Shown: positions 1 to 64,000 of the stretch, in pieces
Numbering within the stretch: the first letter of the stretch is position 1
How the letters are laid out: the number at the start of each line of letters is the position of its first letter
Source of the DNA: Streptomyces niveus
GTDB lineage: Bacteria; Actinomycetota; Actinomycetes; Streptomycetales; Streptomycetaceae
Length of the DNA stretch: 64,000 bases
Assembly: GCF_002009175.1 (NCBI RefSeq)
Contig: NZ_CP018047.1
Span: 1,612,001-1,676,000 of the forward strand
Direction: 5' to 3'
Notes under the pieces: model-generated
Databases searched by the model: none
Seen by the model: the letters and a program-made list of their open reading frames with translations, nothing else
What the model was told of the DNA's origin: nothing
Translations under genes and position numbers: made by a program

Positions 1-23
1 CTTCCGGGACATCTGACCGGTCC

Positions 24-1265
24 CTACCGTCCCAGGTCGCGCAGGATCTCGCGGGCCGCGCGGGAGCCGGAGGACAGGGCGCCCTGGACCGAGCCCGTCG
101 TGCGGTGGTCCCCGCATACATAGCGGCCCGTTCCGGCGCGGGAGGTGCGGGTGAGGGGCTGGGGAGGCGGCATCGCGGGCAGGGCCTCGTGGACGGTGCG
201 TACCGTCAGGAGGTCCCAGCCCGCGGTGTCCGTGCCGTACGCCTCCGAGAGCGCGTCGCGCAGGGCGCGCTCCCTGCCCTCCGTGTCCTCGCCGAGGACG
301 GAGGCGGCGACGAGCGAGGAGCCGGCCGGGGCGTAGCCGGGCACCACCTCGCTCAGGACGCAGCTGTTGAGGAAGCGCAGACGCGTGTCGGTCAGCAGCG
401 TCGGCTCGGTCAGGGGCGGTTTCGGCGCGGTGTGGAAGTAGGTCGTGACGACGCGGTAGGGCGGCATGTCGAGGTCCGGCAGCAGACGCGACGCGGGCCC
501 CGGCCCGGTCGCGACGACCACCACGTCCGCCGCCGTCTCGGTGCCGTCGGCCAGCAGGACGCCGTCGTCGGTGAGCCGGTCGACCGGGGAGCCGAACCGT
601 ACGGTGCCCGTCGGCAGCGCGTCGGCCAACTGCCGTGGCACCTCGCCGATTCCGTCCGACGGCAGGCAGAGCGTGCCACGCAGCATGCTGCGCCACACCA
701 GATGGAAGACGCGGCTGGAGGTCTCCAGGTCCTCTTCGAGGAAGACGCCCGACAGGAACGGCCGGAAGAACAGTTCGGTGAACTCCTCGGAGATCCCCGC
801 CGCCGCGAGGGCGGTCCGTGTCGTGTGGTCCTCGGCGCGCTTCAACGGGCCCACGGGCCCGAGCATGTCGCGGCCGGACAGCACGCCGAGCGCGAGCAGA
901 TCACGCGGCCCGGCGGGTCCGGCGCCGAGCAGGTCCTTGACCGTGCGGGGCGCGCGGGTGGGGTCGGCGAGGTGGAACCGGCCTCGGTCGGTGTGCACGA
1001 GAACGCCCGGCGTGAAGGGGCGCAGCCGCAGATCGCGCAGTGCCAGACGGCGTTTGGCCTGCGGGTAGGAGGTGTTGAAGACCTGGAAGCCCCGGTCGAT
1101 CACATGACCGTCGACACGGTCGGAGCGCATCCGGCCGCCGACGCCGTCCGATGCCTCCAGTACGCCGACGTCCAGACCGGCCGAGAGCAGATCGTGCGCG
1201 CAGGCGAGACCGGAGAGGCCGGCTCCGACCACCAGGATCTCGGGGGCGCCACGGGATGCGGGCAT
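24..1265 (-). CDS. NAD(P)/FAD-dependent oxidoreductase (amine oxidase / phytoene desaturase-like)
   Basis: A 413-residue flavoprotein. The N-terminal dinucleotide-binding motif GAGLSG (residues 14-19), an acidic residue about 20 further on and GVGGRMRSD fit the FAD-binding fold shared by protoporphyrinogen oxidase, carotenoid desaturases and amine oxidases. The C-terminal YVCGDHRTTGSVQGAL segment matches the conserved FAD-closing motif of that superfamily. The frame stays open upstream to about 1538, but the ATG at 1265 leads straight into the first beta strand. It lies 71 bp downstream of the MerR-type regulator gene and reads the same way, so the two are probably co-transcribed. The substrate is not identifiable; a porphyrin, carotenoid or amine is possible. 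The family call is firm, the reaction is not. Confidence 0.85.
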   Translation of the reverse strand: MPASRGAPEILVVGAGLSGLACAHDLLSAGLDVGVLEASDGVGGRMRSDRVDGHVIDRGFQVFNTSYPQAKRRLALRDLRLRPFTPGVLVHTDRGRFHLADPTRAPRTVKDLLGAGPAGPRDLLALGVLSGRDMLGPVGPLKRAEDHTTRTALAAAGISEEFTELFFRPFLSGVFLEEDLETSSRVFHLVWRSMLRGTLCLPSDGIGEVPRQLADALPTGTVRFGSPVDRLTDDGVLLADGTETAADVVVVATGPGPASRLLPDLDMPPYRVVTTYFHTAPKPPLTEPTLLTDTRLRFLNSCVLSEVVPGYAPAGSSLVAASVLGEDTEGRERALRDALSEAYGTDTAGWDLLTVRTVHEALPAMPPPQPLTRTSRAGTGRYVCGDHRTTGSVQGALSSGSRAAREILRDLGR

Positions 1266-1336
1266 GGGGGACCGTCCTTCGCGTCGGGGTCGCGCGGCCG
1301 GGGCGCCGTGCGGTTGTCGGTTCCAGGTGTCGGGTG

Positions 1337-2458
1337 TCAGGTGTCCTGTGCGGACAGGGCGGGCGGTGCGGGCGCGGCGGGGGCTGTCCGTGGTCCTCGC
1401 CGTTCCTCCTTCTCTTCGGCGTCCGGGTCCGGAGGCATGAGCGCGGCCGGTTCGGCGCCGTAGAGCGCGGCCAGCGTGACGATCGCTTCGCGCAGTGCGT
1501 GTACGCGTGACAGTCCCGGCGGCGGGGCCCCCGCCCATCCCGGCCCGGCGAGCACGACCACGGGGCTGTGCCGCGCCCCTTTCACGCCCCAGCTGCCCGC
1601 GGCGATGTGCTGTGCCAGCGGGCGGCTCGCGGTCGAGCGGGACTGGGACCAGAGCACCACCGCGCGGGGGCCGATGCGCCGGGCGGCCTCGTCGAGCGCC
1701 GTCACCGGTACGGCGGCGCCGAACATCCTTGTGGGCAGGCCGAGTTCGGCCAGTGCGGCGGTCAGGGCCTCGATTGGGAGGGTGTGCTGCTCGCCCGGGA
1801 CGCAGGCCAGCATCACCGGCCCGGCGTCGGTCCGCAGGGGCGGGGCGGCGGGTACGCGGCGCAGGGCCGACGAGATGTGCCAGGACAGCAGATGTTCGAC
1901 CTCGACGTACTTGTCACCGGCCGACGCCCACTTGCGGCCCACCGCGCGCAGGGCCGGCATCATCACGTTCTCCCAGGCGTGGACCAGGCCGTACTCCTCG
2001 ACGAACGAGGTGAGCAGTTCCTCCATGACGGGCGCGTCCAGGCGTACGGCGGCGCGGGACAGGCCCCGGCACTCCAACCGGACGTCGCCGAGCGGCAGCG
2101 CGCCTTCGTGTCCCGGCCGCCGGAGGACGGGGGCCGGCGTCTGCGGCGGGGGCGGGGGTGGTGTCAGGGGCCGGAGGAGGACCGCGCGGGCGGCCTCGGC
2201 GGGTGGCACCCCGGCGGCGGTCAGCCGGCACATCTCTTCGAGCATCGCCACGTCGCCGGGGGTCCAGCGGCGGTGCCGGCCGTCCTGGCGCGCGGCGGGC
2301 CCGAGGCCGTAACGCCGGTCCCAGGAACGCAGCGTGGTCGGTGAGACGCCCAGCCTGCGTGCTACGGCACCGGTGGAGACGCCGACGTCGTCCGGTGCCT
2401 CGCGCGAGGCGTAGGGGTCCTCACAGCCGGACTCGACCTCGTGCATCGACTTGCTCAT
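1337..2458 (-). CDS. MerR-family regulator with B12-binding-like C-terminal domain (LitR/CarH-like)
   Basis: A 373-residue regulator. Residues about 28-96 form a MerR winged helix (GAVARRLGVSPTTLRSWDRRYG). A proline-rich linker follows. Residues about 150-330 resemble the helix bundle plus Rossmann-like cobalamin-binding domains of CarH/LitR, with the segments WENVMMPALRAVGRKW, YVEVEHLLSWH and PGEQHTLPIEAL. The His in GEQH sits where CarH has its lower axial cobalt ligand. CarH/LitR proteins use adenosylcobalamin as a light sensor; whether this one binds cobalamin is inference. The ATG at 2458 was chosen because the frame upstream has no recognisable domain; another ATG lies at 2446. It diverges from the fasciclin gene and precedes the FAD oxidoreductase gene, which may be a target. 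Confidence 0.85.
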   Translation of the reverse strand: MSKSMHEVESGCEDPYASREAPDDVGVSTGAVARRLGVSPTTLRSWDRRYGLGPAARQDGRHRRWTPGDVAMLEEMCRLTAAGVPPAEAARAVLLRPLTPPPPPPQTPAPVLRRPGHEGALPLGDVRLECRGLSRAAVRLDAPVMEELLTSFVEEYGLVHAWENVMMPALRAVGRKWASAGDKYVEVEHLLSWHISSALRRVPAAPPLRTDAGPVMLACVPGEQHTLPIEALTAALAELGLPTRMFGAAVPVTALDEAARRIGPRAVVLWSQSRSTASRPLAQHIAAGSWGVKGARHSPVVVLAGPGWAGAPPPGLSRVHALREAIVTLAALYGAEPAALMPPDPDAEEKEERRGPRTAPAAPAPPALSAQDT

Positions 2459-2856
2459 CCGATCACTGTACGAGCGGACTCGACCACGCTGCGTGAGTGG
2501 GTGGTAACCACACGGCGACTCTGACAAGGGTGGGGCGTGCGGGGCAATGCGCGTCGTTTGTGCATCATTTGACGGGCCCAGCCGACGCAGAAGCGACGCG
2601 AGCAGGGAAACGCGCGATTCGCGATCCCGTCCCGGAGGCGATTCGAGAGGCAGCCGCAGGCCAGTGGTGCGAAGGGACAGGCCGCGCACCGGCCGGTTTC
2701 GGGTGCGCGTGGGCGCCGCTGTCACGAAATGCCCGGTTCGCTCGGCCGTGCGAACGTGAGGGATGTCGTTCGACCCGGACGGCAGCAGCAGGACAGGGCC
2801 GGACGGCGACCCCGCCCGCCCGGTGTTCCCGCTCTCCCCCCGCAGGAGGAGTCCCC
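2459..2856. promoter_or_regulatory. Divergent intergenic region between MerR-type regulator and fasciclin genes
   Basis: This is 398 bp of non-coding sequence between two divergent starts, so it must hold both promoters. I found no convincing coding frame and no single operator that I would defend. Just ahead of the fasciclin start there is a strong Shine-Dalgarno sequence (aggagg, about 2843-2848). Confidence 0.5.
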
Positions 2857-3474
2857 ATGAGCATCTCCCGCAACGCCCGCAGTCCCCGTTCCTCGCGCGG
2901 CTCCCGCGCCCGCCGCGCGGCGGTGGCGGCCTGCGCCGCCGTGGTCCTGCCCGTGTCCATGGGAGTGCTGGCGCCCCAGGCCTTCGCGAGCACGACCGCG
3001 ACGGATCCGTTCGGGCCCGAATGTTCGTCGCTTCCCCAGAAGGGAGCGGGCAGCGCCGCGTCCATGGCATCGCAGCCGGTGGCGACCGCCGCGTCCCAGA
3101 ACCCCCAACTGTCCGCGCTGACGGCGGCGTTGCGGCAGGCCGGGCTGGTGGACACGCTCAACAACGCGAAGAACGTGACGGTGTTCGCACCGACCAACGC
3201 CGCGTTCGAGAAGATCCCGAAGGCGGATCTCGACGCGCTGCTCGCGGACAAGGCGCAGCTGACCAAGGTCCTGACCTATCACGTGGTCGGCGAGAAGATC
3301 AGCAAGTCGCAGCTGTCCAACGGTACGTTCACGACGCTGGAGGGCGGCACGCTCTCGACGACGGGTTCCGGCTCGACGTTCAAGGTCAACGACACGGCGA
3401 ACATCGTGTGCGGCGGCATCACGACGTCGAACGCCACGGTCAACCTCATCGACACGGTGCTGATGCCGAAGTAG
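2857..3474 (+). CDS. Secreted fasciclin (FAS1) domain protein
   Basis: A 205-residue protein. An Arg-rich n-region and a hydrophobic core (residues 20-40) end at QAFA-ST (about residue 44), a typical signal-peptidase I site. Residues about 75-203 are one FAS1 domain, with the H1-type motif NVTVFAPTNAAF and the H2-type motif LTYHVV. FAS1 domains serve in adhesion or ligand binding at the cell surface; no enzyme activity is expected. The start at 2857 follows an excellent ribosome-binding site. The gene diverges from the MerR/B12-type regulator and ends at a strong hairpin, so it is probably monocistronic. Confidence 0.9.
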   Translation: MSISRNARSPRSSRGSRARRAAVAACAAVVLPVSMGVLAPQAFASTTATDPFGPECSSLPQKGAGSAASMASQPVATAASQNPQLSALTAALRQAGLVDTLNNAKNVTVFAPTNAAFEKIPKADLDALLADKAQLTKVLTYHVVGEKISKSQLSNGTFTTLEGGTLSTTGSGSTFKVNDTANIVCGGITTSNATVNLIDTVLMPK

Positions 3475-3495
3475 GCACCCGTCACAGGCCCCGGC

Positions 3496-3525
3496 CCCGC
3501 CTTCCCCGCCCGAGGGGAGGGCGGG
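3496..3525 (+). terminator. Intrinsic terminator-like hairpin after fasciclin gene
   Basis: A GC-rich stem of about 12 pairs (3496-3507 with 3514-3525, one G-U pair) closes a 6-nt loop, 22 bp after the fasciclin stop. There is no U-tract, which is usual for Streptomyces terminators. Confidence 0.65.
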
Positions 3526-3564
3526 TCCCGGTGCCGCCCGGCGCCCGGGCCCCGCACCGTAGAG

Positions 3565-3583
3565 TTGGGTGAGGCAAACCTAA
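3565..3583. promoter_or_regulatory. Iron-box-like operator (DmdR/IdeR type) upstream of BlaI-M56 pair
   Basis: The 19 bases ttgggtgaggcaaacctaa match 16 of 19 positions of the actinobacterial DtxR-family consensus TTAGGTTAGGCTAACCTAA. The site ends 51 bp before the BlaI start. Placement and match suggest iron repression; the match was made by eye. Confidence 0.6.
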
Positions 3584-3634
3584 ATCGGTGTCCGGGCACC
3601 TCCGTCCCGGTCGGCAGGCAGGGCGGTAGGGGAA

Positions 3635-4015
3635 ATGGCTGAGGACGGCCGGGCCGCGAGGCGCCCGCACGGTGAACTCGTCGCGGACGTGCTGGCCATT
3701 CTCTGGCAGGCCGAGGCACCGTTGACGCCGCAGCAGATCAGTGACGCCCTCGGGCGGGACCTGGCCAGGACGACGGTGACGACCATCCTCGCCCGCCTGT
3801 ACGAGAAGGGGACGCTCACCCGGACCCGCGAGGGGCGGGGCTTCGCCTACGCCGCGGTGGACGACGCCGCCGGCCTGGCGGCCGGGCGCATGCGGCGGGA
3901 GCTGGAGCGTGAGCCTCGGCGTGACCTGGTGCTGAAGCGGTTCGTGTCGTCGCTGTCGGAGGGCGACGAGGAAGAACTGCGGCGCCTGCTCCTGGAGACC
4001 GGGGAGAGCGAATGA
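3635..4015 (+). CDS. BlaI/MecI-family winged-helix repressor
   Basis: A 126-residue regulator. Residues about 10-80 are a winged helix of the BlaI/MecI/CopY type (ELVADVLAILWQAEAPLTPQQ, then TTVTTILARLYEKGTLTRTREGRGFAY, recognition helix and wing). The C-terminal helices form the dimerisation part. Family repressors are inactivated by cleavage or by a partner M56 protease. The stop overlaps the start of the M56 gene by 4 bp (ATGA), so the two are translationally coupled. An iron-box-like site lies 51 bp upstream. Confidence 0.92.
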   Translation: MAEDGRAARRPHGELVADVLAILWQAEAPLTPQQISDALGRDLARTTVTTILARLYEKGTLTRTREGRGFAYAAVDDAAGLAAGRMRRELEREPRRDLVLKRFVSSLSEGDEEELRRLLLETGESE

Positions 4016-4959
4016 CCCTGGTCCTGGCCGTGGTCGTCCTGACGCTGCTACTCCCCTGGGGTGCGGCGGCTGCCACCCTCCGGGTGGCCGCGCTCCTGCC
4101 GCCGCGGGAGGCGTGCGTGGCGCTGACGGCTGCGACGGCGCTGCTGGCCGGTGGCACCGTCTCGGCGCTGATCGGTCTGTTCCATGTGCCCTTCCTGGCC
4201 TCGCTCGAACGGATACCGCTGTCGCAGTCGGCGGCCGAGTGGCCGGCCACGGTGCCGGTCGCCGTTGTCGCCGGGGCGGTGCTGGCGGTTCAGACGGTGC
4301 TGTTGCTCCGCCGCTGGTACGAGCACCGCTCGCTGCTCGCACGGGGCTGGGCCTCCACCGGCGACGCGGTGCCCGACGGCGACCTGCTGGTCGTGCCCGG
4401 CAGCGCTCCGCAGGCATTCGCGCTGCCGGGACTGCGCAAACGGAGCGGGCGGATCGTGGTGACGACCGGCATGCTCGGGGTCCTCGGCCCCGCGGAGCGC
4501 GAGGTGCTGCTCGGTCATGAACGGGCACATCTGGCGGGCCGCCATCATCTGCTGTCCGTCACCGCCTACTTGTCCGCCGCGGTGCATCCCGCGCTGCGGC
4601 CGCTGCACCGGGCGCTGGACTTCCATCTGGAGCGGTGGGCGGACGAGACGGCGGCGGAGTCGGTGGGCAACCGGCGTCTGGCCGCTTCCGCGATCGCGCG
4701 GGCGGCGCTGGCCGGCGCGGACGCCGAAGGAGGGGACGGGCGCCGCGGCCCGTTGCTCTCGGTGGGTACGGGGCCGGTCCCGCAACGGGTGCAGGCCCTG
4801 CTCCGGCCGGCGATGGTCCGGCCGCGGACACGCGGGGCGCGGGCGGCCCTGGCAGGGCTCGTGACGGCCGTGGCGGTGTCGGCGCTGCTGGGCCTGATCC
4901 TGGCTTACGGGCTGCACGAGTACGTGGAACTCGCCGCCGAGGACGTACGCGCCCGCTGA
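4012..4959 (+). CDS. M56-family (BlaR1/MecR1-like) membrane metalloprotease
   Basis: A 315-residue membrane protein. Hydrophobic segments are at about residues 2-22, 37-57 and 82-100, with a last one near 285-305. The zinc-protease motif HERAH is at 169-173, followed by RWADETAAE, the likely third-ligand region. It lacks the penicillin-sensor domain of BlaR1, like many actinomycete M56 proteins. Known relatives cleave BlaI-type repressors; here the partner is the upstream gene, overlapping by ATGA. What signal it senses is unknown; the iron-box-like site ahead of the operon hints at metal or envelope stress. Confidence 0.9.
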   Translation: MTLVLAVVVLTLLLPWGAAAATLRVAALLPPREACVALTAATALLAGGTVSALIGLFHVPFLASLERIPLSQSAAEWPATVPVAVVAGAVLAVQTVLLLRRWYEHRSLLARGWASTGDAVPDGDLLVVPGSAPQAFALPGLRKRSGRIVVTTGMLGVLGPAEREVLLGHERAHLAGRHHLLSVTAYLSAAVHPALRPLHRALDFHLERWADETAAESVGNRRLAASAIARAALAGADAEGGDGRRGPLLSVGTGPVPQRVQALLRPAMVRPRTRGARAALAGLVTAVAVSALLGLILAYGLHEYVELAAEDVRAR

Positions 4960-5077
4960 GGACGTACCCCGCCCACCGGGACAGCCGAGCGACGACATCG
5001 ATGTAGACCAAATCCTGGCGCGCACGTATCGTTGGCTCCGAGTTGCTTCACACGCCTCTCCAGGCGCGGAGCACCGC

Positions 5078-5626
5078 GTGAGCCCGGGGTCAGAGGTGAC
5101 ATCCCCCTCCCCAGCGATTGGATGCGACGTGTACGACAGGGGGAGCGGATCGTCGGGTCCCTCCGAACAGACCGTGCGTCTCCTGGCCGCCGCGGGCAGG
5201 GCCGTGGACACCTTGATGGCCGAGCGGTCGCGTGCGCGCGGGCTGAGCTACCACCATCAGCTGGTCCTGGAGACGCTGGCCGATCAGGGCCCGCACGCCC
5301 GGCGCGATCTCGCGGCGCGGATCGAGCTGCCGGTGGCCGACCTCTCACGGGCGATCGGCGATCTCGCGGCGCGGGGCCTGGTGCAGGTGATGGTCGTCAA
5401 TATCGGCGGCAGGCACGAGGTGGTGACGCTCACCCCGGCCGGTACGACGGAACTCATGGCGCTCCAGGACGACATGAAGTCGGTGCAGGACCTGTTGCTG
5501 GCATCCATCACGCGCGGTGAGCGCGCCCAACTGCACTACATACTGCGGCGGGTGTGCGCGACGGCCGCCCGTGCCGGTGCGGGGGAATCGGCTACGTCCC
5601 CGGCCCCGCCGGGTGGACCCTCGTAG
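5078..5626 (+). CDS. MarR-family transcriptional regulator
   Basis: A 182-residue protein from the longest start (GTG at 5078). Residues about 30-150 are a MarR winged helix: LSYHHQLVLETLADQGPHAR (entry helices), RRDLAARIELPVADLSRAIGDLAARGLV (recognition helix) and the wing VNIGGRHEVVTLTPAG. In-frame GTG codons at 5096 and 5129 are alternative starts, so the N-terminus is uncertain. Its 3' end overlaps the convergent ABC-ATPase gene by 35 bp. No target can be read from the sequence; the importer cluster next door is a possibility. Confidence 0.85.
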   Translation: MSPGSEVTSPSPAIGCDVYDRGSGSSGPSEQTVRLLAAAGRAVDTLMAERSRARGLSYHHQLVLETLADQGPHARRDLAARIELPVADLSRAIGDLAARGLVQVMVVNIGGRHEVVTLTPAGTTELMALQDDMKSVQDLLLASITRGERAQLHYILRRVCATAARAGAGESATSPAPPGGPS

Positions 5627-7064
5627 CCCGTCCCGAAACGGTGTCCGGTCCGCCGAGCGTGAGGATGTCGTCGGCGTGACGCGACACGAGGGCGAGGTCG
5701 TGGCTGACCAGGACGACGGCCAGGCCCCGGGTTGTCCGTAGGTCCCGCAACAGCGCCATGACGCCGGCGGCGGTCTCCGCGTCGAGCGCGGAGGTGACCT
5801 CGTCGCACAGCAGGATGTCGGGCTCGGCTGCCAGGGCGCGGGCGATGGAGACCCGTTGGCGCTGGCCGCCGGAGAGTTCGTGGGGGTAGCGGGCGGCGAA
5901 GGTCTCCGGGAGGCCGACGGCGGTGAGGAGTTCCGCGACCCGGGAGGCCCGCCGGTCGGCGGGCAGCGCGAGGTGCAGTTTCAGCGGCCGGGCGAGCGTG
6001 GAGCCCACGGTGCGGGCGGGGTTGAGGGCGCCGAGCGGGTTCTGCGGGACGAGTTGGATGCGGCGGAGCTGGTCGCGGCCGCGCCGCCGGTGGGTTCCGG
6101 TGAGCGGGCGGCCGTGGAGGCTGAGGGTGCCGCCCGTGGCCGGGTGCAGCCCTACGAGGGTGTGCACCAGCGTGGTCTTGCCGCAGCCCGAGGGACCGAC
6201 GACGGCGGTCAGGGCGCCGGGGCGTACGTCCAGGTCGAGGTCCGCGAGCACTTGGCGGCGGCCGGCCCCGGTCCCGACATGGGCAGTCAGCGAACGCACC
6301 GTCAGAACAGCTTCCTCACCACGGACTTGATGTCTGGTCGCCTGCGTCAGGTGGGTGGCGGAGTCCTCCCGGTCGGGCGCTCGGGTGGTGACCGGGCCGA
6401 GGACGAGGGTGTCGTCGGCGCAGTCGGCGACGAACCCGGGGTCGTGGCTGGCGAGGGCGATCGCGAGGCCGTGACGGTGCGCGAGGTCGCGCAGGAGGCC
6501 GGCGATCTCGTCGCGCAGCGCGGCGTCGAGTCCGGCGGTGGGTTCGTCGAGGAGCAGGATCTCGGGGCGGCGCGCGAGGGCGCGGGCGAGGGCGACGCGG
6601 CGTTGCTGGCCGCCGGACAGGGCCTGGGGGCGGCGCCGGTCCAGCCGCTCACCGGTGGGCAGCCTGACCTGTTCGAGCAGGTCGAGCAGTGCGGTACGGG
6701 ACTTGTCCGCGGATGTCTCGGTGATGAGCCGGCCCACCTTCATCCGGGGGTTGAGGCCGGACGCGGGGTCCTGGCCGAGGAAGGCCAGACGCTCGCGGCG
6801 AAGACGGCGCAGCCGTTCGGGTGCCAGGGTGAGGATGTCGTGGCCGAGGACGGTGACCGTTCCGGCGGTGACGGCCGCGTCCGGCGGTACGGCGCCGACG
6901 AGGGCGCGGAGCAGGGTGGTCTTGCCCGCGCCGGAGGGGCCGGTGACGGCGTGGACACGGCCCCGCTCCAGGGTGAGGCCGGCGTTGTCGAGCAGGGGGG
7001 TGCCGTCGGGCAGGGTGATGGACAGTGCGGTGACCCGGGCGGCGGACGGGGCGGTATGGCTCAC
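5592..7064 (-). CDS. Dipeptide/nickel-type ABC transporter, two fused ATPase domains (DppDF-like)
   Basis: A 490-residue cytoplasmic protein with two complete nucleotide-binding domains. Domain 1 has Walker A GPSGAGKTT (42-50), signature LSGGQQRR (149-156) and Walker B ILLLDEPTAGLD (169-180). Domain 2 has GPSGCGKTT (290-298), LSGGQRQR (397-404) and ILLCDEVTSALD (417-428). Separate DppD and DppF proteins are fused here, which is common in actinomycetes. The GTG start overlaps the stop of the permease gene (GTGA). Last gene of the iron-boxed importer operon; predicted to power uptake of a metal chelate. Confidence 0.9.
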   Translation of the reverse strand: MSHTAPSAARVTALSITLPDGTPLLDNAGLTLERGRVHAVTGPSGAGKTTLLRALVGAVPPDAAVTAGTVTVLGHDILTLAPERLRRLRRERLAFLGQDPASGLNPRMKVGRLITETSADKSRTALLDLLEQVRLPTGERLDRRRPQALSGGQQRRVALARALARRPEILLLDEPTAGLDAALRDEIAGLLRDLAHRHGLAIALASHDPGFVADCADDTLVLGPVTTRAPDREDSATHLTQATRHQVRGEEAVLTVRSLTAHVGTGAGRRQVLADLDLDVRPGALTAVVGPSGCGKTTLVHTLVGLHPATGGTLSLHGRPLTGTHRRRGRDQLRRIQLVPQNPLGALNPARTVGSTLARPLKLHLALPADRRASRVAELLTAVGLPETFAARYPHELSGGQRQRVSIARALAAEPDILLCDEVTSALDAETAAGVMALLRDLRTTRGLAVVLVSHDLALVSRHADDILTLGGPDTVSGRATRVHPAGPGT

Positions 7065-7909
7065 AGAGGTGTCTCCGGGCTGGGCCGGGCGGGCGCGAGG
7101 GCGTCGGCGGCGAGGTTGACGCTGATGGCGAGCAGTCCGATGGCCAGACAGGGTGCGGCCACGGCCCAGGGGTTGAGCAGGATGCCGGGGGCGTTCTCAC
7201 GGATCATCAGGGCCCAGTCGGCTTCGGGGGGTTGGGGTCCGAGTTGGAGGAAGGCGGCGATGGAGACGATGTAGACGCCTTCGACGAATCGCAGTCCGAA
7301 CAGGGCGAGGAGAGTGGCGCGGAGGTTGGGCAGCACTTCGCGGGCCATCAGGTACCAGAGTCGTTCGCCTCCGGCGGAGGCGGTTTCGACGTAACCGGTG
7401 GCTGCGATGGGGGCGGCGGCGGCCGCCACGACCCGCACGGCGTAGGGGGTGCCGAGGACGGTGGCGGCCAGGCCGACGGCCAGGCGTCCGCCGGATGGCC
7501 AGGCCAGGGCGATGAGCATGATGCCGAGCACGGCCGGCAGCAGGATGGCGAGGTCCGCGGCGCGTTCGACCCAGCGGCCGAACCGCGGGCGCAGGGCGGC
7601 GAGGATGCCGAGTGCGGTGGCGGCGGCGGTGACGGCCAGTGCGATGGCCAGGGCCGTGGCGATCAGGGGAGCGCCGCCGGACAGCAGCCGGCTGAGGACG
7701 TCGCGGCCCAGCAGGTCCCCGCCGAGAGCGGCGGTACCGTCCGCCGGGCCGTAAGGCGCGGCGAGGGGGCGGTCGATCGCGTGCGGTGCCAGCAGCGGGC
7801 CGGCCAGCGCGAGGACGAGGAGCAGCAGCGCGGGCAGCGCGCGGACCAACACTCGTGCACGGGACGGTTTTTGACGTCCGGTCATGGCGGCCGGAGCGGA
7901 AGCGGTCAT
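7061..7909 (-). CDS. ABC transporter permease, DppC/NikC-like
   Basis: A 282-residue inner-membrane permease with an N-terminal transmembrane helix (about residues 20-42), then the DppC-type binding-protein-dependent domain with about five more helices. The region ATGYVETASAGGERLWYLMAREVLPN is the EAA loop that contacts the ATPase. A GDLLGRDVLSRLLSGG segment after the first helix is a DppC/OppC hallmark. ATG at 7909 overlaps the stop of the DppB-like gene (ATGA), and the stop overlaps the ATPase start. Pairs with the upstream permease. Confidence 0.9.
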   Translation of the reverse strand: MTASAPAAMTGRQKPSRARVLVRALPALLLLVLALAGPLLAPHAIDRPLAAPYGPADGTAALGGDLLGRDVLSRLLSGGAPLIATALAIALAVTAAATALGILAALRPRFGRWVERAADLAILLPAVLGIMLIALAWPSGGRLAVGLAATVLGTPYAVRVVAAAAAPIAATGYVETASAGGERLWYLMAREVLPNLRATLLALFGLRFVEGVYIVSIAAFLQLGPQPPEADWALMIRENAPGILLNPWAVAAPCLAIGLLAISVNLAADALAPARPSPETPL

Positions 7910-8895
7910 GGGGTTGTTCCCAGTATTCGGTCGCGTACGTAGTCGGCCAGGAGCAGAAGTGTGCTGATGGCCGCACCGGTGGCGACGACGACTCCGGCGA
8001 CCAGCGGCGTGTCCCGGTCGGTGATGGCACCGGCCAGGACAGCTCCCACGCCCGGGTAGTTGAACAGGGTCTCCACGACCACGGCCCCGCCCACCAGCAT
8101 GCCGGCGGAGGTGGCGGTGGAGACCGCGACGGCGGGCAGGGCGCCGGGCAGCATGTGGTGGATAAGGATGCGGCGGCGGGGCAGGCCGTCGATGATCGCG
8201 GCCTGGACGTGCGGGAGATCGGCCTGGTCGGCGAGCGCTCCTCGTACGATCCGGCTGTTCCAGCCGATCTGGGGGATCGCGAGTGCCAGCAGTGGCAGCA
8301 CCAGCATGTCCCACGAGGCGGGCGCGCCGTCGGGGCCGGTGAGGGTGACGGCCGGGAGCCAGCCGGCCCACTGGGAGAACACCAGCAACAGGGCTACGGA
8401 GACGACGAATTCGGGCAGGGCGAACGCGGCGGTGGACGCGACGGCCACAGCCCGGTCCACCCGGCCGCCGGGGCGCAGGGCTGCCCAGCTGCCGAGGGCG
8501 AGCGCCCCGGTGATGCTCAGCGCCAGGGCGAGCGAGCCCAGAAGCAGTGTGTTCGGGAACGGCCCCGACAGGACCGAGGTGACGGGCTGTCCGTGTGCCG
8601 TGGTGCCGAGATCACCGGTGGGCAGGCCGCTGATCCAGTCCCAGAACCGTTCGGCCACCGGCCTGTCGAGACCGAGGGCCTCGCGCCGCAGCGTCGTGTC
8701 GGCCGCGCTCTCGCCGCGTTCGGAGGTGGCGTCGGCCGCGTCGCCGGGCAGGAGTTCGATCGCGGCGAAGACCGCGGCGAGCAGGAGCGCGAGCATGCCC
8801 AGCCGGCGGACCGCGAGCCGGGCGGCCCGGCCCGCTCCGGGAAGGTGACGGGCCGGGCCCGGCGCGGTGGCGCGCTCGGCGGCTGCCGGGATCAA
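7906..8895 (-). CDS. ABC transporter permease, DppB/NikB-like
   Basis: A permease of about 329 residues: N-terminal helix RLGMLALLLAAVFAAIELLPGD, a periplasmic region with the DppB-type stretch ALGLDRPVAERFWDWISGLPTGDLG, then five helices and an EAA-type loop (ADLPHVQAAIIDGLPRRRIL). The frame is open up to 9000, but a TTG at 8895 overlaps the stop of the binding-protein gene as TTGA, matching the ATGA and GTGA junctions that follow, so I prefer that start. It forms the channel with the DppC-like subunit. Confidence 0.85.
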   Translation of the reverse strand: MIPAAAERATAPGPARHLPGAGRAARLAVRRLGMLALLLAAVFAAIELLPGDAADATSERGESAADTTLRREALGLDRPVAERFWDWISGLPTGDLGTTAHGQPVTSVLSGPFPNTLLLGSLALALSITGALALGSWAALRPGGRVDRAVAVASTAAFALPEFVVSVALLLVFSQWAGWLPAVTLTGPDGAPASWDMLVLPLLALAIPQIGWNSRIVRGALADQADLPHVQAAIIDGLPRRRILIHHMLPGALPAVAVSTATSAGMLVGGAVVVETLFNYPGVGAVLAGAITDRDTPLVAGVVVATGAAISTLLLLADYVRDRILGTTP

Positions 8896-10451
8896 CGGGC
8901 CAGCCAGGTCTTCTCGAGCTGGACGCGGCCGTAGCCGGGAAGCTCGGGCAGATCGCGTACGGCCGCCCCAGCGAGATCGATGCCGTCCGCCATGCCCCAC
9001 AGGAGATATCCGGACTCGGCGAACTCGATCTCCTGGAGGCGGTGCAGCGCCTTGCTCCGCTCGGCCTCGTCCGCGTCCCCGATCGCCTTGCGGTACGCCG
9101 CGTCGAAGGTGGGTTCCTGCCAGCCGGCCTCGTTCTGTCCGGCCTCGGAGACCATGGTCTTGGAGGCGAAGAACACCACGGAGTCGTTGGTGCCCCAGTA
9201 CGACGTGTACAGCGGGGCCTTGAGCCAGGTGGCGTCCCAGAAGATCTTCGAGTCCTGCTTCACCACATTGATCTTCACCCCCGCTTCGCGGGCCTGGGTG
9301 GCGAACAGCGTCGCGGATTCGGCGAGACCGGAGATGTCCTCGCTGGTGAGCAGGTCGTAGGTCTTGGAGGTGTCGAACCCGGCCTCCGCGAGCAGCTTTC
9401 TGGCTTTGGCGAGGTCGCGCCCGCGCTGCGGGATGTCCTTGGCGAACCGCGGGTCGCCGGTGCCCAGGATGTCGTTGGCGACGGTGCCGTAACCGGACAG
9501 GACCTGCTTGACCATGGCGTCGCGGTCCACCGCCAGCCGCAGCGCCTCACGTACCCGCGCGTCCGCGAACGGGCCGTCGGCGGTGCGCATGACGATGGGC
9601 ATCGCCATGTCGTTGGGCCTGCGCAGGATCTGGACGTCCTCGCGGGTCTCGGCGGTGCGGGCCGCGACGGCGCCGACGTTGGAGGCGACGTCGATCTGGC
9701 CGGCGAGCAGGGCGTTGGCCATCGCCTGCGGGCTCTCGAAGATACGTACCTCGATGGCGTCGAGCAGCACTTCGCCGCCGTACCAGTCCTCGTTGCGCAC
9801 GAGACGGGCGTTGCCGTCGCGGAACCAGTCCAGTTTGAACGGCCCCGTGCCGGGCGCGTCGGCCAACTGGTCGTCCTTGGTGCCCTTCTTCATCACGAAG
9901 GTGGTCAGCCGGGTGAGCAGGGGCAGTTCGGCGTTGGCGTAGTCGGAGACCAGGACCACGGTCCCGGCGTCCTCGGCGGTGATTCCCTCGGGCTTGATGC
10001 CCGGCAGCCGGGAGGCGCCTGCGGGGGTGGCCCGCAGCCGCTTCAGCGACCAGACGACGTCGTCGGCGGTGACGGGGGTTCCGTCGTGGAACTTCGCGCC
10101 GTCGGCTATGACGAAGCGCCAGGTCTTCAGGTCTTCGGAGGACTTCCAGCTCGCGGCCAGTCTGGGCGCGGTGTTGGCCTTCGCGCCGGGCACCGCCAGG
10201 GTGTCGTACACGAGGCTGAGGATCAGGTAGTCGCTCTCGTTGGACTGGGTGCCGTGCGGGTCGCGGGTGACCGAGGACGCCTTGCCCAGCGCGCCGACCT
10301 TCAACGTGCCGCCGCTGCGGGGCGGTCCGGAGTCCGCCCCGGAGGACGCCGTGTCCTTCGATCCGTCCGGTCCACCACTGCAGGCCGCGAGCGCTCCGGC
10401 CGCACCGATCCCGGCACCGGCCCACAGCAGCTGTCGTCTGGTGACGCCCAC
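8892..10451 (-). CDS. Family 5 extracellular solute-binding lipoprotein (DppA/NikA-like)
   Basis: A 519-residue protein. The signal contains a Tat-like TRRQLL and lipobox LAAC (Cys24), so it is probably a lipoprotein on the outer face of the membrane. The body is SBP family 5: GGTLKVGALG, then VTADDVVWSLKRL and GTGPFKLDWFRDGNARLVRNEDWYGG, all typical. Family members bind peptides, nickel, heme, opine metallophores and metal-EDTA. Start is GTG at 10451. A DmdR/IdeR-type box ends 31 bp upstream (10482-10500), and the gene diverges from the SbnA/SbnB-like biosynthetic operon. Inferred ligand: the metal complex of that operon's product. Confidence 0.9.
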   Translation of the reverse strand: MGVTRRQLLWAGAGIGAAGALAACSGGPDGSKDTASSGADSGPPRSGGTLKVGALGKASSVTRDPHGTQSNESDYLILSLVYDTLAVPGAKANTAPRLAASWKSSEDLKTWRFVIADGAKFHDGTPVTADDVVWSLKRLRATPAGASRLPGIKPEGITAEDAGTVVLVSDYANAELPLLTRLTTFVMKKGTKDDQLADAPGTGPFKLDWFRDGNARLVRNEDWYGGEVLLDAIEVRIFESPQAMANALLAGQIDVASNVGAVAARTAETREDVQILRRPNDMAMPIVMRTADGPFADARVREALRLAVDRDAMVKQVLSGYGTVANDILGTGDPRFAKDIPQRGRDLAKARKLLAEAGFDTSKTYDLLTSEDISGLAESATLFATQAREAGVKINVVKQDSKIFWDATWLKAPLYTSYWGTNDSVVFFASKTMVSEAGQNEAGWQEPTFDAAYRKAIGDADEAERSKALHRLQEIEFAESGYLLWGMADGIDLAGAAVRDLPELPGYGRVQLEKTWLAR

Positions 10452-10481
10452 GTCGTCCTCGTTTCAGGAAGCAGAAGTTAC

Positions 10482-10500
10482 TTAGGTTTACCTATCCTAA
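10482..10500. promoter_or_regulatory. Iron box (DmdR/IdeR type) of importer operon
   Basis: The 19 bases ttaggtttacctatcctaa match 15 of 19 positions of TTAGGTTAGGCTAACCTAA, with intact outer arms ttagg and cctaa. It ends 31 bp before the lipoprotein start, placed to block transcription when iron is plentiful. Confidence 0.7.
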
Positions 10501-10658
10501 GTTTTGACACTTCCACAACCCGTCCGGCGCGATCCGGAAGGCGGCCGACAGTACCTGATGAGCCGTCAATTCCTTTACTGGCCTGCGGAGTTGGGATTCA
10601 GGGGCGTCACGCGCAGACCGGCGGAGTGACCGACGACACAATTGTAGACGGTTCTGCC

Positions 10659-10676
10659 GGTAAGGCTTGCCTTACC
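10659..10676. promoter_or_regulatory. Iron box-like palindrome of biosynthetic operon
   Basis: ggtaaggcttgccttacc is a near-perfect 18-bp palindrome, broken only at the two central bases. It aligns with the inner 16 positions of the DtxR-family consensus at about 12 of 16. It lies 155 bp upstream of the dioxygenase gene. Confidence 0.6.
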
Positions 10677-10830
10677 CCCGCGTCGTTGTTAGCTTCCTCG
10701 ATGTCCGGCCGCCAGACCCGCGCCGGACCCGGACCACTTCTCGGTTCCCTCCACCACCCATGCCTTCGCCGGGCCGCGCCACCGCCGTGCGCCCGCACTC
10801 CCACCTGCCCACGCAACGGAAGGTGCCTCC

Positions 10831-11817
10831 GTGCCCACCGCAGCCCCGGTACGCCGGCTCGACGCCGGCCATGTCACCGAACTCACCGCCGTCGCGGCCG
10901 AACTGCTGGACCTCCACGCCTCGGCCACCAGCCCCGCCCTGCTCGCCGACCTCGCCCCCGTCTGCCGGCGGCTGAGCCCGGGACTGCGCGAGGCGCTGCG
11001 CCCCGTGGAGACCGCCGACGGCCTGTTCGTGCTGCGCGGACTGAGCGTCGACGACGCCGAACTCGGCCCCACCCCCGGCCACTGGTCCACCGTAGGCCGG
11101 GCCGGCGCCCGGTGGGACGTCGTCCTGCTGCTTGTCTCCACGCTGATGGGCACACCCATCGCGTGGGACGGCCAGCAGGACGGCCGCTTCGTCCACAACA
11201 TCGTCCCCTCGCCGGGACAGGAGACGGTGCAGATCGGCGCGTCCAGCAGCGTGCTGCTGACCCCGCACACGGAGGACGCCTTCCATCCCGGCCGCGCCCA
11301 TCTGCTGTTGCTGTGCTGCATGCGCAACCCCGGCCGCGTCGCCACGACCGCGGCCAGCATCCGCCGTACGCGGCTCTCGGACGACGACCTCGCCGAACTG
11401 GCCCTGCCGGTCGCCCCGATACTCCCCGACGACGCCTACGCGGACGCCCAGCGGTTCGGCGGCAGGCCCGCCCCCGTGCCGACGCTTCACGCGGGTGAGG
11501 AGGGCCTGAGCCTGCGTTTCGACCCCGCGTACACCCCGGTCGAGGAAGCCGGGGAGTCCTGGCGGGCGGCCTACGGACGGCTGGAGGACGAACTCGCCCG
11601 CGTCTCCGTCGCGGTGAGCCTGGAGCCCGGCGACGTACTCGTGGTCGACAACGACATGGTCGTGCACGGCCGCGTGCCCTTCACCGCCCGCTACGACGGC
11701 ACCGACCGCTGGCTCAAGCGCGCCTCCGTCCGGGTGCCCGGCCGCCGTACGCGCCCCGCGTCCGAGGCCGCCGAGCACGGCTACGGGCAGGCCGCGATCG
11801 AGGCCTTCGCCTCCTGA
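10831..11817 (+). CDS. Fe(II)/2-oxoglutarate-dependent dioxygenase, VioC/AsnO (clavaminate synthase-like) type
   Basis: A 328-residue enzyme. The facial triad is visible: His146 and Glu148 in TPHTEDAFHPGRAHLL, a signature of L-arginine/L-asparagine hydroxylases such as VioC, OrfP and AsnO, and distal His279 in VVDNDMVVHGRVPF. Arg293 or Arg297 would bind 2-oxoglutarate. Relatives hydroxylate the beta carbon of a free or carrier-bound amino acid. GTG start at 10831 with ggaagg 8 nt upstream. First gene of the iron-boxed operon with SbnB-, decarboxylase-, SbnA- and MATE-like genes. It likely hydroxylates an amino-acid precursor or the finished chelator, perhaps adding a metal ligand. The substrate is inference. 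Confidence 0.9.
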   Translation: MPTAAPVRRLDAGHVTELTAVAAELLDLHASATSPALLADLAPVCRRLSPGLREALRPVETADGLFVLRGLSVDDAELGPTPGHWSTVGRAGARWDVVLLLVSTLMGTPIAWDGQQDGRFVHNIVPSPGQETVQIGASSSVLLTPHTEDAFHPGRAHLLLLCCMRNPGRVATTAASIRRTRLSDDDLAELALPVAPILPDDAYADAQRFGGRPAPVPTLHAGEEGLSLRFDPAYTPVEEAGESWRAAYGRLEDELARVSVAVSLEPGDVLVVDNDMVVHGRVPFTARYDGTDRWLKRASVRVPGRRTRPASEAAEHGYGQAAIEAFAS

Positions 11818-11870
11818 ACCGACCTGAACCCGCCGAACCCGCCGAACCCGCCTCCCGAAGGGACACCCCC

Positions 11871-12860
11871 ATGACCTCCCACGACGGCACCCTGCGCGTC
11901 CTGAGCACCAGCGACCTCGCCGGGATCGACATCTCCCTGGCCGATGTCGTGCACACCGTGGAAGGCGCCTACCGCACCCTTCACGCCGGCCACTCCGACA
12001 ACCCCCGGAAGCTGACCGTCAAGCCGCCGGACGGACACTCCGTCTCCTACGCGATGCTCGGCCGCGACGGCACCCGCGACGTCGTCGCCATCAAGACCAG
12101 CTACAAGCACGGCCTCGACAAGTCCCGTGACGAGCAGCACTACTACACGTCCCTGACGATCTACGACGACGTCACGGGCCTGCCCGTCGCGATGATGGAC
12201 TGCTCCCGCATCGGCTCCCTGCGCACACCCGCCGTCTCCGCCCTCATCGCCCGCGAGTGCGCGCGCCCCGGCGCCCGTTCCGCCCTGGTGATCGGCACCG
12301 GCACCCAGGGCCGCCTCGCCCTGCCGTTCATGCTGACCACCCTGCCCGGTCTCGAACGCCTGATGGTCTTCGGCACCCACTCCGACGGCATCGCGGCCGT
12401 CCGCGCCGAGTTGCGCGCCCACTTCCCCGACCGGGAGGTGGAGATCGTCACCGACGTACGGGCCGCGGCCCACGACGCGGACATCGTCGTCGCCACCGCG
12501 GGCGCCCACACCCCCGCCGCCGTCGAGTCGGACTGGCTCGAACCGGGTGCGCTGTCGATTCTCGTCGGCCACGGGCTCGCCCCCTCCACCCTGCACCGCG
12601 CCGACCGCGTCATCGCCACCAGCGAGGCACAGATGAACGTCACCGGCACCGACATGGCGGACGACGAGGGCGAACTCCCGGCCGTCGACACCGAGTTCCC
12701 GCCCGTGCTCGCCGGCCTGACCGCCGGCCGCCACCACGCGGAGGAACGGATATTCGCCTACAACAGCGGTCTGGTCGTCACCGACATCGCCCTCGGCCAC
12801 CGATTCGCCCAGCTCGCCCTCGCCCGGAACCTGGGCACCGAGGTGGCGCTGTGGAAATGA
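11871..12860 (+). CDS. SbnB-like dehydrogenase (ornithine cyclodeaminase family)
   Basis: A 329-residue protein of the ornithine cyclodeaminase/mu-crystallin family, with the Rossmann NAD motif VIGTGTQGRLA at 140-150 preceded by MDCSRIGSLRTPAVSALIAREC. In staphyloferrin B synthesis SbnB is an NAD-dependent dehydrogenase that oxidises N-(1-amino-1-carboxyl-2-ethyl)-glutamate, releasing 2-oxoglutarate and L-2,3-diaminopropionate. An SbnA-like gene two positions downstream supports this role over lysine or ornithine cyclodeamination. The stop overlaps the next gene by ATGA. It might equally act in the reductive direction, joining an amine to a keto acid. Confidence 0.88.
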   Translation: MTSHDGTLRVLSTSDLAGIDISLADVVHTVEGAYRTLHAGHSDNPRKLTVKPPDGHSVSYAMLGRDGTRDVVAIKTSYKHGLDKSRDEQHYYTSLTIYDDVTGLPVAMMDCSRIGSLRTPAVSALIARECARPGARSALVIGTGTQGRLALPFMLTTLPGLERLMVFGTHSDGIAAVRAELRAHFPDREVEIVTDVRAAAHDADIVVATAGAHTPAAVESDWLEPGALSILVGHGLAPSTLHRADRVIATSEAQMNVTGTDMADDEGELPAVDTEFPPVLAGLTAGRHHAEERIFAYNSGLVVTDIALGHRFAQLALARNLGTEVALWK

Positions 12861-14254
12861 CCGGCGCCGCCACCGACTGGCCCACCGTGCCCGTACTCCC
12901 CGATCCGGCGACCGGCGCCGTCCTGGCGAGCGGGCTCCTGCACGAACTCGCCCACGCCTTCGGCGGGCCGTTCCACTTCCTGCTGCCCGACGCCTTCGAC
13001 GCCAACCTGGCCGCGATGCGCCGCACCCTGGCCGAAGCGGGCGTCGACGGCTTCGTGTACTTCGCGAAGAAGGCCAACAAGGCCGCCGTGTTCGCCGAAC
13101 GCGCGGCGGCCGGTGGCGCGGGCGTGGACGTCGCCTCCGCCGCCGAGCTGCGGGAAGCGCTCGGCCACGGCGTACGCGGCGAACACCTCGTCCTGACCGG
13201 CCCGGCCAAGGACCCCGGTCTGCTGGAACTGGCCGTGCGGCACGGCGTACTGATCGCAGTCGACTCCCCCGGTGAACTCGACACCCTCATCGGCCCGGTC
13301 GCGCATGAGGCGCTGCGCCCGGCCCGTGTCCTGCTGCGCGTGATGCCCCCGGCGCAGCCACACAGCCGCTTCGGCATGAACGACGCCGAGCTGGCCACGG
13401 CCCTCGCCCGGTGCGCCGAGGCCGGGAACACCGTACGGATGGAAGGCTTCAGCTTCCATCTCTCCGGTTACGCGATCCAGCCCCGCGCCGACCTCGCCGC
13501 CCATCTGACGGACCTGTGTCTCGAAGCCCGTGCCCGGGGCCTGGACGCCGACCGGATCAGCGTCGGCGGCGGCCTGCCGATCAGCTACACCGACGCCGAC
13601 AGCTGGCGCGCCTACCTGCAAGGGCACGACAGGCGCCACTTCCACGCGGGCAAGTCCTTCCGGGCCGCCGACTTCTACCCGTACCACTGCGACGAGCCCG
13701 GCGCCGAGGCCCTGGCCGCACTTCTCGCCGCCCGGCCCGAAGGGCGCGACCACGCTCTCGCCGACATCCTCAAGAGCGCCGGCGTCACTCTGCTGCTGGA
13801 GCCCGGCCGCGCGCTGCTCGACCGGGCCGGGGCGAGTGTCTTCACCGTCCAGGGCGTCAAGGACCGCGACGGCTACCGGCTGATCACGGTGGACGGCACC
13901 AGCCTGAGCCTGTCGGAACAGTGGTTCAACAGCGAGTACCTGCCCGACCCGCACCTCGTCCCCCGCGACCCGCACGCCCCGCATGTCCCGGATACGACGC
14001 CCGACCCGGCGGGCCCGTATCCGGCGAGCGTGGGAGCCGGCACCTGCCTGGAATCGGACATGCTCACCTGGCGCAAGATCGGCTTCCCCCGCCCGCCCCG
14101 TACCGGTGACCTCCTCGTCTACCCCAACACGGCCGGCTACCAGATGGACTCCAACGAGTCCCGCTTCCACGACCTCGCCGTCCCTCCCAAGGTCGTCATC
14201 GACCGCACCGACGGCGACCGGCCGCGCTGGCGGCTGGACCGTCACTTCAGCTGA
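12857..14254 (+). CDS. Fold-type III PLP-dependent decarboxylase (SbnH / DAP-decarboxylase-like)
   Basis: A 465-residue member of the alanine-racemase-fold decarboxylases. The PLP lysine region is VYFAKKANKAAV (Lys72 probable), followed by GVDVASAAELREAL. The C-terminal GTCLESDMLTWRKIGFP and NTAGYQMDSNESRFH correspond to the Cys/Asp active-site and PLP-closing segments. SbnH decarboxylates a citryl-diaminopropionate intermediate; other relatives act on diaminopimelate or ornithine. Since there is no NIS synthetase here, the substrate may be diaminopropionate, or an N-linked adduct of it, giving an ethylenediamine unit. The ATG at 12857 overlaps the upstream stop. Confidence 0.88.
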   Translation: MTGAATDWPTVPVLPDPATGAVLASGLLHELAHAFGGPFHFLLPDAFDANLAAMRRTLAEAGVDGFVYFAKKANKAAVFAERAAAGGAGVDVASAAELREALGHGVRGEHLVLTGPAKDPGLLELAVRHGVLIAVDSPGELDTLIGPVAHEALRPARVLLRVMPPAQPHSRFGMNDAELATALARCAEAGNTVRMEGFSFHLSGYAIQPRADLAAHLTDLCLEARARGLDADRISVGGGLPISYTDADSWRAYLQGHDRRHFHAGKSFRAADFYPYHCDEPGAEALAALLAARPEGRDHALADILKSAGVTLLLEPGRALLDRAGASVFTVQGVKDRDGYRLITVDGTSLSLSEQWFNSEYLPDPHLVPRDPHAPHVPDTTPDPAGPYPASVGAGTCLESDMLTWRKIGFPRPPRTGDLLVYPNTAGYQMDSNESRFHDLAVPPKVVIDRTDGDRPRWRLDRHFS

Positions 14255-14294
14255 CGCGCACACCCCCACACCCCCCGACCTCCTGGAGTCAACG

Positions 14295-15323
14295 ATGCCC
14301 GGAGCCCTTCAGCGGCCCGCCGTGGTCACCCGCGTGTCCGAACTCATCGGCCGCACCCCCCTGCTGGAGCTGGCCGTCACCGAGACCGGCAGCCGTCTCC
14401 TGCTGAAGCTGGAGATGTACAACCCCACCGGCACCGCGAAGATCCGTATGGCCCGCGCCATGATCGACGCGGCCGAGGCAGCGGGTGAACTGCGGCCCGG
14501 CGGCCGGATCGTCGAGTCCACCTCCGGCAACACCGGCCTCGGTCTCGCCGTCGTCGCCGCCGAGCGCGGCTACACCTTCACCGCCGTCGTCGACAACCAC
14601 GCCTGCGCGGACAAACTCCGCGGCATGAAGGCGCTCGGCACCGAACTCGTCCATGTCGTGGACGAAGGCACCGAAGAACTCGCCACCGCCGCCCGCGAGG
14701 AACTCGCCGAGGAGATCGCCCGCGGCCAGGACAACACCGTCTTCACCGAGCAGCACAACAACCCCGCCAACGGCGTCGGTTACTTCCCTGTCGCCCACGA
14801 GCTGGCCGAAGCCCTCGACGGGAACCTTGACGTGCTGATCGCCGCCGTCGGCACCGGCGGGGCCCTGTTCGGCACCGCCCGTGAGCTGCACAGGATCGCC
14901 GGCGGGTTCACCGTCATAGGCGTGGAGCCCAAGGGATCCATCGCCTTCGGCGGCCCCGCCCACGACTACTACCAGTCCGGCACCGGCACCCCCGAGGGCG
15001 CCGAACTCGGCGCACTCGTGGACTTCGGCCTCCTGGACGAAGGGGTCAAGGTCGGCGACGTCGAGGCCTTCGCCACCTGCCGCGCCGTCGCCCGCACCGG
15101 ACTGCTCATCGGCGGCTCCGCGGGCGGTGTCGTGTACGAGGCCCTGACCCGGCTGTCCGCCCTGCCGCCGGGCAGCACTATGGTCGCCCTGGTCAACGAC
15201 GGTGGCGAGAAGTACCTGGACACCGTCTTCGACGACGACTGGATGCGCGAACGCGGCCTGCTCAGTGCCGAGGCCGAGCACGAGGTCGATGAACTGCTCA
15301 CCAAACTCCGCGGGAACCGATAA
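14295..15323 (+). CDS. SbnA-like PLP synthase (cysteine synthase family)
   Basis: A 342-residue fold-type II PLP enzyme. The PLP lysine is probably Lys49 in NPTGTAKIRMA, where CysK has SVKDR. The pyridoxal-binding loop STSGNTG is at 75-81 and a glycine-rich phosphate loop GTGGALFG follows. SbnA uses O-phospho-L-serine and L-glutamate to make N-(1-amino-1-carboxyl-2-ethyl)-glutamate; the operon pairing with an SbnB-like gene points to that chemistry and not to cysteine synthesis. The amine donor could be glutamate or aspartate. Start ATG 14295 with ctggag upstream. Confidence 0.88.
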   Translation: MPGALQRPAVVTRVSELIGRTPLLELAVTETGSRLLLKLEMYNPTGTAKIRMARAMIDAAEAAGELRPGGRIVESTSGNTGLGLAVVAAERGYTFTAVVDNHACADKLRGMKALGTELVHVVDEGTEELATAAREELAEEIARGQDNTVFTEQHNNPANGVGYFPVAHELAEALDGNLDVLIAAVGTGGALFGTARELHRIAGGFTVIGVEPKGSIAFGGPAHDYYQSGTGTPEGAELGALVDFGLLDEGVKVGDVEAFATCRAVARTGLLIGGSAGGVVYEALTRLSALPPGSTMVALVNDGGEKYLDTVFDDDWMRERGLLSAEAEHEVDELLTKLRGNR

Positions 15324-15327
15324 GCCC

Positions 15328-16746
15328 ATGCCGTCCACCCTGCTGCGCGACAGCCGCGCCCTCGGCGTCCTCGCCGTACCCCTGATCCTCACCCAGCTCG
15401 CACAGGTCGCCCTGACGACCACCGACACGGTGATGATGGGCCTGCTCGGGACCACCGAACTCGCCGCCGGCGGCCTGGCGATCGTCATCTTCAACCAACT
15501 GCGCACCATGGGCGTCGGACTGGTCACCTCCGTCGGCAATCAGACGGCCGCCGCCGCGGCCCGCGCGGAACAGCGGGCGGTCAAGGACACCGCCGGCCCG
15601 GCAGCATCCGCCCAAGAGGACGCGGCACCCGACGACGTACGGGCGATCGTCCGGGCCGCCCTGGCCGTGGCCACCCTCGCGGGCATCGTCGGCGCCGTCC
15701 TGATGATCCTCGTCGGCCGGGCACTGCCCTGGCTCGGCCAGGCCCCGGCCGTCGTCGACCTCGCCCAGACCATGCTCTACGCCCTCGCCCCCGGGCTGCT
15801 GCCGTGTCTGTGGTTCCAGGCCCTGAGGCAGTTCACCGTCGGTATGCGCCGCCCGCAGGCACTCCTGCGGATCACCATCGCCTCGGTCGCCGTGAACGCG
15901 GGCCTGAACTGGGTCCTCATCCATGGCACCTTCGGTCTGCCCGAGCTCGGGCTGACCGGTGTCGGGACCGCCACCTCGACCGTCTACCTCCTGACCTTCG
16001 CCGCCCTCTACCTCGCGGCGAAGAAGGACAGCGAACTCGCGCCCCTGCTCTCCCTGAACATCACCAAGGCCGACCCCGAAGTCGTCAAGCGCCTGGTCGG
16101 CCTCGGCATACCCATCGCCGCGACGTACGGCTCCGAGGCCGGCTTCTTCTCGGTCACCGCGCTCATGGCGGGCTCCTTCGGGCCCGACGCCCTCGCCGCG
16201 CACACCGCCGTCAACCAGCTCGTCTACATCGTCTTCCAGGTCGCCGTCGGCCTCTCCCACGCCGCGTCCATCAACGTCAGCCGCGAACTCGCCCTCGGCG
16301 ACCACGGCGCCGCCCGCCGCATCAAGAACACCGCGCTGGCCTGCGCCGCCGCCGTCATGACCCTCGTCGGCGTCCTGTACGTGACCGTGCCCCGCCTGGT
16401 CCTCGCCCCGTTCCTCGACACCGGCTCCGACCAGGCGCTGGGCATCGCCACCCAACTCCTCGTCGTCACCGCCCTGCTCCAGTTCTTCGACTGTGCGCAG
16501 AACATCGGTGTCGGGCTGCTGCGCGGTCTCGACGACACCAGGGGCGGCTTCCGCATCACCCTCATCGGCTACTGGGCGGTCGGGCTGCCCGCCTCCTGGC
16601 TCCTCGCGCACGCGCTCCGACTCGACACCCTCGGTATCTGGCTCGGCCTCCTCACCGGCCTCGCCACCACGGCGGTCCTCCTCCTGCGCCGCTACACCCG
16701 TTCCCTCGACCGGCTGGAAGCCGCCGAACTCCCCGCGACCGCCTGA
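15328..16746 (+). CDS. MATE-family efflux transporter
   Basis: A 472-residue protein with about 12 predicted transmembrane helices in two repeats. The N-terminal LAVPLILTQLAQVALTTTDTVMMG is the typical MATE opening, and GVGTATSTVYLLTF and QNIGVGLLRGLDDTRGGF are further MATE-like stretches. A hydrophilic loop (about residues 72-105) separates helices 2 and 3. MATE pumps export cationic or zwitterionic small molecules using ion gradients. It starts 5 bp after the SbnA-like gene and closes the operon, so it is the probable exporter of the metallophore. The stop codon lies inside a long hairpin. Confidence 0.92.
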   Translation: MPSTLLRDSRALGVLAVPLILTQLAQVALTTTDTVMMGLLGTTELAAGGLAIVIFNQLRTMGVGLVTSVGNQTAAAAARAEQRAVKDTAGPAASAQEDAAPDDVRAIVRAALAVATLAGIVGAVLMILVGRALPWLGQAPAVVDLAQTMLYALAPGLLPCLWFQALRQFTVGMRRPQALLRITIASVAVNAGLNWVLIHGTFGLPELGLTGVGTATSTVYLLTFAALYLAAKKDSELAPLLSLNITKADPEVVKRLVGLGIPIAATYGSEAGFFSVTALMAGSFGPDALAAHTAVNQLVYIVFQVAVGLSHAASINVSRELALGDHGAARRIKNTALACAAAVMTLVGVLYVTVPRLVLAPFLDTGSDQALGIATQLLVVTALLQFFDCAQNIGVGLLRGLDDTRGGFRITLIGYWAVGLPASWLLAHALRLDTLGIWLGLLTGLATTAVLLLRRYTRSLDRLEAAELPATA

Positions 16747-16766
16747 GCGGCTTCGGGGAGTTCGGC
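16723..16766. terminator. Bidirectional terminator hairpin spanning the MATE stop codon
   Basis: A perfect 13-bp stem (16723-16735 with 16754-16766) surrounds a smaller 4-bp hairpin that holds the MATE stop codon (16744-16746). It lies between convergent genes and can end transcription from both sides. It marks the edge of the metallophore locus. Confidence 0.7.
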
Positions 16767-16807
16767 GTCCGGCGTCCGGCGAGTACGGCGTCCCGGTGAA
16801 GCGCCCG

Positions 16808-17176
16808 TCAGGACGACGGGCCCGAGCCGGGGCGGAACCTGCCCAGGGCGCGGGCGCACCAGCCGATGACGACGGCGTTGACCAGGGCGCCGAGGGCGAT
16901 CGGGAGGAAGAGCATGGACCAGTGCTCGGGCAGCACGATCAGGAGCAGGCTGACCGGCAGGGTGGCGATCACCGGCACCACTCCGGCGAAGGACGCGTCG
17001 GGGTTGTCGCCCGAGTCGACCACGAGGACCCAGACGGTCAGCAGCACGACCGCCACGAGGTAGAGACGGGCGAAGACGCTGCTGAGCGCGTGGCGCAGGG
17101 TGCGCACGGCGCGCACGGCGAGGTGGGACGGCGCGGTGTCGGTCATGGTGGCGGGCTCCCGGTGTGCGGTGGTCAT
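16808..17176 (-). CDS. Small membrane protein, SCO4225-like
   Basis: A 122-residue protein with three hydrophobic stretches: FARLYLVAVVLLTVWVLVV, FAGVVPVIATLPVSLLLIVLP and MLFLPIALGALVNAVVIGWC. This matches the small actinomycete membrane family typified by SCO4225, of unknown function. Start ATG 17176 has GGAAGGACC upstream; another ATG is at 17146. It lies 95 bp downstream of the response-regulator gene, reads the same way, and is probably part of the same transcript. Confidence 0.75.
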   Translation of the reverse strand: MTTAHREPATMTDTAPSHLAVRAVRTLRHALSSVFARLYLVAVVLLTVWVLVVDSGDNPDASFAGVVPVIATLPVSLLLIVLPEHWSMLFLPIALGALVNAVVIGWCARALGRFRPGSGPSS

Positions 17177-17271
17177 GAGATCGGTGGTCCTTCCGGTGGT
17201 TCGGGTCGAATGGCGCGGTCGGCACGGTCGGATCGGTCGGCGTGCGACCGGGCCCGGTGGCGCGGGGAGCC

Positions 17272-17949
17272 TCAGACGTGGCCGCCCGGTGGGGACGCGC
17301 GGACCAGGCCCAGGTCGTAAGCGAGGATCGTCGCCTGGAGCCGGTCGCGTACCTCGAGCTTGCGAAGCAGCGCGTTCACATGGGATTTGACGGTGCCGAC
17401 GGTGATGTCGAGTTCGGCGGCGATCTCCGCGTTGTTCAGTCCCGAGGCGACCAGGGTGAGGACGAAACGCTCTCGTTCGGTGAGACGGTCCAGGCTCCCC
17501 TGTCCGGCCCGCGGTCCGACCGGCGGTCCCGCCGCGTAGTGGCCGATGAGCCGGCGGGCCGCGGACGGGGCGAGGACGCTCTCCCCCGCCGCCACGACCC
17601 GGATGCCGTGCAGGAGTTCGGCCGCCCGGACGTCCTTGAGCAGGAAGCCGGACGCACCCGCGCGCAGCGCCTCGAAGACATAGGCGTCGAGGTCGAAGGT
17701 GGTCAGTACGAGGACGCGGGGCGGGTTCTCCCGCGCGGTGAGGATCCGGGTGGCGGCGATGCCGTCGAGTCCCGGCATCCGTACGTCCATCACGATCACG
17801 TCCGGTGCGAGCTGTTCGGCGAGGCTCACCGCGGCGGCGCCGTCGCCGGCCTCGCCGACGACGGTCATGTCGTCCTCGGCGTCGATGACGGCGGCGAAGC
17901 CCGCCCGGACGACCAGTTGGTCGTCGACCACCATCACGGTCAGGTTCAT
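17272..17949 (-). CDS. NarL/FixJ-family response regulator
   Basis: A 225-residue protein. The receiver domain has the acidic pair DD (9-10), phosphoacceptor Asp55 in VIVMDVRMPGLDG and the switch segment VLVLTTFDLDAYVFEAL with conserved Lys in FLLKD. The C-terminal LuxR-type helix-turn-helix is LTERERFVLTLVASGLNNAEIAAELDI followed by TVKSHVNALLRKL. The start overlaps the upstream kinase stop by ATGA, so this is a cognate pair. Targets unknown. Confidence 0.95.
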   Translation of the reverse strand: MNLTVMVVDDQLVVRAGFAAVIDAEDDMTVVGEAGDGAAAVSLAEQLAPDVIVMDVRMPGLDGIAATRILTARENPPRVLVLTTFDLDAYVFEALRAGASGFLLKDVRAAELLHGIRVVAAGESVLAPSAARRLIGHYAAGPPVGPRAGQGSLDRLTERERFVLTLVASGLNNAEIAAELDITVGTVKSHVNALLRKLEVRDRLQATILAYDLGLVRASPPGGHV

Positions 17950-20294
17950 CGGGATTCCTCGCGGGTCGTGGCATCGTCGCCGTCGCTCGGGACGGCGCTC
18001 CAGGGCAGACGCAGCAGGACGGTGCCCGGCTGTTCCGTGGTCAGGGTGCCGCCGAGGGCGTCGGCCCGTGTGACCAGCCGCTCGCGTGCCGTCGGGCCGG
18101 TGGCGCCGGACACGCCGGTGGCGCTCAGGGTCAGGACGCTGTCCGTGGCGTCGAGGACGAGCAGGACGGGCTCGTCACCACCGGCCTGGAGGATGGTCTC
18201 GGCGGCGCGGTAGGCGGCGATGTCCACCTCCGGCGGCAGCCGTTTCGGCACCCGGTCGGTGAGCCGTACGTCCACCTCGCGGCCGGTGGCCCGGCACTGG
18301 CCGACGAGCAGGTCGAGGGCCTGGAGCGTGGGCTGCGGCCGGAGTTCGGTGGTGGCGGGTTCGGCGGTGTGGACGGTTTCGAGCAGGGCGCGCATGGCGG
18401 TCAGGGCCTCGCGGGCACGTTCCGACGTCTCCGCGAGCCGTCCCGCCTCCGCCTCCCGGACCACTTCGGCCGTGCGGGCCAGCACGGTGGTCTCCAGCCC
18501 GGCGGTGATACGGCGGCGTTCGGCCCACGCGTCCCGTACGGCCTCCTCCACCAGTGTCGCGAGCCGGTCGCGCTGCTGCTCCCGGGCGGTCCGGCGGCGC
18601 TTGCCGTACCTGGTGCCCCACGACCGGGCGGCGAGCACCGGCGCGGTCATGGCGAGCGCGACGAGGGGGAACTGCCAGGCGGGCGTCGTGGCACCGCGGG
18701 ACAGTACGGCGGCGGTCGCCGCGGCCGTGTGCACCACGGCGGCGGCCACCGGGGGGAGCCAACTCCTCGCCGCGACCGACCCGTTGGTGGCGCCCGTCAT
18801 GACGGCGAGTGCCACGCAGGTGGCGAGTACGCTCAGCACGGGCGGCAGGAGCACCGGCCCCGCGTAGCCGCCCACCTCCATCGCCGCCGGCCAGAACCCG
18901 GCCAGAACCAGCAGCACGCCCAGCGCGATCCGCGGCGCCTGCCGCAGCCACAGCAGTGTCAGCACCTGCGCCGTGGCGAGCAGCGCGAAGATCGCGCCGG
19001 CCGAGACGCCGGGTCCGCTGGACGCCTCGCTCACCTGGACGAGGAAGAACGGCACGAACGGCTGGAAGCACAAGCCCGCGGCGACGAACTGGGCGATCCG
19101 GTACTCGCGCGGCACGGCCGCCGCGTGCACCGTCCGGTTCCGCCCGGGCAGGACCGCGCGCACCTCCCACCCGCCGTCCGGCGTCGGCCCGCTGGTGAGC
19201 GTGCCGCCCGCCTCCCGGGCCCGCCCGCGCAGGGAGTTCTGGCCGCGCCCGCCACCGAGTCCCTTGACGGAGCCGTCACTTCGCGCGGCGCCGGATCCCG
19301 GGTCCGTGCCCGCGCCCGGCGCGTTCGGTGGGGCGTTGCGCACCACGACGTCCGTGTGCGAGTCGCCGTGGACACATCGCACGGTGGTGGGGGCGCCGGA
19401 GGCGTGGCGGATCACATTGGTCAGTGCCTCGCGGACGATGCCGTACGCGGCGTCGCCGACGGCACCGTCCGGCAGGGCCTCGGTCTCACAGGTCACCGGC
19501 AGCCCGAGGGCCTGGAAGCCGGCGACGAGTTCGCGCAGTCGCTCCTGCGCGGGCAGGTCCCCCGGTGAGGGCGTCGGGGCCCTTACGGCGGTCAGTGCCC
19601 GGGTCACCTCCCGGCCGGTCTCGGCCGCGAACTCCACCGCCTTGTCCGCCAGTTCGGGCCGTCGCTCCCGAAGCCCCAGCGCCGCCTCGACCGTCACGAC
19701 CACCGCCGTGAGGTGATGGGCGCTGACGTCGTGCAACTCCCTTTCCATACGGCGCTGTTCGGCCGCCGGAAGGCGGTGCCGCTCGCTCTCGGCCCGGTGC
19801 AGTCGCCGTTCGGCGGTGCTCCGCTCGGCCCGCCGCCGGCGCGCGAACAGTCCCGTTCCGGTGGCTGTCGCGTAGAGAAGCGCGGTGAGGACGAGATCGA
19901 GGCCCTGGCCGCCGCTCAGCCCGTGCAGGTTGATGCCGTACAGGAGTTGCCAGACCGTGAGCGTCGCCACGCACAGCAGTGCGGTGGTGGTGTCCCGTTC
20001 GGTGGCCACCGTGAACAGGGCCAGCGCGACCCCCGCCGTACCGAGCACCGCCATGGCGCCCGTCGGCAGGGGCCCGGCGCCGATCGCGCAGACGACGACG
20101 ACCACGGCGAGGACGGGCGCCGGGCGGGTACGGCGGGCCGCGAGCGCGACGGCCACCAGACCGCCGGCCAGGGCGGCGGCGAGGAGTTCCGCGGCCGCCG
20201 GAGCGGTGCCACGCGCCAGCGTGTATCCGGGCCACAACGCGGCCTGGACACCGAGCAGCAGGACCGGGAGAAACCGGTCGTCAGTTCGTTCCAT
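17946..20294 (-). CDS. Two-component sensor histidine kinase with duplicated, degenerate second kinase half
   Basis: A 782-residue membrane kinase, about twice the usual size of its HisKA_3 family. The first half has about five N-terminal membrane segments, then the phosphoacceptor motif ERELHDVSAHHLT (His188) and an ATPase domain with the N-box REALTNVIRHA. The second half repeats the plan: four to five more membrane segments, then a DHp-like helix in which ERELHD is replaced by ERRRITAGLE (about 592-601, no His), and an ATPase remnant with no N-box Asn. It is read as an active kinase fused to a pseudokinase. ATG 20294 has GGAG upstream; a GTG lies at 20306. Confidence 0.9.
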   Translation of the reverse strand: MERTDDRFLPVLLLGVQAALWPGYTLARGTAPAAAELLAAALAGGLVAVALAARRTRPAPVLAVVVVVCAIGAGPLPTGAMAVLGTAGVALALFTVATERDTTTALLCVATLTVWQLLYGINLHGLSGGQGLDLVLTALLYATATGTGLFARRRRAERSTAERRLHRAESERHRLPAAEQRRMERELHDVSAHHLTAVVVTVEAALGLRERRPELADKAVEFAAETGREVTRALTAVRAPTPSPGDLPAQERLRELVAGFQALGLPVTCETEALPDGAVGDAAYGIVREALTNVIRHASGAPTTVRCVHGDSHTDVVVRNAPPNAPGAGTDPGSGAARSDGSVKGLGGGRGQNSLRGRAREAGGTLTSGPTPDGGWEVRAVLPGRNRTVHAAAVPREYRIAQFVAAGLCFQPFVPFFLVQVSEASSGPGVSAGAIFALLATAQVLTLLWLRQAPRIALGVLLVLAGFWPAAMEVGGYAGPVLLPPVLSVLATCVALAVMTGATNGSVAARSWLPPVAAAVVHTAAATAAVLSRGATTPAWQFPLVALAMTAPVLAARSWGTRYGKRRRTAREQQRDRLATLVEEAVRDAWAERRRITAGLETTVLARTAEVVREAEAGRLAETSERAREALTAMRALLETVHTAEPATTELRPQPTLQALDLLVGQCRATGREVDVRLTDRVPKRLPPEVDIAAYRAAETILQAGGDEPVLLVLDATDSVLTLSATGVSGATGPTARERLVTRADALGGTLTTEQPGTVLLRLPWSAVPSDGDDATTREESR

Positions 20295-20409
20295 GATGTG
20301 CTCCACGCTACGGTCCCGCGTGGGGCACCGACATCAGCCCACCGGGCGATCGGTGCCTCTATCCGGAGATAGAGACACCGCCGGCCGGAGTCCTGCGGTC
20401 ATTCCCTGT

Positions 20410-22695
20410 TCAGTCGAGTCGCGCGCTCAGTGACTCCGTTCCGGGGTGGGCGGTCAGCAACGTGCCCTCGGCCGGGGACCCGGGGAGCCGCACGTGCCAG
20501 GGGCCCGTCGCGCCTTCGGCCCGTACGGTCAGGACGTCGCCGTCGCGCCGGGTGTGGAAGACCGCCGCGGTCGAGCCGTCGGGGGCGGGGATCCGGGTGG
20601 TCACCCGGTCCCCGTCCGCCGGTTCGTGGACCCGCAGGGTGACTCCGTCCGCCCAGTCGTACACCGCGCCGTCGGCGCTCGCACCGAAGGGGACGACGGA
20701 GCCCGGCCGGGCGAACAGCGGCAGACTGTCGAAGCCGTACGTCTCGCGCCGCCAGACCGGGCCGCGTACCCGCTCGCCGGTGAGGACATGGGTCCAGACG
20801 CCCTCGGGCAGGTAGTACTCCACCGTGCCGCTCTCGCTGAACACCGGCGCCACCAGCAGATCGCCGCCGAGCATGTACTGCCGGTCCAGGGTGTGACAGG
20901 ACGGGTCGTCGGGGAACTCCAGCACCATCGCGCGCATCACCGGCGTGCCGTGCCCGGCCGCCTGCCGGGCCGCCTCGTAGAGGTAGGGCATCAGCCGGTG
21001 CTTGAGCCGGGTGAAGTCGCGGGTGACCGCGACGGCTTCCTCGTCGAAGTCCCAGGGCACCCGGTAGGACTTGCTGCCGTGCAGTCTGCTGTGCGAGGAG
21101 AGCAGGCCGAACTGTGCCCAGCGCTTGAACACGGCGGGTGTCGGCGTCCCCTCGAAGCCCCCGATGTCATGGCTCCAGAAGCCGAACCCGGAGAGTCCCA
21201 GGGACAGCCCGCCGCGCAGCGACTCGGCCATCGCGCCGAACGTGGACTCGCAGTCGCCGCCCCAGTGCACGGGGAACTGCTGTCCGCCCGCCGTGGCGGA
21301 GCGGGCGAAGAGGACGGCCTCGCTCTCGCCGCGTTCCTCGGTGAGCACCTGGAAGACGGTCTCGTTGTAGAGCTGTGTGTAGTAGTTGTGCATCAGCTCC
21401 GGGTCCGAGCCGTCGTGCCAGAGCACATCGGTCGGAACGCGCTCGCCGAAGTCCGTCTTGAAGCAGTCCACGCCCTGCCGGGTGAGCGCGCGCAGCTTGT
21501 CGGCGTACCACTGCCTGGCGCCGGGGTGGGTGAAGTCCACCAGCCCCATGCCGGCCTGCCACAGGTCCCACTGCCAGACGGCGCCGTCGGCCCTGCGCAC
21601 CAGGAAGCCCCGCTCGCGCGCCTCCTCGAACAGCGGTGACTTCTGCGCGATGTACGGGTTGATCCACACCGAGACGCGCAGCCCGCGCTCCTTCAGCCGG
21701 CGCAGCATCCCCTCCGGGTCGGGGAACACCTCGGGGTCCCAGGTGAAGTCGCACCACTGGTACTGCCGCATCCAGAAGCAGTCGAAGTGGAACACCCCGA
21801 GAGGGATGTCGCGTTCGGCCATGCCGCTGACGAACCGGTTCACCGTCTCCTCGTCGTAGGAGGTGGTGAAGGACGTCGACAGCCACAGTCCCAGCGACCA
21901 GGCCGGGGGCAGCGCGGGGCGGCCGGTGAGCGCGGTGTAGCGGTCGATGATCTCCTTGGGCGTCGGCCCGTGGATGACGAAGTACTCGACCGACTGGCCC
22001 GGGACGCTGAACTGCACCTGGCCGACGGACTCGGAGCCGATCTCGTAGCTGACCCGGCCGGGGTGGTTGACGAAGACGCCGTAGCCGCGGTTGGTCAGAT
22101 GGAACGGGACGTTCTTGTAGGCCTGTTCGCTGGCGGTCCCGCCGTCGGCCTGCCAGATGTCCACCGTCTGGCCGTTCTTGACGAACGGCGTGAAGCGTTC
22201 GCCGAGCCCGTAGACCAGTTCACCGACGTCCAGGGCGAGTTGGCCCAGGGAGTGGTGCTCTCCGTCGGCGGTGGTGGCGAAGCCCGTACCGCGTCTGCCC
22301 GCCGAGGTCAGCGGCCGGCCGTCGGCCCGGAAGTCGAGCCGCCACGGCGCCTCGGTGTCCACGCTGAGGGAGAGCGCGCCGCTGGTCAGTTCCACCGTCG
22401 AGCCGTCGCGGGTGATCTCGGGGGTGTGGTCCGGGGCGGAGTTCAGTGCGAAGCGGGGGCCGCGGTCGACTCCGCCGGTGTGGTGGCTGGAGCGGACGCC
22501 GATCACGCCTTCGGCGGGTGACCAGCATTCGACGGTCAGCAGGGGGCTGTTGAGGGTGTGGCCTCGGTTCTCGACATGCCGGACGGGGGCGTAGAGGGTG
22601 AGGCGGTCGTCCTCCACGCGGGTCTCGGCGACCTCGGTGGCGTACGACGCGCTGACGCCGTCGCGCATGAGCCAGTAGCCGTCGGTGAACTTCAT
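20410..22695 (-). CDS. GH31 alpha-xylosidase (YicI-like)
   Basis: A 761-residue glycoside hydrolase with GH31 architecture and no signal peptide, hence cytoplasmic. The nucleophile is Asp415 in CFKTDFGERVP and the acid/base Asp481 in VHWGGDCEST, at nearly the same numbers as Asp416 and Asp482 of E. coli YicI. SLGLWLSTSFTTSYDEETV and FDCFWMRQYQWCDF also match alpha-xylosidases more than alpha-glucosidases. YicI-type enzymes release xylose from isoprimeverose and xyloglucan oligosaccharides. The start overlaps the GH1 stop by ATGA; last gene of the LacI-controlled operon. Confidence 0.92.
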   Translation of the reverse strand: MKFTDGYWLMRDGVSASYATEVAETRVEDDRLTLYAPVRHVENRGHTLNSPLLTVECWSPAEGVIGVRSSHHTGGVDRGPRFALNSAPDHTPEITRDGSTVELTSGALSLSVDTEAPWRLDFRADGRPLTSAGRRGTGFATTADGEHHSLGQLALDVGELVYGLGERFTPFVKNGQTVDIWQADGGTASEQAYKNVPFHLTNRGYGVFVNHPGRVSYEIGSESVGQVQFSVPGQSVEYFVIHGPTPKEIIDRYTALTGRPALPPAWSLGLWLSTSFTTSYDEETVNRFVSGMAERDIPLGVFHFDCFWMRQYQWCDFTWDPEVFPDPEGMLRRLKERGLRVSVWINPYIAQKSPLFEEARERGFLVRRADGAVWQWDLWQAGMGLVDFTHPGARQWYADKLRALTRQGVDCFKTDFGERVPTDVLWHDGSDPELMHNYYTQLYNETVFQVLTEERGESEAVLFARSATAGGQQFPVHWGGDCESTFGAMAESLRGGLSLGLSGFGFWSHDIGGFEGTPTPAVFKRWAQFGLLSSHSRLHGSKSYRVPWDFDEEAVAVTRDFTRLKHRLMPYLYEAARQAAGHGTPVMRAMVLEFPDDPSCHTLDRQYMLGGDLLVAPVFSESGTVEYYLPEGVWTHVLTGERVRGPVWRRETYGFDSLPLFARPGSVVPFGASADGAVYDWADGVTLRVHEPADGDRVTTRIPAPDGSTAAVFHTRRDGDVLTVRAEGATGPWHVRLPGSPAEGTLLTAHPGTESLSARLD

Positions 22696-24185
22696 CGGTG
22701 GTACAGCTCCTGACCGGTGGTTCGGGTGCCGGAGTGGGTGCGGTCGTGGTCGCCATTACGAGCGCGGTCCCGGTCGTGGTCGTCGCGGTCGCGGTCGTGC
22801 TCGCGGTGGGCGGCGATCAGGTCCCGGTACCAGCGGTAGCTGTCCTTCGGGACGCGTTCCAGGGTGTCGTAGTCCACCCGGACGATGCCGAAGCGCTTGC
22901 TGTAGCCGCGGGCCCATTCGAAGTTGTCCAGCAGCGACCAGACGTAGTAGCCGCGTACGTCCACGCCCTGGTCCATGGCGTCGGCGAGCGCCGCCAGATG
23001 GTCGCGCAGGTAGGCCACCCGGTCGCTGTCGTGGATCTCGCCGTCGGCGTCGACCCGGTCCTCCTCGGACGATCCGTTCTCGGTGATCAGCAGCGGTGGC
23101 AGGGCCGGGTAGCGCCCCTTCAGTGCGACCAGCAGATCGGTGAAGGCGTGCGGGACCACGGGCCAGCCCATCGTGGTGCGGCGTACGTCCTGGCGCCACG
23201 ACTCCTCGGCGCGGATGTCCACGGCGCTGCGGGTGGCCGGGTCCGGGTCCCGGTGGGGGACGGCGGAGACGGTGATCGGCCGGTAGTAGTTGATGCCGAC
23301 GAAATCCAACGGCGCGCCGATGAGGGCCAGATCACCCTCGAGGCGGTACGTCCCGTCGGCCAGCTCGCCCCACGTCCGCGTCTCGTGCGCGGGGTAGCGG
23401 CCCGCCAGCAGGGGCTCCAGCCAGACGTCGTTGTGCATCGTCTCCGCGCGCCGCACCGCCGCCAGGTCGGCCTCGCTGTCCGTGGCGGGCAGCAGGACGT
23501 CGGGGTTGAGGGTGATGCCGACGTCCGTGGCGCCCGTCTCGCGCAGGGCGCGTACGGCGAGCCCGTGGCCCACCAGCAGATGGTGCGCGGCGGCGAGCGC
23601 GCCGCGGCCCTCCCGGGCGCCGGGGGCGTGGGCGCCGGCGCCGTAACCGACGAACGCGCTGCAGTACGGCTCGTTGAGGGTGATCCAGCGCTCCACCCGG
23701 TCGCCGAGCCGCTCGGCGGCGATCCGGGTGTAGTCGGCGAAGCGTTCGGCGGTGTCCCGGACCCGCCAGCCGCCCCGGTCCTCCAGGGCCTGCGGCAGAT
23801 CCCAGTGGTAGAGGGTCGCGGCGGGTGAGATGCCGGCCGCGAGCAGTTCGTCCACCAGCCGGTCGTAGAAGTCGAGCCCTTCGGGGTTGCCGGGGCCCGC
23901 GCCGTCCGGCTGGACGCGGGGCCAGGAGATCGAGAACCGGTAGCTGTCGACACCCAGTGCGCGGAGCAGGGCGACGTCCTCGCGGTAACGGTGGTAGTGG
24001 TCGCAGGCGATGTCTCCGGTGGCCCCGTCGGCGACCCGGCCGGGCTCACGGCAGTAGGTGTCCCAGATGGACGGGGTGCGTCCGCCCACGTCGTGGGCGC
24101 CCTCGATCTGGTAGCTCGCCGTGGCGGCCCCGAAGAGGAAGCCGCTCGGGAAACGGGTGAATCCGCGGTCGTCGGTGGAACTCAT
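22692..24185 (-). CDS. GH1 beta-glucosidase
   Basis: A 497-residue cytoplasmic enzyme. Acid/base Glu172 is in WITLNEPYCS and nucleophile Glu369 in LLITENGSS; FLFGAATASYQIEGA is the GH1 signature near the N-terminus. The catalytic domain ends near residue 457, after which comes a charged low-complexity tail of HDRD-type repeats not expected in the family. Together with the GH31 enzyme it would strip oligosaccharides such as xyloglucan fragments to monomers. Confidence 0.93.
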   Translation of the reverse strand: MSSTDDRGFTRFPSGFLFGAATASYQIEGAHDVGGRTPSIWDTYCREPGRVADGATGDIACDHYHRYREDVALLRALGVDSYRFSISWPRVQPDGAGPGNPEGLDFYDRLVDELLAAGISPAATLYHWDLPQALEDRGGWRVRDTAERFADYTRIAAERLGDRVERWITLNEPYCSAFVGYGAGAHAPGAREGRGALAAAHHLLVGHGLAVRALRETGATDVGITLNPDVLLPATDSEADLAAVRRAETMHNDVWLEPLLAGRYPAHETRTWGELADGTYRLEGDLALIGAPLDFVGINYYRPITVSAVPHRDPDPATRSAVDIRAEESWRQDVRRTTMGWPVVPHAFTDLLVALKGRYPALPPLLITENGSSEEDRVDADGEIHDSDRVAYLRDHLAALADAMDQGVDVRGYYVWSLLDNFEWARGYSKRFGIVRVDYDTLERVPKDSYRWYRDLIAAHREHDRDRDDHDRDRARNGDHDRTHSGTRTTGQELYHR

Positions 24186-24200
24186 CAGGGGGAGGTGCCT

Positions 24201-25019
24201 TCACTTGATGGAGCCGCCGGAGATCCCGGCGGCGATGTACTTCTGGGCGAGGACGAGGAGGATCGCCGCCGGTACGGCCGACAGCACGGCGGTGGCCATC
24301 ACGGCGCCCCAGTCGCTGACATGGGCCCCGACGAACTGGTAGATGCCGAGGGTGATCGGCTTGACGTCGTCGGTGGTGTTGAGGGTCAGGGCGAACATGA
24401 AGTCCGACCAGGCGAACAGGAACGTGAACAGGCCCGCGGTGATCAGCGCGTTGCGGCTCATCGGGAGCACGATGCGCGTGAAGGCCGTGAATCGGTTCGC
24501 GCCGTCGACCAGCGCGGCCTCGACGACCTCACCCGGTATGGACACCATGAACGCGCGCAGCAGCACGATCGAGAACGGCAGGCCCAGCGACGCGTCGGCG
24601 AGGATGAGCCCCAGATAGGAGTTGACGAGGCCCAGTTCCGCGTAGGCGCTGTACAGCGCGTTGGCGATCACGATGCCCGGCACCATCTGGGTGATCAGCG
24701 TGGTGAAGACGATGCTCCGGCCGCCGCGCAGGCCGAACTGCGCCAGCCCGTACGCCGCGGGAGCGGCCAGCGCCAGACAGACGACGACGGCGCCGAGCGC
24801 CACGACGAGGCTGGTCAGCAGGGACCTGCCCTGGCTGCTGACGGCCGCGTCGAAGTTGGACAGGCTGAGGGAGGTGGGGAACCACTCGGTGGCCGTGATG
24901 CTCGTGTCCGGCTGGAGCGCGGTGTTGAGCATCCAGTACACCGGGAAGAGCAGGAAGCCGAGGATGAGCAGCGCGGCGGTGGTGTTCCAGGCGCCGCGCA
25001 AGGACGAGGGCCTCTTCAT
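24201..25019 (-). CDS. ABC sugar transporter permease, MalG-like
   Basis: A 272-residue permease of the carbohydrate CUT1 family with six hydrophobic helices and the EAA loop EVVEAALVDGANRFTAFTRIVLPMS. Start ATG 25019; an in-frame GTG at 25028 with GGGGAAG upstream is an alternative. The gene follows the MalF-like gene by 14 bp. No ATPase gene is in the operon, as usual where a shared MsiK-type ATPase serves several sugar importers. Confidence 0.92.
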   Translation of the reverse strand: MKRPSSLRGAWNTTAALLILGFLLFPVYWMLNTALQPDTSITATEWFPTSLSLSNFDAAVSSQGRSLLTSLVVALGAVVVCLALAAPAAYGLAQFGLRGGRSIVFTTLITQMVPGIVIANALYSAYAELGLVNSYLGLILADASLGLPFSIVLLRAFMVSIPGEVVEAALVDGANRFTAFTRIVLPMSRNALITAGLFTFLFAWSDFMFALTLNTTDDVKPITLGIYQFVGAHVSDWGAVMATAVLSAVPAAILLVLAQKYIAAGISGGSIK

Positions 25020-25033
25020 CGGTATCACTCGGA

Positions 25034-26044
25034 TCACTTCCCCGTTCCGAAGTCGGCCCGGTTGGCCCGCAGATAGAGCACGGCGAAGACCGCGCTGATG
25101 ACGATGAGGACGTTGCCGACGACGGCGCCCTGTCCGAAGTCGAGCTGTAGAAAGGAGAGTTGGTAGGTGACGGTGCCCAGCGTCTGGGTGGAGTCGGCCG
25201 GACCGCCCGAGGTCAGTGCCAGGATCAGGTCGAGGATCTTCACCGTGGACATGAAGCCGAGCACCAGCACGACGGTGATCACCGGGCGCAGCAGCGGCAG
25301 TGTGACGCTGCGGAACGCGCGCCACGGGCTCGCGCCGTCCAGGGCCGCCGCCTCGTAGAGCTGGCGCGGGATCTCCTGGAGTCCGCCGTAGAGGATCACC
25401 ATGTTGAACGGGATGCCGATCCAGATGTTGACCATGATCGCGGAGAGCAGTGCCACGCTGGGACTGCTCAGCCACGGCACGCCACCGTCGGCCAGACCGA
25501 CGGCCTGGAGAGCGCTGTTGAGGATGCCGTGGTCCTGGTCGAGCACGCGTCGCCAGACGACGGCGGACACCACCATGGGGACCAGCCAGGGCAGCAGCAG
25601 GACCGCCCGGATGACGCCGGAGAGCCGGAAGCGGCGCGAGAAGAAGACGGCGAGCGCGAGGCCGATGGTGAACTGGCCGACGAGCGAGCCGACGGTGAAC
25701 ACCGCCGTGTGCCAAAGCGAGTCGGCGAACAGCTCGTTGGAGAACACGGCGCGCCAGTTGTCGAGCCCGGTGAAGGGTGCCTCGCCGGTGAAGTACGTCG
25801 TCGGTGTGTACCGCTGGAAGCTCATGACGATGTTGCGCACCAGCGGATAGCCGAAGAACAGCGTCATGTAGAGGAGCGCGGGCAGGACGAACATCCAGCG
25901 CAGCAGCGAATGCCGGTCGCGGCGGGGCCTGTTGGGCGCGGTACGGCCGGTCTTCGCCGGTCCGCCGGCGGACGAGTCGGCGGAATCGGACGGGGACTGC
26001 GCGGCGGGCTCGAAGGACCCGGCGGAGGGGACGGCGGTGGTCAT
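25034..26044 (-). CDS. ABC sugar transporter permease, MalF-like
   Basis: A 336-residue permease. About 45 hydrophilic N-terminal residues precede six helices starting at LLRWMFVLPALLYMTLFFGYP. The EAA loop is QLYEAAALDGASPWRAFRSVTLPLLRP. CUT1 family, partner of the MalG-like subunit. Only 7 bp separate it from the binding-protein gene. Confidence 0.92.
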   Translation of the reverse strand: MTTAVPSAGSFEPAAQSPSDSADSSAGGPAKTGRTAPNRPRRDRHSLLRWMFVLPALLYMTLFFGYPLVRNIVMSFQRYTPTTYFTGEAPFTGLDNWRAVFSNELFADSLWHTAVFTVGSLVGQFTIGLALAVFFSRRFRLSGVIRAVLLLPWLVPMVVSAVVWRRVLDQDHGILNSALQAVGLADGGVPWLSSPSVALLSAIMVNIWIGIPFNMVILYGGLQEIPRQLYEAAALDGASPWRAFRSVTLPLLRPVITVVLVLGFMSTVKILDLILALTSGGPADSTQTLGTVTYQLSFLQLDFGQGAVVGNVLIVISAVFAVLYLRANRADFGTGK

Positions 26045-26051
26045 GGTGTCC

Positions 26052-27284
26052 TCACTTCTCCCCGGCCGATGCCTGTCGTTGGGCGTTCCTCAGGGCCTGT
26101 TCCGGCCCCGCCCCGCCGGTCAGCACCGACTGGAAGGCCCCGGCGAGCGCGTCGTTGACCACCGGCCAGCGGGTGCCGACCTCGGCGGTACGGGAGCGTG
26201 CCGTGGCCACCAGATCGACGAACGGGGCCAGCCGCGGGTACTTCTCGGCGTACGACGTCGCCGCGGACGCCTTGGTGGGCACGTTGTTGACCGACTCGCC
26301 CCAGGCGAGCTGGTTCCGCTCGCTGTTCAGGCAGGTGAGGATCTTCCCCGCGTTCTTCTCGCGCCCGCTGTCGTCGCTCTTGGGCACGGCCATCACCGTG
26401 CCGCCGATCGGCGCGATCGCGTCCTGGCCGGCCTCGGGAACGGGGATGGTGGCGACGGCCCAGTCGACCTTGTCCTGCGCGCTGAGCACCGGCACCTGCC
26501 ACGGCCCGTTGATCATCATGGCGGCGCGGCCCGCGACGAACTGGTCGTTCACATCCTGCTGGTTCCAGTTGACGACCGACTTCGACACCGAGCCGTCGCC
26601 GAGCAGTTGCTTCCACAGCGTCAGGGCGGCCTCGCCCTTGCCGTTGTCCAGCCGCGCCTCGTCGCCGCCGCCCGACCAGAAGAACGGCAGGAACTGGTAG
26701 ACGCCGTCGGCGTTCGGGCTGGCGCTGAAGGCCATGCCGTACGTGTCGCCCGATGTCAGCTTCTTGGCGGTCTGCCGCAACTCGGCCCAGGTGGTGGGTG
26801 GTTCGAGGTCCGCCGCGCGCAGCAGGTCCTTGTTGTAGAGCAGCGCGAGGGAGTTCACCGAGCGGGCCACGGCGTACTGCGTCCCGTCGTAACTCCCCAG
26901 CGAGGTGGCGCTGTCGGAGAATCCGCCGGTGTCCAGGCCCACTTCGTCCAGGGGGCGCAGCCCGCCGGTCTCCGCGAACTGGGGCAGTTCCGATCCGTCG
27001 AGTTCCAGGATGTCGGTGAGCGAGTCGGAGGACGCCATCCGCAGTGCCTTCGAGGCGACGGTGTCCGCGGGCACGCTGATCTGTTCGACCTTCAGCCCCA
27101 GCGGCTCGGCGCAGCGGTCGAAGAACTTCTGGTTCGCACCGTGCTCGGCCGCGTCGGTGGCCGAGTTGAGCACGGTGACGGTGCCCGGGTCGGGGGTGGC
27201 GGCGCACCCCGTCAGACCCAGTGTCACGGGGACGAGCGCGGCCGAGGCGGCCGCGACCACCCGTATGCCTCTTGGGCGTCGCAT
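26052..27284 (-). CDS. Sugar-binding lipoprotein of ABC transporter (family 1)
   Basis: A 410-residue protein. The signal peptide has a lipobox LTGC, then the mature protein with SBP family 1 features: QYAVARSVNSLALLYNKDLL, PTTWAELRQTAKKL and AGRAAMMINGPWQVPVL. ATG 27284 has GGAGAG upstream; an earlier GTG at 27305 would overlap the LacI stop. Location in an operon with GH31 and GH1 enzymes suggests it binds xyloside-containing or beta-glucoside oligosaccharides; that ligand is inference. Confidence 0.92.
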   Translation of the reverse strand: MRRPRGIRVVAAASAALVPVTLGLTGCAATPDPGTVTVLNSATDAAEHGANQKFFDRCAEPLGLKVEQISVPADTVASKALRMASSDSLTDILELDGSELPQFAETGGLRPLDEVGLDTGGFSDSATSLGSYDGTQYAVARSVNSLALLYNKDLLRAADLEPPTTWAELRQTAKKLTSGDTYGMAFSASPNADGVYQFLPFFWSGGGDEARLDNGKGEAALTLWKQLLGDGSVSKSVVNWNQQDVNDQFVAGRAAMMINGPWQVPVLSAQDKVDWAVATIPVPEAGQDAIAPIGGTVMAVPKSDDSGREKNAGKILTCLNSERNQLAWGESVNNVPTKASAATSYAEKYPRLAPFVDLVATARSRTAEVGTRWPVVNDALAGAFQSVLTGGAGPEQALRNAQRQASAGEK

Positions 27285-27301
27285 GGTGGTGGGCTCTCCG
27301 T

Positions 27302-28333
27302 TCACGAAGACGGCTCCGAAGGAGGGCCGATCACGCTTCCCGTCGCCATCAGGGGAGTGATCAGCCGGTGTGGGGGTTGTTCTCCCGGGGGTACGGAACC
27401 GTCGGTGCCCACGGCACCGAGCGCGAGCCGGACCACGGCGGCGGACATCTCCGTCACGGGAAGTTCGATACGGGGCAGCGGCCGGCCGCCCGGGTCGTCG
27501 GGGAAGCTGCCGACGAGGACGACGGCCAGGTCCTCGGGTACGCGCAGTCCGGCGGCGGCGATCTCGTCCAGCAGGTGCGGCAGCAGGATCAGGTGCTGGA
27601 CGACGAGCGCGGTGGGAGCGGGCCGGGCGGCCAGTGCCTCGCGCAGCGCGCGGGCCAGCTTCTCGGGCTCACCGCTGGAGGGGACGACCCGGATGTCGGC
27701 GGTGTTCTCGCGGGCGGCGAGCCGGGCACCGGCCAGGCCCCGGAGGGCGTAACCGCGCCGGGATTCGATCTCGTGCTCGGCGGAGGAGAGGAAGACGATG
27801 TGCCGGTGACCGGCCGCCACGGTCTCCCGCAGGGCCAGGGCCACGGCGGCCTCCCAGTCGAGATCGACCCAGGGCAGTCCCGGCTCGTCCTCGCCGCGGC
27901 CGAGCAGCGCGACGGGGAACTCCTTCTCACGCAGGGCGGCGGCGCGCCGGTCCCGCTCCTCCACGGCCATCAGCACGGCCGCGTCGGCCATTCCGCTGCC
28001 GACGACACGGCGCATGGCCGCGACGCCGTCCGCGTCGGTGATCAGCACGACGTCGTACCCGTGGTCGCGCGCCGCGTCGCTGATGTCTATGGCGAACGTG
28101 CCGTCCGCGCCCCGGTACTTGCCGGGCTGCCGGGGCACGGCCAGTGCCAGGACGTTGCTGCGGGCGCTGCGCAGCGTACGGGCGCTGGCGCGCGGGTGGT
28201 AGCCGAGTTCCTCGACGGCCGCGCGGACCGCGGTCCTGGTCTCCTCGGAGATCTTGCGGGAGCCGCTCAGCACGTACGAGACGGTGCTGGGGGCCACGCC
28301 GGCCCGCTGCGCTACGTCCTTGATGGTGGCCAC
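27302..28333 (-). CDS. LacI-family repressor of the GH31/GH1 operon
   Basis: A 343-residue regulator. The LacI helix-turn-helix is at the very N-terminus (MATIKDVAQRAGVAPSTVSYVLSG) with hinge helix ASARTLRSARSN, followed by a periplasmic-binding-protein-like effector domain. It is the first gene of its own operon. Two copies of cgaatcgattcg lie 21-45 bp upstream of its start, so autoregulation together with the transport genes is likely. Confidence 0.93.
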   Translation of the reverse strand: MATIKDVAQRAGVAPSTVSYVLSGSRKISEETRTAVRAAVEELGYHPRASARTLRSARSNVLALAVPRQPGKYRGADGTFAIDISDAARDHGYDVVLITDADGVAAMRRVVGSGMADAAVLMAVEERDRRAAALREKEFPVALLGRGEDEPGLPWVDLDWEAAVALALRETVAAGHRHIVFLSSAEHEIESRRGYALRGLAGARLAARENTADIRVVPSSGEPEKLARALREALAARPAPTALVVQHLILLPHLLDEIAAAGLRVPEDLAVVLVGSFPDDPGGRPLPRIELPVTEMSAAVVRLALGAVGTDGSVPPGEQPPHRLITPLMATGSVIGPPSEPSS

Positions 28334-28352
28334 GCCGCTCCCCGAGCCCGTG

Positions 28353-28378
28353 TCGAATCGATTCGTCGAATCGATTCG
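28353..28378. promoter_or_regulatory. Tandem LacI-type operators
   Basis: The 13-mer tcgaatcgattcg occurs twice back to back. Each contains the perfect palindrome cgaatcgattcg, centred on a CG step as LacI-family operators usually are. The sites lie directly upstream of the LacI gene start. Confidence 0.75.
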
Positions 28379-28492
28379 ACAGTGTTTACGTGGGCGTCAC
28401 ATTAGGGCGGGCCCGGACGGCCGGGCAAGAGTCGGGACGAGATTTGTTTCCTGCCATGCCAAATTCGACGGGCAACCGGGTGTGCCGCACGG

Positions 28493-29926
28493 TCACTCCG
28501 ACGCCGCCTTCACCCGCCCCGACTTCACCGCGGCCACCAGCGCGGCGTGATCGCGCTCGTTCTGGTCGGCGTACGCCTCCGCGAACTCGATCAGCGCCTC
28601 GTCGAACGCCGGGCCACCGCCCAGATACGAGGCGATGGCGATCCGGTCCCCCGACCGGGCGTGCGCGCGGGCGAGCGTCGCGCCGCACAGTTCGCCGAAC
28701 ACCCGCATCCCGTTGGGCACCATCTCCTGCGGTACCAGGATGCCCTTCCAGTCGTGCAACTGCCGTACGTAGAAGTCCCGTTGGCGCCCGTCCTGCCCCC
28801 GGACCCGGTCCCACCCCAGGAACACGTCGCCCACCGCCTGCATGAGCCGCTGCCCGGCCACGACGCGCTGCCCCTGGTTGCGGTACTCGCTCCGGCCGGC
28901 GTGCTCGGCGAGCACGGAGCGGTCCGCCTCCTTCGCCTGGAGGATCAGCGGATCCGTGTCGTCCTTGCCCAGCAGGAGCAGGATCCAGCAGCGCGTCCCC
29001 ACACTGCCCACGCCGACCACCTTGCGGGCGATGTCGACCACCCGGTACTGCCGGAGCAGATGTCTGCGCTCGGTGGACAGGCTCCTGCCGTACCGCTCGA
29101 CCAGCTCGTGGAGTTCGGTGACGAACCTTTCGCGCCGCACGCCCCGCAGCAGATCGTCGACCGGCACGACCAGCGGCGGATCGGGTGTGAACCGGCGCTC
29201 CCCGTCACGTACCCGCGTCAGCTTCTCGAACGCCTGGAGGCTGTCGCGGGTGCGCGCCTTCGCCATCGTCGCCGACAGCCGCCTGCGGCCCTTCGCCCTG
29301 AGCTGCCGGTCGGCCAGCGGCTGGAGTTCCGCCATGTCGGCGCGCGTGTACCAGACGTCGAGGTTGCCCATCCCGGCGAACCCGCGCATGCGCTCGCGGT
29401 AGGACCGGACGGCCGTACCCACGATCATCGCCCTGTCCCCGGCGGAGAACCCGTTCTCCCGTCCGGCGATCACCAGGCTCGCGGCCAGCCGTTTGACGTC
29501 CCACTCCCACGGTCCCGGCAGCGTCTCGTCGAAATCGTTGATGTCGAACACCAGCCGCCGTTCGGGCGAGCCGAGCAGCCGGAAGTTCATCATGTGCGCG
29601 TCCCCGCAGAGCTGCGCCGTGAGGCCCGTGTCGGGAGTCCCGGCCAGATCACCCGCCATGATCGCGGCGGCGCCTCGGTAGAAGCGGAAGGGCGACTCCG
29701 TCATCCGCCCGTACCGGATGGGTACGAGCTCCTGCACCCGTGTCTGCGACTGCACGTCGACAACGGCCACCGGATCGGGCCGGTCGCGGCCGGGCTCGAA
29801 CCCCGCGTGGCTCTTCCTCGGCGCGCTCTTGCGCGCCGCCTTCCCCTGCTCCGCACGCTCTCGGGGGGACAGGTACGGGGCCCGCCGCCGCACGGCCGCT
29901 CCGGAGTTCCGGCCTCGCTTGCTCAT
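28493..29926 (-). CDS. DUF2252 domain protein
   Basis: A 477-residue protein. The conserved blocks MTESPFRFYRGAAAIMAGDLA, QLCGDAHMMNFRLLGSPERRLVFDINDFDETLPGPWEWDVKRLAAS and the late YVRQLHDWKG define DUF2252. The GDAH-N-DINDFDE pattern resembles the catalytic and metal-binding segments of protein-kinase-like folds, so an ATP-dependent kinase activity is possible but unproven. Start ATG 29926 has GGAGGCG 7 nt upstream. The basic N-terminus is disordered. It stands alone between the LacI operon and the MFS gene. Confidence 0.9.
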   Translation of the reverse strand: MSKRGRNSGAAVRRRAPYLSPRERAEQGKAARKSAPRKSHAGFEPGRDRPDPVAVVDVQSQTRVQELVPIRYGRMTESPFRFYRGAAAIMAGDLAGTPDTGLTAQLCGDAHMMNFRLLGSPERRLVFDINDFDETLPGPWEWDVKRLAASLVIAGRENGFSAGDRAMIVGTAVRSYRERMRGFAGMGNLDVWYTRADMAELQPLADRQLRAKGRRRLSATMAKARTRDSLQAFEKLTRVRDGERRFTPDPPLVVPVDDLLRGVRRERFVTELHELVERYGRSLSTERRHLLRQYRVVDIARKVVGVGSVGTRCWILLLLGKDDTDPLILQAKEADRSVLAEHAGRSEYRNQGQRVVAGQRLMQAVGDVFLGWDRVRGQDGRQRDFYVRQLHDWKGILVPQEMVPNGMRVFGELCGATLARAHARSGDRIAIASYLGGGPAFDEALIEFAEAYADQNERDHAALVAAVKSGRVKAASE

Positions 29927-30016
29927 CGCTGCGCCTCCGCTCGAAGAGCCCGCCCCGCCCATCCACTATCCGGTGCCCACCGGCGCCCCGCATGTCGGAG
30001 GGTCCCGGGAGCCTGG

Positions 30017-31537
30017 TCAGCGGCCCCGGACCGCCGCCAGCAGGGCCGGGGAGTGGTAGCCCGTATCCGTACCCGCGTGCCAGGACACCAGGTCCGGTGC
30101 CTCCGGGCGGGCGCCGCCCAGGGCGTACAGGGTCACCAGGGCCAGGATGCCGATGACGGTGATCCCCAGCGTGATCCCCACCGCCTGGTGGAACCCGTCG
30201 GCGAGACCCTGGACGAGTGCGAAGTGCAGCAGGACCGGACCGATCAGGAACGCCGCCTCCGAGCGCAGCAGTTCGACCAGCGCGAAGGTCGGACCGATCT
30301 GTGCGGCGGGGACGGAGAAGCCGGCCAGGAAGAGTCCCGGCGTCACGCCCGCGCCCGCGCCGAAACCGAGGAAGAACGAGGCGATGGGGACGGTCACCGA
30401 CGCGCTCGACGTGGAGGCGGCCAGCAGGACGGCGGCGCCGATGGCCACGCTGACGGTGCCGCACAGGGCCAGATACGGCGTCCAGCGGGTCGACATCAGC
30501 CGGCGGAACAGCAGGGCCGCGATGAGGACGCCGAGGATCTGGGGTGTGACGAGCGCCCCGATCCGCAGCGGGGAGTAGCCCGCCATCCTGGTCAGATAGA
30601 CCTCGATCAGCTCCAGCAGGGTGGTGAAGCACGCCCCGACGAGCATCGCGTTGAGCGTGCCGACGACCGGCAGGGTGTTGCTGATGGGCCGTACCGGCAT
30701 CAGCGGCTTGGCCTTGCGGTACTGACCGCCCACCAGGAAGACCCCGCAGAGAAGTCCCACGAAGACCGGCACATAGAACTGGGGATCGCTGAAGTCGCCG
30801 CGCGTCAGCCAGGAGACGCCGAAGAACGGCAGCGCCGTGGTGCCGAAGGCCAGCGGGATCGCGGTCCAGTCGAACCTCGCCCGGCGGTCCGGCGGGTCGT
30901 TGCCCTCGAAGGTCAGGGAGCCGATGAACAGTCCGATCAGCGCCAGGGTGCCGACGCCCGCGAACAGTGGCCGCCAGCCACCGAGCGAGCCGACGAGCCC
31001 GCCCACCAGCGGTCCGAAGGCCACCATGCCGAAGAGGCCGAGGCTGACGACCGCGGCCGTGGTCTGGAGCTTGTTGATGGGATGGCCGATGATCAGCGGT
31101 GGCAGCGCGGCGACCAGCAGCATGCCGGTGAACAGGCCCTGGAGCACCAATCCGGCGGCGAACATGCCGATGTTCTGGGCGCTGAGCGCCAGCACCGAAC
31201 TCAGCACGAACCCGCACTCGCAGATGAGGTAGATCCGCCGCCGTGCGAACCGCTGGACGAGGTCGGCGGCGGCGACGGCGCCGAAGGCGTACGCCGCGTT
31301 CGACATGCCGCTGCTGAGCTGGAGTTCGTACTGCGTGGCGCCGATGCCCCCCATGATCTGCGGCTCCGCCAGCGAGGTGGCGGTGGTGAGGATCAGATAC
31401 GGGCTCAGCGCGAGCAGCGCGAGGGCGACGGCCGCCGGGTAGTTGCCGGCCAGCGGAAGCCGGGTGAAGAGACGGGTCGAAGGTGAGCTGACGCGCAAGA
31501 ACGCCTCCGGGGCCGGCGTGGGGGGAGCAGCGGGCAC
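30017..31537 (-). CDS. MFS transporter, DHA2 (EmrB/QacA)-like
   Basis: A protein of up to 506 residues with about 14 hydrophobic helices. GPLVGGLVGSLGGWRPLFAGVG is the motif-C-like antiporter stretch typical of drug/H+ exporters, and the helix count suits the 14-TM DHA2 class. The GTG at 31537 is the longest start and lacks a clear ribosome-binding site, so the N-terminal ~30 residues are uncertain. Substrate unknown. Confidence 0.88.
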   Translation of the reverse strand: MPAAPPTPAPEAFLRVSSPSTRLFTRLPLAGNYPAAVALALLALSPYLILTTATSLAEPQIMGGIGATQYELQLSSGMSNAAYAFGAVAAADLVQRFARRRIYLICECGFVLSSVLALSAQNIGMFAAGLVLQGLFTGMLLVAALPPLIIGHPINKLQTTAAVVSLGLFGMVAFGPLVGGLVGSLGGWRPLFAGVGTLALIGLFIGSLTFEGNDPPDRRARFDWTAIPLAFGTTALPFFGVSWLTRGDFSDPQFYVPVFVGLLCGVFLVGGQYRKAKPLMPVRPISNTLPVVGTLNAMLVGACFTTLLELIEVYLTRMAGYSPLRIGALVTPQILGVLIAALLFRRLMSTRWTPYLALCGTVSVAIGAAVLLAASTSSASVTVPIASFFLGFGAGAGVTPGLFLAGFSVPAAQIGPTFALVELLRSEAAFLIGPVLLHFALVQGLADGFHQAVGITLGITVIGILALVTLYALGGARPEAPDLVSWHAGTDTGYHSPALLAAVRGR

Positions 31538-31618
31538 GGCCCGCGAACCGGCTCAGCGTACGGTCGTGCGCCGCCCGCCCCGCCCTGACACGCCCGCCCC
31601 CGCCCCCGCGCTCCCCGG

Positions 31619-31640
31619 CCCGGCGGTGTCGGCCGCCGGG
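31619..31640 (-). terminator. Possible terminator hairpin downstream of the ABC/FtsX operon
   Basis: An 8-bp all-GC stem (cccggcgg / ccgccggg) with a 6-nt loop lies about 60 bp past the ABC-ATPase stop on its strand. It could end that transcript before the MFS gene. Confidence 0.4.
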
Positions 31641-31697
31641 CGGGCCGCCGCTTCCCCCGGTGGTCCCCCCCCTGCCGGTTTCCCGCCTGTTCGCCCG

Positions 31698-32378
31698 CTA
31701 CGCGGAGCGTTCCGTGATGGTGATCTTCCCGTTCCTGATGGTGGCGAGGCGGGTCGCTCGGCGGGCGATGGCGCTGTCGTGGGTGACCATCACGAAGGTC
31801 AGCCCGTGCTCCTTCCAGAGACCTTCGAGGAGGTCCATGATCTCGTCGCGCATGGACTCGTCGAGATTGCCGGTCGGTTCGTCGGCCAGCAGCACCTTCG
31901 GCTGTTTGACCAGCGCCCGAGCGATGGCGACGCGCTGCTGCTGACCGCCGGACATCTCCGAGGGCACGTGGTTGAGGCGCTCCCCCAGTCCGACGGAGCG
32001 CAGGGCCTCGGCCGCGCGGTCGCGGCGCTCCCCCGCCTTGGTGCCGAGCGGTACGAGCGCCGTCTCGACGTTCTCCTGGGCGGACAGGGTGGGGATGAGG
32101 TTGAAGCTCTGGAAGACGAAGCCGATGGACCGGCCGCGTACGGCGGTGAGTTTCGCCTCGCCGAGCCGGGCGAGGTCGGTGCCGTCGAGTTTGACGCTGC
32201 CCGCGGTGGGCCGGTCGAGGCCGCCGAGCATCTGGAGGAGGGTGGACTTGCCGCCGCCGGTGGGGCCCTTGATGACGAGCCGGTCGCCCTCGCCGATGGT
32301 CAGATCGACCCCGGCGAGCGCGTGGACGGTGTCCTTGCCTCTGCGGTACTGCTTGGTGACGCCGCTGAGTTCATACAT
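31698..32378 (-). CDS. ABC transporter ATPase, MacB/LolD-like
   Basis: A 226-residue ATPase. Walker A is GPTGGGKST, the signature MSGGQQQRVAIARAL, and Walker B VLLADEPTGNLD; ADEPTGNLD is characteristic of the LolD/MacB/FtsE branch, which works with FtsX-fold permeases. The partner permease gene lies 62 bp upstream on the same strand. Such pairs perform mechanotransmission or drug/peptide efflux. Confidence 0.94.
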   Translation of the reverse strand: MYELSGVTKQYRRGKDTVHALAGVDLTIGEGDRLVIKGPTGGGKSTLLQMLGGLDRPTAGSVKLDGTDLARLGEAKLTAVRGRSIGFVFQSFNLIPTLSAQENVETALVPLGTKAGERRDRAAEALRSVGLGERLNHVPSEMSGGQQQRVAIARALVKQPKVLLADEPTGNLDESMRDEIMDLLEGLWKEHGLTFVMVTHDSAIARRATRLATIRNGKITITERSA

Positions 32379-32440
32379 GGTGCGACTCCTGGACTGCTGA
32401 CTGCTGCGGTGAGTTGAGGGTGTACGGAACCGCCCGGCGG

Positions 32441-33913
32441 CTACTCGACACGGCGCAGCGCGTCGGCCGGCCGGAGGCGGGAGGCGCGCCAGCCGCCGAA
32501 GGCGCCGGCGATCAGTCCGCCCGTCACCGCGAGGCCGACCGCCAGGGCGATCGTCGAGGCGGAGACGGGCGCGGTGAGCGCGATCTCGATGGCCTTGTCG
32601 GCGCTCTGCGCGCCGGGGCCGCCCGCACGGACGAGACCGCCGGCCGGACCGCCGCCCCCGCCGCCCGGGCCACCGGCCGCGGCGCCGAGCTGGGCGGTCA
32701 GGGAGGGGCTGACCGCGGTCAGCGCGTAGGCACCGGCCAGTCCGACGGCGATACCGAGCGCACCGCCGACCAGCCCGTTGACCATCGCCTCGCCGACGAC
32801 CTGCCGGGTGACGCGCCCGCTCTTCCAGCCGAGGGCCTTGAGCGTGCCGAACTCCTGTACGCGGCGGCTGACGGCCGACACGGTGAGCAGTCCGGCGACG
32901 ACGAACGCGGCGACGAGAACCGCGATGGACAGCCACTTACCGACGTTGGTGGCGAGGTCGGACGCCGTGGAGAGGGAGCCGGAGACCGTGTCGGCGAGGT
33001 CGGCGGAGGTGGTGACGGTGGTGCCCGAGATGTTCTTCTGGATGGCCGACTTGACGGCGTCGATCTGCTGGGAGTCGTCGGCCTGGACGTAGACCGTGGT
33101 GACCTTGTCCTTGGAGTCGGAGAGGGTCTGCGCCTGCTTGAGCGGGATGTACAGATTGGCCGCCGCGTCGCCGCTGTCGGCGGTCGCTATGCCGACGATC
33201 TCGAACTTCGTTCCCTTGACGGTGACTTCACTGCCGACCTTGTACTTCTTCTCCTTCGCGTAGGCGGCGTCGGCGACGGCCACCTTGGCGTCGGTCTCGG
33301 TCGCCTTGAACGTGCGGCCGTCGGTGATCTTGGAAGAGGTCAGCGGGCCGAGGTCCAGATGGGTGGTGTCGGTGCCGTAGACCGTGTAGGAGTTGACGTC
33401 GAACGCGGCTCCGCCGCCCCGTACTTCACCCTGCGGGCCGCCGGTGCCGCCTCCGCCACCACCGCCGCCGCCGTTCGCGGTCTCCTCCCTCGGCTGGAAC
33501 TCGCCGGGCTTGAACTCCCCGTCGACCTTGATGACCGAGAGGCTGAGGCCGCCCACCGCCGTGGCCACACCGGACTGGCCGGCGACCTCGTCGACGGTGC
33601 TGGACGCCAGGGTCTCGAAGCCCTGCGGCATGACGATGTCGCTGCTCTGCGCCTCGTCACCGTCCTGCGCGTCGAAATTGAAGCGGGGCCTTTCCCGGCC
33701 GCCCTCCGAGGCGGGCGGGGCGGCCTTGGTGACGGTCATGTCCGTGCCGAGTCCGTACAGCGACTCCAGGACCTTTCCCTGGGCGTCCCGCATGCCCGAG
33801 GAGACGGAGTTGACGACGATGACCAGCGCGATACCGAGTGCGAGCCCCGAGGCGACGACGAGCGCGGCCTTTCGGCGACGGCGCAGTTCGCGCCGGAGGT
33901 AGGTGAAGAACAT
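32441..33913 (-). CDS. FtsX/MacB-like ABC permease
   Basis: A 490-residue permease with N-terminal membrane helix (KAALVVASGLALGIALVIVV), a large extracytoplasmic MacB-type domain, then three helices and the C-terminal WRASRLRPADALRRVE typical of the family. The outer domain contains a run of nine glycines, and a second Gly/Pro-rich stretch lies between the last helices. Upstream the sequence turns noticeably AT-richer (33914-33960), where a promoter would sit. Confidence 0.92.
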   Translation of the reverse strand: MFFTYLRRELRRRRKAALVVASGLALGIALVIVVNSVSSGMRDAQGKVLESLYGLGTDMTVTKAAPPASEGGRERPRFNFDAQDGDEAQSSDIVMPQGFETLASSTVDEVAGQSGVATAVGGLSLSVIKVDGEFKPGEFQPREETANGGGGGGGGGTGGPQGEVRGGGAAFDVNSYTVYGTDTTHLDLGPLTSSKITDGRTFKATETDAKVAVADAAYAKEKKYKVGSEVTVKGTKFEIVGIATADSGDAAANLYIPLKQAQTLSDSKDKVTTVYVQADDSQQIDAVKSAIQKNISGTTVTTSADLADTVSGSLSTASDLATNVGKWLSIAVLVAAFVVAGLLTVSAVSRRVQEFGTLKALGWKSGRVTRQVVGEAMVNGLVGGALGIAVGLAGAYALTAVSPSLTAQLGAAAGGPGGGGGGPAGGLVRAGGPGAQSADKAIEIALTAPVSASTIALAVGLAVTGGLIAGAFGGWRASRLRPADALRRVE

Positions 33914-34017
33914 GGCGCGAAAATATTCACTGCGCGTGATGGCAGCATATGAGCCGCGTAAGAGAAGGATGAGAAGCCGATGGTGCGTGCGGGACTGCGG
34001 CACGGGCAGTCGGCACC

Positions 34018-34116
34018 GTCCGCACGGTCAGGACCGTCCGCACGGTCAGGACCGTCAGGACCGTCAGGACCGTCAGGACCGTCAGGACCGTCAGGACCGT
34101 CAGGACCGTCAGGACC
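34018..34116. repeat. 9-bp tandem repeat (GTCAGGACC)n
   Basis: Eleven 9-bp units: eight perfect gtcaggacc units in a row (34045-34116), preceded by gtcaggacc alternating with the variant gtccgcacg. In one frame it would encode Ser-Gly-Pro repeats fused to the downstream gene. It ends 19 bp before that gene's preferred ATG. Confidence 0.9.
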
Positions 34117-34135
34117 GCGAGAGGGAGAGTCACGG

Positions 34136-34531
34136 ATGTCGCGCTACCACGAGATCAAGCACCGGGTCGTCACCACCTTCCAGCGCCGGGTCGCCAATCC
34201 GCTCTCCTCGCGGATGCCGGGGCAGATCCTGCTGGAGACCACGGGGCGCACGTCCGGGCTGCCCCGGCGGACCCCGGTCGGCGGAAGCCGGGTCGGCCAG
34301 GAGTTCTGGCTGGTGTCGGAGTACGGCGACAAGTCGCAGTACGTACGCAACATCCTGGCCGACCCGAGGGTCCGCGTCCGTATCAAGGGCACCTGGCACA
34401 CCGGGACCGCCCACCCGATGCCGGAGGACGATCCCCGCGCGCGGCTCAGGAAACTGCCGACCGGCAACAGCGCGGTGGTCCGGCTGATGGGCACGAATCT
34501 GCTGACGGTGCGTGTCGATCTGGCCGACTGA
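34136..34531 (+). CDS. Deazaflavin (F420)-dependent nitroreductase-family protein
   Basis: A 131-residue protein of the Ddn-like split beta-barrel family: LLETTGRTSGLPRRTPVGG near the N-terminus, FWLVSEYGDKSQYVRNILADPRVRVRIKGTWHTGTA in the middle. Family members use F420H2, e.g. to reduce quinones or nitro compounds. ATG 34136 has gagggag upstream. The frame is open to 33980, which would add about 52 residues of Ser-Gly-Pro repeats from the tandem repeat; I regard that as non-coding or very unusual. Confidence 0.88.
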   Translation: MSRYHEIKHRVVTTFQRRVANPLSSRMPGQILLETTGRTSGLPRRTPVGGSRVGQEFWLVSEYGDKSQYVRNILADPRVRVRIKGTWHTGTAHPMPEDDPRARLRKLPTGNSAVVRLMGTNLLTVRVDLAD

Positions 34532-34626
34532 AGGACCCGGGCGGACCTCGACCGGTACGGGCCCGGCCCCGGACAGACGGACCCGTACGGACGGACCCGG
34601 ACCCGACCGGCCCGCGCCGGACTCCG

Positions 34627-35046
34627 TCAGACCGGCGCCTCGCCCCCGGTGTCGGGGAACGAGTGGTGCTCGTGCGCGACCACCCAGCGCCCCGCCTCCT
34701 TGCGCAGCCCGATCGTGAGCCGCAGACGGGTGGCCGACCGCTCGGCCACCTCCCGCGGCGAACCGCAGCGCAGAAGGGCGTACGCGTAGGCGACATCGGC
34801 GCCCGCGGTGACGTCCAGTTCGAGGATGTCGAACGTGCCGCCGCTCGCCTGCCACTCGAAGAAGCCGGGCCAGGTCTCGCGGTAGGCGTCGATGCCGCGC
34901 ACGCCCTCCTGGGGCGGCGGCACGTCGAACATCACGATGTCGGCGGCGTGGTCCGCCAGGACATGGTCCATGTCACCCGTGTGCACGGCCGCCGCCCACC
35001 CCTCGATCAGGGCCCGGATCTGCTGCTCGTCGTCGGACATCGGCAT
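34627..35046 (-). CDS. SnoaL-like / NTF2-fold protein
   Basis: A 139-residue cone-fold protein: EQQIRALIEGWAAAVHTGDMDHVLADHAADIVMFDVPPP is the typical opening of the DUF4440/SgcJ group, ending with RWVVAHEHHSFP. These proteins are small ligand-binding or isomerase-like folds; function here is unknown. ATG 35046 has GAGGGAG upstream; a second ATG is two codons on. It ends close to the convergent nitroreductase gene and lies 34 bp after the GH26 stop on the same strand. Confidence 0.85.
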   Translation of the reverse strand: MPMSDDEQQIRALIEGWAAAVHTGDMDHVLADHAADIVMFDVPPPQEGVRGIDAYRETWPGFFEWQASGGTFDILELDVTAGADVAYAYALLRCGSPREVAERSATRLRLTIGLRKEAGRWVVAHEHHSFPDTGGEAPV

Positions 35047-35080
35047 CGGCGCGGCTCCCTCTTCCTTCGGTGGCAAGACC

Positions 35081-36121
35081 CTAAGGGAGCACCACCTCGC
35101 CCTGGTTGAGGACGCGCGGGTGGAAGTATCCGGCCTGGATCTCGGCGTTGGAGTTGTTCCCCTGCAACTGCTCGGACCACAGCATGAAGTACGACCAGCG
35201 CGTCTGGCTGTCGAGCAGTGCCGCGCCGGGCATCTTGCCCAGCTCGGCGAGGGCCATCGGTTTGTCGCCCGCGATACCGCTCAACTGCTGGTAGTCGGAC
35301 TGGCTGGGGTGGTTCTTGTACCAGACGTCCAGCGACACGACGTCGACGTAGGCGTCTCCCGGATAGTACGAACTCCAGCCGCCGGCCGGGTTGTCCTGGA
35401 CGTTCCACACCCAGATCAGGTTGTCGAGTCCCTTGCCGGCGAGATGGTCACGGGTGATCCGGTAGAGCCGCGCGCCGCCGTCGGAGCCGGGACGGTTTCC
35501 CCACCAGTTCCAGGACTCGTTCATCTCGTGGAGCGGGCGGAACAGTACGGGGACGCCCGCGTCCTTGAGCTGCCGGAGGTACGGGACGACCTCGTCGAGG
35601 CGGCGCTTCCACGCGGTGTTGAGCGCCGTGCCGTCGGTGACCGTCGCCGCGAACTCCTCCCTGGAGATGCTGGACTTGACCCCGCCCTCGAACTCGCACG
35701 AGCTGCCGACCGTGGGCGGGCAGACGTGCCAGGTGAGCGTGACGAGCGAGCCGTTGGCCCATTCGGTCTTCGCCTGGTCGATGACGCGCTGCCGGTTGGC
35801 GACGTCCTCGGCGCGGAACATCAGGTCGCCGCCCCAGAGACCGGGGTACTGGCCGGTGATGTCCTTCACGAGCTGGGTGTAGCGGCCGGGAGCGGCGGCC
35901 GGTTCCTTGTTGTGCTGGCCGGAGACGACGCTCGAACCGGTGAGGGACGTCAGGTAGTTGAGCACGTCCTGCCTGGGGGTGGCGGGGAACGCCCCGGCGG
36001 GGGCGGGCGACGCGGTGAGGGTCATGACGGCGGTGGTGAGCGCCGCCGTGGCGAGCGCGACGAGCCGGGATCGGGAGTAGGAACGGGGACGGGGACGCGT
36101 ACGGGGGCGGTTTCCGCGCAT
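35081..36121 (-). CDS. Secreted GH26 endo-beta-mannanase
   Basis: A 346-residue protein. The signal peptide is Arg-rich then ALATAALTTAVMTLTASPAPAGA. A single GH26 domain has acid/base Glu199 in FRPLHEMNESWNWW and nucleophile Glu293 in MALAELGKM. WHVCPP and the aromatic WWGNR support a mannan-binding cleft. No carbohydrate-binding module is attached. It is the last gene after a GH2 beta-mannosidase and a LacI regulator, a natural set for mannan breakdown: this enzyme cuts outside, the GH2 enzyme trims inside. Confidence 0.92.
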   Translation of the reverse strand: MRGNRPRTRPRPRSYSRSRLVALATAALTTAVMTLTASPAPAGAFPATPRQDVLNYLTSLTGSSVVSGQHNKEPAAAPGRYTQLVKDITGQYPGLWGGDLMFRAEDVANRQRVIDQAKTEWANGSLVTLTWHVCPPTVGSSCEFEGGVKSSISREEFAATVTDGTALNTAWKRRLDEVVPYLRQLKDAGVPVLFRPLHEMNESWNWWGNRPGSDGGARLYRITRDHLAGKGLDNLIWVWNVQDNPAGGWSSYYPGDAYVDVVSLDVWYKNHPSQSDYQQLSGIAGDKPMALAELGKMPGAALLDSQTRWSYFMLWSEQLQGNNSNAEIQAGYFHPRVLNQGEVVLP

Positions 36122-36185
36122 GGCGAAGCGAGCCTTCCTCTTCGGTGGGGGGTTGCGGGGGCGCGCTGTTCGGTGGAAGTGGGTG

Positions 36186-37229
36186 TTACGGGGGCGGTGG
36201 TGGGCCGGTCGAGCCGCGTGGGGTGAGGGACGGGGTGGGGACCTGCCGGCCGGTCACCCGCTCACCGCCCAGGACGTCGTACATCGCCCTCGCCACCTCC
36301 GCGCCGAACGCGTGGATGTCATGGCTCATCGCGGAGAGCGACGGGTGCGTGAGCCGGCACAGCTGGGAGTCGTCCCAGGCCAGCAGGGATACGTCCGAGG
36401 GGACCCGGAGCCCCATCTCGGCGGCGACCGAGAGCCCCGCGACGGCCATCAGGTCGTTGTCGTAAATGATCGCCGTGGGGCGGGCGGCGGAGGCGAGCAG
36501 CGAGCGGGTGGCGCGGGCGCCGTCGTCGCCGGAGTAGTCGGTGACGCGGCGGCGCGCGTCGGCGAGGCCCAGTTCGGTCATGGCGGCGGTGAACGCCTCG
36601 GTGCGCAGGGCGCTGTGGCCCAGTTCTGCCGGTCCGCCGACATGGGCGATGGAGCGGTGGCCGAGGGCCGCGAGATAGCGGACGGCCTCCGTGACGGCCG
36701 TACCGTCGTCCGTCCACAGCGCGGTGAACGGCCCGGTGAGCGAGGGGTGGCCGACCGCGATCACCGGCATGCCGAGCTCGGCGAGGGCGGGGACGCGCGG
36801 GTCGTCGCGCTGGAGGTCGACCAGGACGGATCCGGCGATCTGGCCGGATCTCCACCAGTGCCGCTGGAGCTCGATCTCCTCGTCCAGGTCCCGTACCAGG
36901 CGCAGCAGCAGGGCGCCGGAGCGCTCGGTCAGCACGCTGCCGATACCGGAGATGAAGTCCATGTAGAAGGGTTCCAGGCCGAGTTGGCGGGCCGGGCGGC
37001 GGATGACGAGTCCCACGGTGCCCGTGCCGGCGCCCGTGCCCCGCGAACCTCGCGCGCGGGCCGAGCGGTTGGGCTCCCAGCCCATCACCTCGGCGGTCCG
37101 CAGGATGTGCGCCCGTGTGGTCTCGGAGACGCCCGGCTTGTTGTTGAAGGCGAGGGAGACGGCGGCGCGCGACACCCCGGCGCGGGCGGCGACGTCCCGG
37201 ATGGTGAGCCGTTGCCCGGCCGCGCTCAC
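36186..37229 (-). CDS. LacI-family regulator of the mannan operon
   Basis: A 347-residue regulator: RLTIRDVAARAGVSRAAVSLAFNNKPG is the LacI helix-turn-helix, followed by a sugar-binding-type effector domain. The GTG start overlaps the GH2 stop (GTGA), and the GH26 gene follows 64 bp later, so it lies inside the operon it presumably controls. The C-terminus ends in a proline run. Confidence 0.92.
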   Translation of the reverse strand: MSAAGQRLTIRDVAARAGVSRAAVSLAFNNKPGVSETTRAHILRTAEVMGWEPNRSARARGSRGTGAGTGTVGLVIRRPARQLGLEPFYMDFISGIGSVLTERSGALLLRLVRDLDEEIELQRHWWRSGQIAGSVLVDLQRDDPRVPALAELGMPVIAVGHPSLTGPFTALWTDDGTAVTEAVRYLAALGHRSIAHVGGPAELGHSALRTEAFTAAMTELGLADARRRVTDYSGDDGARATRSLLASAARPTAIIYDNDLMAVAGLSVAAEMGLRVPSDVSLLAWDDSQLCRLTHPSLSAMSHDIHAFGAEVARAMYDVLGGERVTGRQVPTPSLTPRGSTGPPPPP

Positions 37230-39709
37230 GCCGGCTCCACCATGAACAGCGCGGCGCGTACGGCGGCGGTCGCTCCGTCGCCGTCGCCGTCTCCCCCGCC
37301 GTCCCAGCCGCGTACGCGGATGGTGGCGCTCTCGCCCGGCAGCAGCGTCAGCGGCCCCTGGTCGGCGACGGCGGTGGGCGCGAGCCGGTCGGCCTGGAGC
37401 AGCAGATCACGCAGGAGCGTGCGGGCGGTGACGACGACGTCCACGGCATCGGGTTCGTCGCCCCGGCGGACCGTCGCCACGTCGTAGCGCGGGGCGGGAT
37501 AGGCGAAGGCGTGGTCGCGTACGGGGAAGTGCAGCGCCCGCAGCTCCCCCGCGTCGGCGACCAGGAACTCCTTCCCGGAACCGGCGTCCGGCAGCAGCTC
37601 GCCGGGCACGGTCGCGAGCGCGACCGAGCGTGCTCCGGCCCGCGCCGTCACGGTCGTCTCGGCGAGGATCCGGCCGTCGGCGGCCATGCGGCGCAGCCGT
37701 ACGGCCGCGTCCCACGGGATCGCGGACTGGTTGTCGGCGACGACGGTGGGCCGTCCGTCGCGTCTCTGTACGGTGAGCAGCCGGTCCGCGTACAGCCGGC
37801 GCAGCGTGAAGTAGAGCGGCTTGGGGCGTGCGTCGCCGTCGACTGCGGCCCAGGAGGTCACCGGCCAGCAGTCGTTGAGCTGCCAGAGCACGGTGCCCGC
37901 GCACACCGGCCAGTGGGAGCGCCAGTGTTCGATGCCGGTGGCGACGGCCCGTGCCTGGTTGAGCTGGGTGAGGTAGTGCCAGCGGTCGAAGTGCGCGGGT
38001 CCGGCCGGGGGCACCGCGAAGTGGTGGGCGAGGCCGCGCTCCAGTTTGCCGTTGCCGTCGTGCGCCTTCTGGTGGTGGAGCATCCCCGGTGAGGTGGGGA
38101 GAAGTTCCTCCCCCGGCAGCGCGCGCCGCAGGGTGGCGTGGGCGGGCGGGGCCTGCCAGCCGAATTCGGCGACGAAGCGCGGGACGGTGTCGAGGTAGTC
38201 CGTGTAGTCGGTGCGGTTCCAGACGTCCCAGGAGTGCGCGGTGCCGTGCGCGGGCTCGTTGGGGTGGTGGTCCCAGCCGCCGGACCAGGGGCTGCCCGCC
38301 CAGTAGGGCCGGGTGGGGTCGGTCTCGGCGACGACACGGGGCAGCAGGCCCAGGTAGTAGCCCTCGCCCCAGGAGCCGCCGTCGAGCGCGGGCTCCCAGT
38401 CCCAGTCGCGGAAGCCCCACAGGTTCTCGTTGTTGCCGTTCCACAGGACGAGGGAGGCGTGCGGCATGAGGCGGGTGACGTTCTCGCGGGCCTCGGCCTC
38501 GATCTCGGAGCGCAGCGGCTGCTCCTCGGGGTAGGCGGCGCAGGCGAAGAGGAAGTCCTGCCAGACCAGCAGGCCGAGTTCGTCGCAGACGTCGTAGAAG
38601 TCGTCGCTCTCGTAGATGCCGCCGCCCCAGACCCGTACGAGGTTGACGCCCGCGTCGGCGGCCTGGGTGAGGCGGGCGCGGTAGCGGTCGGGGCCGATGC
38701 GGGAGGGGAAGACGTCGTCGGGGATCCAGTTGACGCCGCGTGCGAAGACCGGCTCAGCGTTGACGGCCAGGGTGAACGCGGTGCCGTGCGCGTCGGCGCC
38801 GGTGTCGAGGGTGACGGTACGGAATCCGATCCGGCGCTCCCACCGGTCGAGGACCGCGCCGGTGGCGTCCAGCAACTCCAACTCGGTGTCGTAGAGGGGC
38901 TGTTCGCCGTAGCCCCGGGGCCACCACAGGGCGGGGTCGGGGACTTCGACCGTGAGCGTGGTGCCGTCGCCGTCGAAGTCGGCGGACGCGGTGTGGTCGC
39001 CGACGCGGGCGCGGACAGTGAGGACCCCGCCGCCCGTGGCGGTCCGCTCGACGTCGACGCGCAGTTCCGCGCGGCCGGTCGGGCCGTCGACGGTGACGAG
39101 CGGGCGGACGGTGGCGAGGCGGGCCGTGGACCAGTGCTCCAGGCGGACGGGCCTCCACATGCCGGCGGTGACGAGGGTCGGCCCCCAGTCCCAGCCGAAG
39201 GAGCAGGCCATCTTGCGGATGTACTGGAACGGCTCGGGATAGGCGTTGGGCCGCTCCCCCACCTGCGCGCGTACGGCCTCGGCCTCCGTATAGGCGGAGG
39301 TGAACTCCACGGACAGCGGTGTGGCGGCGGCCGGGTCCAGCCGGTCGGTGATGTCGAAGCGGTAACTCCGGTGCATGTTGCGGGTGTTGCCGACGGGTAC
39401 GCCGCCAACCCGGACGGCGGCGACGGTGTCGAGTCCGTCGAGGACGAGGTCGGTGCGCTCGTGCGCGGTGTCGCGTGGGCCGAGCGCGGTGTCGTAACGC
39501 CAGTCCGTACGGCCCACCCAGGCGACCGCGGTCTCGTTCCGGGAGAGGAAGGGGTCCTCGATCAGCCCGGCGGCGAGCAGATCGGTGTGGACGCAGCCCG
39601 GAACAGTCGCGGGGATGTCGCCGGCGGGCGCCTCGGCCGGGGCGGGGACGGTGTCGCCCGCGGCGTGGCGCAGCGTCCAGCCCTCGGTGAGGGGGGTGAC
39701 GTCCTTCAT
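37226..39709 (-). CDS. GH2 beta-mannosidase
   Basis: An 827-residue cytoplasmic enzyme. Domain order is the GH2 sugar-binding domain, immunoglobulin-like domain, TIM barrel and C-terminal domains. Acid/base Glu428 is in LVLWNGNNENLWGF and nucleophile Glu515 in FVAEFGWQAPP, both in beta-mannosidase contexts; ACSFGWDWGPTLVTAG is also typical. ATG 39709 was chosen over a start 36 bp earlier because the fold begins at VTPLTEGWTLRHA. It would release mannose from mannooligosaccharides made by the GH26 enzyme. Confidence 0.93.
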   Translation of the reverse strand: MKDVTPLTEGWTLRHAAGDTVPAPAEAPAGDIPATVPGCVHTDLLAAGLIEDPFLSRNETAVAWVGRTDWRYDTALGPRDTAHERTDLVLDGLDTVAAVRVGGVPVGNTRNMHRSYRFDITDRLDPAAATPLSVEFTSAYTEAEAVRAQVGERPNAYPEPFQYIRKMACSFGWDWGPTLVTAGMWRPVRLEHWSTARLATVRPLVTVDGPTGRAELRVDVERTATGGGVLTVRARVGDHTASADFDGDGTTLTVEVPDPALWWPRGYGEQPLYDTELELLDATGAVLDRWERRIGFRTVTLDTGADAHGTAFTLAVNAEPVFARGVNWIPDDVFPSRIGPDRYRARLTQAADAGVNLVRVWGGGIYESDDFYDVCDELGLLVWQDFLFACAAYPEEQPLRSEIEAEARENVTRLMPHASLVLWNGNNENLWGFRDWDWEPALDGGSWGEGYYLGLLPRVVAETDPTRPYWAGSPWSGGWDHHPNEPAHGTAHSWDVWNRTDYTDYLDTVPRFVAEFGWQAPPAHATLRRALPGEELLPTSPGMLHHQKAHDGNGKLERGLAHHFAVPPAGPAHFDRWHYLTQLNQARAVATGIEHWRSHWPVCAGTVLWQLNDCWPVTSWAAVDGDARPKPLYFTLRRLYADRLLTVQRRDGRPTVVADNQSAIPWDAAVRLRRMAADGRILAETTVTARAGARSVALATVPGELLPDAGSGKEFLVADAGELRALHFPVRDHAFAYPAPRYDVATVRRGDEPDAVDVVVTARTLLRDLLLQADRLAPTAVADQGPLTLLPGESATIRVRGWDGGGDGDGDGATAAVRAALFMVEPA

Positions 39710-39791
39710 GCGGGATGCTCCGATCTCGGACGGCGTGCCGCTCAACGTAGAGGCGGCGGCCTGGTCCAGTCCATAGACCGGTCAAGCGTAT

Positions 39792-39808
39792 TTACCCGCT
39801 GTGGGTAA
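39792..39808. promoter_or_regulatory. Inverted repeat upstream of the beta-mannosidase gene
   Basis: ttaccc-gctgt-gggtaa is a perfect 6-bp inverted repeat about 83 bp upstream of the GH2 start. It is a candidate operator for the operon's LacI protein or another regulator; it lacks the central CG typical of LacI sites, so the assignment is weak. Confidence 0.35.
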
Positions 39809-39828
39809 GGGAGTTGGGACGGGATTAC

Positions 39829-40260
39829 TTAACCTTTACTCAACTCGTCGGGCGTCCGGGGCACCATCGCGATGCCGTCCAGCTCCACGAGCGCGCTCTC
39901 GTCCCAGAGTCTGACCGCGCCGATCAGCGCCATCGCCGGGTACTCGCGGCCGGCGAGCCGCTTCCACACCCGGCCCAGTTCGGCGGCGTGCGCGCGGTAG
40001 TCCGCCACGTCGGTGGCGTAGACGGTGACGCGGGCGAGATGGGCCGGGGAGCCGCCCGTCGCGGCCAGCGCGGTGAGCAGATTGCCGAGGGCCGTCTCGA
40101 ACTGCTCGACCAGGGTCTCCCCCACCACCGCGCCCGTCCCGTCGAGCGCGGTCTGGCCGGCCAGGAAGACCAGCCGGCCGTCCGTCGCGCTCACGCTGAC
40201 CGCGTGCGAGAAGCCGCTGGGCGGGGCGAGTTCCGCGGGGTTGGTCCGCTCCAGGCTCAT
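39829..40260 (-). CDS. RidA-family (YjgF) enamine/imine deaminase-like protein
   Basis: A 143-residue protein of the RidA family: LVFLAGQTALDGTGAVVG, then QFETALGNLLTALAATGGSPAHLARVTVYATDVADY, and the C-terminal ALVELDGIAMVP. RidA proteins hydrolyse reactive enamines and imines. The start overlaps the acyl-CoA dehydrogenase stop by ATGA, so it belongs to the aromatic-acid locus. In a 2-aminobenzoyl-CoA pathway the monooxygenase product is itself an enamine, a plausible RidA substrate (inference). Confidence 0.9.
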   Translation of the reverse strand: MSLERTNPAELAPPSGFSHAVSVSATDGRLVFLAGQTALDGTGAVVGETLVEQFETALGNLLTALAATGGSPAHLARVTVYATDVADYRAHAAELGRVWKRLAGREYPAMALIGAVRLWDESALVELDGIAMVPRTPDELSKG

Positions 40261-41375
40261 CCGTACAACTCCTTGGCGATGATGGTGCGTTGGACCTCGG
40301 TCGCGCCCTCGTAGATACGGGGCGCTCGGACCTCGCGGTAGAGGTGTTCCAGCAGGTGACCGCGTTGCAGGGCGCGGGCGCCGTGCAGTTGGACGGCGGC
40401 GTCGACCACGTACTGCGCGGTCTCCGTCGCGAACAGCTTCGCCATCGCGGAGCGGCGCGGTACGTCCGGCGCGCCGGAGTCGTACGCCTCGGCCGCCGCG
40501 TACACCAGCAGCCGGGCCGCCTCCGTGCGCGTCGCCATCTCGGCCACCTGGTGCGCGACGGACTGGAGGTCCTTGAGCGGGCCGCCGAACGCGGTGCGTT
40601 CGGCGGTGTGGGCGAGGGTCGCTTCGAGGGCGGCGCCCGCCATGCCGACGGCGAAGGCGCCGACGCTCGGGCGGAAGAGGTTGAGGGTGTTCATGGCGAC
40701 GCGGAAGCCCTGGTCCACCTCGCCGAGGACATCGGCGGCGCTCACGCGTACGGAGTCGAAGGCCAGGGCGCCGATGGGGTGCGGTGAGAGCATCTCGATC
40801 GGCGCGCCGGTCAGTCCGGGCCGGTCGGCGGGGACGAGGAACGCGGTGACGCCGCGCGCTCCGGCACCGGGGGTCGTACGGGCGAAGACGGTGTAGAAGT
40901 CGGCCTCGGGCGCGTTGGAGATCCAGCGCTTCTCGCCGGTGAGGAGCCAGCCGGGGCCGTCAGAACCACCCGGTACGGCGTCGAGCGCGAGCGCCGCCGC
41001 GTCGGACCCGGCGCCCGGCTCGCTCAGCGCGAACGCGGCCACGGCGCGGCCCGCCGCCACCTCGGGCAGCCAGCGGTCGCGCTGCTCATCGGTGCCGGCC
41101 TGGACGACCGGGTAGCTGCCGAGCCCCTGGAGGGCGAGCGCGGTCTCCGCCTCCGTACAGCCGTGGGCCAGGGACTCGCGCAGCAGGCAGAGATCGAGCG
41201 CTCCCGCGGTCAGCATGCGGTCGAGCAGCCCCAGCTCGCCGAGGGCGGCGACAAGAGGGCGGTTGACGTGACCCGGCTCGCCCTTCTCGGCGAGTGGGCG
41301 CAGCCGGTCGGCGGCGACGGCACGCAGCTCGTCGCACCAGGACTTTTGTGCCGGATCGAGCGAGAATACGGGCAT
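40257..41375 (-). CDS. Acyl-CoA dehydrogenase
   Basis: A 372-residue flavoprotein: AAFALSEPGAGSDAAAL and WISNAPEADFYTVFARTT line the FAD site, and the catalytic Glu is near residue 356 in IYEGATEVQRTIIAKELYG. FRVAMNTLNLFRPSVGAFAVGMA is the helix before the C-terminal domain. ATG at 41375. It diverges from the CoA-ligase gene across 106 bp and overlaps RidA downstream. It probably oxidises a ring-reduced or ring-opened CoA intermediate of the aromatic pathway. Confidence 0.93.
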   Translation of the reverse strand: MPVFSLDPAQKSWCDELRAVAADRLRPLAEKGEPGHVNRPLVAALGELGLLDRMLTAGALDLCLLRESLAHGCTEAETALALQGLGSYPVVQAGTDEQRDRWLPEVAAGRAVAAFALSEPGAGSDAAALALDAVPGGSDGPGWLLTGEKRWISNAPEADFYTVFARTTPGAGARGVTAFLVPADRPGLTGAPIEMLSPHPIGALAFDSVRVSAADVLGEVDQGFRVAMNTLNLFRPSVGAFAVGMAGAALEATLAHTAERTAFGGPLKDLQSVAHQVAEMATRTEAARLLVYAAAEAYDSGAPDVPRRSAMAKLFATETAQYVVDAAVQLHGARALQRGHLLEHLYREVRAPRIYEGATEVQRTIIAKELYG

Positions 41376-41481
41376 CCGGGCCCTCACTTGTATCGCGTCT
41401 ATCGCGGACTGTTGACTGTCGTCACCCACACGATACGCTCGATGCACAAGGCCACCAAGCCACCCCACGAGGGGGCGAACG
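41376..41481. promoter_or_regulatory. Divergent promoter region of the aromatic-acid locus
   Basis: 106 bp between divergent acyl-CoA dehydrogenase and CoA-ligase genes. It contains tatcgcg twice (within gtatcgcgtctatcgcg) and cgatac further on. The heptamer tatcgcg also occurs, inverted, upstream of the hydratase operon (47324-47330), so a shared PaaX-type operator is possible. Confidence 0.4.
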
Positions 41482-43125
41482 ATGGAGCTGACACCGGCGG
41501 TTCTCACACCCTCGGCGCACCGCGACACTTTTCCGCGCGACCATCTGCCGCCGGCCGGACAGTGGCCGGAGCTCGTCTTCGACCCGCCCGAACTGCGCGG
41601 ACCCGACCGGCTCAACTGCGCCGTCGAACTCCTCGACGGCACGGTGGAGCGCTTCGGCGCCGACCGCCCCGTCTTCCATCTCCCGTCGGGCGACACCTGG
41701 TCCTACGACCAACTGCGCACCCGGGTGGACCGGATCGCGCACGTCCTGACCTCCGAGCTGGGCGTGGTGCCGGGAAACCGGGTCATGCTGCGCGGACCGA
41801 CCACGCCCTGGCTGGCCGCGTGCTGGCTCGCCGTACTGAAGGCGGGCGCGGTGGCGGTGACGGTGCTCGCGCAGCAGCGGGCGCGCGAGCTGGCGACGAT
41901 GTGCGAGATCGCGCGGGTCAGCCACGCGCTGTGCGACATCAGATCGGTGGACGAGCTGGTCAAGGCGGAGGTGCCGGGACTGCGCGTCGTGACCTACGGA
42001 GGGGACGCGCCGGACGATCTCCTGCGGCGGGCGGAGGGGATGCCGGAGCGGTACGAGGCGGTGGAGACGGCGGCCGACGACGTCGCGCTCATCGCGTTCA
42101 CCTCGGGGACCACGGGGCGGCCCAAGGGGTGCATGCACTTCCACCGCGACGTGCTCTCCATCGCCGACACGTTCTCGCGCCATGTGCTGCGCCCGGAGCC
42201 GGGCGATGTGTTCGCCGGCAGCCCGCCGCTCGGCTTCACCTTCGGGCTCGGCGGTCTGGTGGTCTTCCCGATGCGGGCGGGCGCGTCGACACTGCTGCTC
42301 GAACAGGCCGGTCCCAAGCAGCTGTTGGCGGCCGTGGCCGAGCGGGGGGTGTCGGTGCTGTTCACGGCGCCGACGGCGTACCGCGTGATGCTGGGCGAGC
42401 TGGCCGCGGCCGACGGCAGCGCGTACGACATCTCCGGTCTGCGCCGCTGTGTGTCCGCCGGGGAGAATCTGCCCGCCGCCACCTGGCAGGACTGGTACGA
42501 GCGGACCGGTATCCGCGTCATCAACGGCATCGGCGCGACGGAGCTGCTGCACATCTTCATCTCGGCGGCCGACGACGCCGTCCGTCCCGGCACGACGGGC
42601 GTGCCGGTGCCCGGCTGGCAGGCGCGCGTGGTGGACGAGGCGGGCGATCCGCTGCCCGACGGGGAGCCGGGGCTGCTGGCCGTGCGCGGCCCGGTGGGCT
42701 GCCGGTATCTCTCCGATCCGCGTCAGTCGGTCTATGTGCACGGTGGCTGGAACCTCACCGGCGACACCTATGTGCGGGAGCCTGACGGCTACTTCCGCTA
42801 TGTCGCCCGCGCGGACGACATGATCATCTCGGCGGGGTACAACATCGCGGGACCGCAGGTCGAGGAGGTCCTGCTGACCCATCCCGATGTGACGGAGGCG
42901 GCGGTCGTGGGGCACCCCGACGAGTTGCGGGGGCAGATCGTGGCGGCGTACGTCGTCCTGCGCGAGGGCGCGCGGCCGGACGAGGGGATGAAGGAGGCAC
43001 TGCGTGAGTTCGTCACGGAGCGGCTGGTGCCGTACAAGTGCCCGCGCGTCTTCGAGTTCCTGCCCGCGCTCCCCCGCACCCCGACGGGCAAACTCCAGCG
43101 GTTCCGTCTACGGCCGGACGCCTGA
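41482..43125 (+). CDS. 2-aminobenzoate/benzoate-type CoA ligase (AMP-forming)
   Basis: A 547-residue adenylating enzyme. The phosphate loop FTSGTTGRPKG, the motif YFRYVARADDMIISAGYNIAGPQVEEVLL and the catalytic Lys in TPTGKLQRF are all present. The aromatic-type opening LPPAGQWPELVFDPPEL and length suit the 2-aminobenzoate/benzoate-CoA ligase group. The 2-aminobenzoyl-CoA monooxygenase-type fusion at 44053 supports 2-aminobenzoate (anthranilate) as substrate; salicylate is the main alternative. ATG preceded by gaggggg. Confidence 0.9.
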   Translation: MELTPAVLTPSAHRDTFPRDHLPPAGQWPELVFDPPELRGPDRLNCAVELLDGTVERFGADRPVFHLPSGDTWSYDQLRTRVDRIAHVLTSELGVVPGNRVMLRGPTTPWLAACWLAVLKAGAVAVTVLAQQRARELATMCEIARVSHALCDIRSVDELVKAEVPGLRVVTYGGDAPDDLLRRAEGMPERYEAVETAADDVALIAFTSGTTGRPKGCMHFHRDVLSIADTFSRHVLRPEPGDVFAGSPPLGFTFGLGGLVVFPMRAGASTLLLEQAGPKQLLAAVAERGVSVLFTAPTAYRVMLGELAAADGSAYDISGLRRCVSAGENLPAATWQDWYERTGIRVINGIGATELLHIFISAADDAVRPGTTGVPVPGWQARVVDEAGDPLPDGEPGLLAVRGPVGCRYLSDPRQSVYVHGGWNLTGDTYVREPDGYFRYVARADDMIISAGYNIAGPQVEEVLLTHPDVTEAAVVGHPDELRGQIVAAYVVLREGARPDEGMKEALREFVTERLVPYKCPRVFEFLPALPRTPTGKLQRFRLRPDA

Positions 43126-43203
43126 ACGCACCTCCGGCCGGGCGCATGAGCGCGCGTCCGGGCGGGCGGCGCCGCCGCGCCGGGCAGGCTCTAGAGTGAT
43201 CAC

Positions 43204-44028
43204 GTGGCCGAGCAGCACACCCCGCGATCCCTGATCGTCACCCTCTACGGCGCGTACGGCCGGACGCCGGACGGCGCGCCGCTCGCCGTGGCCGAGCTGG
43301 TCCGGCTGCTCGGCGCGCTCGGTGTCGACGCGCCGTCCGTACGGTCTTCGGTGTCACGGCTCAAGCGCCGGGGGCTGCTGATCGCGGAGCGGACGCCGGA
43401 GGGCTCGGCGGGGTACGCGCTCTCCGCCGACGCCCGGCAACTGCTCGACGACGGCGACCGGCGCATCTACGACCGGCCCGTGCCCCGGCTGTCGGACGGC
43501 TGGGTGCTCGCGGTGTTCTCCGTCCCCGAGGCCGAGCGGCACAAACGGCATCTGCTGCGCTCAAGACTGGCCCGGCTGGGGTTCGGTACCGCCGCGCCGG
43601 GGGTGTGGATCGCCCCCGGCCATCTGCACGAGGAGACGCGGCACGCGCTGGAGCGGCTGCGTCTCGACCCGTACGTCGATCTGTTCCGCGGCGATCACCT
43701 GGGCTTCGCGGCGACGGCGGAGGCGGTGGGCCGGTGGTGGGACCTCGATGGGATCGCCGCGCTGCACAGGGAGTTCCTGGAGGCGCACGAGCCGGTGCTG
43801 CGCTGGTGGGAGACACGCGCGCCGGCCGCCGCCTCGGTGTCTGCCGAGGACGCCTACCGGGACTATCTGCTGGCACTCGACTCCTGGCGCCAACTGCCGT
43901 ACGCCGACCCGGGTCTGCCGGTGGAGCTGCTGCCCGCCGACTGGCCGGGCGGGCGTTCGGCGGAGGTCTTCACGGCGCTGCACACCCAACTGCGCGACAT
44001 CGGGGCGGACTTCGTACGCCCGGCCTGA
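43204..44028 (+). CDS. PaaX-family transcriptional repressor
   Basis: A 274-residue regulator: winged helix in residues about 5-75 (SLIVTLYGAYGR ... VRSSVSRLKRRGLLIAERTPEGSAGYAL) followed by the PaaX-type middle domain WVLAVFSVPEAERHKRHLLRSRLARLGFG. PaaX proteins repress aromatic catabolism genes and respond to aryl-CoA thioesters. GTG start, 78 bp after the ligase gene and in the same direction. Likely controls the three transcripts of this locus. Confidence 0.9.
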   Translation: MAEQHTPRSLIVTLYGAYGRTPDGAPLAVAELVRLLGALGVDAPSVRSSVSRLKRRGLLIAERTPEGSAGYALSADARQLLDDGDRRIYDRPVPRLSDGWVLAVFSVPEAERHKRHLLRSRLARLGFGTAAPGVWIAPGHLHEETRHALERLRLDPYVDLFRGDHLGFAATAEAVGRWWDLDGIAALHREFLEAHEPVLRWWETRAPAAASVSAEDAYRDYLLALDSWRQLPYADPGLPVELLPADWPGGRSAEVFTALHTQLRDIGADFVRPA

Positions 44029-44055
44029 CCCGGTGCGACGCTGTGAACCGGGTCA
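44026..44055. terminator. Symmetrical bidirectional terminator covering both convergent stop codons
   Basis: A perfect 9-bp stem tgacccggt / accgggtca with a 12-nt loop. The left arm begins with the PaaX stop TGA and the right arm ends with the TGA of the convergent fusion gene, so one hairpin serves both genes. Confidence 0.7.
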
Positions 44056-46389
44056 GGTGAGGGTGAGCCTCGGCTTCGGGCCGTCCGTGCGGCCGGTCGG
44101 GGGCGGGCGGCTGCCCGCGCGGTACGGCAGTGGCCACGGTGCGCCCGGACCGCTGTAGCCCTGGTCGGCCGCCGCGTGCAGGGTCCAGTGCGGGTCGTAG
44201 AGATGGGGGCGGGCGAGCGCGCAGAGGTCCGCACGGCCAGCCAGCAGCAGGGAGTTGACGTCGTCCCACGACGAGATGGCGCCGACGGCGACGACCGGTA
44301 CCGAGAGGGAGTTACGGATCCGGTCGGCGAACGGCGTCTGGTAGGAGCGGCCGAACTCGGGGCGTTCCTCGGTGACGACCTGCCCGGTCGACACGTCGAT
44401 CGCGTCGGCCCCGTGCGCGACGAACGCGCGCGCGATCTCGACCGCCTCCTCGGCGGTGTTACCGCCCGGCGCCCAGTCGGTGGCGGATATCCGGACCGTC
44501 ATCGGCCGGTCGTCGGGCCACAACTCCCTTACGGCGTCGAAGACTTCGAGCGGGTAGCGCAGCCGCCCGGCGAGATCGCCGCCGTAGGCGTCGGTCCGGG
44601 TGTTGGTCAGCGGTGAGAGGAAACCGGAGAGCAGATACCCGTGCGCGCAGTGGAGTTCGAGCAGGTCGAAGTCGGCCTCGGCGGCCCGGCGGGTCGCCGA
44701 CGCGAACTGCTCGCGTATCTCGGTGAGTCCGGCCCGGTCGAGCGCACGCGGTATCTGTCCGACGTCCGGCAGATACGGCAGCGCCGAGGCGGCGGCCAGT
44801 GGCCAGTTGCCGTCCGGGAGCGGCTGGTCCATGCCCTCCCACATGAGGCGGGTGGATCCCTTGCGTCCCGAGTGGCCGAGCTGGACCCCGATCGCTGCTC
44901 CGGGTGAACCGGCGTCGGCGGGTGCGCCATTGTGCACGAAGTCCGTCACCCGCCGCCAGGCGGCGCCCTGTTCGTCCGTCCAGAGTCCCGTGCAGCCGGG
45001 GGTGATCCGGCCCTCGGGACCGACGCACACCATCTCCGTCATGACGAGGCCCGCCCCGCCGAGTGCGCGCCCGCCGAGGTGGACGAGGTGGAAGTCGCCG
45101 GGCATGCCGTCCTCGGCGGCGTACATGTCCATCGCGGAAACAACCACCCGGTTGCGCAGCGTCAGTCCGCGCAGCCGGAAGGGGGTGAACATCGGTGGCG
45201 TACCGGGCTCGCAGCCGAAGTCCCCCTCCACGGCGCCGGTGAACGCCGGGTCGCGCAGCCGCAGGTTGTCGTGTGTGACGCGGCGGCTGCGGGTGAGGAG
45301 GCCGAACGCGAACTGCCGGGCGGGCTGGTCGGTGTAGGTGTCCAGCTCCTCGAACCAGCGCAGGCTCGCCGCCGCCGCGCGCTGCGTGGACTCCACGACG
45401 GGGCGCCGCTCGCTCTCGTACGCGGCGAGCGCGGCCGGCAGATCCGGCTGCTCCTCGACGCACGCGGCGAGCGCCAGGGCGTCCTCGACGGCGAGTTTGG
45501 TGCCGGAGCCGATGGAGAAGTGCGCGGTGTGGGCGGCGTCGCCGATGAGGACCGTGTTGCCGTGGCTCCAGCGTTCGTTGACGACGGTGCGGAACGCGGT
45601 CCAGGACGACTTGTTGGCGCGCAGCGCGCGTCCGCCGAGCGCGTCGGCGAAGATCTTGGCGCACCGTTCGGTGGACTGCCGCTCGTCGAGCGCGTCGAAT
45701 CCGGCGGCGCGCCAGACCTCTTCGCGCATCTCGACGATGACGGTGCTGGCCGTGGGAGAGAACGGGTAGCCGTGGAGCTGCATCACACCGTGCTCGGTCT
45801 CGGCGATCTCGAACCGGAACGCGTCGAAGGCGAAATCGGCGGCAAGCCAGATGTAGCGGCAGCGTTCGGTGCCGACGGTCGGCCGGAAGACATCGGCGTG
45901 GGTCTCGCGGGTGCGGCTGTTCACGCCGTCGGCGGCGATCACCAGGTCGTGAGTGGCGGCGAGTTCGGCGGCGGGCGGCGCCTGGGTACGGAAGCGGAGC
46001 CGTACGCCGAGGGACTCGCAGCGCCCGTGCAGGATCTCCAGGAGCCGGCGGCGGCCCAGGGCGGCGAAGCCGTGGCCTCCGGAGGTCAGGGTGCGGCCCC
46101 GGTGGACGATGTCGATGTCGTCCCAGCGCACGAACTCGTCCTGGAGTGCGCGGTGGACGGTGGGGTCGGCGTGCTCGATGCCGCCCAGGGTCTCGTCGGA
46201 GAGGACGACCCCGAAGCCGAAGGTGTCGTCGGGGGCGTTGCGTTCCCAGACGGTGATCTCACGCCTGGGGTCGAGCCGTTTGAGCAGCACGGCGGCGTAC
46301 AGACCGCCGGGTCCGCCGCCGATGACCGCGACCTTCGGCGCGGGCCGCGGGGGGCCGGGCGGCTGCGTGGATATCCGGTCGGCCGTCAC
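44053..46389 (-). CDS. Bifunctional aryl-CoA monooxygenase/reductase (2-aminobenzoyl-CoA or salicylyl-CoA type)
   Basis: A 778-residue fusion. The N-terminal half is an FAD aromatic hydroxylase with VIGGGPGGLYAAVLLKRLDP and LIGDAAHTAHFSIGSGTKLAVEDALALA. The C-terminal half, from about FTPFRLRGLTLRNRVVVSAMDMY, is an Old Yellow Enzyme-type FMN reductase with ELHCAHGYLLSGFLSPLTN and TDAYGGDLAGRLRYPLEV. This arrangement is that of 2-aminobenzoyl-CoA monooxygenase/reductase and the related salicylyl-CoA 5-hydroxylase. GTG at 46389 lies 3 bp after the hydratase stop. It would hydroxylate and partly dearomatise the CoA-activated ring. Confidence 0.92.
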   Translation of the reverse strand: MTADRISTQPPGPPRPAPKVAVIGGGPGGLYAAVLLKRLDPRREITVWERNAPDDTFGFGVVLSDETLGGIEHADPTVHRALQDEFVRWDDIDIVHRGRTLTSGGHGFAALGRRRLLEILHGRCESLGVRLRFRTQAPPAAELAATHDLVIAADGVNSRTRETHADVFRPTVGTERCRYIWLAADFAFDAFRFEIAETEHGVMQLHGYPFSPTASTVIVEMREEVWRAAGFDALDERQSTERCAKIFADALGGRALRANKSSWTAFRTVVNERWSHGNTVLIGDAAHTAHFSIGSGTKLAVEDALALAACVEEQPDLPAALAAYESERRPVVESTQRAAAASLRWFEELDTYTDQPARQFAFGLLTRSRRVTHDNLRLRDPAFTGAVEGDFGCEPGTPPMFTPFRLRGLTLRNRVVVSAMDMYAAEDGMPGDFHLVHLGGRALGGAGLVMTEMVCVGPEGRITPGCTGLWTDEQGAAWRRVTDFVHNGAPADAGSPGAAIGVQLGHSGRKGSTRLMWEGMDQPLPDGNWPLAAASALPYLPDVGQIPRALDRAGLTEIREQFASATRRAAEADFDLLELHCAHGYLLSGFLSPLTNTRTDAYGGDLAGRLRYPLEVFDAVRELWPDDRPMTVRISATDWAPGGNTAEEAVEIARAFVAHGADAIDVSTGQVVTEERPEFGRSYQTPFADRIRNSLSVPVVAVGAISSWDDVNSLLLAGRADLCALARPHLYDPHWTLHAAADQGYSGPGAPWPLPYRAGSRPPPTGRTDGPKPRLTLT

Positions 46390-46391
46390 GG

Positions 46392-47219
46392 TCAGCGGCC
46401 CTGCCACTTGGGGGGCCGCTTCTCGGTGAAGGCGGCGTGGAACTCCGCGTAGTCCTCGCCGTTCATGAGCAACGCCTGGGTGGCGGCGTCCAGTTCGACC
46501 GACGCGGCGAGCGGCATGTCCAGCTCGGCCGTGAGCAGCGCCTTGGTCTGCGCGTACGCGAGGGCCGGGCCGTCGGCGAGCCGCCGGGCGAGTTCGGCGG
46601 CGCGGCTGTCGGCGGCGCCCTCGTCGGTCAGCTCGCTGATGAGACCGATCCGTTCGGCCTCGGGGGCGCGGACGGGTTCGCCGAGCATCAGCAGCCGGGT
46701 GGCGTGGCCGAGCCCGACGACGCGCGGCAGCAGATACGCCGCGCCCATGTCGCCGCCGGAGAGACCGACGCGGGTGAAGAGGAACGCGAAGCGCGCGGTG
46801 GGGTCGGCGACGCGGAAGTCGGCGGCGAGCGCGAGGACGGCGCCGGCGCCCGCGGCGACTCCGTGCACGGCGGCGATCACCGGGAACGGGCATTCGCGTA
46901 CGGCCCTGACGACCTGCCCGGTCATCCGGTTGAAGTCGAGGAGTTCGGCGGTGTCCATGGAGAGCGTGGCGCCGATGATCTCGTCCACGTCGCCGCCCGA
47001 GCAGAAGCCGCGCCCCTCGCCCGCCAGCACGAGGGCGCGGACGGACCGCTCCCTGGACAGCTCGGCGAGCAGGTCGCGCAGATCGGCGTAGGCACCGAAG
47101 GTGAGGGCGTTGAGCTTGTCGGGGCGGGCGAGGGTGACGGTCGCGACGCCGTCCTCGCGTGTCAGCCGCAGATGCCGCCACTCCTCGGTGCGGGGGGCGG
47201 AGCCGGAGAACGGGCTCAT
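46392..47219 (-). CDS. Enoyl-CoA hydratase/isomerase family protein
   Basis: A 275-residue crotonase-fold protein: DKLNALTFGAYADLRDLL, the oxyanion-hole loops GRGFCSGGDVDEI and HGVAAGAGAVLALAADFRVA, and FTRVGLSGGDMGAAYLLPRVVG, whose acidic position suits a hydratase or hydrolase. First gene of the two-gene operon with the monooxygenase fusion. Expected to act on ring-reduced CoA intermediates in the beta-oxidation-like lower part of the pathway. Confidence 0.92.
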   Translation of the reverse strand: MSPFSGSAPRTEEWRHLRLTREDGVATVTLARPDKLNALTFGAYADLRDLLAELSRERSVRALVLAGEGRGFCSGGDVDEIIGATLSMDTAELLDFNRMTGQVVRAVRECPFPVIAAVHGVAAGAGAVLALAADFRVADPTARFAFLFTRVGLSGGDMGAAYLLPRVVGLGHATRLLMLGEPVRAPEAERIGLISELTDEGAADSRAAELARRLADGPALAYAQTKALLTAELDMPLAASVELDAATQALLMNGEDYAEFHAAFTEKRPPKWQGR

Positions 47220-47543
47220 GGGCGGCCTCCTTCAGCTCGATTGCTGTGTGCCGGTCGCCCGGGGCGCGGGGGCGGACCCTGCGAGAGCAAGATATCACTC
47301 GTCCGTGACCGCCGTCACGAGTGCGCGATACGGTACGCGGTACCGTAAGCGGGCCCCCGCCCCGTATCCCGCCGAAGGTCCCGGTCAATATGTGGCGGAG
47401 GTCCCATTTCCGGCAGTCCGCTGCCCCTTGTTAAGCCACTTACGCTCCGTAAGGCTGGGCCGTGCCCCGGCCCCGTCGAAGCTCGCCCCCATCGCTCAGG
47501 GCCGCACGGGCACCCCGCACTGCCCCCGAACGGACTCCCCGCC
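47220..47543. promoter_or_regulatory. Divergent intergenic region with two palindromes
   Basis: 324 bp without a gene. Upstream of the hydratase operon it holds an inverted repeat with cactcg and cgagtg arms around gtgac-cgcc-gtcac (47296-47323) and a perfect palindrome acggtac-gcg-gtaccgt (47330-47346). Between them lies cgcgata, shared with the ligase promoter. The rest shows nothing I can name. Confidence 0.55.
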
Positions 47544-47960
47544 TTGCTCGAAGCATCGGACACCGCCTTCTGGCGCATCACCCTGCCGCACAGCGCGGCG
47601 GCGGTGCCGATGGCGCGTGCCCTGATCCGTACGGCGCTGGCCGACATCGGGCCCACGGCGGACAGCGACACGGCGGAGCTGCTGACGGCGGAGCTGGTCG
47701 CCAACGCCGTCGAGCACACGAGCCCGGACGTCCCGATAGAGCTGGTCGTCGCGCTGCTGCCCACCGGCTGTCAGATCGAGGTCCACGACGGCGACCCGGG
47801 CCCGCCGGGCGATCTGTCGACGCCCGTTCCCGGCCACACGCCCGACCCCTGGCAGGAGCACGGCCGGGGTCTGCTGCTGATCCGCACACTGAGCGCCGAC
47901 TGCGGCCACCGTACGACCGAGCAGGGCAAGGCGGTCTGGTTCACGCTGTCAGCGCGCTGA
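47544..47960 (+). CDS. RsbW-like ATP-binding protein (anti-sigma/serine kinase fold)
   Basis: A 138-residue GHKL-fold protein: TAELLTAELVANAVEHT is the N-box with catalytic Glu and Asn, VHDGDPGPPG the G1 box and EHGRGLLLIRTLSADCG the G2 box. Streptomyces carry dozens of these; some are anti-sigma factors, most have no known partner. A TTG at 47544 keeps the first beta strand (AFWRITLPHS); in-frame GTG 47604 and ATG 47610 would remove it. Its last codons and stop are the first copy of a 34-bp tandem repeat. Confidence 0.85.
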   Translation: MLEASDTAFWRITLPHSAAAVPMARALIRTALADIGPTADSDTAELLTAELVANAVEHTSPDVPIELVVALLPTGCQIEVHDGDPGPPGDLSTPVPGHTPDPWQEHGRGLLLIRTLSADCGHRTTEQGKAVWFTLSAR

Positions 47961-48030
47961 ACAGGCGGTCTGGCTCACGCTGTCAGCGCGCTCAACAGGC
48001 GGTCTGGCTCACGCTGTCAGCGCGCTCAAC
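47929..48030. repeat. 34-bp tandem triplication across the 3' ends of two convergent genes
   Basis: Three contiguous 34-bp copies start at 47929, 47963 and 47997. Copies 2 and 3 are identical; copy 1 differs at two positions and contains the stop of the RsbW-like gene. Copy 3 contains the stop of the ornithine carbamoyltransferase gene on the other strand. Confidence 0.92.
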
Positions 48031-49048
48031 GACGCGTCGCGACCTGGTCGGGAGCGAGCGTCGCGACGAGTACGGCCTTGATGGTGTGCAGCCGGTTCTC
48101 CGCCTCGTCGAAGACCACCGAGTGCGCGGACTCGAAGACCTCGTCGGTCACTTCGAGTTCCGTGAGCCCGTGGCGCTCGTGGATCTCCCACCCGACGACG
48201 GTCCCCAGGTCGTGGAAGGCCGGCAGACAGTGCAGGAACTTGACGTCCGGATTCCCCGTCGCGCTCAGCACGTCCATCGTCACGCTGTACGGCCCGAGGG
48301 CCGCGATGCGCTCGTCCCAGACCTCCTGCGGCTCCCCCATCGACACCCACACGTCGGTGGCCACGAAGTCGGCGCCGCTCACACCCTCGGCGATGGACTC
48401 GGTGAGCGTGATCCGGGCGCCGCTGACCTCGGCGGACTTACGGGCCAGGGCGACCACGTCTTCCGCCGGCCAGTAGGCGCGGGGCGCGACGATACGTACG
48501 TCCATGCCCAGCAGCGCGCCGGTGACGAGGTAGGAGTTGCCCATGTTGTAGCGGGCGTCACCGAGGTAGGCGAACGTGATCCGGTCCAGCTGCTTGGCGG
48601 TGTGCTCGGTCATCGTGAGCACGTCGGCAAGCATCTGGGTGGGGTGCCAGTCGGCGGTGAGCCCGTTGAAGACGGGCACCCCGGCGTGGGCGGCCAGCTC
48701 CTCGACGGTCGACTGCGCGTCACCGCGGAACTCGATGCCGTCGAACATCCGGCCGAGCACCCGCGCGGTGTCCTTGGCGGACTCCTTCTTCCCGATGTGC
48801 GAGCCGGCCGGGTCGATGTACGTCGTGGAGGCGCCCTGGTCGGCGGCGGCCACCTCGAAGGCACAGCGCGTGCGCGTCGACGCCTTCTCGAAGATCAGGG
48901 CGATGTTCTTGCCCCGCAGGAGCTGGACCTCGTTCCCCGACTTCTTCGCGGCCTTGAGCCCGGCGGCCAGCTCGACCAGCCCGCGGAACTCCTCGGCGGT
49001 GAAGTCGAGCTCCTTGAGGAAGTGGCGGCCTGCGAGTTGTATCGCCAT
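48026..49048 (-). CDS. argF: Ornithine carbamoyltransferase
   Basis: A 340-residue enzyme: carbamoyl-phosphate motif [13 protein letters not shown] (about 55-67), [12 protein letters not shown] and the ornithine/active-site motif [10 protein letters not shown] (about 273). Anabolic ArgF and catabolic ArcB are hard to tell apart by eye; the arginine deiminase gene 131 bp upstream on the same strand favours a catabolic role, splitting citrulline to ornithine and carbamoyl phosphate. No carbamate kinase or arginine/ornithine antiporter gene follows. ATG with AGGAG upstream. The stop codon lies in the third copy of a 34-bp repeat. Confidence 0.93.
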
Positions 49049-49179
49049 GGTGGCTGCTCCTGCGTCGCGAATACGGGGACCTGCACGGGGACCGATACAG
49101 AGACCTTGGAACTATATACGACCTTCCGTATTGATATACAGAGCACCTTGTGGCCGGACGCCGCCGCCGGACGTAGTCG
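49049..49179 (-). promoter_or_regulatory. arcA-argF intergenic region with AT-rich element
   Basis: 131 bp. The stretch 49110-49142 is strikingly AT-rich for this genome; read on the minus strand it holds tgtatatca and cgtatatag about 20 bp apart. This may be a separate promoter or an arginine- or redox-responsive operator for the carbamoyltransferase gene. It is not a clear ARG box. Confidence 0.45.
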
Positions 49180-50412
49180 TCAGACGGCGTCCCGCTCGAT
49201 CGGACAGCTCATACAGCGCGGCCCGCCCCGCCCCCGGCCCAGCTCGCTGCCCCGGATCTCGATCACCTCGATCCCCTGCTTGCGCAGATGCGTGTTGGTG
49301 GTCACGTTGCGCTCGTACGCCACCACCACGCCCGGCTCCACCGCCAGCACGTTGCAGCCGTCGTCCCACTGCTCCCGCGCCGCCGCGTGCACGTCCTGCG
49401 TCGCCGTCAGCACCCGGATTTTGTCGAGCCCCAGGGCGGCTGCGATCGCCCGGTGCATGTGCTCCGGCGGATGGTCGGTCACCTTCAGCTCGTTCCCGCC
49501 CGCGCCCGGCTCGATGGTGTACGAGCGGAGCATCCCGAGGCCCGCGTACTGGGTGAACGTGTCGCGGTCGACCATCGTCATCACCGTGTCGAGATGCATG
49601 AAGGCGCGCCGCTTGGGCATGTCGAGCGCCACGATCGTCCTGGCGGAACCGGCGTCGAACATCCCGCGCGCCAGCATCTCGACGGCCTGCGGCGTGGTGC
49701 GCTCGCTCATCCCGATCAGCACGGCGCCCTCGCCGAGGACCAGGACGTCGCCGCCCTCGATCGTGGAGGGATAGTCGTCCTGCCCCTCCGACCAGTGGTG
49801 GAAGGGGCCCGCCTCCGGTCCGGTGAAGAGCGGGTGATGCTTGTAGATCGCCTCGAAGTGGACGGTCTCGCGCTGCCTGGCCGGCCAGCGCATGGCGTTG
49901 ATGGTCACCCCGTCGTAGACCCAGGCGGAGGTGTCACGGGTGAAGAGATGGTTCGGCAGCGGGTCCAGCAGGAAGTCGTCCAGGTCCATCACGTGGAAGC
50001 GGACGGAGGACGGCTCGGCGTGGCTCTCCAGGAACTCCCGCTTGGTCATCCCGCCGACCAGCGCCTCCACGAGATCGGCCGTCGGCAGCTCGTCGAAGAC
50101 CGATCGGAGGTGGTCGGTGGCGAGCGGGCCGTACTCCTTCTCGTCGAAGACCCGGTCCAGGACCAGCGCGCGAGCCGTCGGGATGTCCAGGGACTCCCGC
50201 AGCAGGTCGCCGAAGAGATGGACCTTGACCCCGCGCTCACGCAGGACGTCGGCGAACCCGTCGTGCTCCTCGCGCGCGCGGCGTACCCACAGCACGTCGT
50301 CGAAGAGCAACGCGTCCTTGTTGGTGGGGGTGAGCCGCTTCAGCTCCAGGTCGGGGCGGTGCAGTATGACGCGGCGCAGCCGCCCGGTCTCGGAGTCGAC
50401 ATGGAATCCCAT
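49180..50412 (-). CDS. arcA: Arginine deiminase
   Basis: A 410-residue enzyme that hydrolyses arginine to citrulline and ammonia. Recognisable are [54 protein letters not shown] and the catalytic Cys400 in [15 protein letters not shown]. Full length for the family. ATG at 50412. The region upstream, back to the Pnkp stop, is filled with minisatellite repeats, which puts them in or next to the arcA promoter. Confidence 0.95.
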
Positions 50413-50466
50413 GACCCCATCCTCGCGGATCGGGCGCCGTTCACACGGTGAATGACGTCAGAGACC

Positions 50467-50629
50467 GGGCGGGCCCCGCAGCCGGGCGGGCTGCGGGGCC
50501 GGGCGGGCCGCGGAGCCGGGCGGGCCGCGGAGCCGTGGCCGGAGCCGGGAGCCGTGGCCGGAGCCGGGAGCCGACGCCGGAGCCGGGAGCCGACGCCGGA
50601 GCCGGGAGCCGACGCCGGAGGTCGGCACC
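50467..50629. repeat. Compound minisatellite: four 17-bp then five 19-bp units
   Basis: Units of the gggcgggccgcggagcc type (17 bp) occupy 50467-50534. They pass directly into 19-bp units of the type gacgccggagccgggagcc at 50535-50629; the first two begin gtg and the last is diverged. The block lies between the Pnkp stop (50655) and the arcA start (50412). Confidence 0.9.
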
Positions 50630-50654
50630 GGGAGCCGATGGTCGGCGCCGGGCG

Positions 50655-53285
50655 TCAGAGCCGGGGGTCGACCGGCTCTGACTCCAGCGCCAGCACCGCG
50701 AACACCGCCTCGTGGACGCGCCACAGCGGCTCGTCGTCCCCCAGCCGGTCCAGCGCTTCGAGCCCGAGCGCGTACTCCCGCAGCGCCAGCGACCGCTTGT
50801 GGCCGAGGAACCTCCCGCGCAGCCGCTCCAGATTCTCCGGGCGGGTGTACTCGGGGCCGTAGATGATCCGCAGGTACTCACGCCCGCGCACCTTGATCCC
50901 CGGCTGGACCAGCCGGCCCTTGCCGTCCCGTACGAGTGCCCCGAGCGGTTTGACGACCATGCCCTCGCCGCCGCGCCCGGTCATCTCCAGCCACCAGTCG
51001 ACCCCGGCGCGTACCGACTCCTCGTCGCCAGTCTCCACGACGAGGCGCCGGGTGACCTGGAGCAGACCGGTCGGGTCGTGCTCGGTCAGCCGGTCGAGCC
51101 AGGCGAGCTGCCGGTCGTGCGGTACGGCGGCCAGACTGCGGCCACGGGCGGCCAGGATCTGGAACGGCGCGAGCCGTACGCCCTCCAGACCGTCCGTCTC
51201 CCAGCAGTAGCGGCGGTACGCCTCGGTGAACGCCGTCGCGTCGGCGGCCCGTTCACGCTGAGCGGCCAGCAGCGCGCCCACGTCGACGCCCCGGCCGACG
51301 GCCGATTCGAGCGCGCCCGTCACGGCCGGGAAGGCGGCGCCCGCCGCCGCGCCGACCGCCGCGTACTGGGTGCGCAGCAGGCCGGTGGCCTTCAGCGACC
51401 AGGGCATCAGCTCGGCGTCGAGCAGCAGCCAGTCGGTGTCGAGCTCGTCCCAGAGCCCGGCGGCGCCGATGGCCGTACGCAGGCGGCCCAGGATCTCCTC
51501 GGTGACCGCTGTGTCGTCGAAGAAGGGGCGGCCGGTGCGGGTGTGCAGCGCGCCGGTCGGGCCGGCGGCGCCGGCACCGCCGTCGATGCCGAAGCGCTCA
51601 CGCGCCACCTCCGCGTCGCGGCAGACCAGCGCCACGGCGCGCGAACCCATGTGCTTCTCCTCGCACACGACCTGGGCCACACCGTCCTCGCGGTACTGCG
51701 CGAACGCCTCGGCCGGGTGCTCCAGAAAGCCCTCCTCGCGCGATGTCGCGGTGGGTGCCATGGTCGGCGGCAGATAGGCGAGGAGCCGCGGGTCGACGGC
51801 GAAACGGCTCATGACCTCAAGGGCCGCCGCCGCGTTCTCCTCGCGCACCGCGAGCCGGCCCATGTGCCGGGTCTCCACGGCACGCCGGCCGTGCACGTCG
51901 GCGAGGTCGAGCGGGCGGCCCTCACGGCTGCCCGGCGCCTCCGTGCTGAGCGGCTTGGCCGGCTCGTACCAGACGCGCTCCGCCGGTACGTCGACCAGCT
52001 CGCGCTCCGGCCAGCGCAGGGCCGTCATCTTCCCGCCGAAGACGGCGCCGGTGTCGAGGCAGATGGTGTTGTTGATCCAGGAGGTGCTCGGTACGGGGGT
52101 GTGGCCGTACACGACCGCCGCGCGGCCCCGGTAGTCCTCGGCCCACGGGTAGCGGACGGGCAGGCCGAACTCGTCGGTCTCGCCGTTCGTGTCCCCGTAC
52201 AGCGCGTGCGAACGGACCCGGCCCGAGGTGCGGCCGTGGTATTTCTCCGGCAGTCCGGCGTGGCAGACGACCAGCTTGCCGCCGTCCAGGACGTAGTGGC
52301 TGACGAGGCCGTCGATGAAGGTCCCCACCTGCTCACGGAAGGCGTCGTCCTCCTTCGCCAACTGCTCGACGGTCTCGGCGAGTCCGTGCGTCAGCCGGAC
52401 GTTCCTGCCCTTGAGCCAGCGGCCGAGCTTGTTCTCGTGGTTGCCCGGGACGCACAGCGCGTTGCCCGCGCCGACCATGCGCATCACCCGGCGCAGGACG
52501 CCGGGGCTGTCCGGGCCGCGGTCGACGAGGTCGCCGACGAAGACCGCCGTACGGCCCTCGGGGTGCGCGCCGTCGCCGTCCGCGTAACCGAGCCTGGCCA
52601 GCAGCGTGTCCAGCTCGGAGCGGCAGCCGTGGATGTCGCCGATGATGTCGAAGGGGCCGGTGAGGTGGGTGAGGTCGTTGTAACGGCGTTCGGTGACGAC
52701 CTCGGCGCGCTCGACCTCCTCGACACCGCGCAGGACGTGGACCTTGCGGAAGCCCTCGCGTTCGAGTCCGCGCAGCGAACGGCGCAGTTCCCGCTGGTGG
52801 CGCTTGATGACATGCCGGGGCATGCCGGCCCGGTCGGGGCGGGCGGCGTTGCGTTCGGCGCAGATGGCCTCGGGCAGGTCGAGGACGATCGCGATGGGCA
52901 GCACGTCGTGCTCCCTGGCGAGCCGCACGAGCTGCTTACGGCTCTCGGGCTGGACGTTGGTGGCGTCGACGACCGTGCGCCGGCCGGCGGCGAGGCGCTT
53001 GCCCGCGATGTAGTGGAGCACGTCGAAGGCGTCGCCGCTGGCGCTCTGGTCGTTCTCGTCGTCGGCGACGAGGGCGCGGCAGAAGTCGGAGGAGATGACT
53101 TCGGTGGGCTTGAAGTGGGAGCGCGCGAAGGTCGACTTGCCGGAGCCGGTGGCGCCGATCAGCACGACGAGGGAGAGGTCGGTGACGGGGAGGGTACGGG
53201 CCTGGGCGCCGGAGGCGGTGGTGGTGGCGGCGGTGGCGGTGGCGGTGGCCGGGGAACTCTCGTCGGGTTCGTTGGTGCTGCTCAT
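50655..53285 (-). CDS. pnkp: Polynucleotide kinase-phosphatase Pnkp (RNA repair)
   Basis: An 876-residue three-domain enzyme, the family's normal length. The kinase has P-loop GATGSGKST (44-52). The metallophosphatase has GDIHG (216-220), GDLVDRGPDS (251-260), GNHE (281-284) and YGHTPVPST (393-401). The ligase-like adenylyltransferase has its probable nucleotidyl Lys544 in VCEEKHMGSRA, with EGMVVKPLG near the C-terminus. Pnkp heals and, with Hen1, seals broken RNA, typically tRNA cut by ribotoxins. The start overlaps the hen1 stop by ATGA. Confidence 0.95.
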   Translation of the reverse strand: MSSTNEPDESSPATATATAATTTASGAQARTLPVTDLSLVVLIGATGSGKSTFARSHFKPTEVISSDFCRALVADDENDQSASGDAFDVLHYIAGKRLAAGRRTVVDATNVQPESRKQLVRLAREHDVLPIAIVLDLPEAICAERNAARPDRAGMPRHVIKRHQRELRRSLRGLEREGFRKVHVLRGVEEVERAEVVTERRYNDLTHLTGPFDIIGDIHGCRSELDTLLARLGYADGDGAHPEGRTAVFVGDLVDRGPDSPGVLRRVMRMVGAGNALCVPGNHENKLGRWLKGRNVRLTHGLAETVEQLAKEDDAFREQVGTFIDGLVSHYVLDGGKLVVCHAGLPEKYHGRTSGRVRSHALYGDTNGETDEFGLPVRYPWAEDYRGRAAVVYGHTPVPSTSWINNTICLDTGAVFGGKMTALRWPERELVDVPAERVWYEPAKPLSTEAPGSREGRPLDLADVHGRRAVETRHMGRLAVREENAAAALEVMSRFAVDPRLLAYLPPTMAPTATSREEGFLEHPAEAFAQYREDGVAQVVCEEKHMGSRAVALVCRDAEVARERFGIDGGAGAAGPTGALHTRTGRPFFDDTAVTEEILGRLRTAIGAAGLWDELDTDWLLLDAELMPWSLKATGLLRTQYAAVGAAAGAAFPAVTGALESAVGRGVDVGALLAAQRERAADATAFTEAYRRYCWETDGLEGVRLAPFQILAARGRSLAAVPHDRQLAWLDRLTEHDPTGLLQVTRRLVVETGDEESVRAGVDWWLEMTGRGGEGMVVKPLGALVRDGKGRLVQPGIKVRGREYLRIIYGPEYTRPENLERLRGRFLGHKRSLALREYALGLEALDRLGDDEPLWRVHEAVFAVLALESEPVDPRL

Positions 53286-54856
53286 GCGGCCTTCTCCTCC
53301 TTCACGGTGGTGGTCGTGGTCGTGGCGGTCTCCACGGGCCGCGTGGTCTTCTTCGTCCCGGTGACGGTGAAGACCGCCATCTGTGTGGGCGGCCCGACCT
53401 CTGGGTCCTCCGGCCCCACGGGGACGTACCGCACGGCGTACCCGTGGCGCAGCGCCACCTTCTCCGCCCAGGCGCGGAACTCCGCGCGGGTCCACTCGAA
53501 GCGGTGGTCCCGGTGGCGTACGTGTCCGGCGGGCAGCGTCTCCCAGCGGACGTTGTACTCGACGTTCGGCGTCGTCACGACGACGGTCGCCGGGCGGGCC
53601 GTACCGAACACCGCGTACTCCAGCGCGGGCAGCCTCGGCAGGTCCACGTGCTCGATCACCTCGCTGAGTACGGCGGCGTCGTGGCCCTTGAGCCGCTTGT
53701 CCGTGTACGTGAGCGAGCTCTGCATCAGCGTGACGCGCTCGGCCTGGCGCTCGCTCATCCGCTCCACCTTGAGTCGGCGGGCGGCGACGGTGAGCGCGCG
53801 TACGGACACGTCGACGCCCACCACCTTGGTGAAGCGCACGTCCTTCAACAGGGCCTGTACGAGCTGTCCCTGGCCGCAGCCGAGGTCGAGCACGCTGGCC
53901 GCACCCGCGTCGCGCAGTGCGGTGAGGATCGCGTCGCGGCGCTGCTCGGCGAGCGAGACGGGCTTCTCGGCGGTTGCGGCCGTCTCGGCCGTCTTGGCGG
54001 TCTCGGCGGTCTCGGCCGGGGCGTCGTCGGCTTCGGGCGCCGGGTTGTCGACGGCGTTGTCGATCGCCTCGACGTCGATGTCGTCGGCCTCGGCGAGCCG
54101 GACCAGTTCGAGCCGGTTCGTGGCCTCCTTGGTCAGGCCCCAACGGCGGGACAGATAACGGCTGGTGATGAGCTGCCGCTCGGGGTGGTCGGCCAGCCAG
54201 CCCTCACCGGCCCGCAGCAGTTTCTCCACCTCGTCGGGCGCGACCCAGTAGTGCTTGGCGTCGTCGAGAACCGGCAGGAGCACATACAACTGCCGCAGCG
54301 CGTCCGCGAGTCGCAGCTCCCCCTCCAGTACGAGCTGCACGTAACGCGACTCGCCCCACGCGGGAAACGCCTCGTCCAACGCCACCGGCCGCACGTCGAC
54401 CGTCGTCCAGCCCAGCGGCCCGAAGAGGCTGCCGACCAGCTCGGCGCCACCACGCGCGGGCACGGCGGGCACCTCGATCCGCAGGGGCAGCGGCTCGGCC
54501 GCACGCTCGGGCAGCGCCTTGCACACACCGCGCAACGCGCTCTTGAAGACGGTACTCAGGGCGACGGCGAGCAGCGAGGATGCCGCGTACGGACGGTCGT
54601 TGACGTACTGCGCGAGCGCGGCATCGGGCGCACCGCCACGCCCCTTTCCCTTCCCCCGCCGCACGAGGGCCACCGGATCGATCTCCAACAGAAGCGCCGC
54701 CGTGCAACGCTCGACGGACGCCTCGGGATAGAGGACGTGCGCGATGCCATGGGAGGTGGAGAACGCCTGCACCTTGTCGGGATGCTTGTGAAGAAGAAAC
54801 CCGAGGTCGGTCGCGGGACGTTCAGGGGTGCCGGTGGTACTGATCGTAAGGAACAC
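53282..54856 (-). CDS. hen1: 3'-terminal RNA ribose 2'-O-methyltransferase Hen1
   Basis: A 524-residue protein. The N-terminal half (about 1-260) is the bacterial Hen1 domain that activates Pnkp ligase. A linker rich in AET/AKT repeats (281-297) follows, then the methyltransferase with VLDLGCGQG (322-330). The metal ligands read Glu399, Glu402, His403 and His451, with exactly the spacing of the Clostridium thermocellum enzyme. It marks the repaired 3' end so it cannot be cut again. GTG start at 54856. Confidence 0.95.
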   Translation of the reverse strand: MFLTISTTGTPERPATDLGFLLHKHPDKVQAFSTSHGIAHVLYPEASVERCTAALLLEIDPVALVRRGKGKGRGGAPDAALAQYVNDRPYAASSLLAVALSTVFKSALRGVCKALPERAAEPLPLRIEVPAVPARGGAELVGSLFGPLGWTTVDVRPVALDEAFPAWGESRYVQLVLEGELRLADALRQLYVLLPVLDDAKHYWVAPDEVEKLLRAGEGWLADHPERQLITSRYLSRRWGLTKEATNRLELVRLAEADDIDVEAIDNAVDNPAPEADDAPAETAETAKTAETAATAEKPVSLAEQRRDAILTALRDAGAASVLDLGCGQGQLVQALLKDVRFTKVVGVDVSVRALTVAARRLKVERMSERQAERVTLMQSSLTYTDKRLKGHDAAVLSEVIEHVDLPRLPALEYAVFGTARPATVVVTTPNVEYNVRWETLPAGHVRHRDHRFEWTRAEFRAWAEKVALRHGYAVRYVPVGPEDPEVGPPTQMAVFTVTGTKKTTRPVETATTTTTTVKEEKAA

Positions 54857-54915
54857 CTGACCGAGTATGGCCCGTTCGATCAGCCGCTACGAGGGAGTTT
54901 TGGCGCCGCCGGTCG

Positions 54916-55890
54916 TCAACCCGCTCCCCGCTCCGCGTCCAGCGCCGCCGCCAGCTCCGTGATCCGGGCCGGGCCCACGCGGCAGCATCCGCCGAGGAGG
55001 CGGGCGCCGGTGGACTGCCAGGTGTGGAGGCGGTCGGGCGAGAAGGGCGACGGGTGGGTAGCCGGGGGGAGGGGCCCCTCCCCCCTCCCCTCCCCCACCC
55101 CCTGCCCCTCTCCCGCCCAGCTTTTGGCTTGCGCGTCCCACTTCTCGCCCGTGTTCGGGTAGACCACCACCGGTTTGCCGGTGATCGTGGCCGCGAGAGC
55201 GACTGCGTCGTCCGCGTCGGACGGATCGCAGCAGTTGACGCCCACCGCGATCACGCCGTCCACGCCCGCCGCCAGTGCGAACGCCTCGGTCAGCGGCTGG
55301 CCGGCGCGCGTACGGTCGCCCGCGACCGTGTACGAGAGCCACACCGGCACCCCGCATCCCTCGGCCGCACCGAGCAGCGCCTGCGCCTCGTCCGTGTCCG
55401 GCACCGTCTCCAGCGCGAGGACGTCCGGCCCGGCGGCGGCCAGTGTCTCGATCCTCGGCCGGTGGAAGCGCTCCAGCTCTCGCACCGACAGCCCGTACCG
55501 CCCCCGGTACTCGCTCCCGTCGGCGAGCATCGCCCCGTACGGCCCGACCGAGGCGGCCACCCAGATCTCCCGTGCCGCCTCGGCCCCCGCCCGCCGGGCC
55601 AGGGTCACGCTGTCGGCCAGCAGTTCGGACGCCCGGTCCCGGCCGATGCCCCGGTGGGCGAAGCCCTCGTACGTCGCCTGGTAACTCGCGGTGATCAGCA
55701 CCTGTGCGCCCGCCCGTACATACGCCGCGTGTGCCGCCTCGATCTGCTGCGGTGCGTCGGCGAGGAGCCGCGCCGACCACAGGTCATCGGAGAGATCGCA
55801 GCCCTGCGCCCGCAGTTGGTCGGAGAGTCCGCCGTCGAGGACAAGGCTTCCCTCGCCGAGCGCGGCGGCGAGCGTACGGACGGGCTTCAC
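54916..55890 (-). CDS. mmuM: Homocysteine S-methyltransferase
   Basis: A 324-residue zinc enzyme using S-methylmethionine (or SAM) to methylate homocysteine. Zinc ligands are in VGVNCCDPS and RLLGGCCRVGP; LVLDGGLSDQLRAQG and ITASYQATYEGF are typical N-terminal segments. Between the conserved YPNTGEKWDAQAKSWAGEG and WQSTGARLLGGCC there is a low-complexity insert of about 25 residues (GVGEGRGEGPLPPATHPSP), encoded by a C/T-rich tract, that relatives normally lack. GTG start; follows the LLM gene by 16 bp. Confidence 0.93.
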   Translation of the reverse strand: MKPVRTLAAALGEGSLVLDGGLSDQLRAQGCDLSDDLWSARLLADAPQQIEAAHAAYVRAGAQVLITASYQATYEGFAHRGIGRDRASELLADSVTLARRAGAEAAREIWVAASVGPYGAMLADGSEYRGRYGLSVRELERFHRPRIETLAAAGPDVLALETVPDTDEAQALLGAAEGCGVPVWLSYTVAGDRTRAGQPLTEAFALAAGVDGVIAVGVNCCDPSDADDAVALAATITGKPVVVYPNTGEKWDAQAKSWAGEGQGVGEGRGEGPLPPATHPSPFSPDRLHTWQSTGARLLGGCCRVGPARITELAAALDAERGAG

Positions 55891-55906
55891 GGTCGGCTCC
55901 CCGCCC

Positions 55907-56836
55907 TCAGCCGGTGTTCAGCTGCGACTGGACCTGGGAGGAGAGCAGTTCCAGATGGTCGAGGTCGTCCAGGTCCAGCATCTGGCAGTAGATGCGGGAC
56001 GCGCCGGCGGCTCCGTACTGTCCGATCTTGTCGACGACCTCTGCGGGCGAGCCCGCGAGTCCGTTCGCCTTCAGTTCTTCCACCTCCCGTCCGATTGACG
56101 CGGCCCGGCGGGCCACTTCCGCGTCGGTCCTGCCCACGCAGGCGACCAGCGCGGTCGAATACACCAGGTCGTCGGCCTTCCGTCCGGCCTTGACCGCCGC
56201 CTCCCGCACGCGGCCGAACTGCTTCTCGCTGTCCTCGATCGAGGCGAACGGGATGTTGAACTCGTCCGCGTACTGCGCGGCGAGGCGCGGGGTGCGTGTC
56301 GCGCCGTGGCCACCGATCAGCACCGGGACCTTGGACTGGGCCGGCTTGGGCAGCGCGGGTGAGTCGGCCAGCTGGTAGTGCGTCCCGTCGTACGAGAACG
56401 TCTCGCCCGTCGGCGTGGCCCACAGCCCTGTGACGATGGCCAGTTGCTCCTCCAGGCGGCCGAACTTCTCCTTGGGGAAGGGGATTCCGTACGCCTTGTG
56501 CTCCTCCTCGAACCAGCCCGCGCCCAGGCCCAGTTCGACCCGCCCGCCGGACATCTGGTCGACCTGCGCGACCTGGATCGCGAGCACGCCCGGCAGTCGG
56601 AATGTGCCCGCGGTCATCAAGGTCCCGAGCCGGATCCGCTCGGTCTCGCGGGCGAGTCCGGCCAGCGTGATCCAGGCGTCGGTGGGGCCGGGAAGACCGT
56701 CGGCGGAGCCCATCCGCAGATAGTGGTCGGAGCGGAAAAAGGCGTCGAAGCCGAGGTCTTCCGTCGCCTTGGCGACGGTCAGCAGCGTCTCGTAGCTCGC
56801 CCCTTGCTGGGGCTCGGTGAAGATTCGAAGATCCAT
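55907..56836 (-). CDS. LLM-class F420-dependent oxidoreductase
   Basis: A 309-residue luciferase-fold protein: LGFDAFFRSDHYLRMG, IRLGTLMTAGTFRLPGVLAIQVAQVDQMSGGRVELGLGAGWFEEEHKAYGIPFP and the late VPVLIGGHGATRTPRLAAQYADEFN are hallmarks of the actinobacterial F420 branch. Substrate unknown. ATG 56836 chosen because it opens with the first beta strand MDLRIFTEPQQG; the frame extends 60 bp upstream. Likely co-transcribed with mmuM. Confidence 0.92.
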   Translation of the reverse strand: MDLRIFTEPQQGASYETLLTVAKATEDLGFDAFFRSDHYLRMGSADGLPGPTDAWITLAGLARETERIRLGTLMTAGTFRLPGVLAIQVAQVDQMSGGRVELGLGAGWFEEEHKAYGIPFPKEKFGRLEEQLAIVTGLWATPTGETFSYDGTHYQLADSPALPKPAQSKVPVLIGGHGATRTPRLAAQYADEFNIPFASIEDSEKQFGRVREAAVKAGRKADDLVYSTALVACVGRTDAEVARRAASIGREVEELKANGLAGSPAEVVDKIGQYGAAGASRIYCQMLDLDDLDHLELLSSQVQSQLNTG

Positions 56837-56933
56837 GCATCCATCCTGCACCTTGCGGCGCCCGTCGGCCGCGCCTCCTCGCCGGGCTCCGCGCATTCCT
56901 CACCGGTGTCTGTCACCGAAGTCACGATCACCG

Positions 56934-57425
56934 TCACCCCCTCTCCTTCTCCTTCTCCGTCTCGCGCACCCGCTCACGCACCTCGTCCTGCTCGGTGAGC
57001 TTGCGCAGCATGCCGAGCACCCGGTCGTTCGACTCGTCCGCCGCGTCGATGGCCTCGATGCACTGCCAGTACAACCCCTCCTCGTCCGTCCCGCACGCCA
57101 CCGAGACCAGCGCGATCCCCACCTCCCCGAGCAGCACGCCGAGTCCGGTCAGCGCGCTCCGGGCGTCCGTCACCACCGAGAGCCGTGCCGCCCGTATCCC
57201 CCCGGCGCGCAGGGAGGGATGATCGGGTGAGGTGCCGCCCCGCGCGCCCGTCTCCGCGAGGTCCCTTGCCTCCGTCCTCAGCTCCTGCGGTCCGTGCAGG
57301 GCCAGTTGATCCCCTATCGCCTGGGCGAGAGCCTGTGCCTGCCAGGCCTCCGCAACGACGTCCAGCGCCGCACCGCTCCGGGCCAAGGCAACCCGGCCGG
57401 CCCCGATCAGCCTCTCCGCGTCCAT
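56934..57425 (-). CDS. Conserved actinomycete hypothetical protein (DUF6099-like)
   Basis: A 163-residue, mostly helical, soluble protein without a signal or membrane segment: MDAERLIGAGRVALARSGAALDVVAEAWQAQALAQAIG and GLYWQCIEAIDAADESNDRVLGMLRKL. It recalls a Streptomyces family listed as DUF6099; function unknown. It ends with a charged tail. Good codon usage and an ATG start support it as a real gene. Confidence 0.75.
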   Translation of the reverse strand: MDAERLIGAGRVALARSGAALDVVAEAWQAQALAQAIGDQLALHGPQELRTEARDLAETGARGGTSPDHPSLRAGGIRAARLSVVTDARSALTGLGVLLGEVGIALVSVACGTDEEGLYWQCIEAIDAADESNDRVLGMLRKLTEQDEVRERVRETEKEKERG

Positions 57426-57551
57426 TCGCCGTCCCCGTCTCCGTATGTCCGTCTCTGTCCGTCCGTCCCCGTCTGTCGAACACCCTGCCCACTTACTTCA
57501 TTACCCAGAGTGAGGTGTTGGCAACAAGAAGACCAGAGGAATTCGGAAATC

Positions 57552-57578
57552 TGTGGACAGGAAGCCGGTTGTGAATAA
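57552..57578 (-). promoter_or_regulatory. Two DnaA-box-like 9-mers in an AT-richer intergenic region
   Basis: On the minus strand, ttattcaca (57570-57578) fits TTATNCACA exactly and ctgtccaca (57552-57560) is one base off the Streptomyces box TTGTCCACA. They share orientation and lie 18 bp apart, in the 178-bp gap before the DUF6099-like gene. Confidence 0.4.
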
Positions 57579-57603
57579 CTCGGCCACTCCGCAGAGTGAC
57601 GAA

Positions 57604-57963
57604 TCAGTCGGACGTAGACGGAGAAGGCGGAGAAGACGGGGGCGCGGGCGGGAAGCGCAGCTCGTTGCGGTCGATCTTCTCGGAGAGCGCGGTCAGCGCG
57701 TCGATCCCCAACACGTCGCAGAACTGGAGCAGATACGCCAGCACGTCTGCGACCTCGTCCCGCACGCGGTGCGCCGCCTCGGGGTCGTCCATCACCCGCG
57801 CCGACTGCTCGGGCGTCAACCACTGGAAGATCTCCAGCAGTTCGGACGCCTCGACGCTCAGAGCCGCGGCCAGGTTCTTGGGTGTGTGGTACGGCTCCCA
57901 CTCCCGTGCCGCCGCGAACTCCACCAGCCTGCGCTGCAATCCCTGTACATCCAGTTCCGTCAC
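57604..57963 (-). CDS. MazG-like nucleotide pyrophosphohydrolase
   Basis: A 119-residue all-alpha protein of the MazG/dCTPase (RS21-C6) group: YHTPKNLAAALSVEASELLEIFQWL and HRVRDEVADVLAYLLQFCDVLGID carry the acidic metal-binding residues (E--E and D--D pattern). These enzymes clean noncanonical or excess dNTPs. GTG start. The C-terminus is a Pro/Ser-rich tail. Confidence 0.9.
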   Translation of the reverse strand: MTELDVQGLQRRLVEFAAAREWEPYHTPKNLAAALSVEASELLEIFQWLTPEQSARVMDDPEAAHRVRDEVADVLAYLLQFCDVLGIDALTALSEKIDRNELRFPPAPPSSPPSPSTSD

Positions 57964-58042
57964 GGATCCAGGTGTATCAGGTACATCAGGCGCGTCAGCT
58001 GCCTCGGGCGCGTCGGGCCGACCAAGCCCACCAGGGGTCCCC

Positions 58043-58447
58043 TCAAGGCTGCTGGACCGCCGCCGCCGCGATCCCCTCCACCTCGGTGCCGATCGGCGCG
58101 AGCAGGAAGACGTTCCGCTCGACCCGGTGCATACCGCTGCCGAGCCCGAAGACGACCCCGCTGCTGAAGTCCAGGATGCGTTTGGCCACGTCGGTCTCGG
58201 CCCCGGTCAGGTCGAGAAGCACCGGGATCTGCGCGATCAGATGCTCCGCGACATCACGCGCGTCGGCGAAGACCCGTACCCGCAGGACCACGAATCGCCG
58301 CTGTTCCTCGGCGTACTCCTCGGGGATCGCCCGGTGGTCGACGCGCGAGGGCCACTCGTTGCGACCGCGCAGCGGAACGACCTGGGCCAGGCCCTCCCAC
58401 TGCTCGTCGGTGGCGTCGTACCTGTCGTAACCGCCGTACCTGCTCAC
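58043..58447 (-). CDS. SepF-family cell-division protein paralog
   Basis: A 134-residue protein: [69 protein letters not shown] is the SepF core fold that binds the FtsZ tail. Canonical SepF has an N-terminal membrane-targeting helix and sits in the division cluster; here neither is present, so this is one of the stand-alone SepF-like proteins of Streptomyces that may modulate septation. GTG start. Confidence 0.88.
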
Positions 58448-58572
58448 CGGATCACCCCATTGGCGCGCTGTGTCTGCATGCGGCCATCCTCCCGCGCCTC
58501 ACCCGTTCGGCCCAACAGCGACACGGGGCAGGCGCGGACCAGTCTCGGAACGGGCCGAACGGCCCGCTCCCG

Positions 58573-60999
<2,427 letters not shown>

Positions 61000-61180
61000 C
61001 GTGACTCCATCTGTGTGACGGGGCCGTCTCCGCGGCCTCCATGGAAGTCACGCTAATGCGGTGCGCTGACCGGCGCTTCTCCATATCTGATCGGAATCCG
61101 CCCCGTACCTGATACGTGCCTGACCGGCGGGGAGACGGCGCGGGCCGGGGCGACGGGCCGGGGCGACGGGCCGGGGTCCG

Positions 61181-62140
61181 TCAGCGGGCGAGGAGTTCCC
61201 GTGACACCTCCCACAGCCGGGCCGCGGCCTCGGGGTCGAGCGCGTACGCCGAAACGCCGGAGTCGTCCGTGAGACCCGAGCCGTCCGACGGTACGTACGG
61301 CCCGGCCTCCGTGACGTCCTCGAAGTAACGGCTGCCGACGCCGTCAAGCAGCGGTGAGACCGCGACGAGGATCGAGGTGGCGGCGCCCTGCTCGGTCGTC
61401 TTCCAGGGGTAGCTGTCCATCAGCGCCCTGAGTTCGGGGCTCAGGTTGTCCCCCTGCTGGTGCCGTTGCAGGTTGGTGCGGATGCCGCCCGGCATGACGG
61501 CGTTCACGGTGATCCCGTCGCCGGCCCACCGCTTGGTCGCCTCGACGGCGAAGAGGACGTTGGCCGTTTTGGACTGGCCGTACGCCGACCACGGCTCGTA
61601 CTCGCGCTTCTCGAAGTGGATGTCGTCGAAGACGACGGGCGAGCGGTGGTGCGCACTCGAACTCACCGAGACGACGCGGGCGTTGCCCGCCTCGGCCAGC
61701 GCGTCGTGCAGGCCGAGCGCCAGGCCGAAGTGGCCGAGGTGGTTCGTGGCGAACTGGTGCTCCCAGCCCTCGGGCGTCCGCTTCAGGGGCTCCGCCATGA
61801 CACCGGCGTTGTTGACCAGGATGTGCAGCGGCCCCTGCCAGCCGGCCGCGAACGCCGCGACCGACGAGCGGTCGGCGAGTTCGATCGGGGCGACGGAGAC
61901 GCGCGGGTTGCCGGTCGTGGCGGTGATGTCGGCGGCGGTACGTTCGCCGGCCTCGACGTTACGTACGGCGAGCGTGACCTCGGCTCCCGCCGACGCCAGC
62001 GCACGGGCGGTCTCGACCCCGATGCCGGAGGCGCCGCCGGTGACGACGGCGCGCCTGCCGGTCAGGTCGATGCCGTCGATGACCTCGGCGGCGGTGGTCT
62101 CACGCGTGAAAGGAGTGGTGATCCGGTCGGGAGAGCTCAT
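61181..62140 (-). CDS. Short-chain dehydrogenase/reductase
   Basis: A 319-residue SDR: cofactor motif TGGASGIG (34-41), NNAG (110-113), catalytic Ser in SVSSSAHH and Tyr187-Lys191 in YGQSK. The overall pattern is that of retinol-dehydrogenase/WWOX-like NADP enzymes; substrate unknown. ATG at 62140. It diverges from a TetR regulator over a region with two matching palindromes, so it is probably the target of that regulator. Confidence 0.92.
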   Translation of the reverse strand: MSSPDRITTPFTRETTAAEVIDGIDLTGRRAVVTGGASGIGVETARALASAGAEVTLAVRNVEAGERTAADITATTGNPRVSVAPIELADRSSVAAFAAGWQGPLHILVNNAGVMAEPLKRTPEGWEHQFATNHLGHFGLALGLHDALAEAGNARVVSVSSSAHHRSPVVFDDIHFEKREYEPWSAYGQSKTANVLFAVEATKRWAGDGITVNAVMPGGIRTNLQRHQQGDNLSPELRALMDSYPWKTTEQGAATSILVAVSPLLDGVGSRYFEDVTEAGPYVPSDGSGLTDDSGVSAYALDPEAAARLWEVSRELLAR

Positions 62141-62401
62141 GACGGTCCTCTTCTGCACGGGTTCTGAACGGCTACGTACGGGGCGGGGCCCGGGGAAACG
62201 CGGGGCTCCGACCTCGCCGTACACTTAAACGGAGGAACCTCCGCTCACCTCCGAAGGTAATCGGAGGATCCTCCGTTTAGCAAGCACGCCTGGTGGTGAG
62301 TTACGTTCGGGCCGGATTACGCGGACACGCCGGAGGCTTCACAGCGGCCGCGTCGGCCACATCGGCCGAGGGTTAACGGCGACGAGGGACGGGAGAACCG
62401 C
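62141..62401. promoter_or_regulatory. SDR/TetR divergent promoter with paired operators
   Basis: 261 bp. Contains cggaggaacctccg (62230-62243) and the perfect palindrome cggaggatcctccg (62262-62275). Including flanking aaa/ttt the two form mirror images of one 17-bp site. Typical spacing for a TetR protein controlling both directions. Confidence 0.7.
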
Positions 62402-62974
62402 ATGGCGGCGACCGGCGACCGGCCCCTGCGCGCGGACGCCCGGCGCAATCGCGACCTGCTCCTCGCCTCCGCGATGCGCCTGCTCTCCGAGGACAGCCTC
62501 ACCACGACCCTGGACGCCATCGCCAAGGACGCCGGAGTCGGGATCGGTACGCTCTACCGGCACTTCCCCACCCGCGAGGCCCTGGTCGAGGCGGTCTACC
62601 GCAACGAGCTGACGGCCGTCTGCGACGCCGCGCCCGCGCTCCTCGGCGAACTGGCGCCCCTTGAGGCGACACGTGCGTGGATGGACCGCTACATAGACTT
62701 CATGATCGCCAAGTACGGCATGGCGGACGCGCTCCGCGCGGTCATCGCCTCGGGCGGAAACCCCTACGCGCGGAGTCGCGATCTGCTCGGCTCGGCGATC
62801 AAGCTGCTGCTCGACGCCGGAGCGGCGGACGGCGTCTTCCGTAAGGATGTCGACGCCGACGACGTACTGATCAGCATCAGCGGCGTGGCCCTCGCGGCGG
62901 GCGAACCGAGCATGCGCGAGCAGGCGGGCCGCCTGCTCGACCTCCTGCTGGACGGCCTGCGCTACCAGCGCTGA
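62402..62974 (+). CDS. TetR-family transcriptional regulator
   Basis: A 190-residue repressor: helix-turn-helix DAIAKDAGVGIGTLYRHFPTREALVEAVY (about 38-66) and an all-alpha ligand domain of the TetR C33-like type. ATG with gggagaa upstream. It faces the divergent SDR gene across paired cggagg palindromes, its likely binding sites. Confidence 0.94.
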   Translation: MAATGDRPLRADARRNRDLLLASAMRLLSEDSLTTTLDAIAKDAGVGIGTLYRHFPTREALVEAVYRNELTAVCDAAPALLGELAPLEATRAWMDRYIDFMIAKYGMADALRAVIASGGNPYARSRDLLGSAIKLLLDAGAADGVFRKDVDADDVLISISGVALAAGEPSMREQAGRLLDLLLDGLRYQR

Positions 62975-63103
62975 GGCGGGGCCTGTCCCTGTCCCGGGCC
63001 GTGACGTGCGAGCCGCACCCGCACGCACCCTCATCCCGCGCGCTGGTGGCGGAGCCGTCGCCGTGTGCCGGAACGGGTCCGCCACCAGCGGTGGCGAGGG
63101 TGT

Positions 63104-64000
63104 TCAGAGTCGTTCGATCCAGATGTTGCGGAACCTCGGGTTGTCACCGGGGTCTCCGTGGTCCTGCAACCGGATGTGGCCCGGTGCCGGGCCCTCGGGC
63201 CGGCCCGCACCTGTGGTGCCGTTGATGCTGACGTTGTTGTGCACCAGCTTGCCGTTCCAGCGGAGGGTCACGCGGGCGTTCTCCACCTTGTCGCCGTCGC
63301 TGTTGAAGCGAGCCGCCCGGAAGTCGATGTCGTAGGTCTGCCAAGTGCGCGGCGCGGTCGCCGCGTTGACGTCCGGCGCCTTCTGCCGGTAGATCGCGCC
63401 GGCATCGTCGATACGGGGCGTGGTGACCCCGAAGGACTCCAGTACCTGCATCTCGTAGCGCTCCTGGATGTAGACCCCGCTGTTGCCACGGGCCTGTCCG
63501 GTCACGTCCGGGGGGTAGTCCGGCTGGTACCACTCGGCGTGCATCCGGAAGTCGCCGAACTTCTCCTTCGTACGGATGTCCCCGCCGAGCGACTCGACCG
63601 AGCCGTTCGCCACCGGCCACTTCGCCGGACCACCGGCGGTCGACTCCCAGGCGTCGAGGTTGGTCCCGTCGAACAGGCTGACGCGCTTAGTGGGAGTGAC
63701 GGTCAGATTGTCGAGGTTCACATGGCCGATGTCCTCGGACTCGTAGACGTAGGCGACGGTGTTCGCGCCCTTCCGCAGGGGCACCGACTCGACGTGGGTC
63801 GCCCAGGTGTTCCAGGTGCGTGTGCTGTCCAGCCAGATCTGCTTCCAGCGCTCGCCGTTGACGTACACGCTCATCGACCTGGGAACGGGCGCCGGGTCCG
63901 AGTTCATCCCGCTCGCGTACCGCAGCGCGAGGTCGTGCCGGCCTGCCTTGTCGGCCCGGACGGCGAACGTGGTACGGGAACCCGGTTCCCAGTTGCGGTC
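63104..64000 (-). CDS. Secreted-type DUF1080 (3-keto-disaccharide hydrolase fold) protein with carbohydrate-binding domain, partial
   Basis: The 3' 299 codons of a gene whose start is beyond the right edge; the frame is open to base 64000 (first residues DRNWEPGSRTTF). Residues about 1-85 look like the end of a CBM6/35-type beta-sandwich (HDLALRYASGMNSD ... NTVAYVYESEDIGHVNLDNLTV). The rest is DUF1080: VSLFDGTNLDAWES, GNSGVYIQERYEMQVLESFG, WQTYDIDFRAARF and HIRLQDHGDPGDNPRFRNIWIERL. DUF1080 proteins act on keto-sugars or glycans outside the cell. What precedes this domain is not visible. Confidence 0.88.
   Translation of the reverse strand, partial: DRNWEPGSRTTFAVRADKAGRHDLALRYASGMNSDPAPVPRSMSVYVNGERWKQIWLDSTRTWNTWATHVESVPLRKGANTVAYVYESEDIGHVNLDNLTVTPTKRVSLFDGTNLDAWESTAGGPAKWPVANGSVESLGGDIRTKEKFGDFRMHAEWYQPDYPPDVTGQARGNSGVYIQERYEMQVLESFGVTTPRIDDAGAIYRQKAPDVNAATAPRTWQTYDIDFRAARFNSDGDKVENARVTLRWNGKLVHNNVSINGTTGAGRPEGPAPGHIRLQDHGDPGDNPRFRNIWIERL

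Follow-up and report, generated by a model that had tools for sequence, protein, structure and literature searches.

Which molecule do nine clustered genes of Streptomyces niveus make, and has the system been described before? The genes lie at positions 5592-16746 of the window, by which we mean the whole 64-kb stretch of DNA that was analysed. A first-pass annotation had proposed a novel locus whose product, a hydroxylated EDDS-like siderophore, is made, exported and re-imported. The locus is real but not new, since its gene set matches the described Streptomyces cluster for EDHA (ethylenediaminesuccinic acid hydroxyarginine) gene for gene. From the sequence we assign it, with a probability of about 0.92, as an EDHA-type aminopolycarboxylate siderophore locus. 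The nine genes thus probably serve the synthesis, export and re-uptake of a small molecule that binds iron.

Gene content of the locus

All nine reading frames were open, and the Pfam and NCBIfam assignments agreed with the fold families of the first-pass annotation, which had described one operon and a divergent family-5 importer. The importer genes are on the minus strand, the enzyme and exporter genes on the plus strand:

5592..7064, minus strand: fused double ABC ATPase (NikD/NikE-like; PF00005 in two stretches)
7061..7909, minus strand: ABC permease (NikC-like; PF00528)
7906..8895, minus strand: ABC permease (NikB-like; PF00528), start uncertain
8892..10451, minus strand: family-5 substrate-binding protein (PF00496, 260 bits)
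10482..10500: predicted IdeR/DmdR-type iron box (16/19)
10659..10676: second, weaker predicted box (8-base inverted arms flanking TT)
10831..11817, plus strand: VioC-like Fe(II)/2-oxoglutarate dioxygenase (PF02668)
11871..12860, plus strand: SbnB/ornithine-cyclodeaminase-like dehydrogenase (PF02423)
12857..14254, plus strand: fold-III PLP decarboxylase (LysA/ODC-like; PF02784, LysA chains in PDB)
14295..15323, plus strand: SbnA-like PLP beta-replacement enzyme (PF00291)
15328..16746, plus strand: MATE exporter (PF01554)

The NikB-like permease starts at the TTG at 8895 or further upstream, up to 9000; position 8898, which the searches used, is not a start codon. Among the best 25 of 199 models, the fused ATPase scored under the NCBIfam cut-off for NikE. 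The MATE exporter reached 190.4 bits with TIGR00797, above the cut-off of 147.4. Judged by eye, the N-terminus of the binding protein resembles that of a Tat lipoprotein. The siderophore importer would be of the NikA class (family 5), compared with Peripla_BP_2, which a 2026 survey gives as the primary siderophore binder of Gram-positives.

As had been proposed, the 64-kb window contained no match to IucA/IucC (PF04183) or to the condensation domain (PF00668), i.e. to NIS or NRPS enzymes. Outside the window the same genome has four matches to IucA/IucC, spread over two loci, and 33 to the condensation domain. Several flanking open reading frames had no Pfam match, some of them being probably wrong-frame.

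Correspondence to the EDHA cluster and predicted iron control

The EDHA cluster is published (Spohn 2018, BGC0002567), and the accessible part of the literature terms the product an iron-responsive aminopolycarboxylic acid siderophore. For S. scabiei 87.22 a cluster of 11 kb is given there, scab_5231-5311, which corresponds to nine tags when counted by the tag step of ten; the cluster in the window has nine genes over 11.2 kb. Both published examples, S. scabiei 87.22 (L083) and Streptomyces sp. MA5143a (L092), carry the full set of nine genes with order and orientation unchanged, as well as the divergent intergenic region with iron boxes. Protein identities to S. scabiei were 55-77%, and no qualitative difference was found. 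The proposed making, export and re-import of a hydroxylated EDDS-like siderophore is thus supported, given that the accessible text reports these functions for the orthologous cluster. The finding is thereby settled as a published siderophore class.

The arrangement is common in Streptomyces and occurs also in other actinomycetes and in one Burkholderiaceae strain. All nine genes were found in the same order at 64 of the 80 fetched loci, and the five plus-strand genes at 73. Beside the operons of L030 and L096 no importer match was seen; in L058 the importer was represented by a binding-protein match only. The same enzymes and exporter are also present in Trinickia (L106), where the dioxygenase is of a different type and the genes lie downstream of one for a TonB-dependent receptor. 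Such a receptor is expected, because a metal chelate would have to cross the outer membrane.

We scanned both strands for iron boxes with the 19-base motif TTAGGTTAGGCTAACCTAA, which we take to be the IdeR/DmdR-type box, scoring matches out of 19. Within the window only two places scored at least 13/19, at 3565 and 10482, both with 16/19. The element GGTAAGGCTTGCCTTACC at 10659-10676 consists of two inverted 8-base arms separated by TT and reaches no more than 12/19 against the 19-base motif. Of the boxes that the first-pass annotation had placed on both sides, one is therefore strong and the other weaker, and both lie in a single shared intergenic region. In orthologous intergenic regions the best match was 14 to 18 of 19 in 74/74 cases, compared with 1/1480 mononucleotide shuffles and 0/74 reversed regions that scored 14/19 or more. 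Six of the 80 loci were outside this count: the incomplete L067, L085 and L097, together with L096 (site of 16/19), L030 and L106 (no site above 12/19). The predicted boxes are thus present and conserved, as iron-responsive control would require. A scan with a 15-base motif, presumably that of Zur, gave a best match of 8/15 in the window's intergenic region, which was equalled in 190/200 shuffles. A zinc signal, also considered earlier, thus found no support, the boxes being of the iron type.

Enzyme families and alternative products

The dioxygenase scored 217.5 of 418.6 bits with VioC and 243.1 of 345 with GntD, and its PDB matches were OrfP, NapI, CmnC and VioC chains. In agreement with these arginine hydroxylases, the iron ligands and further equivalents of VioC Q137, H168, E170, D268 (here Asp231) and H316 were invariant in 77/77 rows. 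In contrast to VioC, Pro replaces Trp167 (75/77 rows), Gly replaces Tyr176 (72/77), His replaces Asp179 (75/77) and Ala replaces Asp270 (77/77); OrfP and NapI likewise have no Asp270. The kept iron and arginine-side-chain residues are what would be expected of the VioC-type enzyme of an EDHA cluster. Together with Pro at Trp167 and Gly at Tyr176 they suggest an N-substituted arginine as substrate.

An EDHA orthologue might make a variant with another amino-acid partner or another hydroxylation position. The decarboxylase is only 61% identical to that of S. scabiei and falls into a different tree subgroup from those of S. scabiei and MA5143a, and related loci do vary in the dioxygenase. Such a variant is nevertheless unlikely, as the window carries the S. 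scabiei-type dioxygenase signature and charge-switch residues.

Far less credible is that the SbnA-/SbnB-like pair merely supplies 2,3-diaminopropionate to another pathway, the remaining genes being incidental. SbnA and SbnB were indeed the best NCBIfam models, and NRPS genes exist elsewhere in the genome. The scores of 224.7 bits (cut-off 349.95) and 97.3 bits (cut-off 326.9) were, however, far too low, such that the SbnA-/SbnB-like labels hold as nearest models but not as assignments, and free diaminopropionate is at most a putative intermediate. Moreover, the five genes keep their order in the 73 loci, and decarboxylase and dehydrogenase co-occur in the same 12/394 genomes. An NRPS-linked supply was rejected or lowered on this evidence. 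The first-pass annotation had named ordinary cysteine synthase and ornithine cyclodeaminase as identities that would speak against it; the cut-offs of the listed models of these enzymes were likewise missed. The top PDB match of the dehydrogenase was the SbnB chain 4m54, and the SbnA-like enzyme conserves the PLP lysine Lys49 and the ESTSGNTG loop in 78/78 rows. For the proposed SbnH-like fold-III decarboxylase the fold stood (PF02784), but its 35 PDB matches were LysA, ODC and similar chains, with SbnH not among them. Its AKKAN and C...D motifs were conserved in at least 79/80 rows.

Hardly any weight can be given to a zinc, nickel or other-metal metallophore of the EDDS or staphylopine type instead of an iron siderophore. 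The importer class does include NikA and CntA, and the accessible part of PMC9252823 describes zinc/Zur control for the [S,S]-EDDS of Amycolatopsis. Against this stand the iron-type boxes, the chance-level Zur-like match and the scores of the binding protein, 84.5 of 800 bits for CntA and 113.5 of 393 for NikA.

The locus was also compared with individual known systems. The aes (EDDS) cluster of Amycolatopsis japonicum, presumably of the same aminopolycarboxylate class with related small-enzyme chemistry, was rejected or lowered for want of Zur-type control in the window's intergenic region. EDDS is not known to carry hydroxyarginine. The staphyloferrin B (sbn) system shares the SbnA-like, SbnB-like and fold-III decarboxylase families. 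The window differs from it in having no NIS synthetase and in the missed SbnA and SbnB cut-offs, and staphyloferrin B was likewise rejected or lowered. Staphylopine (cnt) shares the family-5 binding protein and Nik-type importer. It was rejected or lowered on the CntA score; the CntC, CntD and CntF cut-offs were also missed, and Pfam revealed no nicotianamine-synthase-like or opine-dehydrogenase gene among the nine. A viomycin-type, NRPS-linked arginine hydroxylase pathway fails for lack of PF00668 in the window.

Proposed pathway and a sister lineage

Under iron shortage a DmdR/IdeR repressor would leave the intergenic boxes and both operons would be expressed. The SbnA-like enzyme would couple an activated serine, O-phosphoserine being the probable form, to an amino acid through the latter's amino group; arginine is the most likely partner. 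The four-carbon succinate arm would be added by the SbnB-like enzyme, probably in a reductive reaction with oxaloacetate, and the decarboxylase would remove the serine-derived carboxylate, leaving the ethylenediamine bridge. Hydroxylation of the arginine moiety by the VioC-like dioxygenase would probably follow once the molecule is assembled. Export would fall to the MATE protein, and return of the iron complex to the family-5 lipoprotein together with its ABC system. We base this scheme on the genes present and their order, on the conservation of the iron boxes and on catalytic motifs, from which we infer the step order and each substrate. A narrow multi-term literature search found no paper on the enzymology of the EDHA pathway. 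The sequence offers clues to a putative order of EDHA biosynthesis.

A hydroxylase-free sister lineage exists and sits beside hydroxylase-bearing copies in three genomes. Three enzymes of this lineage have acquired positive charges at sites that are invariant elsewhere, which suggests another, acidic and EDDS-like product. A broader proposal is tentative and on balance doubtful: EDHA loci may form a single branch within a modular family of metallophores whose amino-acid partner is exchanged through co-ordinated charge switches in three enzymes. The hydroxylase-free branch, found next to an EDHA-type copy in at least three genomes, would yield another metallophore of more acidic character. For the EDHA branch, arginine would enter at the first step and be hydroxylated only post-assembly by a VioC relative with a pocket opened for an N-substituted substrate.

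With the same presumed Zur motif, hydroxylase-free L126 scored 13/15 (maximum of 100 shuffles 11) and L122 11/15 (shuffle maximum 11). L108, L123, L124, L125 and L131 scored 9/15 each (maxima 11, 11, 11, 11 and 12), and hydroxylase-bearing L132 scored 11/15 (maximum 10).

Decarboxylase/SbnA-like pairs of about 30-35% identity were also seen in other Streptomyces (L112-L116). These pairs were set aside; in L113 the SbnA-like protein has a rhodanese domain, and in L115 the pair adjoins a class-V aminotransferase.

Gene content and identity of the locus

The source genome consists of a single contig of 8.0 Mb, of which the window covers positions 1,612,001-1,676,000. The locus at 5592-16746 is occupied by nine open reading frames, for which Pfam gave the following families:

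Pfam assignments at the locus (coordinates, strand, feature)
within 5592-16746, minus strand: fused double ABC ATPase, two permeases and family-5 binding protein
within 5592-16746, plus strand: TauD/VioC-type dioxygenase
within 5592-16746, plus strand: ornithine-cyclodeaminase/SbnB-type dehydrogenase
within 5592-16746, plus strand: fold-III decarboxylase
within 5592-16746, plus strand: SbnA-type PLP enzyme
within 5592-16746, plus strand: MATE exporter

This confirms the locus as described in the first-pass annotation, whose assignments were correct at family level. Among at most the best 25 NCBIfam models per protein, the MATE protein passed the broad subfamily model TIGR00797, and none of the other eight proteins met a cut-off. 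The claimed lack of NRPS and NIS enzymes was borne out: within the 64-kb window neither PF00668 (NRPS) nor PF04183 (NIS) had a match, while elsewhere in the genome 33 and 4 matches were found, respectively. A weak MarR-like protein (5078-5626; PF12802, 24.5 bits, missing the cut-off of 27) lies just before the 3' end of the importer operon, which its reading frame overlaps by 35 bases.

The locus is of the already known EDHA type, the siderophore reportedly described originally in Spohn 2018, Metallomics 10:722. An alignment search of named genomes with the decarboxylase provided 315 relatives, the best match being Streptomyces antimicrobicus (75%); the best 80 of the 315 were analysed. In S. 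scabiei 87.22 and Streptomyces sp. MA5143a, both published EDHA examples, all nine genes were found in the same order and orientation as in the window. For S. scabiei the identities were 55% (ATPase), 68 and 63% (permeases) and 77% (binding protein) for the importer, and 70% (dioxygenase), 76% (dehydrogenase), 61% (decarboxylase), 75% (SbnA-like) and 69% (MATE) for the plus-strand genes. According to PMC8914351, the S. scabiei cluster extends over 11 kb from scab_5231 to scab_5311, is raised in transcription as a whole by cello-oligosaccharides and was overlooked by antiSMASH in that study; it is presumably the nine-gene locus compared here. A genome-mining study lists EDHA as BGC0002567 with 1,450 windows across 24 genera, 597 of them in Streptomyces (PMC11888242), and a Burkholderia paper describes it as iron-responsive with Streptomyces sp. 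MA5143a as reference (PMC10702961). The earlier reading as a hydroxylated EDDS-like siderophore locus was thus supported in kind, as a counterpart of the EDHA cluster, but the system is published and not new.

All nine genes occurred in order at 64 of the 80 loci and the five plus-strand genes at 73. The 16 loci without the full order comprised 12 shortened by contig ends and four with full flanks. Among the latter, L030 and L096 had no importer match adjoining the operon, L058 had the binding protein as sole importer match, and the fourth was L106 from Trinickia dinghuensis. Two full nine-gene clusters on separate contigs were seen in each of Streptomyces cinnamoneus JCM 4633, Streptomyces sp. 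DSM 15324 and Streptomyces sp. SAJ15.

The EDHA-like operon of L106 (5490-13808) resides in a Gram-negative host. A TonB-dependent receptor gene precedes it in place of the ABC importer; neither an importer match beside the operon nor an iron-box match of at least 14 was found. Its dioxygenase is only 32% identical to that of the window, carries the Trp and Tyr discussed below and is of the NapI/VioC type, with NapI and VioC as best matches, rather than of the EDHA type, while the other enzymes and the MATE protein share 50-63% identity with the window proteins.

Iron boxes and importer class

The window was scanned with the iron-box consensus TTAGGTTAGGCTAACCTAA (19 positions). At least 13 of 19 matches were reached at two places only, 10482 and 3565 (16/19 each), the former within the divergent intergenic region. 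Of the DmdR/IdeR-type boxes called previously, the site at 10482 is the strong one; a second, weaker intergenic site (10659-10676), with 8-base inverted arms flanking TT, reaches 12/19. In orthologous intergenic regions (both divergent genes found, 100-900 bases apart) the best score was 14-18 in 74 of 74; at least 14 was attained by 1 of 1480 shuffles, which preserve single-base composition only, and by 0 of 74 reversed regions. Of the six loci outside these 74, one (L096) contains a site of 16/19, two (L030 and L106) gave no score above 12, and L067, L085 and L097 are cut short. The iron-box-like site at 3565-3583 follows a fasciclin-domain gene (2497-3474); downstream of it come genes for a BlaI-type repressor (3635-4015; PF03965) and, at 4012-4959, an M48 peptidase.

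A 2026 survey (PMC13293324) names Peripla_BP_2 as primary siderophore binder of Gram-positives; for the siderophore clusters in five genera, its table counts 6,023 Peripla_BP_2 versus 221 SBP_bac_5. Judged by these counts, EDHA loci are a minority type among siderophore importers because of their family-5 binder.

Proposed pathway and dioxygenase pocket

A plain diaminopropionate route via the SbnA-like and SbnB-like pair is disfavoured, since both proteins fall well under the NCBIfam SbnA and SbnB cut-offs. In the EDHA-type pathway, the SbnA-like enzyme would join an activated serine with an amino acid, the SbnB-like enzyme would add the succinate arm and decarboxylation would provide the ethylenediamine bridge. 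The dioxygenase would hydroxylate arginine, and the MATE protein and the family-5 ABC system would serve in export and import. In the SbnA-like enzyme, the PLP lysine and the ESTSGNTG loop are conserved throughout (78 of 78 rows); the decarboxylase retains its AKKAN and C...D motifs in at least 79 of 80 rows.

Pocket residues of the dioxygenase were numbered from a VioC alignment, with functional roles after those in VioC, and compared across 77 aligned rows (the window and 76 loci). VioC Q137, H168, E170, D268 and H316 correspond to Q115, H146, E148, D231 and H279, each invariant in 77/77 rows. In contrast, W167 is replaced by Pro145 (75/77), Y176 by Gly154 (72/77), D179 by His157 (75/77) and D270 by Ala233 (77/77). 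The loss of D270 carries little meaning, since OrfP and NapI also lack it. OrfP, NapI and VioC all have Trp and Tyr where the window has Pro145 and Gly154. In f6, another actinomycete family, all 12 full dioxygenases retain Pro at 145 and have G, L, D, Q or R, in no case Tyr, at 154. We read the Pro145/Gly154 pattern as a pocket opened for N-substituted arginine, such that hydroxylation would follow assembly.

Hydroxylase-free relatives and distribution

The decarboxylase was found in 39 of 301 f6 genomes (43 matches, E 1e-60 or better). Twenty of the 43 places were examined (4 + 16, picked non-randomly from the top, the bottom and double-copy genomes). Twelve had the dioxygenase, and L120 had a 31% match over 173 residues with the active-site pattern missing (labelled dioxygenase-bearing in the trees). 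Seven lacked it (L108, L122, L123, L124, L125, L126, L131), three of them in genomes (G645, G512, G670) that hold dioxygenase-bearing copies (L132, L133, L134). These seven form one side of a branch in the dehydrogenase tree (98/95) and, not strongly, in the decarboxylase tree (79/89); in the SbnA-like tree six of them group (97/98), and the SbnA-type gene of the seventh, L108, is a different one.

We compared columns that are invariant in this sister lineage and whose fixation in the dioxygenase-bearing rows is 95% or more. The three enzymes differ at 20 columns, of which four raise the charge (E135R, SbnA-like; D261R, SbnB-like; F357K and S432K, decarboxylase), with no change that lowers it. 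For these enzymes, 14 columns were obtained with a control clade made up of seven dioxygenase-bearing f6 loci, including one charge increase and one decrease. For MATE, 6 columns without charge change were found in the sister lineage, and the control had 16, again with a single increase and a single decrease. On sequence grounds, the charge changes fit the replacement of a cationic partner (arginine) by an anionic one, though four versus none is weak statistics and the SbnA-like protein shifts in charge as a whole too (median net charge -2 in the sister lineage versus -17); the product would then perhaps be of EDDS type.

Importer genes lie ahead of the operon on the same strand in L124 and L131, and no complete importer was found adjoining the operon in the dioxygenase-bearing L110, L111, L132 and L133. 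In L108 (4337-11694) the SbnA-type gene is closest to staphylococcal SbnA in PDB, and the locus adjoins a transposase as well as a multicopper oxidase gene in divergent orientation; a link of this variant to copper is possible.

Among 61 relatives, 15 had a decarboxylase match at 1e-40. The 60-68% type was confined to the source genome and 6 of 36 others of its genus, the remaining matches being paralogues of about 33-37%. An even sample of the class (394 genomes) contained 12 with the decarboxylase (1e-70), and the dehydrogenase (1e-35) occurred in the same 12. Distant pairs of decarboxylase and SbnA-like genes in other Streptomyces, one with the SbnA-like protein fused to rhodanese (L113, 8662-11528) and one adjoining a class-V aminotransferase (L115, 8765-12877), probably belong to another pathway.
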